In this document: piece by piece, positions 1 to 47,657 of the stretch
Position numbering within the stretch: the stretch's first letter is position 1
Layout of the letters: every line of letters begins with the position of its first letter
Assembly (NCBI RefSeq): GCF_002160815.1
Contig: NZ_NFLH01000017.1
Coordinates: forward strand, 1-47,657
DNA from: Massilimicrobiota sp. An134
GTDB taxonomy: Bacteria; Bacillota_I; Bacilli_A; Erysipelotrichales; Coprobacillaceae
DNA: 47,657 nucleotides
Direction: 5' to 3'
Notes under the pieces: model-generated
Seen by the model: only the letters and a program-made list of their open reading frames with translations
Told to the model about the DNA's origin: nothing
Database searches by the model: none
Program-made: the position numbers and the translations under genes

Positions 1-437
1 TTGGACATATTGGTTTAAAAATAGATGAAACACCTATCTCTATTTATCCTACTTTTGTTAATTACAATAAGCTTATATTAATGGTTGAAGATTATCATTA
101 TATTTTATTGATAGGAGCAGGTCTAGAAAATACAGCATTAACTTCATATCATGAATCACGTAGTGAACAACAAAAATTAGAATACTTTTTAAAAGTCTTA
201 AGTGATAAATCCAAGTTTGAAATTTTAACTTTGTTGAAAAAGAAATCTATGTATGGTCATGAACTTGCGAAAGCTATGAATCTCAAAACTCCAACAATCT
301 CTTATCATATGGATGCTTTGTTGGATGGAGATTTTATTCGTATTAGAAAAGAGAATAATCGTATTTATTATTCATTAAATGAAGCAGAAATTGAACATAT
401 GATTCAATATTTACATCAAAAACTATTAAAAGAATAA
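1..437 (+). CDS. ArsR-type winged-helix regulator, C-terminal part (5' end outside window)
   Basis: The frame is open from base 3, so this is the end of a longer protein and the ATG at 81 is probably internal. The last 90 or so residues form a winged helix: LKVLSDKSKFEILTLLKKK, then a recognition helix with TPTISYHMDALL and a wing ending in YYSLN. That is typical of ArsR-family repressors, in a longer version whose N-terminal region is mostly cut off here. It should be a DNA-binding cytoplasmic regulator; its effector and targets cannot be seen. No metal-binding CxC motif is visible in the retained part. A bidirectional terminator follows directly. The fold is clear; the function beyond DNA binding is not. 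Confidence 0.8.
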   Translation, partial: GHIGLKIDETPISIYPTFVNYNKLILMVEDYHYILLIGAGLENTALTSYHESRSEQQKLEYFLKVLSDKSKFEILTLLKKKSMYGHELAKAMNLKTPTISYHMDALLDGDFIRIRKENNRIYYSLNEAEIEHMIQYLHQKLLKE

Positions 438-443
438 GAGTAA

Positions 444-475
444 ACCCCGTTATTTGTCTATTTTCATAACGGGGT
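444..475. terminator. Bidirectional intrinsic terminator
   Basis: A 10-bp perfect stem, ACCCCGTTAT (444-453) and ATAACGGGGT (466-475), with a 12-nt loop. It is T-rich on the right (+ strand) and moderately T-rich on the minus side. It sits between the convergent ArsR-type gene and the Imm5-like gene and can serve both. Confidence 0.8.
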
Positions 476-484
476 ATTTTAAAC

Positions 485-1072
485 TTATCCTTTTTTTAGT
501 CCTAATAAATATTCCTTATTCGCATGAGAATCATCACTAATAAATTTTGCCCATTGATACTGATGTGTCTTTTTAGCACATTCAGGAAGATATGTCTGAT
601 ATTCATTGATTCTTTTGATTAACATCTGCTCACAATCATCAATACCATACCTTCTGACAATAGCTGTTAATTCATAGAAAACCAGTCCAATTGCATGTGT
701 TTCTACATGAACTGTTCCACAACCCTGTCCAACAGCATGGCATAAAGCCTGATCTGATACATCTGTTATATCTTTAGCCATTGCATGTACAGCAAGTATA
801 GCTTTTTTGGCTTCTAGCATTTTGATATCTCCTCTTGCCCATTGACGTGTTTTTTCAATAGCGACTCTAGGTCGATTGTCATCTGGATATTTATTTTCTA
901 ATGTGATGACGATTTCTTCTACAAATTTCAATGCCCACAAAACGAGGGCCTGATGAGATTGCTTTTTGATATCTGCCAGTAAGTCCTGTAAACAGGCACT
1001 TTCCCTTGAAAAAAGAATTTGATTTTTTCTTTTCCATTTGATTTTCATATCTGTTAAATCTATTTTATTCAC
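485..1072 (-). CDS. Imm5-like putative immunity protein
   Basis: A soluble helical protein of about 195 aa. The central stretch RQWARGDIKMLEAKKAIL followed by CHAVGQGCGTVHVETHAIG and LTAIVRRYG resembles the Imm5-like family (annotated as putative immunity proteins, found in many Firmicutes). The family name comes from comparative genomics; no toxin gene is nearby, so an immunity role is unproven. The GTG at 1072 overlaps the stop of the upstream ABC permease by 8 nt, which suggests translational coupling. An ATG 24 nt further in (1048) has no better ribosome site. It is the last gene of the ABC operon. Confidence 0.55.
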   Translation of the reverse strand: MNKIDLTDMKIKWKRKNQILFSRESACLQDLLADIKKQSHQALVLWALKFVEEIVITLENKYPDDNRPRVAIEKTRQWARGDIKMLEAKKAILAVHAMAKDITDVSDQALCHAVGQGCGTVHVETHAIGLVFYELTAIVRRYGIDDCEQMLIKRINEYQTYLPECAKKTHQYQWAKFISDDSHANKEYLLGLKKG

Positions 1073-2627
1073 TCTTTAACTCCCTGCCATTCATCATACC
1101 TTGACATGCCCATAGAATAATAAGCGCTAATATAAAATTCATTGCTAATGAGGCCATTGAAAGCATAGTAAGAACCGTTGGCGTTAATGCATTTGTCATC
1201 ATAAAAATCACTGTTAATATAACACTTGGTAAAGCACTGACAATCATAATCAACATACGCATCATGTTTTCAAAGACTTGTGTTGTACGACTTTTTAACA
1301 ATCGTATTGTCAGCACACTGGCACTCATAAAGATAAAAATATAACCAAACATATTGATCAGATACATGAAAATGGTTAAAAATGTTTCATGATAATACAT
1401 TCCCACAACAATAAAAGACAAAGTTCCAATGATGGATACTTTCATAAAAGTTGGAATCATCACAGCAATAAGCTTTTTATAAGGTTTATCAGGTATAAGA
1501 TAGATCTGATAATTTTTTAATTCACCTACTAAATCACTGGTTTGCATCATCATAAATAACCAGATTATCATCATATAGATAAAGAAACCAAATCCTAAAT
1601 CAGAAAAAATAGTTATAACCAAATAAATACCTATGGAAATAATATCATTCCATGAGATTATATTCCCTTTCTTTTTCATCAATAATAGATTTTTTGATAA
1701 CACTGCATAAGCACCATCATAAAACCTTTTTACACTGGTTTTTTTCACTTTCACATTTCTTAAAGCATCCTGATTACCTGCTTTAAATTCTTTTAATTGT
1801 TTAGATAACTCTAATGAATCTTGTAATGCCTGTTCATAAAAATCACCTTTGTAAGTAATAAATAATAGATAGATAATGACTAAACTTATAACCAAAAGCA
1901 ATAATCCTAAACAAACCATCCCCATTTGAGAGGTCACATAAGAAATCAAAGTCAACTTTAACCAACCAAAAACAGGTACAAAATAAAACAGTGGTGATTC
2001 AATAAAATCAATCATAATTGTTTGAATCCTTCCTGTTTCTAAATATGTCAGTCCTAAAATAATCACCAGCACAATCCCAAATATTCCTGCGATTATATAA
2101 TTTATCTTTTTATATTTTTGATCACCTATTGATAAAATATAGCTATAATCAATAAAAACAAGAAAGATCATAATAGTTAACATACTACCTAATAATGCTA
2201 GTCCTATAAATCCAAAATCTACACTCATTCCCATATTCATACCAATAAAGAAAATCAATGCAAAAAATGATAACAATATGGATTGCAAAAAGGTTTGAAA
2301 TGTTAAGAATGTCATAATTTGCTTTTTATGAAAGGGTCCACTAAATAAGAAATAAGCATCTTCTCCAGAAAACAAAGCTTTTCTTGAAGAAAGCATCGTA
2401 GAAAATAACATTAAAGCCAAAAATCCAACAAATAGTAAAATAGATGAATGCAATTCAAAATTCACAGCCATATAACTTTGATCTTTTGGCAAAAATAAGA
2501 AACTATAAAATACAAAACCATATAAAAGAACAATAAAGATCGTAAAGATTGCACTTGATGGCTTCTTAAAGAGATTTCTCACTGTCGCTTTTGTTTTCAT
2601 AAACCATAATAAACATAATGATTTCAT
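1065..2627 (-). CDS. ABC exporter permease (putative ABC_export family)
   Basis: A 520-aa integral membrane protein with about 12 hydrophobic segments and a charged cytoplasmic stretch near residues 270-300. It fits the large single-gene permeases of the putative ABC exporter family seen in Firmicutes. It begins 1 nt after the stop of the ATPase gene, with a GGAGAA ribosome site inside the ATPase tail, so the two are made together as one transporter. The substrate is unknown. No signal peptide or accessory binding protein is encoded, which fits export rather than import. The next gene (Imm5-like) overlaps its stop. Confidence 0.75.
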   Translation of the reverse strand: MKSLCLLWFMKTKATVRNLFKKPSSAIFTIFIVLLYGFVFYSFLFLPKDQSYMAVNFELHSSILLFVGFLALMLFSTMLSSRKALFSGEDAYFLFSGPFHKKQIMTFLTFQTFLQSILLSFFALIFFIGMNMGMSVDFGFIGLALLGSMLTIMIFLVFIDYSYILSIGDQKYKKINYIIAGIFGIVLVIILGLTYLETGRIQTIMIDFIESPLFYFVPVFGWLKLTLISYVTSQMGMVCLGLLLLVISLVIIYLLFITYKGDFYEQALQDSLELSKQLKEFKAGNQDALRNVKVKKTSVKRFYDGAYAVLSKNLLLMKKKGNIISWNDIISIGIYLVITIFSDLGFGFFIYMMIIWLFMMMQTSDLVGELKNYQIYLIPDKPYKKLIAVMIPTFMKVSIIGTLSFIVVGMYYHETFLTIFMYLINMFGYIFIFMSASVLTIRLLKSRTTQVFENMMRMLIMIVSALPSVILTVIFMMTNALTPTVLTMLSMASLAMNFILALIILWACQGMMNGRELKSE

Positions 2628-2628
2628 A

Positions 2629-3321
2629 CTATTCTCCTTCAGTTAATTCAAAGAAGTAATCTTTTAAGCTCTCTTCTTGAAGTTCATCTTTTTTGATTCT
2701 TTTGATAATATGTCCTTCTTTCATAATATATGCTTCATCAAAAATATCACTGACAATATCAATAATATGTGTACTGATTAAAACGGCACATCCATTATCA
2801 GCTATATTTCTTAATAATTTAAGTGTTTCTTCAATACTTGCTGGATCTAACCCCACCATTGGCTCATCAACCAATAATGCTTTTGGTTCAATCATAAAGG
2901 CCAATAACATACTTAATTTCTGTGTCATACCTTTACTTAATTCTTTGGCCATCTTCTTTCTTTTTTCAGTCAATTGAAATAATTCTAAATATTTTTCTGC
3001 TTTTTGTTTATAGTTTTCAATCTGATAGGCATGACCAATAAAATCAATATGTTCTTCAACAGTTAATAAATCATAGAGAACTGGTGTTTCTGGCACATAT
3101 CCAAAACATCGTTTCGCCTCAATTGAGGCATTATCATAACCACAAATGTCAATACTCCCCTCAAACTTTAAAAGATTCGCTATACTCTTAATTGTGGTTG
3201 ATTTTCCTGCTCCATTAGGTCCTAATAGGATGGTAATCTTTCCACTTTCAGCAATCAGTTCAACATCATCGACTGCTTTAAAATCTCCATATTTTTTTGT
3301 CAGGTGTCGTATTTCTATCAT
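2629..3321 (-). CDS. ABC transporter ATP-binding protein
   Basis: A 230-aa nucleotide-binding subunit. Walker A is GPNGAGKSTT (about residues 34-43), the Q-loop region lies near YVPETPVLYD, the signature is LSKGMTQ, and Walker B is LLVDEPMVGLDP followed by an H-loop in STHIID. All catalytic motifs are intact. It should hydrolyse ATP at the inner face of the membrane to drive the permease encoded immediately downstream. The start is supported by GAGGAGGG 6-7 nt upstream. The signature LSKGM is typical of the ABC-2/CcmA-like exporter ATPases. Substrate unknown. Confidence 0.9.
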   Translation of the reverse strand: MIEIRHLTKKYGDFKAVDDVELIAESGKITILLGPNGAGKSTTIKSIANLLKFEGSIDICGYDNASIEAKRCFGYVPETPVLYDLLTVEEHIDFIGHAYQIENYKQKAEKYLELFQLTEKRKKMAKELSKGMTQKLSMLLAFMIEPKALLVDEPMVGLDPASIEETLKLLRNIADNGCAVLISTHIIDIVSDIFDEAYIMKEGHIIKRIKKDELQEESLKDYFFELTEGE

Positions 3322-3346
3322 ATCATCCCTCCTCTTTCTTTTTTAT

Positions 3347-3375
3347 TATATACCCCCCTTCCGATATTTTTGCAA
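3347..3375 (-). promoter_or_regulatory. Likely promoter of the ABC exporter operon
   Basis: On the minus strand, TTGCAA (3375-3370) is followed after 17 nt by TATATA (3352-3347), with a second in-register TATAAT 2 nt further on. It lies just upstream of the ATPase ribosome site. Inferred from sequence only. Confidence 0.5.
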
Positions 3376-3441
3376 GGGGCAAGCTGATAATTTTATTATA
3401 AGCTATCATAAATCAAATGTCATTGATTATCATATAAAAAA

Positions 3442-3462
3442 ATCCTAACTTATCGTTAGAAT
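3442..3462 (-). terminator. Terminator of the GH32 gene
   Basis: On the minus strand, ATTCTAAC pairs with GTTAGGAT across a GATAA loop (one G-T wobble) and is followed by TTTTTT. It begins about 10 nt after the GH32 stop. Confidence 0.75.
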
Positions 3463-3471
3463 CTTTTTTCA

Positions 3472-4788
3472 TTAATTCATTTTCATCTCTATGATATCTA
3501 CATTTTGATAATCAATATGATCATTGATGTCATAGACAATTTGACTCAGTACATAATATCCACCATTGATATAAATTTCAAAAATATGATAATCATAATA
3601 AATTTCTAAATCATAATGTCCATTTAATGGTGGTGTTTTATTCACATTACAAACTTTATCATGTTGAATGGAAACTTCCATTCTATCACAACATAAGCAA
3701 TCATCCTGTATAAAAAGCTTCATGCCACCTAAACAAATTTGACTATTTGAGTATAATTTGACATGCATATAAAATGGTTCTTTCAAACTGACACTATCTA
3801 CTTGACGATGGAAGTATTGTTGAACATGTGGATGTACTGACTGATAAACATGATGATTTTTATATTCAAAAACCCTTGGCAATATATATAATCCTGTCCA
3901 TGATTCATTTTCAACTGGTTCACGCATACGCATCCAAGCTAGCATTGTGCGCTGACCATTCTCATCTAGAAAAGTTTGAGGCGCATAAAAATCTAAACCA
4001 TAATCCAGATACATATAATCTCCCTGTTTTGTAATTGTCATAGTCTCTTCATCAAAGCTTACAGGCATAATAACAGCAACACTATCTGGCTGTGAATCTC
4101 GAATATGTTCTGGCGAAAAAATCATAAAGTATTGTCCATTGATTTCAAACAAATCAGGACATTCCCACATATCACCAATACAATCATCTAAAAAACGATT
4201 CTTATATGTAAAATGAACAGCATCTTCACTTTCATATAATAAAACTTCTCCACAATAGCCTGTTTCACTTGGAACTTTACTACCTACAATTAAAGCATAT
4301 TTCCCATTTTTCATTTTCCACACTTTCGGATCTCTTGTATGTCTCACATCTCCTAAAGCTTTATCTTCTATGACATCAATAATCTTTTGTTTTCCATCCT
4401 TATTATCAAAATGAAAACCATCATCAGATATCATTAATGCCTGTGATGCAATCAAATCATCATCACTATATTGGATGTGTACATACTCAGGATTTTCTTT
4501 CGCATAGCGAATAGCCGTATAATAAAGATATAATTTTCCATCTTTTTCAATAGCTGAACCTGAAAAACAACCATTGCGATCATAAATTTTTGATGGATAT
4601 AAGGCAATAGGGTAATGCTGAAAATGAATAAAATCTTTTGTCGTTGCATGTCCCCAATGCATTGTTCCCCAAAAATTTTCATATGGAAAATGCTGATAAA
4701 AAATATGATAATTTCCTTTATAATAAATTAAACCATTAGGATCATTAATCCAATGATATGGTGCTGTAAAATGTATTTTTGGTTTCAT
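3472..4788 (-). CDS. GH32 beta-fructofuranosidase / sucrose-6-phosphate hydrolase
   Basis: A 438-aa cytoplasmic glycoside hydrolase. The GH32 signature WINDPNG is at residues 13-19, with D16 the expected nucleophile. The transition-state RDP is near residue 150 and the acid/base sits in WECPDLF (E209). There is no signal peptide, so it acts on sugar already inside the cell, such as sucrose, sucrose-6-phosphate or short fructans. The C-terminal beta-sandwich is short. AAGGAGG lies 8 nt upstream of the ATG. It is a stand-alone gene with no sucrose PTS beside it, so whether the substrate is phosphorylated cannot be told from this window. Confidence 0.88.
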   Translation of the reverse strand: MKPKIHFTAPYHWINDPNGLIYYKGNYHIFYQHFPYENFWGTMHWGHATTKDFIHFQHYPIALYPSKIYDRNGCFSGSAIEKDGKLYLYYTAIRYAKENPEYVHIQYSDDDLIASQALMISDDGFHFDNKDGKQKIIDVIEDKALGDVRHTRDPKVWKMKNGKYALIVGSKVPSETGYCGEVLLYESEDAVHFTYKNRFLDDCIGDMWECPDLFEINGQYFMIFSPEHIRDSQPDSVAVIMPVSFDEETMTITKQGDYMYLDYGLDFYAPQTFLDENGQRTMLAWMRMREPVENESWTGLYILPRVFEYKNHHVYQSVHPHVQQYFHRQVDSVSLKEPFYMHVKLYSNSQICLGGMKLFIQDDCLCCDRMEVSIQHDKVCNVNKTPPLNGHYDLEIYYDYHIFEIYINGGYYVLSQIVYDINDHIDYQNVDIIEMKMN

Positions 4789-4848
4789 GATGTTTTCCTC
4801 CTTATATGTATCATATCATGTTTTGATTGACATGAAAAAGATTTATTT

Positions 4849-4877
4849 TTGACAAGACTGATTTGATACATTATTTT
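4849..4877 (+). promoter_or_regulatory. Possible promoter of the broken HAD gene
   Basis: A consensus -35 TTGACA (4849-4854) is followed by a 17-nt spacer and a weak -10 TATTTT (4872-4877), about 30 nt before the ATG at 4907. Confidence 0.45.
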
Positions 4878-4906
4878 ATAAAGTAGAAACGATTCAAAAG
4901 GAGGTT

Positions 4907-5665
4907 ATGATGTTGCAGGCTCTAGCAAGTGATATTGATCACACTTTATTTTTCCAAGAAAGAAATCCACAAATTTCAATTCAAGACTGCCAAGCCATTC
5001 AAAATTATCAAAGCCTTGGACATCTCTTTGGTCTATGTAGTGGTCGTCCTTATCAAGGTGTTGTACACCTATCTGACCAGATTCACCCTGATTTCTATAT
5101 TATCACAAGTGGAGCTCTTATTTTAGATCGTGCTTTACATGTAATTTATGAAAAGTTTATAGATTATCAAATACTGCATCAGTTATTTTATCAATATAAT
5201 TAGCATGCCCTGATTATTATTCATGCTAGTCATCATCTTACATATAAAACAGATAAAGAATTTGTAGAAGATGATTGTTATTTGATATCTGACCTTCAAG
5301 ATTTTGAGGATTCTGCTTATGGAATTTCTTTGGTTTTTCATGATGAAACAACAGCATTACAAGAAACACAAAAAATAAATCAAACATTTAAAGAAATAGA
5401 AGCCTTTCAAAACAAAGATTCCATTGATATTGTGCCAAAGGGTTGTTCTAAAGGAGAGGCATTAAAAAGAGTTAAAGACTATTATCAAATAACTTCTTTA
5501 GCGGGTATTGGCGATTCTTATAATGATTTATCAATGCTGACAAATGTTGATATTCCTATCACTTTTGTTGATGCTCCTCAAACATTACAAGATATTACCC
5601 TGTATCATGTTCATAGTGTTGCTGAAGCGATTGCCAATTTAAAATGTTATAACAAAATAGAATGA
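4907..5665 (+). pseudogene. Cof-type HAD phosphatase interrupted by one in-frame TAG
   Basis: Two open stretches (4907-5203 and 5282-5665) lie in the same frame. The codons between them also read as HAD sequence (HALIIIHASHH), so a single amber codon at 5201-5203 (codon 99) splits an otherwise intact gene of about 252 aa. The N-terminal DIDHTLF matches the catalytic DxDxT box with H for the usual G, and motif II (CSGRP) is present. The C-terminal GDSYNDLSML is motif III/IV. AAGGAGG precedes the ATG. It would be a haloacid-dehalogenase-type sugar-phosphate phosphatase. The stop could be a real mutation or a sequence error; with a second broken HAD gene following, decay is likely. Confidence 0.8.
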
Positions 5666-5856
5666 TGACTTCTTGTTATATGTTTAGCAAAATATATCTC
5701 TTTTATAATGAGAGATATACTTTTCTAAATGATAATTTTTTTCATGAAAATTAAAGTTCATATCTTATTTCTGCATATTTTTTTGATTTCATAAAAGCAT
5801 ATAGCTTTACGTGTATTGTTTTCTATAATAAAGGTATCAAGCAAACGAGTGAAAAA

Positions 5857-6102
5857 ATGAATAAAATCGTATTTATTAATGTTGATGGAACATTATGAAA
5901 CTATGAAAACAAATTACCTGAATCTGCTGCCATTGCCATCCAACAAGCTCATGTAATTGATGAACTTCTGAAACATCTTCATGCCAGTATAGAAGATACC
6001 CTAGCTTTTGGAGATGCTAAAATTGATATCCCAATGTTGGAATATTGCCACGTTGGTGTAGCCATGGGTAGTGGTGGTGAAGAAATCAAAGCTATGAAAT
6101 GA
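5857..6102 (+). pseudogene. Remnant of a second Cof-type HAD phosphatase
   Basis: From the ATG at 5857 the frame reads NVDGTL, then TGA (5896-5898), then continues in frame with NYENKLPESAAIAIQQA. It then jumps straight to a typical HAD C-terminus (DTLAFGDAKIDIPMLEYCHVGVAMGS) and stops at 6100-6102. The catalytic DxDGT box and the GDxxxD box are both recognisable. The middle of the protein (motif II and the cap, about 150-180 codons) is gone without a frame change. It is therefore a deleted and nonsense-mutated copy, 82 codons against about 260 for the family. The rest of 5666-6249 shows no other gene. Confidence 0.75.
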
Positions 6103-6147
6103 TAATTATAGTCAATAAGAATGATATAAGATTTTAAGGATTAAGTT

Positions 6148-6183
6148 AAGGTACTGGTTCAATTGAAAATTGGTACCTTTTTG
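6148..6183 (+). terminator. Intrinsic terminator after the HAD remnant
   Basis: AAGGTAC (6148-6154) pairs with GTACCTT (6173-6179). An inner CAATT/AATTG extends the hairpin, and a T-rich run follows. Confidence 0.7.
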
Positions 6184-6249
6184 ATTATATCAAAATAATT
6201 GATTCATCTTACTTTTTTAGATGAACTTATTTTTGATTTGACCCTTTAG

Positions 6250-7613
6250 TTAATACCCTAGTTTATATATCTTCTTTTTAGCAATAAACTGTGTCAAATA
6301 AAATGGAATACATAATATATCTTTATCTTTAGATACATCTTTTGAGTGAATAATATAGCGATTAAGAATTCTGTCAGAAAATTTAACATAAAATTCATCA
6401 ATAGAAGTATGAACCTTATAATTTGATGATTTGACTTCAATAGGGCAAATCTTATTTTTCCTAAATAGTATAAAATCAATCTCATAATTTTTCTTTTGCT
6501 TAACATTAGAAAAAGTATAATAAAATAATTCATTTCCTGTTGACGTTAATATCTGTGCAACTGCATTTTCATATAAATAGCCTAAATTTGCAGAAAGTTT
6601 GTCATTCAATAATTTTTCATAGATAATATTATCTGTAAAGTCTTTATCCTTAAATTGAAGTGTAACAAACAGTCCTGTATCGGCCAGATACAACTTGAAT
6701 TTGTTTAAATCTTTATATGCAGACAATCCTACATTAGGGTCATTTGCATGATATGCAACACTCACGACCTTAGAATCCTTTAGCTCTGAAATCATACTTA
6801 AAATAGAGTTATCAGTCGTTTTATATGAATTCAACATTTTCTTCGTTTGAAATCCTCTGGTGTTCTTGTTTAACTGGGATGGAATTGCTTCAAAAAGCAT
6901 TGCCAATCTTCCAGTAGAATCAATTTTTCTAAAATCATCCTCATACAAATTTAGAATATCTCTTTTTACCATATCTACTTTTCTAAAATTATTCGTTGTA
7001 ATGTATTCATTGACAGATTGTGGCATTCCACCTACCAGCATATATAAACGAAAATCACGCATCAACTTTCGATTCAGCCTGTCTCCAAAATTCTTCTTAT
7101 TATCAAATACGCTTTTCAATAACTTCATAGTAGAATTATCATTCAAAGCCCAAAGAAATTCTTCAAAATCCATTGGATGCATTTGCAGTTTTCTTTCTTC
7201 ACTTGGAATGAGAATATCTTTCACATTTTTTTTGATTGAAATCACTGAACCAGTTTCAATATAATCATATCTTCCATCCTTTACCAATGTCTTGATTGCT
7301 TGTCTTGCATAAGGGCAAAGCTGTACTTCATCAAAAATAATAACAGACTTTCTTTCGATTAAGTCTACTTTATATTGCAATTGAAGTTGAAGAAAAAAAT
7401 AATTCAAATCAGACATATCATCGAATAACTCTCTAATTTGTGCAGAAGCAATAGAAAAATCAATGAGGATATAACTATCATATTCCATCTTTGCAAATTC
7501 TTCTACTATAGTTGATTCCCAACACGGCGTGCTCCTTCAATAAGTAGGGCTGTCTTCCCATTTGATTCTCTTTTCCACTCTTTTGTTTTTTCATAAATTT
7601 TTCGCTTAAACAT
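6250..7613 (-). pseudogene. AAA ATPase with DUF4143, frameshifted in Walker A
   Basis: The true start is the ATG at 7613, preceded by ATAGGAGGA, reading MFKRKIYEKTKEWK and on to LLIEGARRVG. Exactly at the P-loop lysine codon one base is missing (about 7516-7520, GGGAATCA where GGGAAATCA is expected). The frame then hits TAG; shifting by -1 restores STIVEEFAKMEYDSYILIDFS and the rest of the protein to 6250. Walker B is VIIFDEVQL. The C-terminus carries EIDFI followed by PIEVKSS, a PD-(D/E)xK-like site usual in DUF4143 proteins. It is clearly paralogous to the intact gene at 26019-27344. Without the shift it would be 454 aa. The role of this ATPase family is not established. Confidence 0.85.
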
Positions 7614-7642
7614 TGGCAAATTCCTCCTATAAATTTATTATA

Positions 7643-7688
7643 TCCAAAAATCGCAATAAAATTTCTACATAAACCTCCAAAAATCGCA
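7643..7688. repeat. 13-bp direct repeat, 33-bp period, upstream of ATPase pseudogene
   Basis: TCCAAAAATCGCA occurs twice, starting at 7643 and 7676. On the minus strand it lies 30-75 nt before the ATG at 7613, in the presumed leader or promoter of the AAA/DUF4143 gene. A tandem array of the same 33-bp period, but of different sequence, precedes the intact paralogue. Confidence 0.65.
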
Positions 7689-7895
7689 CTGATTTTCTCC
7701 TGCAAAAAAAGAAATTTGAGTGTTGGATTTTGTCCCTCCTCTCTATTTTTGATAGTGTCGTTAAAAATACGAGTTTATTCAATGTAGATAGTTCTTATTA
7801 TCTTCTAATACATCTTATATATTTTTCTTCAAATCCAGCACATTTCAAGATTAATTCTAAATAGTTTTTCATGAAATATGTTTTCATTAATATAA

Positions 7896-7921
7896 AAAGG
7901 ACGCATTTATTAACGTCCTTT
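7896..7921 (-). terminator. Terminator of the HAD phosphatase gene
   Basis: On the minus strand, AAAGGACG pairs with CGTCCTTT across a 10-nt loop and is followed by TTTAT. It lies about 135 nt after the stop of the gene at 8057-8707. Confidence 0.7.
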
Positions 7922-8056
7922 GTAAATCTCTATCTTCATAACTCCTCAATTATTTGGTGTGTGATTGACCTCACAATAATATAGATTCCAGTCATTGTAT
8001 AGCCTTTGTCATTCTAGATGTCCATTTACATTAACTCTACCCTATGACATCTTCTT

Positions 8057-8707
8057 TTATTGTGCTTTTAAATAATCAATCACTTCATCTAATGAATCAA
8101 CAATTTTGGTCACTTTTTCAACGAATTGTGGCTCAGGATATTTCATATCGGGTACACAAATCACATCAATACGTCCATCATATGCTGCTAAAATACCTGC
8201 CTCACTATCTTCTAAAACCAAAGCTTCTTCTGGTTTGACATCGAGTTTTTGACATGCTGTTAAAAAGATTTCTGGATGAGGTTTACCATGAGTCACTTCA
8301 TCTCCACAAATTGTATCATCAAAATATTTTGTTAGATCTGCATTTTTTAAGATTTCATCAACACGTGCTCTCCCACTTGATGTTGCCACAATTGTTTTAT
8401 AATTATTTGCTTTTAAGTATTCTAATAATTCTACTAATCCTTTTTTCTTAGGAACATATTGTCTTAAACTTTCATCAATCCATACATGAACATCATCCCA
8501 GACTTCTGTCATAGGAAAGTCTTGACCATAATGGTCAATAAATACCTGACAGATTCCCGGTTTATTTTTTCCTAAACAATTTCTATATAATTCTTCTGTA
8601 AAATCATGGTGTCCTAATTGCGCCAATTTTTTTACATATTCATTATATGTCACTCTTTCACTATCAATCATCAAACCATCCATATCAAATATAACTGCTT
8701 TTTTCAT
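8057..8707 (-). CDS. HAD hydrolase, beta-phosphoglucomutase-like
   Basis: A 216-aa HAD subfamily I enzyme. The catalytic box is FDMDGLMIDSE (D8 and D10), followed by a small helical cap. Motif II is ATSSGRA, the conserved GKPHPEIFLTA follows, and the acidic motif is VLEDSEAGILAA. This is the pattern of beta-phosphoglucomutases and related sugar-phosphate phosphatases. The E in DSE after the box is typical of both. It stands alone with its own terminator. The substrate (hexose phosphate isomerisation or dephosphorylation) cannot be settled from sequence. Confidence 0.85.
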   Translation of the reverse strand: MKKAVIFDMDGLMIDSERVTYNEYVKKLAQLGHHDFTEELYRNCLGKNKPGICQVFIDHYGQDFPMTEVWDDVHVWIDESLRQYVPKKKGLVELLEYLKANNYKTIVATSSGRARVDEILKNADLTKYFDDTICGDEVTHGKPHPEIFLTACQKLDVKPEEALVLEDSEAGILAAYDGRIDVICVPDMKYPEPQFVEKVTKIVDSLDEVIDYLKAQ

Positions 8708-8773
8708 CTACATTCACTTCCTCTTTCCTTATTCTAGCATATCTTCATATTCAAGAACAAGAAAAGTTATGAA

Positions 8774-10126
8774 CTACTCTGTTTTTAAATGCTTATGCAT
8801 AAATCTTCTAAATGAGAATGTATTTGTTATTGTTGTGATTAAATCTGAAAGAGGTTCAGCTAACATAACCGCAAAAACACCATCTGATATAAATATTGGT
8901 AAGATATAGATGAGTGGTATTAATAAGATAATCTTTCGATAAAAAGCAAAGAAAAATGAAATCTTACCAAATCCAAGTGATGTATATGATTGTTGATAAG
9001 TTGAGTTCGCTCCCATAATAATGAAACCAAAGATATAAACTCTTAACATACGACTTGCTAATTCAATTAACTCTGGATCATTAGAGAATAACTGTACAAA
9101 TACTTGTGGTACAAATTCCATCAACAAAACACCCACAATAGAATAAATTAATGATACTTTCATAGCTAAAGAGATAGCTTTTTTAACACGATCATATTGT
9201 TTAGCCCCATAATTATAACTGATAATAGGCTGTGTTCCTTGTGCAATACCTTCCATTGGTAATTGGAGAATCTGATTCATAGATAACATAATTGTCATAG
9301 AACTGACTGCTAAATCTCCCCCAAAGAATAAAAGTTGACGATTAAAGGAAACTTGCAGTATGCCTTCAGTTGCACTCATAAAGAAAGGAGAAAAACCTAA
9401 ACCTAAGACTCTTTTCATGATATCTAAATCAAATTTAAAATATTCTTTTTTGATTTGGATAGTTGTTTTCTTTCCTAATAAAAACTTCATAACCCAAACA
9501 CATGAAACAAATTGAGAAATCACAGTTGCAATTGCAGCTCCTGCAACATCCATGTGTAAACCAAAAATAAAGATAGGATCAAGAATAATATTCAAAACAC
9601 CACCAATAAGTAATGTAAACATTCCATATTTTGCAAAACCCTGTGCATTGATAAAATAATTTAGACCAACACTCAATTGAACAAAGACCGTTCCTAAACA
9701 ATAAATAGAAAGATAGTCCATAGCATAAGGTAATGTATTCTCACTGGCTCCAAATAACATTAAAATATCTTCACCAAAAATTAACAGGGCTGCCATAATA
9801 ATAAGTGAAGAAATCACCAAACTAAAGACACAGTTTCCAAGTATCTTTTCAGCAATATCCATTCTCTTTTCACCCATTCTAATAGATGCCAAAGGAGCTC
9901 CGCCTCTTCCAAATAAATTGGTAAAAGCTGTAATAATTGTAATAATAGATGTACATAATCCAATCCCTGCAATGGCTAAAGCACCATCAGCTAACTGTCC
10001 AATATATATTCTATCTACCATATTATAGATAAGCGTTGCCAGTTGAGCAAGAATAGAGGGTATCGCAAGTGAAAGTAATAATTTTGATATTTTCTCATTT
10101 TCCAGTCTTTCATTCATGTTGTCCAC
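8774..10126 (-). CDS. MATE family efflux transporter (MarR-linked)
   Basis: A 450-aa protein with about 12 membrane segments. It starts MDNMNERLENEKISKLLLSLAIPSILAQL and continues with IYNMVDRIYIGQ, the N-terminal pattern of NorM/DinF-type MATE pumps that exchange cations for drugs or metabolites. The second half repeats the fold (FFMSATEGILQVSFNRQL). Its start overlaps the MarR gene by 17 nt, giving a two-gene operon, so expression is expected to follow the MarR regulator. Likely a cytoplasmic-membrane multidrug or metabolite exporter; substrate unknown. Confidence 0.88.
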   Translation of the reverse strand: MDNMNERLENEKISKLLLSLAIPSILAQLATLIYNMVDRIYIGQLADGALAIAGIGLCTSIITIITAFTNLFGRGGAPLASIRMGEKRMDIAEKILGNCVFSLVISSLIIMAALLIFGEDILMLFGASENTLPYAMDYLSIYCLGTVFVQLSVGLNYFINAQGFAKYGMFTLLIGGVLNIILDPIFIFGLHMDVAGAAIATVISQFVSCVWVMKFLLGKKTTIQIKKEYFKFDLDIMKRVLGLGFSPFFMSATEGILQVSFNRQLLFFGGDLAVSSMTIMLSMNQILQLPMEGIAQGTQPIISYNYGAKQYDRVKKAISLAMKVSLIYSIVGVLLMEFVPQVFVQLFSNDPELIELASRMLRVYIFGFIIMGANSTYQQSYTSLGFGKISFFFAFYRKIILLIPLIYILPIFISDGVFAVMLAEPLSDLITTITNTFSFRRFMHKHLKTE

Positions 10127-10568
10127 CTCCTAAATTATGATAAACCTGTTGTAAAATTTCATGATATTTGACAATATCTTCCTGTGAAATATTCTGATAT
10201 GCCTGTTCATCAAAAGCATGTTGAATATTTTGAATTTTTTTTACTAACTCACCTGCCTTTTTTTCAACACATAAAATATTCCAACGTCTATTGACAGGAT
10301 CAGGATTTCTTGTCACTAAACCTCGTTTCACCAACTTTTCAATAGCTAATGAGACATGTCCTTTTGAAATACCACGCACATTGACAATATCTTGTGCATG
10401 ATTATATTCTGGATTATTTGCTAAAAAAGCCAAGACATCAATTTCAACTTGTGTCATCTGATACTCTTTTAACAATTCATCAAATAATGAATTATACTTT
10501 TTAATGATATAAGGGTGCATTCCCAGTGAAAAAAACTTTTGAATTCCCTTTTCTGTTTTGATTTTCAT
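10110..10568 (-). CDS. MarR family transcriptional regulator
   Basis: A 152-aa protein with the MarR winged-helix layout: helix QMTQVEIDVLAFLANNPEYNHAQDIV, recognition helix ISKGHVSLAIEKLVKRGLV, and wing TRNPDPVNRRWNILCV. It forms an operon with the MATE pump. A perfect 8-bp inverted repeat (AACTGTTT, 6 nt, AAACAGTT) lies between its -10 box and start codon, which predicts autorepression relieved by a ligand. The start is supported by AAGGAGAG 6 nt upstream. Confidence 0.9.
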   Translation of the reverse strand: MKIKTEKGIQKFFSLGMHPYIIKKYNSLFDELLKEYQMTQVEIDVLAFLANNPEYNHAQDIVNVRGISKGHVSLAIEKLVKRGLVTRNPDPVNRRWNILCVEKKAGELVKKIQNIQHAFDEQAYQNISQEDIVKYHEILQQVYHNLGGGQHE

Positions 10569-10580
10569 AGTTCTCTCCTT

Positions 10581-10602
10581 AACTGTTTTATTTTAAACAG
10601 TT
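10581..10602 (-). promoter_or_regulatory. MarR operator palindrome
   Basis: AACTGTTT (10581-10588) and AAACAGTT (10595-10602) are perfect inverted arms with a 6-bp spacer. They lie immediately downstream of the predicted -10 box of the MarR/MATE operon. Binding there would block transcription initiation. Inferred from position and symmetry. Confidence 0.65.
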
Positions 10603-10604
10603 AT

Positions 10605-10634
10605 ATAATAAACCTATTATTCCATGCCTGTCAA
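10605..10634 (-). promoter_or_regulatory. Promoter of the MarR-MATE operon
   Basis: On the minus strand, TTGACA (10634-10629), an 18-nt spacer and TATTAT (10610-10605). The operator palindrome follows directly. Confidence 0.65.
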
Positions 10635-10658
10635 TATCTTTTTAACAAAACACATGCT

Positions 10659-10687
10659 TTGACTTTTGATATTGAACTTGTTATAGT
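10659..10687 (+). promoter_or_regulatory. Promoter of the glutathione peroxidase gene
   Basis: TTGACT (10659-10664), a 17-nt spacer and TATAGT (10682-10687). The predicted transcript begins only about 10 nt before the ATG at 10704, just enough to include the GGTGAT ribosome site. Confidence 0.6.
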
Positions 10688-10703
10688 AAAAATGGTGATA
10701 AAA

Positions 10704-11177
10704 ATGAATTTATATGATATAGAAGTTATAAATAGTCATAATCAAAAAGAATCCTTATCAAAATATAAAGGTCAAGTTTTGTTAATTGTCAATACTGCCA
10801 CAGAATGTGAATTTACAGAACAGTATGATCATTTAGAAGATTTATATGAAAAGTATCATGAAAAAGGCTTTACAATTTTAGATTTTCCATGTAATCAGTT
10901 TGGTGAACAGGCCCCAGGTACAATGGAAGAAATCATGTCTTTTTGTGCCGATACTTATGGTGTCAGTTTCCCTCAATTTGCTAAAATTGATGTGAATGGT
11001 CCATTAGAATCTCCCGTATATACATATTTGAAAGAACAACAAAAACCTGAGTTATCAAAAAGGATTGAATGGAATTTTACAAAATTCTTACTTGATCGAA
11101 ACGGTCATGTTGTTGAAAGATTTGAACCATTAGTCACACCCTATGAAATTGAAGATAAAATCATTGAACTTCTTTAG
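10704..11177 (+). CDS. Glutathione peroxidase family protein
   Basis: A 157-aa thiol peroxidase of the GPx fold. The peroxidatic Cys is C35 in NTATECEFTEQY (the usual form is CGFT, so E36 is unusual). The partner motifs FPCNQFGEQ and WNFTKFL supply the expected Gln and Trp. It would reduce H2O2 or organic peroxides in the cytoplasm, probably with thioredoxin as donor, as for most bacterial Cys-GPx. The ATG at 10704 was chosen because GGTGAT lies 4-5 nt upstream and the promoter places transcription start nearby; longer in-frame starts would lie upstream of the promoter. Confidence 0.88.
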   Translation: MNLYDIEVINSHNQKESLSKYKGQVLLIVNTATECEFTEQYDHLEDLYEKYHEKGFTILDFPCNQFGEQAPGTMEEIMSFCADTYGVSFPQFAKIDVNGPLESPVYTYLKEQQKPELSKRIEWNFTKFLLDRNGHVVERFEPLVTPYEIEDKIIELL

Positions 11178-11211
11178 TACAAACAGGTTAAAAAGATATT
11201 ATTCAACGTTA

Positions 11212-11243
11212 AAAAGGTTTACTTAAACACAAGTAAGCCTTTT
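11212..11243. terminator. Bidirectional terminator
   Basis: A 13-bp stem (AAAAGGTTTACTT / AAGTAAGCCTTTT, one wobble) with loop AAACAC. It lies between the convergent GPx and macrodomain genes. Confidence 0.8.
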
Positions 11244-11262
11244 AAATATCAGATTTATCTTT

Positions 11263-12018
11263 TCAATCAAATAATTTTAAATAAATTTTTTCATCACACT
11301 CTTTAAAAACATTAAAAATAACTTTTTCAATTGTAGAATGTTGAAGATATTCATGAACTGTCTTGAATGCGATTTTCGCTGCATGTTCATTGGGAAAATG
11401 AAAAACACCCGTTGAAATACAACAAAATGCTATTGATTGAAGCTGATACTTTTCTGCTAATCTTAGACAGCTTTCATAACATGATGCCAGTAAAACCTCA
11501 TCTTTATGGGTAACCGCTCCTGTTACTATTGGACCTACAGTATGCAAAATATATCGAGAAGGCAAATTATAAGACTTCGTTATTTTTGCTTGACCTGTTG
11601 GTTCTAAATAGTCTTGTCTTTGCATAAGATGATGACATTCATTCCTGAGTTGTACTCCAGCAAATGTATGAATGGCATTATCAATGCATTGATGTCCAGG
11701 TACGAAGCATCCTTCCATCTGATTATTAGCAGCATTAACAATGGCATCTACTTTTAATCTTGTAATATCCCCTCTCCATAAAAGAATACGATCAGAAGCC
11801 TCGTCAAAAGAAACAACGCCCTTTTTCGCATTTTCTTCTTGTAACATAGCATCTTGAATATTTAAGAATGTCTGTGAAACTGATTTGGCTTCCCTGATAT
11901 TCACTAAAGCACGATAAAGCGCAAATAACTCATCATGACCTTGAGGTAAGTCTATATGCATATTGTTTTCATCTAATAAATATTGAATTAAATAGATTAA
12001 TCTTTCATTTTGTGTCAT
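11263..12018 (-). CDS. Zinc-containing macrodomain protein-ADP-ribose hydrolase (SirTM-linked)
   Basis: A 251-aa protein. An N-terminal helical extension (about 1-70) precedes the macrodomain: GDIT near 83, then VDAIVNAANNQMEGCFVPGHQCIDNAIH. C104, H109 and C111 in that stretch match the zinc ligands described for SirTM-associated macrodomains of Staphylococcus and Streptococcus, which remove mono-ADP-ribose from proteins. The loop IAFCCISTGVFHFP is the ribose/phosphate loop. The start at 12018 has GAGGA 6 nt upstream; an ATG at 12024 would leave no spacing. It overlaps the sirtuin stop by 14 nt, so the writer (SirTM) and eraser (macrodomain) are co-translated. Confidence 0.88.
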   Translation of the reverse strand: MTQNERLIYLIQYLLDENNMHIDLPQGHDELFALYRALVNIREAKSVSQTFLNIQDAMLQEENAKKGVVSFDEASDRILLWRGDITRLKVDAIVNAANNQMEGCFVPGHQCIDNAIHTFAGVQLRNECHHLMQRQDYLEPTGQAKITKSYNLPSRYILHTVGPIVTGAVTHKDEVLLASCYESCLRLAEKYQLQSIAFCCISTGVFHFPNEHAAKIAFKTVHEYLQHSTIEKVIFNVFKECDEKIYLKLFD

Positions 12019-12874
12019 GGTCATTCCTCATTTCATTCGCTACAGAATTTAAAATATTATGGATATCTCCTTGAATTAAGATAGATTGTTTGTGAATGTT
12101 TTCAGGGCAATAGAGATCATCTAAATTTATACTGATATATACTGCATTCTTATTTTGGGATACATAATTCCAAAATGGATATTTTATAATCACTGGTGTG
12201 TTGGCTCCTATACCTAATTCTAAATATAATACCTTTCTATGTTGATGTTTTTGAAGAAAGTTTTGATAACGTTGTTGTGCCTGATACCATCCTTCATCTT
12301 GTACAAATGTCTGATCACATCTTAAATTCATTGTCATTGGTGCTCCACAACGAGGACAATATGGAATGAGTTGAGATGGAATCTTCATATTTTTTTGTTG
12401 CTTTAACATAGCTTTTGCTATATCTTCATTATCATAAGTCTGCTGATGACAAGGCTTAGAACATTGCCATAAACCATAATCTCCTTGTGTATAAAATAAT
12501 CTTGTCTTATCAAAGCCATTTTTTTGAAACTGATGATCTACATTTGTCGTTATAACAAAATAGTCTTTGTCTTTAACGAGTTCTAAAAGAATCTGATAAG
12601 TCTTTTTAGGAGAATCAATATAGCGATTATAATAAATATGTCTAGACCAGTAAGCCCAATATTCTTCTAATGTCTCATACGGATAAAATCCTGCTGAATA
12701 CATATCACGTAAATGATATGTATCAATAAAATCCTTAAAATAAGTTTCAAATCTTTCTCCAGAATATGTGAGTCCAGCTGAAGATGATAAACCTGATCCC
12801 GCCCCTATAACAATAGCATCACATGATGTCATGATTTTAACAATTTGTTTGATAAGCATATCTTTATTTTTCAT
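12005..12874 (-). CDS. Class M sirtuin (SirTM), protein ADP-ribosyltransferase
   Basis: A 289-aa Sir2-fold protein. The NAD loop is GAGSGLSSSAG (24-34), with TNVD at 110-113. The position of the usual catalytic His is Gln (Q130 in FYTQGDYG). Zinc cysteines are C138/C142 and C173/C176. Replacement of the His by Gln and the coupled macrodomain are hallmarks of SirTM enzymes, which transfer mono-ADP-ribose rather than deacetylate; in known cases the target is a lipoylated GcvH-like protein. The ATG at 12874 overlaps the ferredoxin-frame TGA (ATGA) and has AGGTGGAG upstream, so it was chosen over upstream in-frame starts at 12940. No GcvH-like or lipoate-ligase gene lies beside it. Confidence 0.88.
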   Translation of the reverse strand: MKNKDMLIKQIVKIMTSCDAIVIGAGSGLSSSAGLTYSGERFETYFKDFIDTYHLRDMYSAGFYPYETLEEYWAYWSRHIYYNRYIDSPKKTYQILLELVKDKDYFVITTNVDHQFQKNGFDKTRLFYTQGDYGLWQCSKPCHQQTYDNEDIAKAMLKQQKNMKIPSQLIPYCPRCGAPMTMNLRCDQTFVQDEGWYQAQQRYQNFLQKHQHRKVLYLELGIGANTPVIIKYPFWNYVSQNKNAVYISINLDDLYCPENIHKQSILIQGDIHNILNSVANEMRNDHDTK

Positions 12875-13494
12875 TTTCTCCACCTTTTGATAATCGCACG
12901 TACGGGACAGACTTCCTGACATTTTCCACAATGTAAACAATGATGTTGTTCAATCATAAAAGATTGACTTGATAAATGAATACATTTTTGGGGACAGATA
13001 TCATAACACATTTGACAATTGATGCACTTGTCTGTAATTATATAGCCTTCATTTTCTATCGTCATTACCACCGTAAAGCTTTGCCTATATATAGGTTTTC
13101 GACTTAAATCAAAGTATTCTCCTTTGCTTTCATATATTTGAAAGACCTCTCAAACATCCCTTGATTCAGGAGTATAAATCTGGTTCATATAAGAATTTTT
13201 TACAAAAATATCCTCTCATTTATCATGACCTATATTTTTGACTTTTCCATTTAAAGAAACAGCAACTGCAGATAACGTATCTTTACCTTTGATTCCTGTT
13301 AAAGCAATATGGGGATGTTTCATTAATCTTTGATAAAAAGACTTCCCTTTTGCGGTTAAAAAATATAAATAATCATCCTCTAACAACATCATATCAATAG
13401 CACAGGTATACGGCATTCCCTGATCATCTATAGTTGCTATAACAGTTGTATGAATATCTTCCTGTAAAATTTTCAGTATTTCATGTGTCATCAT
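12871..13494 (-). pseudogene. PPOX flavin-domain + 2[4Fe-4S] ferredoxin protein, broken by two TGA codons
   Basis: One frame runs from the ATG at 13494 (AAAGGAGT upstream) to the TGA at 12873-12871, 207 codons, interrupted by TGA at 13218-13216 (codon 93) and 13152-13150 (codon 115). The N-terminal part (TTVIATIDDQGMPYTCAIDMM, LYFLTAKGKSFYQRLM) is a pyridoxamine-phosphate-oxidase-type FMN domain. The C-terminal part has two clusters, CINCQMCYDICP and CLHCGKCQEVCP. The sequence between and around the stops still matches this two-domain family, so the break is recent, or the codons are read. Separate halves would be 92 and 66 aa; the ferredoxin half lacks a good ribosome site. It heads the SirTM operon. 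Confidence 0.75.
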
Positions 13495-13536
13495 ATTGAA
13501 ACTCCTTTATGATTTTAAAATTTATAACACTTTTAA

Positions 13537-13555
13537 TGTAACAAAAATCATTACA
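13537..13555. promoter_or_regulatory. Possible operator TGTAA-N9-TTACA
   Basis: An inverted repeat about 45 nt upstream of the PPOX-ferredoxin start. The same spaced motif overlaps the Rrf2 promoter at 45074-45092. Low-information match, inference only. Confidence 0.25.
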
Positions 13556-13595
13556 ACCCTCACACAAAATATATCACTCTTTAGTTGTAATATCA

Positions 13596-13609
13596 ATAGT
13601 TATAACTAT
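13596..13609. promoter_or_regulatory. 14-bp perfect palindrome upstream of the SirTM operon
   Basis: ATAGTTATAACTAT lies between the MATE terminator and the PPOX-ferredoxin gene. It could be an operator for the SirTM operon. Being all A/T but two bases, it could also be chance. Confidence 0.25.
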
Positions 13610-13619
13610 AACAAAAAAA

Positions 13620-13639
13620 GAAATGCCTGATAGCATTTC
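13620..13639 (-). terminator. Terminator of the MATE gene
   Basis: On the minus strand, GAAATGC pairs with GCATTTC across TATCAG and is followed by TTTTTTT. The stem begins directly after the stop codon. Confidence 0.85.
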
Positions 13640-15010
13640 CTAATCTTCTTTGATTCCTCGCATATATGGATTTGTATATAAAGAATAAACAAGCTGTATG
13701 CACATCACACACCATATAACGGGTTCACAGAATATAACTGCCATATATTGGAATTGAGGGATAAAAATAAATACAAATATAATTTTTCCTACAAATTCAA
13801 TAATACTTGATATCAACGGTAATAATTTCTGTCCTAATCCTTGCAATGCATAACGTGTTTGCATCAAAATTCCTAATACTGCATAGAATGGTCCCACAAT
13901 TGTTAAATAAAGTGTTCCATTATCTAAAACAACACTTTCACTAGAACCTGAAATTAATTTTACAAGTGATGACCCAAATAATAGAATAATGATAGTCACA
14001 ATAGCTGCCATAACAACATCATAAATATAAGCATATTTCATCGCTTTTTGAATTCTTTCGCGCTGATTTGCTCCTCTATTTTGTGAGACAAATGTTGAGA
14101 TTGCAAGCGCCATAGCTGTAAAAGGCATATTAAAGAACATATAGAGTTTTCTGGCTGCTGTATGTCCCGCAATAATCAGATATCCTAAATTGTTGATTCC
14201 ATACTGAAGAATGACTGATCCTGCAGAAACAATACTGCTCATAAATCCCATTGAAAAGCCTTGTCCTAATAATTCTTTATATAATTCTTTATCGACTGCA
14301 AAATGTTTTTTTGATGGTAATAAGATCTGTGTCTTTTTGAAAATATAAATAATACATAATATAACTGATACACCTTGAGAAATAACCGTTGCGACAGCTG
14401 CACCCTGAATTCCCATATTGAGTTGTGTAATAAAGAAAATATCTAATACAATATTTAATAAAGACGAAACGATAAGGAAAACAAGTGGCATCACACTATT
14501 TCCAATGGCTCTCATTAAACCAGCACAGAGATTATAAGCAAACATAACAACAATGAATAAAACAATAACTGAAATATAACTATATGCTTCCTGAATAATA
14601 TCTACTGGTGTATTTAATAATTCAAGTAAAGGATGTAAGCATATCATTCCTATTGTTGTTAAAGCGATAGAAACAATCAATCCAATAACAATAGAACTTG
14701 CTACTGATTTTTTTAACAGTTCTCGATTTTGTGATCCAAAACTTCTGGCTGTAACAATTGCCAATCCATTACCTATTCCTAATGCAAACCCTACTAATAA
14801 GTCATAAATAGATGTACATGATCCAATAGCAGCTAATGATACATCACCTAAATAATTTCCAACAACCATTGTATCGACAGTATTATATAATTGTTGGAAC
14901 ACATTAGAAACAAGTAATGGAAGAGCAAAAGTAATCAATGATTGAAATATAGGTCCATGAATCAGATCAACATCAGCCTGAAAAAAGCTTTTTCTTTTTG
15001 CACCTTCCAT
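13640..15010 (-). CDS. MATE family efflux transporter
   Basis: A 456-aa protein with about 12 membrane helices. The N-terminus LIHGPIFQSLITFALPLL followed by NVFQQLYNTVDTMVVGNYLG is the standard MATE signature (Q-LYN-D-VG), repeated in weaker form in the second half. It is a cation-coupled exporter in the cytoplasmic membrane; substrate unknown. It begins 10 nt after the histidine phosphatase gene and is last in a three-gene operon (EFR1 ferredoxin, phosphatase, MATE). It is unlike the MarR-linked MATE at 8774-10126, so the two are not recent duplicates. Confidence 0.9.
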   Translation of the reverse strand: MEGAKRKSFFQADVDLIHGPIFQSLITFALPLLVSNVFQQLYNTVDTMVVGNYLGDVSLAAIGSCTSIYDLLVGFALGIGNGLAIVTARSFGSQNRELLKKSVASSIVIGLIVSIALTTIGMICLHPLLELLNTPVDIIQEAYSYISVIVLFIVVMFAYNLCAGLMRAIGNSVMPLVFLIVSSLLNIVLDIFFITQLNMGIQGAAVATVISQGVSVILCIIYIFKKTQILLPSKKHFAVDKELYKELLGQGFSMGFMSSIVSAGSVILQYGINNLGYLIIAGHTAARKLYMFFNMPFTAMALAISTFVSQNRGANQRERIQKAMKYAYIYDVVMAAIVTIIILLFGSSLVKLISGSSESVVLDNGTLYLTIVGPFYAVLGILMQTRYALQGLGQKLLPLISSIIEFVGKIIFVFIFIPQFQYMAVIFCEPVIWCVMCIQLVYSLYTNPYMRGIKED

Positions 15011-15020
15011 ATGTCTACCT

Positions 15021-15602
15021 CTATTCAGTCACATTACGATTGATAATTTCTACTAATGTAAAAATTCCATCTTCGTATTCATATTTTAAAATACAGCAGT
15101 TATAAAATCTTTCTGTTTTCTTTACTTTTGCATATTCTTCCCATGCACGATAGAACTGAGCACATGCCCCACCATGAGAAACGGCTAAAACGACTTCATG
15201 ATCTTCTTTATTCATGATTTCAGTTAATGTGTTTGACATTCTTTCTCTTAATTCCATTTCACTATCTCCACCAAATCCTTTGAAAAAATCTCCATATGGT
15301 AAAGGTGGATTCAAACACTCATCTTTTCCTTCAAAAACACCAAAATTCCATTCTTTTAAACCTTTCACTCTTGTATAAGGCATCTGATAATCAGTAACGA
15401 TTTCTAAAGTATCACAAGCTCTTTCTGATGTAGAAGAATAAGCATGATCAAATGTAATATGATTATTTTTAAAATATTCACCTGCAATCTTTGCTTGTTT
15501 AATCCCAAGTTCTGTTAAAGGGGCATCACACCATCCTTGTATCTTGTGTTGAACATTAAATAAAGTTTGTCCATGTCGCATTAAATAAAGTGTTTTTTTC
15601 AT
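15021..15602 (-). CDS. Histidine phosphatase family protein
   Basis: A 193-aa protein of the phosphoglycerate-mutase-like fold. The catalytic LMRHGQTLFN supplies the phosphorylated His (about residue 10), the second Arg/Glu region follows (SSTSERACDT, WNFGVFEG), and the second His is in VSHGGA. It is a cytosolic phosphatase; family members act on sugar phosphates, nucleotides or cofactors. Its start overlaps the stop of the EFR1 gene by 4 nt (ATGA type), so the two are translationally coupled. The particular substrate cannot be read. Confidence 0.88.
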   Translation of the reverse strand: MKKTLYLMRHGQTLFNVQHKIQGWCDAPLTELGIKQAKIAGEYFKNNHITFDHAYSSTSERACDTLEIVTDYQMPYTRVKGLKEWNFGVFEGKDECLNPPLPYGDFFKGFGGDSEMELRERMSNTLTEIMNKEDHEVVLAVSHGGACAQFYRAWEEYAKVKKTERFYNCCILKYEYEDGIFTLVEIINRNVTE

Positions 15603-16372
15603 TTTTCTATTCCTCCCTGATGATTTGATTTCACTATATCTTTTAATGTGATTTTTGGATGACGATATCTTGCATTTGGATTCTTATCAAACTTCAACGC
15701 AATCGCATGAAATGGGCAGTTTTGTACACATGCCAAACAAAAATCACATGTTTTTGACTTTCTTTGAGCTTTTCCATTAACCATTTGAATATTACCAATA
15801 GGGCAGACTTGCTCACATATTGTACATCCCGCACACTGATCTGTTATTTGAATTGTTTCTCCATTATTCAATTCAGGATGATCCGTAAATCTTTTTGTCA
15901 CCATTTGGTAAGCTTCCTGGCTTTCTTTTGTTGGTTGAGGTATATCCTTTTCTTGAGCTTCAAGTCTAGCTTTCGCTTCTTGAATTTGTTCATCTACATG
16001 CTTATTGATAGCCATCTGTTCTTCCATATCGAATGAAGGTAAATAATTATCAACCATCTTAATTGTTTGAATAAAATCAACATGTATTCCATGCTCTTTA
16101 CAAAAGTTTTCACTCCATACACCAGCTACTGTATCTCTATTTCCATAAGTCAATAACATATAAAAATAAGGTGTATCAAATTTGGCTTTTGCTAAAAAAC
16201 ATCTAACAGTTTGAGGAAGCTCTCCAGCATAAATAGGAGCGACAATCCCAATCTTATCAGCTTTATATCGTAAATCTTCTTTTTTCAATTCCTGTGGAAT
16301 ACTGTAAAGATCTTCTTCAATCTGTCTTGCTACATATAAACAGTTTCCTGTTGCCGTATAATAAAATATCAT
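15599..16372 (-). CDS. EFR1-type flavodoxin-ferredoxin protein
   Basis: A 257-aa fusion. A flavodoxin-like domain (FYYTATGNCLYVARQI, the FMN phosphate loop; IVAPIYAGELPQTV) is followed near residues 180-225 by two [4Fe-4S] motifs, CAGCTICEQVCP and CDFCLACVQNCP. This matches the EFR1 ferrodoxin family common in anaerobic Firmicutes, thought to shuttle electrons between flavin and iron-sulfur partners in the cytoplasm. It is first in the operon with the phosphatase and MATE genes and divergent from a LysR regulator, which is its most likely controller. Confidence 0.85.
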   Translation of the reverse strand: MIFYYTATGNCLYVARQIEEDLYSIPQELKKEDLRYKADKIGIVAPIYAGELPQTVRCFLAKAKFDTPYFYMLLTYGNRDTVAGVWSENFCKEHGIHVDFIQTIKMVDNYLPSFDMEEQMAINKHVDEQIQEAKARLEAQEKDIPQPTKESQEAYQMVTKRFTDHPELNNGETIQITDQCAGCTICEQVCPIGNIQMVNGKAQRKSKTCDFCLACVQNCPFHAIALKFDKNPNARYRHPKITLKDIVKSNHQGGIEK

Positions 16373-16393
16373 GTTTCTACCTTCTTTCCAATG

Positions 16394-16450
16394 ATATTGT
16401 AAGCATTTTTATTGTTTTTGTACAATATCAATATGGAAATCTGCTATAAT
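16394..16450. promoter_or_regulatory. LysR intergenic control region
   Basis: Between the divergent EFR1 operon and the LysR gene there is an 8-bp inverted repeat, ATATTGTA (16394-16401) and TACAATAT (16421-16428), and a nested ATTGT-N6-ACAAT. This resembles the T-N11-A type of LysR box. A TATAAT at 16445-16450 serves the LysR gene; its -35 is weak. Confidence 0.5.
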
Positions 16451-16474
16451 GAAATAGAATAGTGAGGTCCTCAT

Positions 16475-17314
16475 ATGATAGAATTAGAACAACTACAACA
16501 TTTAGTTACATTTCAAGAATGTCAGACATTATCCAAGGCAGCTAAACAGCTTCATATATCACAACCTGTTTTAACACGTTCTATGCAAAAATTAGAAGAA
16601 GAGTTAGAAGTCAATTTATTTAACAGAACTAAAAATAAAATTGCTTTTAATGAAACAGGTCTATTAGCTGTTTCTCTAGCAAAACGTATTTTAGATGATA
16701 CAAAAGATATGAAAAAACAACTTGTAGATTTTGATAGAAAACTACATACTTTTGCGATTGGTTCATGTGCGCCAGCACCATTATCTTATTTAAGTCGTAA
16801 ATTTTCACAGTTCTATCCTCAAAGAACACTATTAACAGAAATTAAAGATATGCATATCTTAATCAAAGGTCTAAAGGAAAAAGACTATACAATCATTATC
16901 ATGCCTTATGACATAGAAGATGAACAGATTGAAAGTATTCCATTTATGGAAGAACAATTATTTTTTTCTTTACCTCTAACGCATCCTTTAGCTCATAAAA
17001 AATCCATCTCATTAAAGGAAATGGATGGAGAGAAAATGTTATTAATGTCAAATATTGGTTTTTGGAATGATATGCATAAAAAAACAATGCCCCATACAAA
17101 ATTTCTGATTCAAAACGATCGTTCTGTTTTCTATGATTTGGTAGAACTGTCTACATTACCTTCATTTACATCTGACTATGTTATGAAAACTGAAATCATG
17201 CCTCAAAATAGAGTGATCATCCCTATTTCAGATGCCCAGTCACATGCGACGTTCTACTGCTGGTATCTTAGAGAAAACGAAGCTCAATTAAGAACTTTAT
17301 TATATCATCTATAA
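16475..17314 (+). CDS. LysR family transcriptional regulator
   Basis: A 279-aa protein. The N-terminal HTH (LEQLQHLVTFQECQTLSKAA, then LHISQPVLTRSMQKLEEEL, then LFNRTKNKIAFNETG) is a textbook LysR DNA-binding domain. A periplasmic-binding-like effector domain starts at about residue 90. It is transcribed away from the EFR1/phosphatase/MATE operon across a 102-bp gap holding inverted repeats, the usual arrangement for a LysR protein that controls its divergent neighbour. The effector is unknown. The start is supported by GTGAGGTCC upstream and the full-length HTH. Confidence 0.92.
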   Translation: MIELEQLQHLVTFQECQTLSKAAKQLHISQPVLTRSMQKLEEELEVNLFNRTKNKIAFNETGLLAVSLAKRILDDTKDMKKQLVDFDRKLHTFAIGSCAPAPLSYLSRKFSQFYPQRTLLTEIKDMHILIKGLKEKDYTIIIMPYDIEDEQIESIPFMEEQLFFSLPLTHPLAHKKSISLKEMDGEKMLLMSNIGFWNDMHKKTMPHTKFLIQNDRSVFYDLVELSTLPSFTSDYVMKTEIMPQNRVIIPISDAQSHATFYCWYLRENEAQLRTLLYHL

Positions 17315-17316
17315 AA

Positions 17317-17359
17317 AAGGATGAAATAGTTCCCAAATAACGGAATTCATTTCATCCTT
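17317..17359. terminator. Bidirectional terminator between LysR and cupin genes
   Basis: An 11-bp perfect stem, AAGGATGAAAT (17317-17327) and ATTTCATCCTT (17349-17359), with an inner GTTCC/GGAAT pairing. It is flanked by A and T runs on both sides. Confidence 0.85.
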
Positions 17360-17372
17360 TTCAATATCATAT

Positions 17373-17768
17373 TTATTTTAACTTATTGTATTCTTCGTCA
17401 CTTACTGGTTCTAACCATTCATTAGAAGCCCCTTCTGCCGGTACAGAAATTGCAATATGAGCAAACCAGCTATCTTTAGCAGCACCATGCCAATGTTTCA
17501 CTTCTGGAGGAATATCCACAGTATCACCTGGTTTTAATTCTCTAGCAGGTTTCCCCCATTCCTGATACCATCCTCTACCATCAGTAACCAGTAGAATTTG
17601 TCCACCTTTATGATGAATATGCCAATTATTGCGACAACCTGGTTCGAATGTGACATTACTTACTGGTAAACTTTCAGCAAGGGGCTGTAAATAACTTTGA
17701 CCAATAAAATATTGAGCAAACGCTGTATTTTCTTCTCCAACGGGAAATAATGTTTTAACATCTTTCAT
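17373..17768 (-). CDS. Cupin domain protein
   Basis: A 131-aa single-domain cupin. Motif 1 is NWHIHHKGGQILLVTDG (metal-binding His pair and Glu-position region) and motif 2 is GDTVDIPPEVKHWHGA. It resembles small cupins often annotated next to carboxymuconolactone decarboxylases or quercetin-like dioxygenases, but no such partner is here. The cytosolic role is unknown; it probably binds a divalent metal. AGGAGG lies 9-10 nt upstream of the ATG. Its own terminator is shared with LysR, so it is monocistronic. Confidence 0.85.
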   Translation of the reverse strand: MKDVKTLFPVGEENTAFAQYFIGQSYLQPLAESLPVSNVTFEPGCRNNWHIHHKGGQILLVTDGRGWYQEWGKPARELKPGDTVDIPPEVKHWHGAAKDSWFAHIAISVPAEGASNEWLEPVSDEEYNKLK

Positions 17769-17860
17769 ACTCTTCTAACCTCCTATCTGCTTCTATTATA
17801 TATCTACCAAACAAAAATATCTAATACCTATTTTTTATTATCAACAATGCTTAAAAAGCA

Positions 17861-18556
17861 TTAACATTTGGCGACAAACTGATTAAAAATCTCCTGCATT
17901 TTTTGATCAGTTTTACACATATCTTCAGGATGAAATTGAACTGCTGTAATCGGTAAAGATATATGTTCAATAGCTTCAATCATCTGATCTTCACTGTATG
18001 CGACAGCTTTTAATCCCTTTCCTAAATGATCAATAGCTTGATGATGAAAACTGTTCACATATCCTCTATCTTGAAAGATAGGATATAAAAAACTATTTTC
18101 TTGAATGTTTATTGTATGACTTGCACATTCTCTTCTTTCTTTTTGAGAATGTAAAAGTATTTTCTGTGGAGCATAAGATAAATCTTGATAAAGCGTTCCA
18201 CCAAAAGCTACATTGATCACTTGAAGTCCTCGACATACACCAAAAATAGGTATATTTTTTTGTGTTGCTTTTTTTATCAAGGCAATCTCATATAAATCTC
18301 TAGGATAATCTGTTTCACCTAATAAGGGTAATGGATTTTCATGATAGAGTAATGGATTGACATCACAACCACCAATAATCATTAAACCATCAATCATATC
18401 TAATTGCATATCTATATCTTCAATAGGAACAGGCGGCAATAAAACTGGGATTCCTTGTGCTGCAATAATAGCCTGTAAATAATCTTGTTTAATAAAATGT
18501 ATATATTTATCATTTTGTAGTTCTTCACTACATGTTACTCCAATTCTCTTTTTCAT
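17861..18556 (-). CDS. Gamma-glutamyl-gamma-aminobutyrate hydrolase family (class I GATase-like)
   Basis: A 231-aa protein with the PuuD/peptidase C26 layout: the opening KKRIGVTCSEE, the IIGGCDVNPLLY segment, the nucleophile in FGVCRGLQVINVAFGGTLYQDL, and the His-Glu pair in VQFHPED. It should cleave gamma-glutamyl amides, for example in polyamine or GABA breakdown, though other gamma-glutamyl substrates are possible. No other polyamine gene is nearby. AAGGAGAAAAGT precedes the ATG. It is monocistronic, between the cupin and the aldo/keto reductase. Confidence 0.87.
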   Translation of the reverse strand: MKKRIGVTCSEELQNDKYIHFIKQDYLQAIIAAQGIPVLLPPVPIEDIDMQLDMIDGLMIIGGCDVNPLLYHENPLPLLGETDYPRDLYEIALIKKATQKNIPIFGVCRGLQVINVAFGGTLYQDLSYAPQKILLHSQKERRECASHTINIQENSFLYPIFQDRGYVNSFHHQAIDHLGKGLKAVAYSEDQMIEAIEHISLPITAVQFHPEDMCKTDQKMQEIFNQFVAKC

Positions 18557-18599
18557 ACTTTTCTCCTTTCTTCTTTTATATCAATTCAATATATCATAA

Positions 18600-18628
18600 A
18601 AATCATATCTTATACATAAATATGATTT
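18600..18628. repeat. 9-bp inverted repeat upstream of the C26 hydrolase
   Basis: AAATCATAT (18600-18608) and ATATGATTT (18620-18628), separated by 11 nt and about 45-70 nt before the start at 18556. It may be an operator; AT-rich, so low confidence. Confidence 0.3.
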
Positions 18629-18673
18629 ACAATATCTTATTCACTTTTTATTTGAATATGAATACATGCAAAA

Positions 18674-18691
18674 AGCCAGCTAATGCTGACT
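18674..18691 (-). terminator. Terminator of the aldo/keto reductase gene
   Basis: On the minus strand, AGTCAGC pairs with GCTGGCT (one wobble) across ATTA and is followed by TTTTT. It starts directly after the stop codon. Confidence 0.8.
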
Positions 18692-18692
18692 T

Positions 18693-19814
18693 TTATTTTT
18701 CAAAATGCTGTGCTACTTTTTGTAAGTCTTCAATAATTGGTAAATGTTGTGGACATACATTTTCACATTGCCCACATCCAATACATTCACTTGCTTTACC
18801 AAAAGTCTTTGTCAAGTTATTGTAGTATTCACCTTGAGGTGTCCATCCTTTTTCTTCTACTTCCTGTAAATCAGCATTATATAATGAGAAATATTTAGGA
18901 ATAGCTATATGCATTGGACATCCTTCTGTACAATATGAACATCCTGTACATGGAATAGCAATCGTTGAATTAATAATATCAACAGCCTGACGAATCAATT
19001 GATATTCATCATCATGAAGTGGCTGCATATCTTTCATATAGCTTATATTATCTTCTAATTGAGCCATATTAGACATCCCACTTAATACCATCATGACATT
19101 ATCAAGACTTGCCGCAAAACGAATAGCCCATGAAGGTACTGACATATCTGGATGATATTCTTTATACATATTTTCAACTTTTTCAGGAACTTTCGCTAAT
19201 GTTCCACCTTTAACAGGTTCCATCACAATAACAGGTTTATGATATTTTGTTGCCACCTCATAACATTGACGAGATTGAACACCTACACTATCCCAATCCA
19301 AATAATTAATTTGTAATTGAACAAATTCAAATTCTGGATGTTCCTGTAATACCTTTTCTAATAATTCTGGTCCATCATGGAATGAAAATCCAATAGTTTT
19401 AACCAATCCTTGTTTTTTCTTTTCTTGAATCCATGTAAAACAATCAAGCTTTTCATATGTTTCAATACTATGTGTATTAATATCGTGTAAAAGATAATAA
19501 TCAAAGTATTCTACACCAGTTTTCTTTAACTGTTCATTAAAGATTTTATCTCTATCTTCTTTTGTCTGAATAAAACCTGAATGTAATTTTGTAGCAAGTG
19601 TATAAGTCTGACGATCATGACGTTTCACTAATGCCTCTCTCGCTGCATTTTCACTATTAAATCCACAATACATCCACGCTGTATCAAAATAAGTAAATCC
19701 ATTTTCTATAAAAGTATCTACCATTTGTTTCACTTGTTCAATATCAATCTTTGAAGGATCGTTTTCATCAAGTGATGGTAATCTCATTAATCCAAAACCT
19801 AATTTCTTTGTCAT
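18693..19814 (-). CDS. Aldo/keto reductase with C-terminal 2[4Fe-4S] ferredoxin domain
   Basis: A 373-aa protein. An AKR barrel occupies about residues 1-280 (GFGLMRLPS near the start; FDTAWMYCG with the catalytic Asp/Tyr; KLHSG with Lys; YLLHDIN with His). It is followed by two iron-sulfur motifs, CTGCSYCTEGCP and CIGCGQCENVCP. Such AKR-ferredoxin fusions are common in anaerobes and probably reduce carbonyls with electrons from NAD(P)H or ferredoxin. The start at 19814 has AGGAGG 7 nt upstream; the reading frame extends further but through the promoter. That promoter has a 19-bp spacer filled by a perfect palindrome, a MerR-type layout. Confidence 0.9.
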   Translation of the reverse strand: MTKKLGFGLMRLPSLDENDPSKIDIEQVKQMVDTFIENGFTYFDTAWMYCGFNSENAAREALVKRHDRQTYTLATKLHSGFIQTKEDRDKIFNEQLKKTGVEYFDYYLLHDINTHSIETYEKLDCFTWIQEKKKQGLVKTIGFSFHDGPELLEKVLQEHPEFEFVQLQINYLDWDSVGVQSRQCYEVATKYHKPVIVMEPVKGGTLAKVPEKVENMYKEYHPDMSVPSWAIRFAASLDNVMMVLSGMSNMAQLEDNISYMKDMQPLHDDEYQLIRQAVDIINSTIAIPCTGCSYCTEGCPMHIAIPKYFSLYNADLQEVEEKGWTPQGEYYNNLTKTFGKASECIGCGQCENVCPQHLPIIEDLQKVAQHFEK

Positions 19815-19839
19815 ATCATTTCCTCCTACTCGATTATTT

Positions 19840-19870
19840 ATTATACACCCTAAAGTTAACTTTAGGTCAA
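19840..19870 (-). promoter_or_regulatory. MerR-type promoter of the aldo/keto reductase gene
   Basis: On the minus strand, -35 TTGACC (19870-19865), a 19-nt spacer and -10 TATAAT (19845-19840). The 18-bp perfect palindrome CCTAAAGTTAACTTTAGG (19849-19866) fills the spacer and overlaps the -35. A 19-bp spacer with a centred palindrome is the classic target of MerR-family activators, which untwist the DNA. No merR-like gene lies in this window. Confidence 0.75.
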
Positions 19871-19899
19871 GAAAAAAGAAAGGATCACCTTTCTTCATC

Positions 19900-20712
19900 T
19901 TATTCTATATGACCACTGCTGATTCCTTCATTCTTCTTATCAAGTGGTAACCATTCTAAAACACGTTCAATATAACGATCCCAAAAATCCCATTCATGCG
20001 CACCTGGTCCTTCTTCATAAGTGACATTGATTCCCTGTTGAAGTAAAAAATCACGGTAATCACGATTTTCTTTAATCAGTGAATCATCAGTGCCACATGC
20101 CATATATATCGCAGGCACATCTTTTATAGCCATATTTTGAATCAGTGCCTTATAATCTTTGTCACTTCCTTTTAACTTATGTAAATCACCAAAAACAGAA
20201 GTTAAATAACTTCTTTTATACATATAAGGTACGTCGTCACCATCCTTAGCATTAATAAAAGTGTCAATCAATAACGCTGAAGACAATGCGGCAATATAAC
20301 CAAATGTCTGATAATATTTGAGTCCATTGATAATAGCTCCATATCCACCCATAGACAACCCTGCAATAAATGTATCTTCTCGACGTTGTGATAAAGGGAA
20401 CATGGCTCTTGTGATAGAAACAAGTTCTTCACCAATAAATTGTGAATAATATTCATGGGAGTTTTCATTATCAACATAAAATTTATTCTCTCCTGAAGGC
20501 ATAATAACAGCTAAATCATGATCCTGTGCCCACCTTTGAATACGTGTACCACATACCCAATCTGTATAATTTCCAAAAATCCCATGTAATAAGTATAATG
20601 TTTTGAATTTTTTATTTGGCTGGTTTACCTTTTTATCAACAGGAATAATAGCATTAATTGTGACTGTGCGCATTAACTTTTCTGAGAAAAAATCAACTTG
20701 TACTAATGCCAT
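19900..20712 (-). CDS. Alpha/beta-hydrolase esterase (EstA / esterase D-like)
   Basis: A 270-aa cytosolic esterase. LYLLHGIFGNYTDWV supplies the oxyanion region, the nucleophile elbow is GLSMGGYGA, and the His is in EGPGAHEWDFWDRYIE near the C-terminus, with an Asp in the CGTDDSL strand. This matches the tributyrin esterase/S-formylglutathione hydrolase group acting on short-chain acyl esters. Its ATG overlaps the last base of the HAD gene's TAA (TAATG), so they form a coupled pair. No signal peptide is seen. Confidence 0.87.
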   Translation of the reverse strand: MALVQVDFFSEKLMRTVTINAIIPVDKKVNQPNKKFKTLYLLHGIFGNYTDWVCGTRIQRWAQDHDLAVIMPSGENKFYVDNENSHEYYSQFIGEELVSITRAMFPLSQRREDTFIAGLSMGGYGAIINGLKYYQTFGYIAALSSALLIDTFINAKDGDDVPYMYKRSYLTSVFGDLHKLKGSDKDYKALIQNMAIKDVPAIYMACGTDDSLIKENRDYRDFLLQQGINVTYEEGPGAHEWDFWDRYIERVLEWLPLDKKNEGISSGHIE

Positions 20713-21515
20713 TATGATAAATCCTTTCCAAAATATTTATAAAATGCTTTGTCAATACCCGCACAATCAACATAATCAGTAACAAATTCTGCAATGTTTT
20801 TTAAACGATCTACTGCATTTCCCATCGCAATACCATGTCCAACCAACTCAAACATTTCCATATCATTCACACCATCACCAAAAGCATAAGTATCTTTTTG
20901 ATCAATTCCTAATTTTTGATATAAATACTTACAGGCTGTTCCTTTTTTAAATCCCTTATGATAAACATCCATACGAATCAATCCATGATCATAAGCAACA
21001 ATTGTCATGTCATTTTCTAATTCATGATATGCTTTCCACATTTGTTCCACTGTTTCAAACAAAACACAGCAACTGATAGCATCTACATCCTGAGCCTCAT
21101 ATCTTTCTACTACATTCTCAGGTCTTTGATCTGTTCCCTGAAACATCACACGATGTTTAACGATCAATTCATCATCCAAACAATCACACCATTCTCCATG
21201 ATGTCCATAAAACATAGGTCGCCCTTGGTATTTTTGATAAACTTCCATTTGTTTTTGTATTTCTGGAGTGGTTAAAACTTCATCAACCAGAATCTCATTA
21301 TTATAAATGATATAATGTCCATCACATAAAACATAACCATCAAATGGAATATCTTTTAATCCTTCAGGGATAGCCCCTCTTGCTGAAGCAATGACGATCT
21401 TATTGCCTTGTTTCTGAAAATCTTTTAAAACCTGTTTTGTTTGATGACGAGGTTGCGTCATACCTTCTTGAGCATTTATTAAAGTTCCATCAATATCAAA
21501 GAAAACTATTTTCAT
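20712..21515 (-). CDS. Cof-type HAD-IIB phosphatase
   Basis: A 267-aa protein. Motif I is FFDIDGTLIN, motif II IASARGA, a C2-type cap lies in the middle, the Lys region is KKGTACKYL, and motif IV is AFGDGVNDMEMFELVGHGIAMGNA. It is a cytosolic phosphatase of sugar phosphates, FMN or similar small metabolites; substrate unassigned. AAGGAGAATGATAAA precedes the ATG. It is co-transcribed with the esterase downstream, which suggests a shared but unknown role. Confidence 0.9.
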   Translation of the reverse strand: MKIVFFDIDGTLINAQEGMTQPRHQTKQVLKDFQKQGNKIVIASARGAIPEGLKDIPFDGYVLCDGHYIIYNNEILVDEVLTTPEIQKQMEVYQKYQGRPMFYGHHGEWCDCLDDELIVKHRVMFQGTDQRPENVVERYEAQDVDAISCCVLFETVEQMWKAYHELENDMTIVAYDHGLIRMDVYHKGFKKGTACKYLYQKLGIDQKDTYAFGDGVNDMEMFELVGHGIAMGNAVDRLKNIAEFVTDYVDCAGIDKAFYKYFGKDLS

Positions 21516-21641
21516 TTTATCATTCTCCTTGCCATCATTATATCATTTCTCTTCTTTGAAAATCCATATAAATCCAACGAAAAAATATCTTGATTCATGA
21601 TTCTCATTTTTGTAAAATCAAAAAAGAAATGGAGGTTTTCT

Positions 21642-22445
21642 ATGAAATTAATTATGCTAGGTACAGGAAATGCTTTAGTAACAAAGTGTTATAATACCTG
21701 TTTTGTATTTGAAAATCAAAATCAATATTTCTTAGTTGATGGTGGTGGCGGAAATACCCTTTTATCACAGCTAGAAAAAGCGCATATTAATTGGCAGGAT
21801 ATTAAAGATATCTTTGTCACACATAAACATATTGATCATCTGATGGGAATTATCTGGATGATTCGTATGATTGGTCAACATATGAGTCAAGGAAAATATC
21901 AAGGTGAAGTGCGTATATATGCTCATAAAGAACTTATTGATATTATCATGCAAATGGTTCATCTGGTTTTAGAAGCAAAGCATACACAATTTATTAACAA
22001 ACGCATTTACTTGATTGAAATTCAAGATCATGATAGTCATATGATTATCAATCATCAAGTCACTTTTTTTGATATTCATTCTACAAAAACAAAACAATTT
22101 GGTTTTCAAATGCAATTAGATCACAATAAAAAGTTATCTTGTTGTGGAGATGAACCATGTCATCAAATCAATGAAGATTATATTCAAAATAGTGATTGGT
22201 TACTTCATGAAGCTTTTTGTTTACATAGTGAAGCTGATATTTTTCATCCTTATGAAAAACATCATTCGACAGTGAAAGATGCCTGTCAATTAGCTCAGTC
22301 TTTAAATATTCAAAATCTTCTTTTGTATCACACTGAAGATAAAAATATCAAACAACGTCATTCTCTCTACATGCAAGAAGCCAAACAATATTTCCAGGGA
22401 AATATATGGATCCCTGATGATTTAGATATTATTAACATTCAATAG
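21642..22445 (+). CDS. MBL-fold metallo-hydrolase (RNase Z-like)
   Basis: A 267-aa protein. The glycine-rich start KLIMLGTGNALVTKCYNTC and the metal motif THKHIDH (form of HxHxDH), with later His residues (LLHEAF, LLYHTED), place it in the RNase Z/arylsulfatase-like branch of the metallo-beta-lactamase fold. At this length and without the RNase Z flexible arm it is probably a general phosphodiesterase or hydrolase rather than the tRNA processing enzyme. The start at 21642 has TGGAGG 7-8 nt upstream; the 15 in-frame codons before it have no ribosome site. Confidence 0.85.
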   Translation: MKLIMLGTGNALVTKCYNTCFVFENQNQYFLVDGGGGNTLLSQLEKAHINWQDIKDIFVTHKHIDHLMGIIWMIRMIGQHMSQGKYQGEVRIYAHKELIDIIMQMVHLVLEAKHTQFINKRIYLIEIQDHDSHMIINHQVTFFDIHSTKTKQFGFQMQLDHNKKLSCCGDEPCHQINEDYIQNSDWLLHEAFCLHSEADIFHPYEKHHSTVKDACQLAQSLNIQNLLLYHTEDKNIKQRHSLYMQEAKQYFQGNIWIPDDLDIINIQ

Positions 22446-22446
22446 A

Positions 22447-22489
22447 AAAAGGAATTGAAATACGCAAGCAGTTTATTTCAATTCCTTTT
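22447..22489. terminator. Strong bidirectional terminator
   Basis: A 15-bp perfect stem starting AAAAGGAATTGAAAT (22447-22461), with its complement at 22475-22489 and a 13-nt loop, between the convergent MBL and cystathionine-synthase-type genes. Confidence 0.9.
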
Positions 22490-22511
22490 CTATATCATAT
22501 AACAAAGATAT

Positions 22512-23669
22512 TTATTTGTAGGCATGATTGAAAGCATTTTGTAAATCTTCTATAAGAAGTTCTACTTCTTCTAATCCAATATACATTCTGATATGTCCAA
22601 TATCTAAGCCTCTTTTTTTCAATTCTTCCTCGTTGCTTCCTTTCCATACAGGCATGACTAAACTTTCAAAGCCACCCCAACTATAGGCCAAAGTAAAATG
22701 TTTTAAAGAATCAACAAATCTTTCAATAACATCTGGGGTTGCATCTTTTAACACAAAACTTAATAAACTTCCATATCCCTTTAAATACTTATCTGTTAAA
22801 TCAGTAGATGTATGGACCATAGGATGATATATTTTTTTAACATATGGACTTTGTTTTAAAAATTGTATCACTTGTTTAACACTTTGTTCTTGAGATTTTA
22901 AACGAACAGGCAATGTTCGTAATCCTCTTAATGCTAACCAGGCATTCATTGGGGACATTGTTGCTCCTAAAAAGATTTGACCAAATTCATTGATTTCATG
23001 TATATATTTTTGATTAGAAATGACAACGCCACCAACCAAATCACTATGTCCTCCAATATATTTTGAACAAGAATGTATAACAATATCAATTCCATGCACC
23101 AAAGGATTTTGAAATAATGGTGTTGCCCATGTATTATCAATAACTGTGATAATATTTCTTTGTTTCGCAAATTGACTGATCATCTCTAAATCAAGCATTT
23201 CAAACTTTTGAGAAGAAGGACTTTCAAAATAAATCATTCTTGTATTGTCCTTAACAAAAGCGAATATATCTTCAGTAGAAGATACATCAATTTTTGTACT
23301 TTCAACACCAAAACGTTCAAGATTTTGAATGAATTTGACAGTTGATCCATACACAGTATTCACAATGACAATATGATCCTTTTGTTGAACCAAGCTCAAT
23401 ATTGTGGCGCTGATTGCTCCCATTCCTGAAGCAAAAACTTTAGCACATTCTCCTTTTTCTAATTGAGCTAATTTCTCTTCTAGAATTGTTAATGTTGGGT
23501 TTTCTCCCCTTGTATATGTATAAGCACTTTTCTTATTCATATTAACATCAACATAGTGTTGAAAATCATCAAATTGAAATGAAGATGTTTGCACAATCTC
23601 AGGCGCAACACTCTTATATTCTCTTTGTGTTTTTTCTACTGATAAACAAATATTCTCTTGATCTAACAT
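22512..23669 (-). CDS. PLP-dependent trans-sulfuration enzyme (cystathionine gamma-synthase / lyase type)
   Basis: A 385-aa Cys/Met metabolism PLP enzyme. YTYTRGENPTLTILEEKLAQLE and FASGMGAISATILSL form the cofactor phosphate site. The D in TVIDNTWATPLFQNPL and the Schiff-base lysine in SCSKYIGGHSDLVGGVV are present. It could be cystathionine gamma-synthase, beta/gamma-lyase or methionine gamma-lyase; sequence alone does not decide. Its ATG overlaps the stop of the upstream HAD gene by 7 nt. No riboswitch (SAM or T-box) was seen in front of the pair. Confidence 0.88.
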   Translation of the reverse strand: MLDQENICLSVEKTQREYKSVAPEIVQTSSFQFDDFQHYVDVNMNKKSAYTYTRGENPTLTILEEKLAQLEKGECAKVFASGMGAISATILSLVQQKDHIVIVNTVYGSTVKFIQNLERFGVESTKIDVSSTEDIFAFVKDNTRMIYFESPSSQKFEMLDLEMISQFAKQRNIITVIDNTWATPLFQNPLVHGIDIVIHSCSKYIGGHSDLVGGVVISNQKYIHEINEFGQIFLGATMSPMNAWLALRGLRTLPVRLKSQEQSVKQVIQFLKQSPYVKKIYHPMVHTSTDLTDKYLKGYGSLLSFVLKDATPDVIERFVDSLKHFTLAYSWGGFESLVMPVWKGSNEEELKKRGLDIGHIRMYIGLEEVELLIEDLQNAFNHAYK

Positions 23670-24484
23670 TTTATTTCTCCCTCTAAATATTTTCCAATTC
23701 CATCATGTTCATTATCTTCACAAATAGCATCTGCAACTTCTTTTACTGTATCAAAAGAGTTATCCATAGCTATACCTGTTCCCGCTATTTTTAACATATC
23801 TATATCGTTTTCACCATTTCCAAATGCAATAATATTTTCTAACGATATATTTTTAATTTGTGCTAACTTCAAAAGAGCCTGTCCTTTTGAAGCATGAACT
23901 GGATTAATTTCTACCCAATCTTTTTCTACTCTACATATACTAAAACGTGAAGACATCTGTTTTTGAAGAATTGGTATTTTTTCACTCATCATTGTTTCAC
24001 TTTGCACAAATGCAACTTTCTTTATTGTAGAAAAAAGATGTTCTGGTATTTCATGAATATCATCAACCATATGTCTTTCTCTATCAATAAAATGCTCTTC
24101 CATAATCCCTGTATGTCCATAATCAAAAATATATAAACATGTTTCAAAGAAAATAATCATATCAAAGAAAGATGTTTGTGCTATTTCATTCAAAATCATT
24201 AAATCATCTTTTGTTAGTCTTTGTTCTCGATGCAAACATTCTTTTTTTGAATTATAAATTTCTAATCCGTTTAAAACAATATAACCACTTTGAGGATATT
24301 GATCCATATCTAACTGTTTTCCATAATACTCTAAGCTACTGACATCTCTGCCACTTGCTAAAACAAGAGCTACGCCTTGTTTTTGTAAGTGCATTAAAAT
24401 CTCTTTTGTATATGGGAGTATTTTTTGTTGAGATGTTAACAATGTCCCATCCATATCCATCACAATCATATCTATATTTTTCAT
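23663..24484 (-). CDS. Cof-type HAD-IIB phosphatase
   Basis: A 273-aa protein with MDMDGTLLTSQQ (motif I), LASGRDVSSLEYYGKQL (motif II), VEINPVHASKGQALLKL (Lys motif) and FGNGENDIDMLKIAGTGIAMDN (motif IV, GN for the usual GD). It is a small-metabolite phosphatase in the cytosol. GAGGGAGG upstream supports the ATG at 24484 instead of an earlier in-frame codon that would lie in the terminator of the glycosyltransferase gene. It is coupled to the trans-sulfuration enzyme downstream. Confidence 0.88.
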   Translation of the reverse strand: MKNIDMIVMDMDGTLLTSQQKILPYTKEILMHLQKQGVALVLASGRDVSSLEYYGKQLDMDQYPQSGYIVLNGLEIYNSKKECLHREQRLTKDDLMILNEIAQTSFFDMIIFFETCLYIFDYGHTGIMEEHFIDRERHMVDDIHEIPEHLFSTIKKVAFVQSETMMSEKIPILQKQMSSRFSICRVEKDWVEINPVHASKGQALLKLAQIKNISLENIIAFGNGENDIDMLKIAGTGIAMDNSFDTVKEVADAICEDNEHDGIGKYLEGEIKC

Positions 24485-24550
24485 CGTTTTCCTCCCTCTT
24501 CTAACCATTGTACAATGGGTAAAATCCAAAATGCAACCCTTAATCAAAAA

Positions 24551-24568
24551 GATGTGCCTAAGCACATC
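24551..24568 (-). terminator. Terminator of the glycosyltransferase gene
   Basis: On the minus strand, GATGTGC pairs with GCACATC across TTAG and is followed by TTTTTGATT. The TGA stop of the gene overlaps the base of the stem. Confidence 0.8.
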
Positions 24569-25565
24569 AAAGAAGTGAGTGATATACTGTTTTTAGTTGT
24601 TTTCCTACTCTTTCAAGTGAACGTTCTTCAGCTACTTTTCTCCCTTCTTTCCCTAAATACGGAAGCTTCTTTTCTACAACATTTTGTATCAATTCTATAA
24701 ACTCATCATTATCTTTTCCTTTATAACAATTCTTTCCATGTATAAGCCAACCTTCATAAACAGGTATATCTCTCAAAATAACCTGTTGATAAGATGACAA
24801 CGCTTCTAAAACAACTATTCCTTCTGTTTCTTCATAACTAGGGAAGAAAAACGCATCTGCCCCACAATAAGCACCTTTAATAATATCACCGGTTATATAA
24901 CCAGGAAAAATCACATTGGATGGATGATGTTTAATCACATTTCGAATTTGTTGAGGTATGGTATATAAAGAGATATCTCCAAACCATATAAAAGTATATT
25001 GGGGGAGTTTTTGAGCGATTTCAATAAAATCTAATATTCCTTTTCTTTGGAAAAACAAGCCAACACAGATAATAACTTTTTGTTGTGAAGTAAGATGAAA
25101 ATATTGTTTAAACAATTGAATTCTCTCTTCATTATCATTATATTCTTCAATATCAACACCATTACTTATAGCATATATAGGTATATCTTTATTGACATAA
25201 TGACTAATAAGTTTCTTTGAATATGCTGTTGGTGTAATAAGACAATCCGCTTTTGAATAGATTGTCATTAATCGTTTTCTAAATAGAGATGACATCTGAT
25301 TTGATAAAATAAATGAATTTTTAAAATCCTCTTCCGTACTATGCGCATGAACAATGACTTTTTTGTGCATTTGATGACAACGATGTATGAGCCACTGACT
25401 CTGAAGTCCAACTGTGTTGATATGTGCAATATCAAAGGATTCTCGAGGATCTAAAGTATATTCTATTCCTTGAGATTGCAATGCTATGATTTGATGTTTA
25501 AGTGCTCTTCCGATACCAGATTTTCTAATCATATTCTGATTTTCAAAATATAATAAAACTTTCAT
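24567..25565 (-). CDS. GT4 glycosyltransferase, CpoA/LafB-like (glycolipid synthesis)
   Basis: A 332-aa GT-B enzyme. The start MKVLLYFENQNMIRKSGIGR followed by ALKHQ strongly recalls CpoA/LafB, which add a second sugar to glucosyl-diacylglycerol in streptococci and lactobacilli. That subfamily call is from memory of the signature. The C-terminal domain has SNGVDIEEY, the FFQRKGILDFIEIAQKL loop and the E-x7-E-like motif PSYEETEGIVVLEALSSY. It would act at the inner membrane face on glycolipid anchors for membrane or lipoteichoic acid. The start at 25565 has GAAAGGTGAT upstream. The usual partner (LafA/DgdA-like) is not adjacent. Confidence 0.75.
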   Translation of the reverse strand: MKVLLYFENQNMIRKSGIGRALKHQIIALQSQGIEYTLDPRESFDIAHINTVGLQSQWLIHRCHQMHKKVIVHAHSTEEDFKNSFILSNQMSSLFRKRLMTIYSKADCLITPTAYSKKLISHYVNKDIPIYAISNGVDIEEYNDNEERIQLFKQYFHLTSQQKVIICVGLFFQRKGILDFIEIAQKLPQYTFIWFGDISLYTIPQQIRNVIKHHPSNVIFPGYITGDIIKGAYCGADAFFFPSYEETEGIVVLEALSSYQQVILRDIPVYEGWLIHGKNCYKGKDNDEFIELIQNVVEKKLPYLGKEGRKVAEERSLERVGKQLKTVYHSLL

Positions 25566-26018
25566 AATATCACCTTTCCTATCTTCACTATACATAAAAA
25601 AAAGAAGAATAATGAAAAAAATTATGAAAGATTTTCTAAAAAGCATTCTATATTCGTAGCTTTACAATAATAAACAAATATTATTGTTATGATTAATATA
25701 AAACGGTTCTACTCGACATCATGAGTGAGTATTTGAGTAAACGATATATTCATTTTATACATAGATATATGAGTTGAAATCAATTATAAAATATAACTCA
25801 AAATCCTATATTAATGAATAATTATAATCTCATCAATCATAATATAAAATATACATTACATATTAATACCCAATCTCATAACCTATAATTTTGAAGAAAT
25901 GTATGATTTGGCATAAAATAATATTGAAGAAATGTATGATTTAGCATAAAATAATATTGAAGAAATGTATGATTTAGAACAAAACAATATTGAAGAAATG
26001 TAAAAAGGAGTGATGGCA
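25566..26018. other. Very AT-rich intergenic region containing a 33-bp tandem array
   Basis: No gene with a ribosome site is seen on either strand. The left two thirds are AT-rich with no clear structure; the right end holds a tandem repeat (25891-26000) that runs into the ribosome site of the AAA/DUF4143 gene. Confidence 0.6.
25891..26000 (+). repeat. 33-bp tandem repeat, 3.3 copies, just before an AAA/DUF4143 gene
   Basis: Copies start at 25891, 25924, 25957 and 25990 (the last partial). Each opens with TTGAAGAAATGTATGATTT. Copies 1 and 2 differ by one base; copy 3 has diverged in its second half. The partial copy ends directly at the AAAAAGGAG ribosome site. The period is 11 codons or about three helical turns; an in-frame TAA in copies 1 and 2 argues against a translated repeat. 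Confidence 0.9.
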
Positions 26019-27344
26019 GTGTATTTCAAAAGAAAAGCTTACGATAAATTAATAGATTGGAAATCAAATTATGCTGATAACTATGCTGTTTTGTTAGAAG
26101 GTGCAAGACGTGTAGGAAAATCAACAATAGCTAAATTATTTGCTGAAAATGAGTATAAATCATACATTTTGATAGATTTTTCAATTGCTTCAGCTGATAT
26201 ATTATCCTGCTTTGATGATATTAATAATTTGGATATGTTTTTTTTAAGGTTACAGGCAATCACTGGAATTAATTTATATGAACATGAGTCAGTTATTATT
26301 TTTGATGAAGTACAGTTATTTCCTAAAGCCAGACAAGCAATTAAGCACTTGGTAAAAGATGGACGATATCATTATATTGAAACTGGTTCTTTAATATCCA
26401 TTAAAAAAAATGTGAAAGATATCTTAATCCCTTCTGAAGAAATGAAAATTGAAGTCTATCCTATGGATTATGAAGAATTCTGCAATGCCACAGGAAATAA
26501 TTATAATTTAATAAAGCAATTGTTTGATATGAAAAGAGCAATTGGTCAAGAAGTGAATAGAAAACTCATGAGAGATATTAGGATATATATGGCAGTCGGT
26601 GGTATGCCTCAAGCTGTTGAAGCATATGTGAATGGGAATAATTTTTCCACTATAGATAATGTAAAGCGTCAAATTATTCATCTTTATGAAGAAGATTTCA
26701 AAAAAATAGATCCATCAGGAAAAATATCTGCGCTTTATCATTCAATCCCCGCTCAATTAGCTAAAGATCAAAAGAAATACCGTATGTCCACTGCGCTAAA
26801 AAAGAGAACGACGATTAAAGAAGAAGAATTATTATTTGATTTATTTGATTCTAAAACTGTATTACCCTGCTACAATTCAACCGATCCTAAAGTGAGTTTG
26901 ACTTCAACGAAAGATTTAAATAGCTATAAACTCTATTTATCTGATACGGGATTATTCGTAACACTTATGTTTATAGACCGACCTATTACAGAAAATGAAA
27001 TATATGCTAAACTTCTTTCTGATAAATTACCAGCAAATTTAGGATATTTATATGAAAACTTAATGGCACAATTATTAGCTTCAAAAGATAGAGAATTATA
27101 TTATCATACATGGCAAAAAGAAAATAGCACTCATTATTATGAGATAGACTTTTTAATTTCTGAAGGTAGTAAAATTTCAGCTATTGAGGTCAAATCTTCA
27201 GGTTCGGGTAAACATGATTCTATATGTAAATTTGAAAAAAAATATTCAAAACATATAAAAAATTGTTATATCTTTTCGCAAAAAGACTACAAACAGGAAA
27301 ATGGTATACAGTTTATGCCCATATATTTAGCCCCATTTATATAA
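26019..27344 (+). CDS. AAA ATPase with C-terminal DUF4143, intact paralogue
   Basis: A 441-aa protein. Walker A is EGARRVGKSTIA (about residues 27-38) and Walker B VIIFDEVQL, followed by a sensor-like YIETGSLISI. The C-terminal DUF4143 part carries YEIDFLISEGSKISAIEVKSSG, a PD-(D/E)xK-like nuclease-fold signature. It is a widespread family of unknown function in gut bacteria, often in several copies per genome. AAAAAGGAG ends 8 nt before the GTG at 26019, which gives MYFKRKAYDK aligned with the paralogue's MFKRKIYEK, so this start is preferred to the GTG/ATG at 26010/26013. The second copy, at 6250-7613, is frameshifted. Confidence 0.87.
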   Translation: MYFKRKAYDKLIDWKSNYADNYAVLLEGARRVGKSTIAKLFAENEYKSYILIDFSIASADILSCFDDINNLDMFFLRLQAITGINLYEHESVIIFDEVQLFPKARQAIKHLVKDGRYHYIETGSLISIKKNVKDILIPSEEMKIEVYPMDYEEFCNATGNNYNLIKQLFDMKRAIGQEVNRKLMRDIRIYMAVGGMPQAVEAYVNGNNFSTIDNVKRQIIHLYEEDFKKIDPSGKISALYHSIPAQLAKDQKKYRMSTALKKRTTIKEEELLFDLFDSKTVLPCYNSTDPKVSLTSTKDLNSYKLYLSDTGLFVTLMFIDRPITENEIYAKLLSDKLPANLGYLYENLMAQLLASKDRELYYHTWQKENSTHYYEIDFLISEGSKISAIEVKSSGSGKHDSICKFEKKYSKHIKNCYIFSQKDYKQENGIQFMPIYLAPFI

Positions 27345-27434
27345 AATCTATTATTTAATAGAAAAAAGAATAACTTACAAGATATCTCTCCTTATCAAAA
27401 TGAATAATTGAAATATCTCTAAATAATAAGTCTT

Positions 27435-27450
27435 GAAATCACGTGATTTC
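27435..27450. promoter_or_regulatory. 16-bp perfect palindrome upstream of RpiR gene
   Basis: GAAATCACGTGATTTC lies 45-60 nt before the RpiR start, overlapping the probable -35 region. It is a likely autoregulatory operator; no second copy was seen elsewhere in the window. Confidence 0.5.
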
Positions 27451-27495
27451 TTTGAGAATAATATGTTACAATAATGATATAAGGAGTGTGAGGCT

Positions 27496-28389
27496 ATGCT
27501 TTTAGTTGATAAATTAATTCAAAAAGATAATTTTTCAAAAAGTGAAATGATTATCGCTGATTATATTATTAATCTTGGTGAAGATATCAAAGATATTTCA
27601 GCCAGAAAAATCGCAAGAGAAACATATACTTCCCCAGGAACAGTTTTAAATCTATGTGAAAAAGTTGGTGTTAAAGGATTTGATCATTTTAAAAGTGCAT
27701 ATTTAAAAGAAATACAATATCTTGATCAGCAGTTTGGAACCGTTGATCCTAATATTCCTTTTCATGAAAATGATACTTTTTTTATGATTGCTAATAAAAT
27801 GGGAACTCTATATGAAGAGACTATTAAAGATACTTTATCCTTATTACAACATGATTCCTTACAAAAAGCTGTCCTTACATTATCCAAAGCTCAAAATATT
27901 CATATTTACTCTTTTGGAACCGCACTTAATATTGCAGAATCGTTTAAAGAAAAAATGATGAAAATAGGAAAAAATGTTTATATCACCAACAATTTAAATT
28001 ATCAAAGATATGAAATGAATTGTATTACCAATCGTGATTGTGTGATCTTTATTTCATATTCTGGTGAGACAGGAAATATTATTGATATGGCCCAAACCTG
28101 TATTATAAAAAAGATTCCCTTTATTTCTATGACATCTTTTGGAGAAAATACATTAAGTCAAATGAGTGATATCAATCTCTTTATTTCTACCAGAGAACGA
28201 TTAACTCATAATATCGCAAATTTTAATAGTAATTTATCAATTTTCTTTCTTTTAGACATTTTATACGCTACTTACTTTTCATTAAATTATATGGACAATC
28301 TTGAATATAAAATGAATGTTACTCATAAATTTGAAAATAAGCGTAGTTCTACTAATCCTATCTTAATTGATAATACTCATAAAAAATAA
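27496..28389 (+). CDS. RpiR/MurR family regulator (HTH + SIS domains)
   Basis: A 297-aa protein. The N-terminal HTH_6 (SKSEMIIADYIINLGEDIKD followed by ARETYTSPGTVLNLCEKVG) precedes a SIS sugar-phosphate-binding domain at about residues 110-260 (IHIYSFGTALNIAESF and VIFISYSGETGNIIDMA). RpiR proteins sense phosphosugars. It lies directly upstream of a 6-phospho-beta-glucosidase and a PTS EIIC gene, its expected targets. TAAGGAG precedes the ATG. A palindrome upstream and a paired inverted repeat downstream are candidate operators. Confidence 0.9.
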   Translation: MLLVDKLIQKDNFSKSEMIIADYIINLGEDIKDISARKIARETYTSPGTVLNLCEKVGVKGFDHFKSAYLKEIQYLDQQFGTVDPNIPFHENDTFFMIANKMGTLYEETIKDTLSLLQHDSLQKAVLTLSKAQNIHIYSFGTALNIAESFKEKMMKIGKNVYITNNLNYQRYEMNCITNRDCVIFISYSGETGNIIDMAQTCIIKKIPFISMTSFGENTLSQMSDINLFISTRERLTHNIANFNSNLSIFFLLDILYATYFSLNYMDNLEYKMNVTHKFENKRSSTNPILIDNTHKK

Positions 28390-28440
28390 CACTGTTCAGT
28401 TTTATATTTCAATTTTTTGACAAATTTTTTAACAGTGTTA
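28387..28440 (+). promoter_or_regulatory. Paired inverted arms around a -35 box before GH1
   Basis: TAACACTGTT (28387-28396) and AACAGTGTTA (28431-28440) are perfect inverted repeats 34 nt apart, and a consensus TTGACA (28417-28422) lies between them. The left arm overlaps the RpiR stop. It could be a two-site operator over the GH1 promoter or a long hairpin ending RpiR transcription. The -10 is weak (TTAAAT at 15 nt). Confidence 0.45.
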
Positions 28441-28441
28441 A

Positions 28442-29917
<1,476 letters not shown>

Positions 29918-29934
29918 GGAAAGAGGGTAAAAAA

Positions 29935-31221
29935 ATGAATAATGTGTTTGAAAAAATGAACGAAAAGCTTGTCCCTATTGCTATGAAAATTAGTAGTAAT
30001 AGATATTTGACAGCTATTAAAGAAGGCTTTTTCGGTGTTATGCCAATTATTATTGTAGGATCTATATTCCTACTACTTACAAGCATTCCAATAAATGGTT
30101 ATGAAGAGTTTATGGCAGGTATATTAGGAGAAAATTGGAATGATATCTTTATGTTTCCATATCGTATCAGTTATGGACTCATGTCACTATATGTTGTCGT
30201 AGGGATTGCTAAGTCTTTAGCAAATCACTATCAAATAGGAAGTCGTGAATCTATCATCGTTGCTTTCGTCTCTTATTTTATGTTAACTCCTTTGATTGTA
30301 GATGCAGACAATGCTAAAGGTTTACCAATTGATAATTTCGGTGCTTCTGGTTTGTTTTTAGCTATTATTTCATCTTGTTTAGCAGTTGAAATATATCGTT
30401 TTATCTTAAAGAGAGGATGGACAATCAAACTTCCTGATGCTGTTCCACAAAACGTAGCTAAGCCATTTGAAGCTTTAATTCCAGTTGCTTTTATCTTTAT
30501 TATCTTTAATATTATTCGTTTAATTTTTGTAAATACTGATTTTGGTAGTGCACAAAACTTTATCTTTACAATGTTACAACAACCTTTACAATCTCTTGGT
30601 AGTACTTTACCAGCAACTTGTATTGTTTTATTCATTGAAGCTATTTTATGGTGTTTTGGTTTACATGGTTCTTCTATTGTTTCTGCTGTTATGAATCCAA
30701 TTTGGAGATCACTCTCTGCAGAAAATGCTGCTGCACTTGAACTAGGACAAGCTGCTACTAATATTGTTAATTATCAATTTATTGCTAACTTTGTCAAAAT
30801 CGGAGGAACTGCTGCAACTTTAGGTTTAGCTATTGTTATTCTTCTCACAGCTAAATCATCTCAATATAAAGCATTAGGAAAATTATCTATTGTCCCTGCT
30901 TTATTCAATATTAATGAGCCAATTGTCTTTGGATTACCAATTGTTCTCAATCCAATTATGGCTATTCCATTTATTGTTGCTAATATTGCTGTTGCTATAG
31001 TAACTTATGCTGCCACATTCTTTGGATTAGTTCCAGTAAGTATTGGTGTCGAAGTTCCATGGACAACTCCACCTATTATTTCAGGATTCTTATTATGTGG
31101 TTGGCAAGGTGCTGTTTTACAAATTGTTCTTATTCTTGTGAGTATGGCTATCTACTATCCATTCTTTAAAATGCAAGATAAACAAGAATACGATAATGAA
31201 CAGCTTGCCACAAAACAATAA
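29935..31221 (+). CDS. PTS EIIC permease, lactose/cellobiose (CelB) type
   Basis: A 428-aa membrane protein with about 10 helices. The family motifs LHGSSIVSAVMNPIW and NEPIVFGLPIVLNPIMAIPF are present. It carries the sugar across the membrane during phosphorylation and depends on EIIA and EIIB proteins, neither of which is next to it; the nearest EIIB is at 38368-38697 on the other strand. It begins 17 nt after the GH1 stop with an AGAGGG ribosome site, and a strong terminator follows it. Confidence 0.92.
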   Translation: MNNVFEKMNEKLVPIAMKISSNRYLTAIKEGFFGVMPIIIVGSIFLLLTSIPINGYEEFMAGILGENWNDIFMFPYRISYGLMSLYVVVGIAKSLANHYQIGSRESIIVAFVSYFMLTPLIVDADNAKGLPIDNFGASGLFLAIISSCLAVEIYRFILKRGWTIKLPDAVPQNVAKPFEALIPVAFIFIIFNIIRLIFVNTDFGSAQNFIFTMLQQPLQSLGSTLPATCIVLFIEAILWCFGLHGSSIVSAVMNPIWRSLSAENAAALELGQAATNIVNYQFIANFVKIGGTAATLGLAIVILLTAKSSQYKALGKLSIVPALFNINEPIVFGLPIVLNPIMAIPFIVANIAVAIVTYAATFFGLVPVSIGVEVPWTTPPIISGFLLCGWQGAVLQIVLILVSMAIYYPFFKMQDKQEYDNEQLATKQ

Positions 31222-31224
31222 AAC

Positions 31225-31252
31225 AAAAGGCATGAAAAGCATGCCTTTTTTC
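31225..31252 (+). terminator. Terminator after the EIIC gene
   Basis: AAAAGGCATG (31225-31234) pairs with CATGCCTTTT (31240-31249) across AAAAG, followed by Ts. The genes downstream are therefore expressed by read-through or from their own promoter. Confidence 0.85.
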
Positions 31253-31269
31253 ACAGGAGGAATAAAAAA

Positions 31270-31761
31270 ATGAATAATATATCACTTATAAAAAGAGCTA
31301 TTGCCTATATGATTGATTTATATTTAGGTACACTTTTATCTACAATTCCTATTTCTCTTACTACTTATTATCAATTTCATCAAATATCTCAAGATATCAC
31401 GTTATTTTCTAAACCTATATCTTCTATTTTACTCTTATTAAGTATATTTGCATTAATCCTATATTTTCTAGTTATCCCATATTTCTTTCATGGACAAACG
31501 ATCGGAAAGAAAATTATGAAATATAAAATTTGTTACTCATCTTTTTCATCATTATGTATTAGACAATGTATATATATGGTTTGCTTAACTTCTCTTACAT
31601 CTTTAATCATTCAGTTTATCTCTTTATTTTCTTCCATTTCATTAACACCTTATATAAACACTTTCGTTTTTATTTTATCTTTCGTTATGATTATTTATAT
31701 ACTTTGTCATAGAAATCACATTGCATTGTATGATCAATTAGCTAAAACAGAAATTCAATAA
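31270..31761 (+). CDS. RDD family membrane protein
   Basis: A 163-aa protein with four or so membrane helices. It opens SLIKRAIAYMIDLYLGTLLS, where R, A and D match the RDD motif (Arg in the first helix, Asp following), and later has HGQTIGKKIMKYKI, the second conserved RDD segment. The function is unknown; some members are linked to Na+/H+ exchange. CAGGAGGA precedes the ATG. It is first of the group after the EIIC terminator, 10 nt ahead of an M20 peptidase gene. Confidence 0.82.
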   Translation: MNNISLIKRAIAYMIDLYLGTLLSTIPISLTTYYQFHQISQDITLFSKPISSILLLLSIFALILYFLVIPYFFHGQTIGKKIMKYKICYSSFSSLCIRQCIYMVCLTSLTSLIIQFISLFSSISLTPYINTFVFILSFVMIIYILCHRNHIALYDQLAKTEIQ

Positions 31762-31771
31762 GGAGTCGCTT

Positions 31772-32920
31772 ATGGATTATTTAACACATAATGAAATAAA
31801 ATATGTTCAACAACATCTTGAAGAGAATATTCAATTATTAAAAACACTGACAGAAATTCCTTCACCTACTTTTCATGAAAAAAAACGTGCTACTTTTTGC
31901 TTGAATTGGCTGCAATCAATAGGTGCGAATGCTTATATGGATAATGTTAATAATGTTATTTGTCCAATTAATGGGGAAAATAATGAAACATTAATCATTA
32001 TTATGGCTCATAATGATATTGCTTTTCCTGATATTCAGAATATTCAAGTCAAACAAGTTGATAACAAACTTTTTGCTCCTGGTATTGGAGATGATACGGC
32101 TAATATGGTCAATATGTTAATGACCATACAATATATTATCAAGATGAGACTTCAACCAAAATATCAAATCTTATTTGTCATCAATTCAGGAGAAGAAGGA
32201 TTAGGTAATTCTATGGGTTGCCGTCAGATTATAGAAAAATATCATTCAAAGATTAAGGAATTTATTTCTTTGGATGGCTATCTCAATGAATGTACTTATT
32301 GTGCAGTTGGCTCAAAACGTTATCAGATTGATGTAAAAACACATGGAGGGCATTCTTATGTTAATTTTGGTCAAGAAAACGCAATTGCCTGGATTGCAAA
32401 GATTATTACACAATTAAATCAAATTTCTTTACCAACTGAAGCAAAAACAACTTTTAATTTTGGAAAAATAGAAGGTGGAAGTGCTATTAATGTTATTGCT
32501 AATCATGCCTCTGTAACATATGAATTTCGTTCATCAAGTCAACAATGCCTAAATATTATGGAACAATCGTTTCAAAAAATCATTAATAATATAAATGATA
32601 AACATATTGATATTCAAATCAAAGTATTAGGAGAGCGTCCTGGTAATGGACCTTTATCACAAGAAAAAATGAGAAAATTTACAAGTAGAAATCTTAATAT
32701 AATTCAACATTTTTATAAAAAGAATATTATTTTATGTGAAAATTCTACTGATTCCAATATCCCACTATCATATGGTATTTGTGCAAATACGATAGGAACA
32801 ATTATTGGCGGTGATGCTCATACTTATCATGAATGGATTGACATTAACAGTATTCCTATTGGGTTTCAAGTTGCTATGGCATTGATTCTTCAATATGTTG
32901 ATTGGGAGTTACGTATATGA
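31772..32920 (+). CDS. M20 family metallopeptidase
   Basis: A 382-aa cytosolic zinc peptidase. Metal-ligand motifs visible are MAHNDIAF (H-x-D), GIGDDTANM (bridging Asp), NSGEEGLGN (catalytic and metal Glu), SLDGYLNE, and a late GGDAHTYHEWIDI (His). A dimerisation insert (HGGHSYVNFGQENA) is present. It probably trims dipeptides, tripeptides or N-acyl amino acids. TAAGGAGTCGCTT precedes the ATG. Its stop overlaps the AEC carrier start (ATGA), so peptidase and carrier are co-translated. Confidence 0.85.
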   Translation: MDYLTHNEIKYVQQHLEENIQLLKTLTEIPSPTFHEKKRATFCLNWLQSIGANAYMDNVNNVICPINGENNETLIIIMAHNDIAFPDIQNIQVKQVDNKLFAPGIGDDTANMVNMLMTIQYIIKMRLQPKYQILFVINSGEEGLGNSMGCRQIIEKYHSKIKEFISLDGYLNECTYCAVGSKRYQIDVKTHGGHSYVNFGQENAIAWIAKIITQLNQISLPTEAKTTFNFGKIEGGSAINVIANHASVTYEFRSSSQQCLNIMEQSFQKIINNINDKHIDIQIKVLGERPGNGPLSQEKMRKFTSRNLNIIQHFYKKNIILCENSTDSNIPLSYGICANTIGTIIGGDAHTYHEWIDINSIPIGFQVAMALILQYVDWELRI

Positions 32921-33831
32921 GTATAACTATCATTTGCTTACAATTGTTTCAATTATTAATGATGATCTGTTTAGGATTTGTCATTGGTAAATGCCACCTT
33001 TTTCATCATCATTTTTCTAATGATTTAACAAAATTTGTTTTGAATATCACTATGCCTTTTTTGATTTTATCTTCTGTAACAACATCTCATTTTGATCAAT
33101 TGCCTATTTTAGATATTCTCTATGCTAGTTTTTTATTAGTTATTCTATTACCTATTATTGCCTATATTATCATCAAAGTATTCCATATCCAAAAAGATGC
33201 ATCCTTACATATGTTTATGATAAGTTACCCTAATGTGGGTTTTATGGGTTTTCCTTTAATTCAATCTATTTATGGACAAGGTGCTTTACTATATACTGCT
33301 ATTATTAATATCGGTTTTAATATTTCTTTATTTTCTATTGGTATATTTATGATGAACTATCAAAATAAGCATGAATTTCATTTTTCTTTTCAAAAAATAA
33401 TAACTCCAGGTATTATTTCCTCCTTATTAGCTTTATTCATATATGCCTTCTCAATTACCATTCCTTCGCCTATTGCTAACTTTTGTACAAATATTGGAAA
33501 TATGACAACTCCATTATCCATGTTCATAATTGGTCTTACTATGTCACAATATCATCTTAAACAAATGTTATTTGAAGGCCGTGTTTATCTATTTTGTATC
33601 TTTATTAACTTTATATTACCAATTTGTTTTATGCCTTTATTTCAATTCATTCAGAATAATATTGTTAAAGGTATTGCATTAATTATATTGGCTATGCCTG
33701 TAGCAAACAGTGCAGCATTATATGCTAAAACTTATCATCAAAATGAACAATTAGCTGTACAAACAATTTTTATTTCTACATTGCTTTCCGTTATTACTAT
33801 TCCTTTACTTGTTTATTTCTTTTTAATATAG
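32917..33831 (+). CDS. AEC family transporter
   Basis: A 304-aa protein with about 10 membrane helices. FQLLMMICLGFVIGKCHLF at the start and ITMPFLILSSV, then YPNVGFMGFPL, are the standard AEC (auxin efflux carrier) motifs, with a matching second half ending in AMPVANSAALYA. Bacterial members move organic acids such as malate or acyl amino acids. The ATG at 32917 overlaps the peptidase stop by 4 nt; the longer frame starting with TTG at 32902 has no ribosome site. Its position between two M20 enzymes suggests transport of their substrate or product. Confidence 0.88.
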   Translation: MSITIICLQLFQLLMMICLGFVIGKCHLFHHHFSNDLTKFVLNITMPFLILSSVTTSHFDQLPILDILYASFLLVILLPIIAYIIIKVFHIQKDASLHMFMISYPNVGFMGFPLIQSIYGQGALLYTAIINIGFNISLFSIGIFMMNYQNKHEFHFSFQKIITPGIISSLLALFIYAFSITIPSPIANFCTNIGNMTTPLSMFIIGLTMSQYHLKQMLFEGRVYLFCIFINFILPICFMPLFQFIQNNIVKGIALIILAMPVANSAALYAKTYHQNEQLAVQTIFISTLLSVITIPLLVYFFLI

Positions 33832-33843
33832 GAGGTTGATTCT

Positions 33844-35241
33844 ATGAGTATTCACCAATATAAACATTTATTACAGTCTATCAATTCTCAAATTTGGTCT
33901 TTTTCTGAAATAGGTTATCAGGAATTTCAGACCGTTAAATTATTGACAAGAACTTTAGCTTCATATGGTTTTAAAATAGAGAAAAATATTGCTGGTATAG
34001 CGACTGCGTTTAAAGCTACTTATGGTCACCAAAAACCAGTTATTGGCTTATTGGCTGAATACGATGCATTAAGTGGTCTAAGTCAAAAAGCTGATTATTT
34101 AAAATATTGTCCTAGAGAGGAAACACATAATGGTCATGGTTGTGGGCATCATTTAATAGGAACAGGTATAGTGGGCTCAGCTCTATTAATAAAAGAATAT
34201 ATTGACCTTCATCCTGATTGTGGATCAATCGTTATTTTTGGTTGTCCAGCTGAAGAAAATGGAGCTGGTAAAACTTATTTAGCCGGAGCTGGTGTTTTTG
34301 ATCAAATTGATGTTGCTTTAACATGGCATCCAAGTACTATGAACACTGTTATGGTGGGAAGCATGCTAGCTAATTGTCAATATTACTTTCGTTTCCATGG
34401 ATTAAGTAGTCATGCTGGTGCGGCTCCTGAAAAAGGAAGAAGTGCCCTAGATGCTGTTGAACTTATGGATATTGGAGTTAATTATTTAAGAGAGCATATG
34501 GAGATGACAGATCGTATTCATTACGCTATAACAAATACTGGTGGAATATCTCCAAATGTTGTTCAATCAGAAGCTGAAGTTCTCTATCTCATTCGTAGTC
34601 GAAATAATCAAAGTGTTCAAAAACTTTTTGAAAGAGTCTCAAATATTGCAAAGGGTGCTGCTCTTATGACTGATACAACTGTTGATATTGTTTTCGATAA
34701 AGCCGTCAGCAATGTTATTCCTAATGATACTTTAGCAACTCTTGTTTATAATGTTATGCAGACGGTTCCTTTACCTCAATATAACACTGAAGAAAAACAA
34801 TATATTAATAATTATCGTAAAATCATTGGTGATGATTGGTATCAAGATTTAGGATTAATCCCCGCTTTTCAATTAGATGTCAGACAAAAATTATGTCAAG
34901 ATCATCCATACGGAGACTTTATTCTTCCCTATTCTCCACAAGATGTTATTGAAACTGCTTCTTCAGACATGGGTGATGTGAGTCAAATAGTTCCTCTTAT
35001 CCAACTTCATTGCGCCTGTTTTTGTTTAGGAACACAACCTCATTCTTGGATTCAAGTCGCACAAGGGACATCTAGTTATGCGATTAAGGGGATGTTATAT
35101 GCCAGTGAAGTACTTTATCAAACATGCATTTGTTTATTTGAAGACACAAATATTATTTTGCAAGCAAAACATGAACAAAAAAAACGTACTCAAAATCAAG
35201 AATACGTATGTCCAATCCCTAAAAAATATTTAAATCAATAA
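33844..35241 (+). CDS. M20D amidohydrolase, AbgB-like
   Basis: A 465-aa protein. LLAEYDALSGL, then HNGHGCGHHLIGTG (metal His pair), GCPAEENGAGKTYLAGAG (catalytic Glu) and LSSHAGAAPEKGRSALDA (dimerisation loop) match the amidohydrolase branch that includes p-aminobenzoyl-glutamate hydrolase subunit B and indole-acyl amino acid hydrolases. It probably cleaves N-acyl or aroyl amino acids in the cytosol. AGGAGGTTGATTCT precedes the ATG. No AbgA-like partner is present, so the exact substrate is open. Confidence 0.86.
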   Translation: MSIHQYKHLLQSINSQIWSFSEIGYQEFQTVKLLTRTLASYGFKIEKNIAGIATAFKATYGHQKPVIGLLAEYDALSGLSQKADYLKYCPREETHNGHGCGHHLIGTGIVGSALLIKEYIDLHPDCGSIVIFGCPAEENGAGKTYLAGAGVFDQIDVALTWHPSTMNTVMVGSMLANCQYYFRFHGLSSHAGAAPEKGRSALDAVELMDIGVNYLREHMEMTDRIHYAITNTGGISPNVVQSEAEVLYLIRSRNNQSVQKLFERVSNIAKGAALMTDTTVDIVFDKAVSNVIPNDTLATLVYNVMQTVPLPQYNTEEKQYINNYRKIIGDDWYQDLGLIPAFQLDVRQKLCQDHPYGDFILPYSPQDVIETASSDMGDVSQIVPLIQLHCACFCLGTQPHSWIQVAQGTSSYAIKGMLYASEVLYQTCICLFEDTNIILQAKHEQKKRTQNQEYVCPIPKKYLNQ

Positions 35242-35242
35242 A

Positions 35243-36103
35243 ATGTATAACTTTCTAAAAAAACATCTTTTTTGTTTTCTATGTGTTTTGTTTGCATCAC
35301 TTATAATGTCTTTTAATATTAAAACTTTTGTCAATGCTGTTGGTCTCATTCCAAGCGGTTTTAATGGATTATCCTTATTGTTGCAAAGAACCTTTTATCA
35401 ATTCTTTGAAATTAATATTCCTTACTTTATTATCAATATATCTTTAAATGTATTTCCTGCTCTTATTGGCTTTTATTTTATAGGTAAAAAATTCACAGGC
35501 TATTCTATTTTAATGATCATTTTTAATTCTTTTCTTGTTGATATAATTCCAAGTACACCTATAACTTATGATTCATTACTTGTCTCTGTATTTGGAGGTA
35601 TTATGAATGGTATCGCTATTGTGATTGCTTTATATGGTGGTGCTTCTAGTGGTGGGACAGACTTTGTAGCCATCTATCTATCATATAAACTTAAAAAGCC
35701 ATCATGGAATTTCATTTTTATTTTTAATATGCTGATATTGATTATTGCTGGATTTCTATTTGGCTTTGAAGCTGCAATGTATTCTATTATTTTTCAATTT
35801 GTTTCGACTCAGATCATTGAAAAGTTTCACCAAAAGGATCATAAGATTACTCTTATTATCATTACACAAAAGCCTAATCTTTTAAGTCAAAAATTAATGG
35901 AACAAACACATCATGGCGTTACATTAATTCAAGGAGAAGGATGTTATTCACACGAACAAAAAACTATTTTATATACTGTCATAGGTGCTGATGAAGTTAG
36001 ACATGTCAGTCATCTATGTAAAAAACTTGATTCTTCTGTTTTTATCAACATTATTTGTTCAAAAGATATTAAAGGACAATTTTACCAGAAACCTTTAGAA
36101 TAA
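35243..36103 (+). CDS. YitT family membrane protein (with DUF2179)
   Basis: A 286-aa protein. It has five or six membrane helices (SLIMSFNIKTFVNAVGLIPS, then GFNGLSLLLQ), with YGGASSGGTDFVAIYLSYKL near residue 130, then a cytosolic DUF2179 tail (HHGVTLIQGEGCYSHEQKTI). Family function is not established. The ATG lies 1 nt past the TAA of the amidohydrolase gene, with no Shine-Dalgarno in view, so translation probably depends on re-initiation from the upstream gene. It is last in this run of genes. Confidence 0.87.
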   Translation: MYNFLKKHLFCFLCVLFASLIMSFNIKTFVNAVGLIPSGFNGLSLLLQRTFYQFFEINIPYFIINISLNVFPALIGFYFIGKKFTGYSILMIIFNSFLVDIIPSTPITYDSLLVSVFGGIMNGIAIVIALYGGASSGGTDFVAIYLSYKLKKPSWNFIFIFNMLILIIAGFLFGFEAAMYSIIFQFVSTQIIEKFHQKDHKITLIIITQKPNLLSQKLMEQTHHGVTLIQGEGCYSHEQKTILYTVIGADEVRHVSHLCKKLDSSVFINIICSKDIKGQFYQKPLE

Positions 36104-36141
36104 ATAATATAATGAATTATTGCTTTTAAGCCAAAAGAAAA

Positions 36142-36159
36142 AAGCTCATTTCTGAGCTT
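36142..36159 (-). terminator. Terminator of the small hypothetical gene
   Basis: On the minus strand, AAGCTCA pairs with TGAGCTT across GAAA and is followed by TTTTTCTTTT. It is poor in the + direction. Confidence 0.75.
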
Positions 36160-36165
36160 AATATC

Positions 36166-36429
36166 CTACTTAATTTCACGCATTATATAGTTTTCTAATA
36201 TTGGCTTAAATCGGTTGGAAACCTCTAGGTTGGTTTCTTTACTAATCTCTACCAATAACAAAGGATGATAATCTTCATCAATTACAGCATGTGGATTATC
36301 TTTAATAATTTTTAAAATGACTTTAAGATTTTGATCATCAATGTCAGTTTTATTAGAAGTACACATTTGCTTGATTCTTTTTAAAGTCAATTTCTGTAAA
36401 TGATGATTAATATCAAAAAGACTAAACAT
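36166..36429 (-). CDS. Small hypothetical protein, 87 aa
   Basis: Predicted soluble and helical. Reading from ATG 36429 (MFSLFDINHHLQ), with AGGAGG 9 nt upstream; a TTG 9 nt earlier is less likely. The arrangement (an early helix with LTLKRIKQM, NLKVILKIIKDNPHAVIDEDYH, then LLLVEISKETN followed by VSNRFKPIL) is faintly like the DUF2624/YqfT group of small Firmicute proteins, but that is only an impression. It has its own terminator and is surrounded by unrelated genes. Function unknown. Confidence 0.7.
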   Translation of the reverse strand: MFSLFDINHHLQKLTLKRIKQMCTSNKTDIDDQNLKVILKIIKDNPHAVIDEDYHPLLLVEISKETNLEVSNRFKPILENYIMREIK

Positions 36430-36521
36430 ATAAACCAACCTCCTTTTCTATTACTATCATTATAATACTTTCAAAATCAAATACCAAATATTTATCGTTA
36501 AAAACCCTTTCATATTATGAA

Positions 36522-36545
36522 AATAAGCACTACAGAGTGCTTATT
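36522..36545 (-). terminator. Terminator of the TIGR04076-like gene
   Basis: A 10-bp perfect stem, AATAAGCACT / AGTGCTTATT, loop ACAG, T-rich on the minus side. The stop TAA is inside the stem. Confidence 0.8.
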
Positions 36546-36873
36546 CATCTATTCTTTCTATTTTAAAAATGACTGGTCTAGTCCCATCATTACAACAGGC
36601 AATCATTTCATTTTCATGTCTCATCCAATCTTTCATAATAGAACCACCCTGAAGTCCAGCATAAATATAACGACTGACACAATCCCATGCTTCACTACAA
36701 AATTTGCCATCTAGCATATGCCAGAAATCATCTTTTCCATTTCCCTTTTCAATGATAAATTCTTGTCCAACTTCAAACATTGGACATAGTCCTACATCTG
36801 GATCCATACAATATTTCTTCTGTAATTCTGGATAACATTTCTTATCAATAACTGTCACTTTAACTTTTGCCAT
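36541..36873 (-). CDS. TIGR04076 family protein
   Basis: A small (110 aa) cysteine-rich cytosolic protein: VKVTVIDKKCYPELQKKYC, then CPMFEVGQEFII, FCSEAWDCVSRYIYAGLQGG, and a closing IACCNDGTRPVIFKIERI. This matches the TIGR04076 family, of unknown function, common in anaerobes; the conserved cysteines may bind metal. The start may be the ATG at 36873 or a GTG 6 nt earlier (36879); AAAGGAG is about 10 and 4 nt away respectively, so neither is ideal. It is located just downstream of a GH1 gene but has its own ribosome site and terminator. Confidence 0.8.
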   Translation of the reverse strand: MAKVKVTVIDKKCYPELQKKYCMDPDVGLCPMFEVGQEFIIEKGNGKDDFWHMLDGKFCSEAWDCVSRYIYAGLQGGSIMKDWMRHENEMIACCNDGTRPVIFKIERIDE

Positions 36874-36893
36874 TTTCACACATCTCCTTTATC

Positions 36894-38697
<1,804 letters not shown>

Positions 38698-38725
38698 TTT
38701 GATTCCTCCTTCTTTTGATAGTTCC

Positions 38726-38754
38726 ACTATAAAGTCTTTCATTTTTAAATACAA
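38726..38754 (-). promoter_or_regulatory. Promoter of the EIIB-GH1 pair
   Basis: On the minus strand, TTGTAT (38754-38749), a 17-nt spacer and TATAGT (38731-38726), 29 nt before the EIIB start. A second TTGACA lies further upstream. Confidence 0.55.
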
Positions 38755-38809
38755 GACCTGTCCATGATCGAGGAACATTGTCAACCAATTTCATTAAATA
38801 AACATAAAA

Positions 38810-38832
38810 AATCTGCAACAATGTTACAGATT
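38810..38832 (-). terminator. Terminator of the RpiR gene
   Basis: On the minus strand, AATCTGTAA pairs with TTGCAGATT (one wobble), loop CATTG, followed by TTTTTT. The RpiR stop codon lies inside the stem. Confidence 0.8.
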
Positions 38833-39660
38833 CTTAAAAAAGATTTGATCATAAAGTTGTTCGTATTTTTTTGTTTTTTCATAAGACATAGAATATAAAA
38901 GACTATAAATCAAATCAAAAATATATTTTAAAGATGTATAAAAAACCCACTCTTGAATACTGGATGATTGTGGATCAAAAGGTGTATGAATCGTATATGT
39001 TGCATTTTGGGATAAACGATTTTGATTTTGTCCTGTAAAAACGATAAATGGAATATGTCTGCGTAATAAAGTTTGACTTAAATCAATGAGATAAGGATTT
39101 CGAGAATGCTTACTCACAATCATAATCACATGATTATTTTTTATGTTTAAAGCATGATTAATCTGTAAATCTGTATCTTTATAAACTTGAACAAAGATAC
39201 CAAGACGACTGAAAATATGCGCAGCATAATAACAAATCGTTGAATTTGTATCATTAGCATAAATATCAACATATTTTTGTGATTCAATAGATGAAACAAT
39301 ATCCTGTAAATCCTTTTGATTTAAAGAATCTTTCGTTTTTTGAATCGTATCATTTTCTAATTGGCTTACTTTCTGTGAAATAGAAAGTATATCTTCACCA
39401 GAAAAGATATCATAATTATCTAAGTTCATATTTTTCAACATCAAAACGATATGATATTTAAAATCACTATAATTTTTATATCCTATTTTTTTAATAAAAC
39501 GAATGATTGTTGTTGCACTGGTATAAGTTTTTTTGGCGAGTTCTCTTGATGAAAGCTGTGGAATTTCTTCTAAATGTTCCAGCAGATATGTGACAATGAC
39601 CTGATCATTTTCACTTAAATGATAGTTTTCATTTAATCGATCTAGAATACGTTGACTCAT
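38824..39660 (-). CDS. RpiR/MurR family regulator
   Basis: A 278-aa protein. The HTH_6 domain (NENYHLSENDQVIVTYLLEH, then SSRELAKKTYTSATTIIRFIKKIGY) is followed by a SIS domain at about 110-250 (YVDIYANDTNSTICYYAAHI and VIMIVSKHSRNPYLIDLS). It probably controls the EIIB/GH1 genes just downstream in response to a phosphosugar. It starts at the ATGA overlap with the stop of the HAD-DUF4177 gene, so it is in that operon and translationally coupled. It is only distantly like the RpiR at 27496. Confidence 0.9.
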   Translation of the reverse strand: MSQRILDRLNENYHLSENDQVIVTYLLEHLEEIPQLSSRELAKKTYTSATTIIRFIKKIGYKNYSDFKYHIVLMLKNMNLDNYDIFSGEDILSISQKVSQLENDTIQKTKDSLNQKDLQDIVSSIESQKYVDIYANDTNSTICYYAAHIFSRLGIFVQVYKDTDLQINHALNIKNNHVIMIVSKHSRNPYLIDLSQTLLRRHIPFIVFTGQNQNRLSQNATYTIHTPFDPQSSSIQEWVFYTSLKYIFDLIYSLLYSMSYEKTKKYEQLYDQIFFKNL

Positions 39661-40667
39661 GCTGTCTCCTCTTTTTCAAAAATAAGAGAAATTGTTTCAA
39701 CATCTCCTGTTGATCTCGTTATGATTGGAACATACCCCAGATAAGTCCAGCCATCCAAGATACGTTGCTTAACTTTTTCTTCAATGCCTTCAAACTGATA
39801 TTTACTTCCTTTTATTCCACCAAATCCAACTGTAACGGATTGCATACGTTCAAATTCTACTTTCTTCATTTTTCCCTCAGTTTCTTCTAAAATATCATGA
39901 ATCTTCTTGAGCACAGCTTGCTCATCATTTGATCCAATGACCTCATAAGCAATATTTTTAATAGGTTCTACTGCATTTGACATAGCATAAGCATATTTGA
40001 CTTCCTGCAACATTTCATAATCGTTCATTTGATCTCCAAAGGCTGCACATTCATCTGGATTAATCTGGTATGTATCTTGTAAAAATTTGATACCTACCCC
40101 TTTATGCATGTGCTGATTTTGAATATCCATCCATTCATTTCCTGATGTGACAATCTTAACGCCATCTGGTAACTGTTGACGAATCTCATCTAATAAATCC
40201 TGAATATGCTGTTCTTTATCATAGATGGCAATCTTCATAATATCATCATGAATCTCATCATAAGAATCTATAAATGAATAAGCACAATAATATTTTTTGA
40301 CTTCATTTTTATATGCAAAATAATCTTTTAAAATATAAGCACCTTTTCTCCCACATAAAATGATAAAAATACGTTGATATTGTGATAAAATATGTACCAT
40401 TTCTTTCACTTTTTGATATGAAATCACATCGCAATGCAATTCTGTTGTTCCTTTCGCAATGTAACTTCCATTTTCAGCAATAAAATACATCTGATCACTA
40501 AGAGGTAAAAATTTTTGATATAAGCGATAATATTGATTCCCACTCGCTATAACAAACTTTATATTTTTCTCTTTCATTTGATAAGACAAATCTATAAAAG
40601 ATTTATCAAACTTTTTTTGTGAATCTAAAAAAGTGCCATCCATATCCGTCGCAATTAATCGAATCAT
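39657..40667 (-). CDS. Cof-type HAD phosphatase fused to a DUF4177-like domain
   Basis: A 336-aa protein. Residues 1-260 or so are a HAD-IIB phosphatase (IATDMDGTFLDSQKKF; IASGNQYYRL; AAFGDQMNDYEMLQEV). The last 70 residues (KKVEFERMQSVTVGFGGIKG, then WTYLGYVPIITRSTGD) look like a separate DUF4177 domain, unusual for Cof proteins, which normally stop at about 265-280 aa. An in-frame ATG at 39869 with GAGGG upstream could also give the small domain alone. AGGGGAGGAAGA supports the start at 40667. It leads an operon with RpiR, suggesting its substrate is the sugar phosphate of this cluster. Confidence 0.85.
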   Translation of the reverse strand: MIRLIATDMDGTFLDSQKKFDKSFIDLSYQMKEKNIKFVIASGNQYYRLYQKFLPLSDQMYFIAENGSYIAKGTTELHCDVISYQKVKEMVHILSQYQRIFIILCGRKGAYILKDYFAYKNEVKKYYCAYSFIDSYDEIHDDIMKIAIYDKEQHIQDLLDEIRQQLPDGVKIVTSGNEWMDIQNQHMHKGVGIKFLQDTYQINPDECAAFGDQMNDYEMLQEVKYAYAMSNAVEPIKNIAYEVIGSNDEQAVLKKIHDILEETEGKMKKVEFERMQSVTVGFGGIKGSKYQFEGIEEKVKQRILDGWTYLGYVPIITRSTGDVETISLIFEKEETA

Positions 40668-40739
40668 TTGTCTTCCTCCCCTTATATGCTTTATTATAAA
40701 GAAATTCAAGTCTTGTTTCTAGTCTATAACAAAAAAAAG

Positions 40740-40757
40740 CACATCTATAAAGATGCG
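40740..40757 (-). terminator. Terminator of the thiol peroxidase gene
   Basis: On the minus strand, CGCATCT pairs with AGATGTG (one wobble) across TTAT and is followed by CTTTTTTTGTT. It overlaps the last codons of the gene. Confidence 0.7.
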
Positions 40758-41209
40758 TTTAAAACTTCTAACATATCATTTGGATTTTGAGCTGCTTTGA
40801 CTTTTGTATATGCCTTTTCAATAATCCCTTCTTCATTAATCAAGTATGTTGTTCTAACAACTCCCATAACCTTTTTACCATACATATTTTTTTCTTTCCA
40901 TACATCATAAGCTTGTATAGCTACCAAATCTGGATCTGATAACAATGTAAATGGTAACTGATATTTTTCTTCAAACTTTTTATGAGATTTGACACTGTCT
41001 TTACTGACACCTAAAATAACAGCTCCTTTTTTGACAAAATCAGGATATAATTGCGCAAATCCACAAGCCTGTTTTGTACATCCAGGTGTATTATCTTTTG
41101 GATAAAAATATAAAATAACCTTCTGTCCTCGATATTGACTTAATGATATTTCTTCACCATTTTGATTTAATAAAGTAAAATCTGGGGCCATTGTTCCAAC
41201 TTCTAACAT
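40745..41209 (-). CDS. bcp: Thioredoxin-dependent thiol peroxidase (BCP/PrxQ)
   Basis: A 154-aa peroxiredoxin. MLEVGTMAPDFTLLNQNGEE opens the fold, and the peroxidatic Cys is in PKDNTPGCTKQACGF, with a second Cys five residues later, the atypical 2-Cys arrangement of PrxQ/BCP. It reduces H2O2 and alkyl peroxides using thioredoxin. The start at 41209 has GGAGTGAAGGAAAG upstream; the reading frame extends 17 codons further without a better site. It is adjacent to the SRAP gene, 60 nt upstream on the same strand. It is the second thiol peroxidase in the window besides the GPx. Confidence 0.92.
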   Translation of the reverse strand: MLEVGTMAPDFTLLNQNGEEISLSQYRGQKVILYFYPKDNTPGCTKQACGFAQLYPDFVKKGAVILGVSKDSVKSHKKFEEKYQLPFTLLSDPDLVAIQAYDVWKEKNMYGKKVMGVVRTTYLINEEGIIEKAYTKVKAAQNPNDMLEVLNASL

Positions 41210-41269
41210 CTTTCCTTCACTCCTTTGTTTCATCATAATACCTCTGCTATGAAAATGCAATCCATTTGC

Positions 41270-41821
41270 TTAAAATAAAGATTGCTGTAAGATGCCTGAT
41301 ACAATATGAAAAGGTATTTCACACTGAAGATATTTTTGATAGCTTTGTTGATCAAACCAACTATTGATCTGATAAGGTGATAACATAACTGGCATTCGCG
41401 AATGAACAGGTTGCATCACATCATTAGCCTCTTTTGTTATAATAACAAATTCTCCTTGTTTATTATAACAGCCTGCCATCAATAAAATATCTTCCATTGG
41501 TTCAAAAGATATCTGATGTTTATGAATATCCCACTCATAAAATCCTTTCGCTATAATAAGACAACGACGATTTTGAATATCTTCTCGAAATAATGTCTTA
41601 TCTAAAATCGTTTCACTACGGGCATTAATAATCAGTTTTGAATTGATTGTATAACCCCATTGCATCATTTTTATCTGACAATGATTTCCTTCTTGAATGA
41701 TGACTGGCAACATCTGATGAGGCCTACAATCTCCTGTCACTTGTAATGATGAAGCAACATCCATCTCCATATCTTTTAAAACTTCATATATCCTTTTGAT
41801 TAAATAATATCTTCCACACAT
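41270..41821 (-). CDS. SRAP / SOS-response-associated peptidase family (HMCES/YedK-like)
   Basis: A 183-aa protein, a little short for the family. The mature N-terminus is MCGRYYLIKR, where C2 forms the thiazolidine link with abasic sites in single-stranded DNA. Other conserved pieces are MMQWGYTIN, LIINARSETIL, RRCLIIAKGFYEW and PVHSRMPVML (the catalytic His). All key residues appear present. It protects abasic sites by covalent crosslink. A possible promoter is visible upstream but no LexA box was recognised. Confidence 0.9.
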   Translation of the reverse strand: MCGRYYLIKRIYEVLKDMEMDVASSLQVTGDCRPHQMLPVIIQEGNHCQIKMMQWGYTINSKLIINARSETILDKTLFREDIQNRRCLIIAKGFYEWDIHKHQISFEPMEDILLMAGCYNKQGEFVIITKEANDVMQPVHSRMPVMLSPYQINSWFDQQSYQKYLQCEIPFHIVSGILQQSLF

Positions 41822-41910
41822 ATTTTTATCTCCAATCTTTTTTTATTATAGCATAGATTCTAGAGTTTTCCTGTATTCTATGAGATAATAGAAGAAAGGA
41901 TGGTGTCCAA

Positions 41911-42492
41911 ATGAGTGAAACTTATAGTAAAAATTATTTTGAAAAATATGCTGCCTTAACATTAGCTACTTTCTTTGATATTGATGAAAAAGACATCTTA
42001 TTATCAGATCGTCCTGATTTGCGTATTCCTCTTTATCATCATGGCATAGAAGTCACTCAGGCTTTAACACCTGAAGAAGCGGTTGCTGATATGAAAAAAC
42101 CTTTATATAAAACATTGGATATGACACCCTTTGATCATGATGATCAAAACATTTCTTTTGTTTTTGAAAAAATAGATGATGCTATTGAACGTAAACTTAT
42201 CAAGTGTAAAAAGTATGAAAGATATTTGCATAATGGACTTTATATTTTTTCTCACTGTCATAATTTATCTCAAGAAAACTTGAAAACATTTTTAATCCAA
42301 AAAGATGTTCCTCATGATTTCTATCATTATCTTTTTATCAATTGTGTCACAAAACTTTATTGTTTTGATATTCAAAAACAGACAATCCATTCATTATCTT
42401 TTCGTCGTAATGAACTCATCAAGATGAATATACAATCTTTACTCTATGAAAAAACTTGTCATAAAAAGAGAAGAAAAATTATTATTCCTTAG
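41911..42492 (+). CDS. Hypothetical protein with PD-(D/E)xK-like motif
   Basis: A 193-aa soluble protein of unrecognised family. It opens YFEKYAALTLATFFDID and then has DRPDLRIPLYHHGIEVTQAL, a PD-x-n-ExT pattern seen in some PD-(D/E)xK nuclease-fold proteins, with Thr for the usual Lys. The rest (FVFEKIDDAIERKLIKCKKY; DFYHYLFINCVTKLYCFD) is mixed helix and strand. The following kinase-like gene starts 8 nt after its stop, with its ribosome site overlapping this gene's stop, so the pair is an operon. Function unknown; a nuclease-fold reading is an inference. Confidence 0.7.
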   Translation: MSETYSKNYFEKYAALTLATFFDIDEKDILLSDRPDLRIPLYHHGIEVTQALTPEEAVADMKKPLYKTLDMTPFDHDDQNISFVFEKIDDAIERKLIKCKKYERYLHNGLYIFSHCHNLSQENLKTFLIQKDVPHDFYHYLFINCVTKLYCFDIQKQTIHSLSFRRNELIKMNIQSLLYEKTCHKKRRKIIIP

Positions 42493-42500
42493 GAGGACTT

Positions 42501-43235
42501 ATGAAAACTTATGAACTTAATGTCAATGGACATCTTATAAAGGCTCAATTTGATGAACAGAATATTCAAAATATATTTATTCCTTTATTGAAAAAATGGA
42601 CACAAATGCAAAAAGAAAAGAATCAAAGATTATTGATTCTTTTAGCTGCTCCGCCTGGAACTGGAAAAACAACACTTTCACTATTTCTTGAATATTTATC
42701 ACAAAATATTTCTAATGTGACACCTTTACAGGCTTTAGGCATGGATGGCTTTCATCGTTATCAGGATTATTTGGATACGCATTATATCATTAAAGATCAA
42801 CAAAAAATATGCATGAAAGATGTCAAAGGTTGTCCAGAAACTTTTGATGTGGATAGATTCATTAATAAGATAAAAGATATGCAAACAAATGATATTGATT
42901 TTCCTATATATGACAGAGTTTTGCATAATCCTGTTGAAGATCAAATTCATATCTGTCAAAAAATAGTTCTTTTAGAAGGTAATTACTTATTGCTCAATGA
43001 AGAGAAATGGAAAGATATTCACACTTTATTTGACGATTCTCTTTTTATTGAAGCTCCTATTCAAGAGCTAAAGAAACGCTTGATTCAACGTAAAATGATG
43101 GGTGGTATTCCTTATCATTTAGCCAAACAATTCTATGAAAACTCTGATGGCATCAATGTCAAAAGAGTCCTTGATCATTCTTTACCGGCACATATTCATT
43201 TATATGAAAATCATCATATTTATACACAGAAGTAG
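42501..43235 (+). CDS. Uridine-kinase-like P-loop kinase
   Basis: A 244-aa protein. The P-loop is LLAAPPGTGKTTLSLFLEYL (about 50-63), then MDGFHRYQDYLD, the catalytic Asp/lid region with YDRVLHNPVED, and VLLEGNYLLLNEEKW, followed by an Arg-rich lid (KKRLIQRKMMGGIP). This is the phosphoribulokinase/uridine kinase-like nucleoside-or-sugar kinase family, like E. coli YggC/FrcK-type proteins. The substrate (sugar or nucleoside) is unassigned. TTAGGAGGACTT overlaps the stop of the upstream gene. Confidence 0.85.
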   Translation: MKTYELNVNGHLIKAQFDEQNIQNIFIPLLKKWTQMQKEKNQRLLILLAAPPGTGKTTLSLFLEYLSQNISNVTPLQALGMDGFHRYQDYLDTHYIIKDQQKICMKDVKGCPETFDVDRFINKIKDMQTNDIDFPIYDRVLHNPVEDQIHICQKIVLLEGNYLLLNEEKWKDIHTLFDDSLFIEAPIQELKKRLIQRKMMGGIPYHLAKQFYENSDGINVKRVLDHSLPAHIHLYENHHIYTQK

Positions 43236-43249
43236 TATTTCTGTGTTTT
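43224..43249 (+). terminator. Terminator after the kinase gene
   Basis: ACACAGAA pairs with TTCTGTGT across GTAGTAT and is followed by TTTT. The kinase TAG stop is in the loop. Confidence 0.75.
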
Positions 43250-43656
43250 TAATTTCTTTTTTCTAAATAAATATTGATAAACAGTGTCCCTAAAAATATA
43301 AAGACTAATATTCCAATCAATGTTAAAGATATAATCAGCAATGTGCCAATACCAAATAACGCATAACTCATTAAAAAAATAAAAACCATTATAAATAAAA
43401 TATAATTCATTATTCTTAAAAGAAGATGACTTGTTTTCATGATAATGAAATCATCTCTTTCATCATTATATATCTTCAATTCTTCAAAGATGCTTGTAGA
43501 AAATGCCTGATAATATTGTATCATTGCATAAAATATACCTACTAGCATGGTTATGAAATAACGATATTCATTAGTCTTCATATAAATAATGAAGGCAACA
43601 AAAGATAATAGCGTCATGATAATAGCTATGAAAAAATTTCTTTTATTTTTGATCAT
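43249..43656 (-). CDS. Small membrane protein coupled to XRE regulator
   Basis: A 135-aa protein with four hydrophobic segments (about 8-25, 32-50, 85-103, 108-128) and a central cytosolic stretch, EELKIYNDERDDFIIMKTSH. The NDERD element and size are like the DUF2178-type small membrane proteins often found behind an XRE repressor. The start overlaps the XRE stop by 14 nt, so the two are translationally coupled. Its role is unknown; the pairing suggests the membrane protein senses something for, or is controlled by, the regulator. Confidence 0.78.
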   Translation of the reverse strand: MIKNKRNFFIAIIMTLLSFVAFIIYMKTNEYRYFITMLVGIFYAMIQYYQAFSTSIFEELKIYNDERDDFIIMKTSHLLLRIMNYILFIMVFIFLMSYALFGIGTLLIISLTLIGILVFIFLGTLFINIYLEKRN

Positions 43657-43870
43657 GAGATTCTTCCTCCTTTAAATTATCTTCTAAACAACATAATTCT
43701 TCAATGGAAACATGAAAGACTTGAGAAAGACGATATGCCAGCATAAGTGATGGGTTATATTGTCCTTTTTCAATGGAAATAATGGTTCTATTGGAAACAT
43801 GAACCATCTTTGCTAACTGCTGTTGTGTCATTCCCTTTTGAAGTCTAAATTCTTTAACTCTTGTTTTCAT
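43643..43870 (-). CDS. XRE family transcriptional regulator
   Basis: A 75-aa protein, essentially one HTH_3 domain: KTRVKEFRLQKGMTQQQLAK, then VHVSNRTIISIEKGQYNPSL and RLSQVFHVSIEELCCLED. The start at 43870 has TGGAGGTGCTT upstream; a TTG 12 nt earlier would overlap the operator. It is a DNA-binding repressor of its own operon: two identical 20-bp palindromes flank its promoter. It precedes and overlaps the small membrane protein gene. Confidence 0.93.
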   Translation of the reverse strand: MKTRVKEFRLQKGMTQQQLAKMVHVSNRTIISIEKGQYNPSLMLAYRLSQVFHVSIEELCCLEDNLKEEESHDQK

Positions 43871-43881
43871 AAGCACCTCCA

Positions 43882-43901
43882 ATATGAAGTTTACTTCATA
43901 T
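43882..43901. promoter_or_regulatory. XRE operator 1 (promoter-proximal)
   Basis: ATATGAAGTTTACTTCATAT, a palindrome with 9-bp arms around TT. It sits just downstream of the -10 box and upstream of the XRE ribosome site. It is identical to operator 2, 56 bp away. Confidence 0.8.
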
Positions 43902-43903
43902 AT

Positions 43904-43932
43904 ATTATATATTCTTATTTATAATTATACAA
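43904..43932 (-). promoter_or_regulatory. Promoter of the XRE operon
   Basis: On the minus strand, TTGTAT (43932-43927), exactly 17 nt, and TATAAT (43909-43904). It lies entirely between the two operators. Confidence 0.75.
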
Positions 43933-43937
43933 TAGAA

Positions 43938-43957
43938 ATATGAAGTTTACTTCATAT
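43938..43957. promoter_or_regulatory. XRE operator 2 (upstream of -35)
   Basis: A second exact copy of the 20-bp palindrome, immediately upstream of the -35 box. Two protein dimers here would clamp the promoter between them. Confidence 0.8.
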
Positions 43958-43970
43958 TTAAAATATATAT

Positions 43971-43996
43971 AAAAAGAAAGTCTAACCTTTCTTTTT
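43971..43996 (-). terminator. Terminator of the GNAT gene
   Basis: A 10-bp stem, AAAAAGAAAG / CTTTCTTTTT, with loop TCTAAC, on the minus strand. It overlaps the last codons of the acetyltransferase gene. Confidence 0.75.
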
Positions 43997-44545
43997 ATAC
44001 TCATCTTTTAAAATGGAATAATAACATGCATCTACAATCCCTTGATTATTCCAGTCACTATGTCTCAAAGTTCCTTCATATGTCATTCCACATTTCAACA
44101 TAACTTGTCCAGAATGTGGATTTAAAGGATCATGATGAGATTGAATACATTCAAAGCCTACTTCATTGAAAAGAAAATCAATGACTCTATCCAGAACCTC
44201 ACTCATGACTCCCTGATGCCAATATTGGCGTGAAAGACAATATCCAATAACAGCTAAATGAGTTTTCTCATTCACTTCTACAACTGATATATTGCCAACA
44301 GGTAAATGGTCATAATCCTTGATAATAATAGCCCAATTATAATAATTCAAATTCTGATATTGTTTAATCCAATCGTCTAAAATCTGTTGTGTGACTTGAA
44401 TATTCTGATGTGGTTTCCAAGTTAAAAAATGTGTCACTTCTTCATCACTTGCCCAACGTTCAAACATGGCTTTGGCATCATCTTTTTGAAACGGACGTAA
44501 AATAAAACGCTGACTCTCTAATCGCTTTGTTCCTTGATGTAACAT
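43982..44545 (-). CDS. GNAT N-acetyltransferase (RimJ/RimL-like)
   Basis: A 187-aa GNAT protein. RLESQRFILRPFQKDDAKAM is the RimJ/RimL-type opening; the middle strands (AIIIKDYDHLPVGNISVVEV), the acetyl-CoA region (GYCLSRQYWHQGVMSEVLDRVI) and HDPLNPHSGQVMLKCGMTYEG complete the fold. It would acetylate a protein N-terminus, ribosomal protein or small amine. AAGGAGGTATCAT precedes the ATG. It diverges from a second, unrelated GNAT gene across 74 bp. Confidence 0.88.
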   Translation of the reverse strand: MLHQGTKRLESQRFILRPFQKDDAKAMFERWASDEEVTHFLTWKPHQNIQVTQQILDDWIKQYQNLNYYNWAIIIKDYDHLPVGNISVVEVNEKTHLAVIGYCLSRQYWHQGVMSEVLDRVIDFLFNEVGFECIQSHHDPLNPHSGQVMLKCGMTYEGTLRHSDWNNQGIVDACYYSILKDEYKKKG

Positions 44546-44619
44546 ATGATACCTCCTTGATTTTTATTAATAATCATAATATCATATTGACAAATAGAAA
44601 TAAAGATTGGAGGATTTTT

Positions 44620-45072
44620 ATGATTAGAGAAGCAACAATACAAGACTTAGCAAGTCTTAATCATTTATTATTTCAAGTTAATAATGTACACGCTGATGGA
44701 CGACCTGATTTATTCCAACATGGAAGTAAAAAATATACAGATGAACAACTTATCCAAGTCATACAAGATGATACAAGACCAATCTTTGTTTATGAAGATC
44801 ATCTTCATCAAATACTTGGATACGTCTTTTGTATAGAACAACATCATTATGAAAATAAAAAAACACTTTATATTGATGATTTATGTGTAGATGAAAAATG
44901 TCGTGGTCAGCATATTGGAAAACAGCTTTATGAATATGTTTTAAACTATGCGAAAACGCAACATTATTATCATGTGACGTTAAATGTCTGGTGTTTAAAT
45001 GAATCAGCAATGAAATTCTATGAAAAATGTGGTATGACGCCTTTAAAAATCATGATGGAACAAATATTGTAA
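44620..45072 (+). CDS. GNAT N-acetyltransferase
   Basis: A 150-aa GNAT protein starting MIREATIQDLASLNHLLFQV. LYIDDLCVDEKCRGQHIGKQ supplies the acetyl-CoA pyrophosphate loop (R/Q-x-x-G-x-G/A type) and LNVWCLNESAMKFYEKCGM the closing strands. TTGGAGGA lies 6 nt before the ATG at 44620; the reading frame begins earlier but in the opposite gene's leader. Substrate unknown. It ends 67 nt before the Rrf2 start and may share transcription read-through with it, although Rrf2 has its own consensus promoter. Confidence 0.88.
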   Translation: MIREATIQDLASLNHLLFQVNNVHADGRPDLFQHGSKKYTDEQLIQVIQDDTRPIFVYEDHLHQILGYVFCIEQHHYENKKTLYIDDLCVDEKCRGQHIGKQLYEYVLNYAKTQHYYHVTLNVWCLNESAMKFYEKCGMTPLKIMMEQIL

Positions 45073-45081
45073 TTGTAAACA

Positions 45082-45110
45082 TTGACATTACATCAAATGC
45101 CCTATATAAT
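45082..45110 (+). promoter_or_regulatory. Consensus sigma-A promoter of the Rrf2 gene
   Basis: TTGACA (45082-45087), 17 nt, TATAAT (45105-45110). Both boxes are perfect. A TGTAA-N9-TTACA inverted repeat (45074-45092) overlaps the -35 and could be the autoregulatory site. Confidence 0.85.
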
Positions 45111-45138
45111 CAAAGCAGAAAAGAAAGAGGGAGTAGAT

Positions 45139-45606
45139 ATGCAAATTTCAAGTCGTTTTACTATTGCTGTACATATTTTTTCTTGTATCGATACTTTTGA
45201 AAAAGATACCAAAATAACAAGTGATTTTTTAGCTGAAAGTGTCAATGTAAATCCAGTGATTATTAGAAAAATATTATCTCAGTTACGAAATGCTGGTCTT
45301 GTTCATGTGCAACGTGGTAGTGGAGGTGCCTCAATAGCTAAAGATCCAAAAGATATTACATTTTTAGATATTTATCATGCTGTTGACTGTATTGAAAATG
45401 GTGAATTATTTCATTTTCATGAAAACCCTAATCCACAATGCCCAGTAGGTAGAAATATTCATCATATATTGGATAACAAATTAATACAGGTTCAAAAAGC
45501 TTTAGAAAATGAATTGAAAAGCATCACACTCGCAGATATTATTAAAGATACTCAATATTATATTCAAAATGAAAAAGAGGAAAATGTATCAGAATATAAT
45601 GAATAA
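45139..45606 (+). CDS. Rrf2 family transcriptional regulator
   Basis: A 155-aa protein: QISSRFTIAVHIFSCIDTFE, then TSDFLAESVNVNPVIIRKIL, then LRNAGLVHVQRGSGGASIAK is the Rrf2 winged helix. Only one Cys (NPQCPVG) remains in the region where IscR/NsrR have three, so it is more like the cluster-free YwnA group. The ATG at 45139 has AGAGGGAG upstream; an earlier in-frame start would overlap the promoter. Its targets are unknown; the consensus promoter implies repression is needed to keep it down. Confidence 0.9.
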   Translation: MQISSRFTIAVHIFSCIDTFEKDTKITSDFLAESVNVNPVIIRKILSQLRNAGLVHVQRGSGGASIAKDPKDITFLDIYHAVDCIENGELFHFHENPNPQCPVGRNIHHILDNKLIQVQKALENELKSITLADIIKDTQYYIQNEKEENVSEYNE

Positions 45607-45625
45607 ACATCATTATATTCTTTTC
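45592..45625 (+). terminator. Terminator of the Rrf2 gene
   Basis: An 11-bp perfect stem, GAATATAATGA (45592-45602) and TCATTATATTC (45610-45620), followed by TTTTCTTTT. It overlaps the end of the Rrf2 gene and the last codons of the convergent GH2 gene. Confidence 0.8.
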
Positions 45626-47250
45626 TTTTCCTCAAATGTTTTTTGAATTTGTTTTTGTAGTTTCAATAAACGCTGTTTATTGACTTTACATACTTGACGA
45701 TCATATGTATATAAACCATTGATTTCATCTTCTATATCTGATAATTGTGTATAAATACATCCACATAAGCCATGATCAATAGATGGTAACACCATTTCTT
45801 CATACATTTTTATCATCTGATCCGTTAATTCTTCTTCACTATGGGTTGTTCCATAACCATAATGACGAGAAGAATAGACATGCTGATCAACAATTCTTGT
45901 ATAACCACCACATTCGCTTAATAATATAGGTCGATTTTGTTTATTTTTTAATACCTTGTTTCTAAAATAAACATGTTCGCTTTGAACATCACTTAATTTT
46001 TGATGAAACCAGCCAGAAGTGGCATCATAGAAACGAGATGAATCATAGTCTTGACATAATTGATACATATTATCAGCTTGAATCTGACCCCATCCTTCAT
46101 TAAAAATAGTATATCCAATAATACAAGGATGATTATATAAATGCTTCAATGTGTCCAACATATGTTTTTGAAATATATATTTTTGAAGTTGTTTCCCTCT
46201 TACATGATCCAAGCGATATTTGAATCCTAAGTTTGGTAAAACTGTATCTCTGATATAATGATATTGCCCATTATTAACATGATCTTGTATAACTAACATT
46301 CCAAGTTGATCACAAGCAAAGTAAAATGCTTCAGGTTCAACTTTAATATGTTTTCTTAGACAATTAAATCCTAATTCTTTCATTCTTAAAATATCTTTTT
46401 CATACTCATTCATTTGATGAGGCAAATATAATCCATCATGGAAGTACCCCTGATCTAAAACACCATGTATAAATATAGGCTTTCCATTTAATAGAATATC
46501 CTGATTTTTAACCTCTACTGTTCTTAAAGAAAAATAACTTTCTACATGATCATTATCCGTATCTATAAATATTCTATATAGATATGGATTTTCTGTAGTC
46601 CATAAATGACGATATGAAGACGGTATGTCTATATCAATATCTTTATCATGAAATGTTTCTTTTAAAAATAATTCATCTGCGACAATACTGACTTGATAGT
46701 AATCAGCTGTTGTTTCAATATGAAGATGTATCTGATCTAAAGATGGGGTTATTTTTAAATCCTGTATGTAATGTGATTGTACAGCTTCAAGCCAGACAGA
46801 TTGCCAAATGCCTGATACTGGTGTGTACCACATACCACCTGATTTTTTCTTTTGTTTGCCATAAGGATAAAGATCAGATAGCTGATCAGTGACTTGAACT
46901 TCTAAAAGGTTTTCTCCATCTTGAATAAACGATGTAATGTCAAACCAGAATGGTAAATATCCACCTTGATGTTCTCCTACACATTGATGGTTTATATAGA
47001 CTTTTGCGATTTGATCCACAGCACCAAAATGCAAATGAATACTTTTTTCTTTTCCAAGCATATGATCATCTAATATAAATGTCTTTTGATAATGAAGATG
47101 TTCACCAATTTCCCCTTGATAACAAGACAAAGGAGCTTGTGGTGGATAAGGGACTTGGATAATCTGTTGGTTTAATAACCATTCTCCATCTAATGATTGA
47201 AAGCTTTCTCGATATAATTGTGGACGAGGATAGTCATATTTATTTTTCAT
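45613..47250 (-). CDS. GH2 family glycosidase (beta-galactosidase/glucuronidase type)
   Basis: A 545-aa protein, short for the family. An N-terminal jelly-roll sugar-binding domain (YPRPQLYRESFQSLDGEWLL start) and Ig-like middle domain lead to a TIM barrel. The acid/base is E385 in IFNEGWGQ and the nucleophile E446 in LLSECGGY. No signal peptide, so cytosolic. Without the large C-terminal domain it is probably a small GH2; the substrate could be a beta-galactoside, beta-glucuronide or beta-mannoside. AAAGGAGTTGTTTCAT precedes the ATG at 47250; an earlier in-frame codon lies in the promoter region. Confidence 0.88.
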   Translation of the reverse strand: MKNKYDYPRPQLYRESFQSLDGEWLLNQQIIQVPYPPQAPLSCYQGEIGEHLHYQKTFILDDHMLGKEKSIHLHFGAVDQIAKVYINHQCVGEHQGGYLPFWFDITSFIQDGENLLEVQVTDQLSDLYPYGKQKKKSGGMWYTPVSGIWQSVWLEAVQSHYIQDLKITPSLDQIHLHIETTADYYQVSIVADELFLKETFHDKDIDIDIPSSYRHLWTTENPYLYRIFIDTDNDHVESYFSLRTVEVKNQDILLNGKPIFIHGVLDQGYFHDGLYLPHQMNEYEKDILRMKELGFNCLRKHIKVEPEAFYFACDQLGMLVIQDHVNNGQYHYIRDTVLPNLGFKYRLDHVRGKQLQKYIFQKHMLDTLKHLYNHPCIIGYTIFNEGWGQIQADNMYQLCQDYDSSRFYDATSGWFHQKLSDVQSEHVYFRNKVLKNKQNRPILLSECGGYTRIVDQHVYSSRHYGYGTTHSEEELTDQMIKMYEEMVLPSIDHGLCGCIYTQLSDIEDEINGLYTYDRQVCKVNKQRLLKLQKQIQKTFEEKKRI

Positions 47251-47385
47251 ATGAAACAACTCCTTTATATTTCTATTATATAATAGATATGTTTTGTCTG
47301 AAATCATTTTATACGATATTATTCACAAAGGATGATTATCATGACGTGAAAGCTTACTATGAGTGATGTCGTCTATATAAAAAAA

Positions 47386-47405
47386 GGACAAAATAAATTT
47401 TGTCC
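47386..47405 (-). terminator. Hairpin with T-run on the minus strand
   Basis: GGACAAAAT pairs with ATTTTGTCC across two bases, followed on the minus strand by TTTTTTT. It is upstream of the GH2 gene, where no minus-strand gene needs ending. Confidence 0.7.
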
Positions 47406-47408
47406 ATG

Positions 47409-47442
47409 GCGATTAATCATCTTTGATGATTATCGCTTTTTT
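47409..47442 (+). terminator. Hairpin with T-run on the plus strand
   Basis: GCGAT and AATCATC (one bulged T) pair with GATGATT and ATCGC across TTT, followed by TTTTTT. It is 31 nt before the partial gene at 47474 and may be a leader attenuator or end a small transcript. Confidence 0.7.
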
Positions 47443-47473
47443 GTATTGTATAATCATCTTAGGTGGTGTTCTT

Positions 47474-47657
47474 ATGATTGATCTCTCTACTCCTGATACT
47501 CTTTTATACGATTCTGCTGTCTTATCTTCTTATATAAAAAAGAATACTAAAGAATCTTTTGGTTATATTTTTTTTGATAATATCGATTATATTACTAAGC
47601 TTTACAATGACAATAGAATGCGTGATGTGACTTATAAGAATATTCTCGATACTATCC
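47474..47657 (+). CDS. Unknown protein, 5' end only
   Basis: The frame is open to the end of the window. AGGTGG lies 7-8 nt before the ATG at 47474. The 61 visible residues start MIDLSTPDTLLYDSAVLSSY and are neutral to acidic with no membrane segment or recognised motif. A TATAAT at 47448-47453 lies just upstream, with no good -35. The family cannot be named from this fragment. Confidence 0.6.
   Translation, partial: MIDLSTPDTLLYDSAVLSSYIKKNTKESFGYIFFDNIDYITKLYNDNRMRDVTYKNILDTI

Follow-up and report, generated by a model that had tools for sequence, protein, structure and literature searches.

The window, i.e., the whole 47,657-nucleotide stretch of DNA from Massilimicrobiota sp. An134 analyzed herein, carries two AAA_14/DUF4143 genes, one broken and one intact, each preceded by a short array of direct repeats (Table 1). 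The broken copy has one frameshift adjoining the Walker A motif, and its two pieces hit one common set of relatives. Upstream of this gene, TCCAAAAATCGCA was found exactly at 7643-7655 and 7676-7688, at a spacing of 33 bp and 30-75 nt 5' of the ATG at 7613 on the minus strand, just as the initial annotation had described for a 13-mer pair before an ATPase pseudogene. Its statement that a different 33-bp unit precedes the intact copy was likewise borne out, with four cores at 33 bp immediately 5' of the intact paralogue, where TRF reported 3.6 copies of this unit at 25885-26002. Throughout the window, exact direct repeats of at least 13 bp at spacings of 15-60 were present at six places, four of which had the spacing 33, and all four of these were located at the two DUF4143 genes; the chance expectation for such repeats was 0.05 at spacing 33 and 0.20 over any spacing from 15 to 60. 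In the 2.56-Mb genome, each 33-bp core pair was unique to its own gene except for one site with three mismatches to the TTGAAGAAATGT pair, and a third DUF4143 gene (L001), located outside the window, was preceded by a 32-bp array.

Table 1. Features of the two DUF4143 loci in the window
Feature	Position	Strand	Remarks
Accessory segment with broken gene and its array	~6238..7888		Clean gap in sister genome G003; also absent from G001 and G002
AAA_14-winged helix-DUF4143 gene (PDC-S01, clade B)	6250..7613	-	Frameshifted near Walker A
SD-like AGGAGG, broken copy	7623-7628	-	Read from sequence
-10-like hexamer TATAAT, broken copy	7637..7642	-	Directly 3' of second core; read from sequence
Two-unit operator-like array, broken copy	7643..7688	-	Coding-strand cores TGCGATTTTTGG(A), spacing exactly 33
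Four-core array, intact copy	25885..26002	+	TTGAAGAAATGT at 25891, 25924, 25957, and 25990
Promoter-like TTGAAG-N17-TAAAAT, intact copy	25891-25919, 25924-25952	+	Within units 1 and 2
Intact PDC-S01 gene (AAA_14 + winged helix + PD-(D/E)XK/DUF4143)	26019..27344	+	Likely GTG start at 26019

The window protein contained the Pfam domains AAA_14 and DUF4143, and its residues 1-439 matched the PADLOC model PDLC04786 for PDC-S01 (E 1.9e-91); PDC-S01 models also matched representatives of the clades A (1.6e-61), D (9e-103), and C (7e-149) described below. According to the passages on this family in PMC12988326, PDC-S01 is a widespread single-gene phage-defence candidate with an ATPase fused to a PD-(D/E)XK domain. 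It is reported to rank fourth in abundance among the predicted defence genes of prokaryotes, with its activity and mechanism unvalidated, and is thus only suspected to act against viruses. In an alignment of 55 proteins (A4), G28, G33, and K34 of the Walker A motif, as well as the acidic and lysine residues E375/D377 and E390/K392 of the nuclease-fold domain, were all invariant. No relative was retrieved by a sequence search of the PDB. In the AlphaFold2 model (mean pLDDT 90), an AAA+ core and a helical part were recognized, together with a winged helix at approximately residues 235-307 and a C-terminal nuclease-fold domain. The best solved structural relatives of the model were the archaeal ATPases 2qen (Z 16.2, 268 residues, rmsd 4.9) and 2fna (Z 14.9), followed by CED-4 (Z 14), plant NLRs, and EfAvs5 (STAND). 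As judged from this model, the protein possesses a STAND-like AAA+ core with a winged helix that structurally matches known STAND members. Residues 1-318 of the model have a fold similar to those of PABY2304 (2qen), SSO1545 (2fna), CED-4, NLRs, and EfAvs5, whereas the C-terminal nuclease-fold domain is extra to PDC-S01 in comparison with these relatives. A model of a clade A protein, which was based on five sequences and showed a pLDDT of 54, was left out of the analysis.

DUF4143 genes were gathered from the genus, the family, and the class. After correction of their strands and assignment of start codons, ungapped tandem repeats with all periods between 15 and 60 were sought in the 300 nt preceding each gene. 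An array score of at least 15 was obtained for 49 of the 119 distinct full-length class-level genes, and none of 357 shuffles reached 13. The few strong matches in the controls, for which other genes of these loci were used, were mostly DUF4143 arrays seen from divergent neighbours or genes missed by the first model. At the class level (128 genes), the arrays lay directly 5' of the start codon, and their periods were almost only 23 (46) and 32-34. On a tree of the 128 proteins, built by a quick method with SH-aLRT support and divided into clades A-D, all 18 clade A genes showed a period of 23/46, and 35 of the 53 clade B genes showed 32-34/66, the remaining third being without a detectable array in this first sample. 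Periods of 40/80 or 73-76 bp were found in 7 of the 35 clade C genes, and clade D displayed none of the array periods 23/46, 32-34/66, 40/80, and 73-76. The confinement of 23/46 to clade A and of 32-34/66 to clade B corresponded to Fisher p values of 3e-22 and 2e-18, respectively, with kinship ignored, and three changes on the protein tree suffice for the period class of 63 genes. Long palindromes upstream of the start were present in 12 of 22 clade D genes (versus 1% of shuffles) and in 11 of 35 clade C genes (shuffles 1-3%); of long inverted repeats, none was seen in clade A and few were seen in clade B. These clade-specific periods, together with the palindromes in clade D and part of clade C, indicated an association between protein clade and type of cis element.

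PDC-S01 genes thus usually carry their own evenly spaced promoter repeats, the spacing of which is set by the branch of the protein. The initial annotation had regarded the repeats as a property of the gene family, and this view was supported by the arrays in most clade A and B genes and by the period tracking the protein tree. The shared 33-bp period on which it was founded held as a constant of clade B (32-34) but not of the whole family, since clade A has 23, clade C 40 or 73-76, and clade D palindromes. The tandem-repeat survey of homologues that it had proposed gave a period constant within clades A and B and a sequence varying by lineage, and neither of the two outcomes that would have spoken against it, i.e., repeats absent from most homologues or periods dispersed at random, was observed within clade B.

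Several loci exhibited further arrangements of their own. In the clade D loci L027, L049, L058, L026, L048, and L078, palindromes were situated approximately -70 to -10 from the start with no direct repeats, and several clade D palindromes had a centre like GGAGTTGAACTCC, apparently a second operator type within the PDC-S01 family. L072, L134, L135, and L073 carried pairs of near-identical inverted-repeat sites located 73-76 bp apart, and at L036 (clade A), alternating 23-bp units GCCAAACGCCGGATTGAAAAGTT and GCCAAATTGCCGATCAAAAGAGT formed a 46-bp higher-order array extending beyond -300. At L112 (G089:C11), L108 (G058:C17), and L125 (G062:C4), two to three PDC-S01 genes with unlike array types were found close together; the periods 34, 23, and 33 stand side by side at L112, which offers a natural test of cross-talk.

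The relation between clade and period was also seen in genes outside the first sample. Six clade A relatives were subsequently identified in viral contigs, and all of them fell on 23/46, L156 showing 46 at a weaker score. As for clade B, 105 relatives were collected from species genomes and viral contigs, the hosts covering Lachnospiraceae, other Clostridia, Treponema and other spirochaetes, many Bacteroidales, and one Chloroflexota MAG. An array was detected in 80 of these 105 genes, the period being exactly 33 in 64 genes and falling on 32-34 or 66 in 76, as compared with 10 of 369 random control windows, none of them at 33. Plasmid copies were in line with this, with periods of 33 in Agathobacter (L281) and Segatella, 23 in Collinsella, and 66 in Parabacteroides, and a Fusobacterium copy had a period of 32. 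In a Moraxella plasmid copy, a long palindrome covered the -10-like hexamer, and no clear array was found upstream of the Agrobacterium and Thermus copies.

The segment containing the broken gene and its array is an accessory insertion (Table 1). The intact copy was present in two sister genomes, with an array of four units in G000 and G002 and of two units in the G003 orthologue, and proteins more than 70% identical were found in spirochaetes, Lachnospiraceae, and the window genome. The gap at the segment, the sharing among sister genomes, and the cross-phylum relatives together indicated that the gene plus its array behaves as one accessory unit. PDC-S01 copies in the window genus (L002, L007, L009, L010, L013, L015, L019, L020, and L022) were in many cases frameshifted or truncated, some of them at the ends of contigs. 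This suggests that PDC-S01 is often gained and then decays within the genus. Relatives of the window protein were found in 78 of 72,556 plasmid records and in 13 of 50,697 phage records, and a close link of the family to phages was rejected on the basis of the latter number.

The sequences of the cores, as well as their spacing, followed the proteins. In the subfamily of the intact copy (L043, L101, L102, and L160-L166; 70-83% protein identity), the hosts of which are this genus and family, Lachnospiraceae, and spirochaetes, the core TTGAAGAAA was 95-100% conserved, and most spacer columns reached 30-66%. The protein of the broken copy was 67-69% identical to those of L184, L206, L180, L199, L204, and L177, and its relatives shared the core CGATTTTG at 89-95% and at the 33-bp spacing, whereas they lacked the core of the neighbour paralogue. 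A core like that of the broken copy was also located at the same spacing before the Agathobacter plasmid copy L281. Within one array, the spacers differed while the cores were identical, and cores were common to close relatives across phyla and different between lineages. Protein pairs with more than 75% identity had a unit common to both in 89% of cases, as against 2-7% for those below 60%. The gene-specific core pairs in the genome and the retention of each copy's core by its own relatives agreed well with the earlier supposition that each gene has its own repeat. Linked descent alone would give close relatives common units, yet it would not keep cores over spacers.

We also assessed which protein segment covaries with the unit sequence. 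Once overall identity was removed, the winged helix was the segment best predicting unit similarity over all pairs in two scoring schemes, in one of which it narrowly passed the 95% permutation limit (0.108 versus 0.101). In close protein pairs, the winged helix fell below the permutation limit and residues 11-35 were favoured instead, and a third scoring peaked at residues 356-380, not at the winged helix. These tests, which disagree and lie at the edge of significance, are suggestive only of the winged helix reading the unit sequence.

According to promoter calls made by consensus matching, with transcription starts unmapped, a promoter-like sequence overlapped the array in 84 of 119 clade B genes. 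The core lay between -35-like and -10-like hexamers in L186, L193, L204, L182, and L241, and in L101, L043, L003, and L160, the core TTGAAG doubled as a -35-like hexamer, a -10-like one following 17 bp downstream. In the clade C loci L134, L135, and L072, one site was positioned before the -35-like and the other after the -10-like hexamer, and such paired flanking sites would suit looping or double occlusion. The clade A arrays mostly stopped just 5' of the promoter, approximately 22 bp upstream of the -10. The positions in clades B and C favour repression by occlusion, and that in clade A would also suit activation. Judging from these calls, clade B has what characterizes an autoregulatory operator, namely a series of sites extending over the promoter of the candidate binder's own gene.

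We thus propose that the gene product itself probably reads the repeats as an autoregulatory operator array, the geometry of which is set by the protein clade. Each PDC-S01 gene unites a STAND-like AAA+ ATPase, a winged helix, and a PD-(D/E)XK nuclease-fold domain in a single protein, and this protein would bind a row of asymmetric sites of approximately 12-20 bp each, arranged in the same orientation in its own promoter, with the winged helix reading the core. The geometry of a head-to-tail oligomer would set the spacing, 23 bp in clade A and 33 bp in clade B, and clades C and D would employ other spacings or one palindrome. Binding to the array would occlude RNA polymerase and thereby hold a potentially harmful nuclease low by autorepression, which a trigger such as infection may relieve. 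Since the core is lineage-specific, a gene moving to another phylum would take its own switch along and could stay free of cross-talk with the paralogues in its cell.

It seems unlikely that the arrays are read by another regulator, such as a host transcription factor, or serve as a sigma-factor-related promoter element. Although several clade B cores do resemble promoter hexamers, e.g., TTGAAG followed by TATAAT 17 bp on, individual cores persist across hosts from more than one phylum, the copies within a single genome differ in their cores, and it is the tree of the ATPase that the period tracks; moreover, the paired cores occur nowhere else in the window genome, except for the single 3-mismatch site.

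Slightly less credible still is a self-recognition role beyond autoregulation, a tripwire in which a clade-specific oligomer docks on its own array, serving both as the operator and as an inactive holding site, from which the protein would be freed to attack when a phage disturbs that DNA or promoter. Such a switch would fit a single protein that combines the motifs of an ATPase, a winged helix, and a nuclease fold (E375/D377 and E390/K392 being invariant) and has at least two gene-specific sites. It would also fit the structural matches, the best of which include the STAND-type relatives CED-4, NLRs, and EfAvs5. Plain autoregulation, however, accounts for all the observations, and the defence activity of PDC-S01 is unvalidated according to the passages concerned (PMC12988326).

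It is very improbable that the repeats act as RNA, either as leader repeats or as guide-like units transcribed with the gene, even though the last units sometimes reach the Shine-Dalgarno region (e.g., L120 and L003). Promoter-like sequences are located within or after most clade B arrays, and most units would therefore be outside the mRNA; the absence of long inverted repeats in clade A, their scarcity in clade B, and the freely diverging spacers also argue against this reading. Neutral slipped-strand duplication or chance repeats in AT-rich DNA, with which the whole-unit difference between the arrays of G000 and G002 (four) and G003 (two) and the many short chance repeats listed by TRF are compatible, can hardly explain a period fixed by clade across phyla, identical cores with differing spacers, and the lack of any control at 33. 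Two further candidates were rejected. A remnant coding sequence (33 being 11 codons) was discarded on account of the stops in every frame read of the window units and of the period of 23, which is not a multiple of codons. As for phage targets or decoys, the TTGAAGAAATGT pair was found in no viral contig, and the GCGATTTTG pair was found in ten, which is little above rough chance and with no DUF4143 gene seen there.

The autoregulatory operator array has counterparts among known repeat systems. Plasmid iterons are direct repeats of approximately 20 bp bound by an adjacently encoded Rep protein, with a sequence particular to each protein. PDC-S01 arrays resemble them in being direct repeats of protein-specific sequence beside the gene of the presumed binder, but they are mostly chromosomal and lie in a promoter, their 33-bp spacing exceeds that of typical iterons, and no function in replication or partition was indicated. 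No replication gene was found among the scanned neighbours (GH32, HAD, MatE, glycosyltransferase, an RpiR-type regulator, and GH1). In comparison with a CRISPR-like array, PDC-S01 arrays consist of a few short cores within a promoter, and the same neighbours included no cas-like domain. RptR is a separate dimeric repressor in a defence island that recognizes 9-bp repeats around a 6-bp palindrome (PMC12255303). Its likeness to the present case is that this repressor sits on three direct repeats overlapping the -10 of its own defence promoter (PMC12255303), and this precedent makes the self-operator mechanism plausible. In the present case, by contrast, the ATPase-nuclease would itself be the binder, and its sites are asymmetric and spaced at 23 or 33 bp.

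In the passages on PDC-S01 in the literature (PMC12988326 among them), no upstream arrays, operator, or mechanism were found. Likewise, the open-access literature, a coverage outside which most subscription journals and preprints fall, yielded no description of PDC-S01 arrays, and DUF4143 was found mentioned there in a Thermus Argonaute study only. The suggestion of an undescribed system in the initial annotation accordingly requires division: the protein family itself had already been catalogued as PDC-S01, and the new part is the arrays with their clade-specific period. By naming the DNA that the protein should bind, the arrays provide a first mechanistic handle on PDC-S01, and they predict the geometry of its oligomer as 23 or 33 bp per step. 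They also suggest how paralogues could coexist in one cell and how function could persist after cross-phylum transfer.

Follow-up and report, generated by a model that had tools for sequence, protein, structure and literature searches.

Regularly spaced 33-bp repeats upstream of an AAA_14-DUF4143 ATPase-nuclease gene as a probable gene-specific operator

The window analysed here, a stretch of 47,657 nucleotides of DNA from Massilimicrobiota sp. An134, carries an array of 33-bp direct repeats immediately before a gene for an AAA_14-DUF4143 ATPase-nuclease, and the array is probably a cooperative operator private to that gene, bound by the encoded protein and repressing or tuning its transcription. 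Comparison with relatives indicates that the array is no isolated peculiarity: in this very common but poorly understood family, many genes have repeats at regular intervals in the promoter region, and the repeat sequence, which differs from gene to gene, looks like a private switch read by the gene's own protein. The features concerned are collected in Table 1.

Table 1. Features of the window that bear on the repeat array and its gene.
Feature	Position	Strand	Basis or remark
Second family member, 54% identical, damaged near the N-terminus	6250..7613	-	Owns the array at 7643..7689; core different
Second array, 2 copies of TTGCGATTTTTGGA type, 33 bp apart	7643..7689	-	Before the second family member
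33-bp direct-repeat array, 3.6 copies	25885..26002	+	Tandem Repeats Finder
Array cores TTGAAGAAATGTA	starts 25891, 25924, 25957, 25990	+	Three full units and one partial, each beginning TTGAAG
Promoter-like pair of unit 1: TTGAAG, 17 bp, TAAAAT	25891..25919	+	Alone not above shuffles; phase conserved in relatives
Promoter-like pair of unit 2: TTGAAG, 17 bp, TAAAAT	25924..25952	+	Sequence; phase conserved in relatives
Shine-Dalgarno sequence AAAAGGAG	26003..26010	+	Seen in sequence
AAA_14-DUF4143 ATPase-nuclease gene, 441 aa, PADLOC PDC-S01, start GTG	26019..27344	+	Pfam, PADLOC, alignment

The array is the strongest tandem repeat of the window as scored by Tandem Repeats Finder, with a period of 33, 94% matches and a score of 201, the runner-up among 42 rows for the window scoring only 54. 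An earlier note on this DNA had described three full copies and one partial copy of a 33-bp unit running directly into the Shine-Dalgarno sequence, and both parts of that description are borne out, since the final unit terminates at about position 26002 and adjoins AAAAGGAG. In unit 3 the -10-like position reads CAAAAC, the hexamer having been lost, and promoter-like pairs in this AT-rich stretch are no commoner than in shuffles. A scan of the array region against Rfam returned no credible family, and no terminator was found at the array.

The start of the gene was placed by alignment at GTG 26019, in agreement with ATGTATTTTAAAAGA in relatives; GTG 26010, the start given in a mechanical list of open reading frames, was rejected because the same alignment favours the later codon. 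The AAA_14 and DUF4143 Pfam domains score 77 and 62.7 bits against curated cut-offs of 27 and 28.1, and, together with these two domains, a full-length match to the PADLOC profiles (E 1.9e-91, residues 1-439) assigns the protein to PDC-S01 (AAA_14/DUF4143, COG1373). A 2026 survey ranks PDC-S01, with its ATPase and PD-(D/E)XK parts, fourth by frequency among prokaryotic defences, validation being pending for most candidates of its kind; its passages on PDC-S01 do not mention promoter repeats, and the word 'promoter' occurs 0 times in the main text (PMC12988326). No solved structure was found by searching with the sequence of the encoded protein. A structure model (pLDDT 90.5) comprises an AAA domain, a winged-helix-like part and a C-terminal domain, and residues 235-307, modelled as three helices and two strands, are read as a predicted winged helix. 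Fold comparison, which covers the families present in fold libraries, placed the archaeal ATPase 2qen closest to the model (Z 16.5, rmsd 3.7, 260 aligned), with matches also to the STAND proteins CED-4 (Z 14.6) and Avs5 (Z 12.0), although no sensor region was seen. When folded alone, the C-terminal domain has the TBP-interacting protein 2czr as its top row (Z 9.3) and matches the PD-(D/E)XK nucleases Cdn1 (Z 8.4, rmsd 3.2, 109 aligned) and Can2 (Z 8.3), with McrC, Hjc and FokI lower. The Walker residues and E346, D377 and E390 are invariant in 69/69 proteins and K392 is present in 68/69. With the core fold, the D and the E-x-K residues of the PD-(D/E)XK class all in place, the domain is a predicted nuclease.

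A scan of contigs yielded 440 relatives, of which the best 80, 60-99% identical, were kept; these come from Lachnospiraceae, Erysipelotrichaceae, Treponema, Chloroflexi, Synergistes and others. Among the 79 of these with a gene start, 77 had a usable upstream of at least 120 bases. Absence of the array upstream of orthologues had been named in the earlier note as the outcome that would speak against it; in 75 of these 77 upstreams, a repeat at a lag of 31-35 is present whose strength no more than 1 of 100 shuffles equals. The mean repeat score over the relatives' upstreams shows a sharp peak at 33 (22.8 versus 4.3), and another at 66. A core profile identified 213 cores of the TTGAAGAAATGCAC type in the 80 upstreams, 71 of which hold a core, while the remaining nine bear different cores. 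Core-to-core spacing is exactly 33 bp in 133 of 142 cases, the profile having been trained on the same upstreams but with spacing forming no part of it. Between loci the cores and their spacing stay while the linkers drift, a signature of selection on cores and spacing alike. Controls drawn from the same loci gave little comparable signal: the score attained by 64 of the 77 focal genes is reached by 6 of 319 other genes, and three other 200-base stretches gave 2/73, 2/74 and 2/74. Five of the six scoring control genes owe their score to these same family arrays read on the other strand, and the remaining one lies before a protein that, judged from its start alone, begins like the ATPase-nuclease family (GARQVGKT, a P-loop start), so that none of the six appears to be independent of the family. 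The conserved unit consists of gene and array, the 3' flanks being unrelated between loci.

The distribution of such arrays was examined in a family-wide set of 130 DUF4143 genes, taken from a phylum sample and from 15 genomes chosen for holding a close relative. A significant upstream repeat is present in 73 of the 130. In the protein cluster to which the window's gene belongs, 40 of 50 genes have a repeat at 32-34 bp and 10 of 50 are without a significant array of that period; in a sister cluster all 11 genes have a period of 22-23 bp or double that value. A third cluster of 52 genes has 12 at 38-43 bp and one at 32-34 bp, with significant dyads in 18, and a fourth, of 15 genes, has few direct repeats and long inverted repeats upstream in 12 (L170, L171, L174, L177 and L178 among others). 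The arrays of the 23-bp sister subfamily (L145, L156, L208, L219, L222 and others) were also seen to be gene-specific. Members on viral contigs and plasmids, several of them near-duplicates, have the 32-34 bp period in 14 of 15 cases, 13 of which lie above all 100 shuffles; for six plasmid members at a greater distance (22-29% identity) the period is 32-33 bp in four, and three lie above all 100 shuffles. As judged from these comparisons, array geometry follows the protein subfamily and core sequence follows the individual gene.

The gene-specific character of the cores was assessed with 57 genes carrying significant arrays in 15 genomes. Within a gene's own array the second copy agrees at 11-14 of 14 bases, whereas a paralogue's upstream offers a best match of 11 or fewer in 240 of 246 ordered pairs, the level obtained with shuffled letters; two of the six exceptional pairs stem from one pair of paralogues that are 93% identical. 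In one genome (G170), all nine family members found carry an array of 32-33 bp with differing cores, and two of its motifs, traced genome-wide, occur solely at their own genes (4/4 and 3/3 sites). The core of the window's array occurs three times at its own gene. A regulon reading was rejected, the core being represented elsewhere in the genome by a single site with two mismatches.

A relation between the cores and the promoter is apparent from the position of -10 boxes. A box matching at least 5 of 6 positions lies 17 bp past TTGAAG in 45 of 209 cores, including 14 perfect boxes, compared with 0-10 cores at other offsets from 12 to 39, offset 26 excepted; at offset 26 there are 46 matches in 203, AATAAT and TATAAT being common there. 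In the 24 loci whose best -10 box is in the 17-bp phase, the box stands after the final core in 13 and after the penultimate one in 10. It would appear, then, that a core often supplies the -35 box, with the remaining cores lying upstream. In L290, L293 and L299, which derive from uncultivated viral contigs and a Segatella plasmid, the last core is followed at a comparable distance by a TATCTTTG box, which resembles the Bacteroides -7 box. Overlap between promoter and array (27/36 in cluster 1, 7/8 in cluster 3) had no null and was not counted as evidence.

Since gene and array have spread across phyla as a self-contained unit, with private cores and a conserved promoter phase, the encoded protein is the likeliest reader of the array and its own promoter the likeliest target; repression as the effect, as well as a role in defence, is what we infer. 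According to this proposal, one unit would cover the promoter's -35 box and spacer, the others, placed at exact intervals of 33 bp, would allow several protein subunits to bind next to one another in constant register, and the bound subunits would shut off or tune transcription of their own gene; a separate core for each paralogue would prevent cross-regulation among them. Of the functions suggested in the earlier note, a ladder of protein-binding sites fits best, by virtue of the exact spacing, the conserved cores between drifting linkers and the -10 phase, with binding itself put forward as the probable explanation of these features. The further suggestion that the sites lie on one helix face survives with respect to the period of 33 bp but not in its strict form, since at 10.5 bp per turn 33 bp corresponds to 3.14 turns and neighbouring sites would be rotated by about 50 degrees, and hence not strictly on one DNA face. 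Several results count against the operator reading, namely the negative domain tests described below, the 10 of 50 subfamily genes without an array, arrays that lack the gene, the loss of the hexamer in unit 3 and the occurrence of promoter pairs at shuffle level. The domain tests asked which part of the protein reads the array. Coevolution of core bases with protein columns placed winged-helix columns in 17.5% of the top 40 pairs versus 18.8% of variable columns, and specificity columns number 7/35 in the winged helix against 21/147 in the AAA domain and 14/49 in the nuclease domain, with no winged-helix enrichment in either case.

Closer to the window, five gene copies in the genus keep the array, with 4 cores in the window's own copy, 4 and 2 in G002, 2 in G003 and 3 in G004. 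A length-variable switch, also proposed in the earlier note, is therefore upheld as far as variation in copy number is concerned (4/4/3/2/2 within the genus), but nothing shows a switching action. Three of the five copies are in pieces or interrupted by stops (G002:C30, G003:C6, G004:C12) and their arrays persist, and the survival of arrays beside broken orthologues suggests fast gene turnover. Comparison of the window with the near-identical locus G002:C50 revealed a sole array difference, in unit 2 (25924-25956), where the differing base agrees with unit 1 in one of the two genomes and with unit 3 in the second, as would happen if units converted one another. Genome G001 holds distant members only, at most 31% identical over most of the protein; a candidate empty site there (L006) was discarded as a chance match inside other genes. 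Two exact cores 33 bp apart occur at nine places in 98 relatives, of which seven precede the gene and two do not. The two gene-less arrays of the same core are at L326 (G121:C64, 670-750), in an assembly where no relative of the ATPase-nuclease gene was found, and at L327 (G170:C18, 713-760), where the next gene resembles a MATE transporter. Arrays of this kind may be relics or reused operators. Three viral contigs that match two exact cores, conceivably phage decoys, were taken as chance because two represent the same terminase-like gene start and one is a glutamate-rich coding stretch.

Among the alternatives, the one that survives best, though it is thought unlikely, is that the array is an assembly platform that loads or holds the STAND-like ATPase as a regular oligomer, licensing or sequestering the nuclease, with control of the promoter secondary. 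The exact spacing would then represent the oligomer register, and its dependence on subfamily (33 or 23 bp), together with structural kinship to oligomer-forming STAND and ORC-type ATPases, agrees with such a role; however, the position of the cores, on the -35 box and close to the start codon, favours control of transcription as the primary role. A function in recombination or mobility, with the nuclease recognising the array as the terminus of a mobile unit of one gene, would accommodate the wide and patchy distribution across phyla, plasmids and uncultivated viral contigs as well as the arrays that occur without the gene, but is improbable given that the 3' side has no matching site, its flanks being unrelated, and that a promoter phase is unexpected for element ends.

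An element acting at the RNA level, whose transcribed repeats are bound as RNA or act on translation in the manner of a leader or a type III toxin-antitoxin system, is held to be quite improbable. Type III systems have tandem repeats of similar length directly before the gene, a placement shared by the present arrays, and units 3 and 4 of the window would fall within the transcript if the unit-2 promoter were used. The cores examined here differ in often lying upstream of a predicted -10 box; indeed, in the 13 of 24 phased loci with that box beyond the last core, the transcript would contain no complete core. Neither an Rfam family nor a terminator accompanies the array, and in sister subfamilies DNA palindromes or 23-bp repeats take the place of the array. 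The same positions of the -10 box tell against a translation-tuning leader as a general role, which the earlier note had raised on the grounds that the period equals 11 codons, as do the presence of an open frame through to the gene in only 19 of 68 arrays and the sister period of 23 bp, which is not a multiple of 3. Finally, binding by a host regulator, or by sigma factor alone at tandem promoters, would account for the TTGAAG-17-TATAAT geometry but is highly improbable, because core conservation reaches past the -35 hexamer, each paralogue in one genome has a different core and the module crosses phyla.

The operator reading has parallels in known systems. The iterons of plasmid replication are direct repeats at even intervals, recognised by a winged-helix protein that regulates its own gene as well, and the present arrays share the even spacing and, as proposed here, a reader with a predicted winged helix and own-gene control; they differ in being mostly on chromosomal contigs and in that the protein is an AAA ATPase with a nuclease domain. 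In the RptR system, a type I restriction island has a promoter with three direct repeats bound by an adjacently encoded repressor, the repeats being of 9 bp with the palindrome TAGCTA, overlapping the -10 box and read by a separate small regulator (PMC12255303). On that account, the likeness lies in direct repeats within a defence-associated promoter, whereas the present arrays have a spacing of 33 or 23 bp and non-palindromic cores that differ per gene, no separate regulator gene is conserved beside the ATPase-nuclease gene, and the core TTGAAGAAATGCAC does not contain TAGCTA. In the literature searched, RptR was the nearest case and no description of promoter repeats with such genes was found, nor any trigger, target or regulation for the family; most subscription journals and bioRxiv lay outside that search, and an earlier description is possible.

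A broader and more speculative scheme, considered rather doubtful at present, is that the STAND-like ATPase-nuclease, a member of one of the commonest candidate immune families, assembles in register on its gene-specific array, a built-in DNA address whose geometry is set by the subfamily, such that loss of the assembly, for example on infection, would free the nuclease and switch the gene on, with paralogues coexisting without crosstalk. As regards the family, the private array gives each protein a defined candidate DNA ligand and offers a way of recognising intact ATPase-nuclease modules. Taken over many genes, the arrays represent a natural collection of candidate protein-operator pairs with different specificities, and privacy of this kind would explain how nine or more paralogues are kept separate within a single genome.
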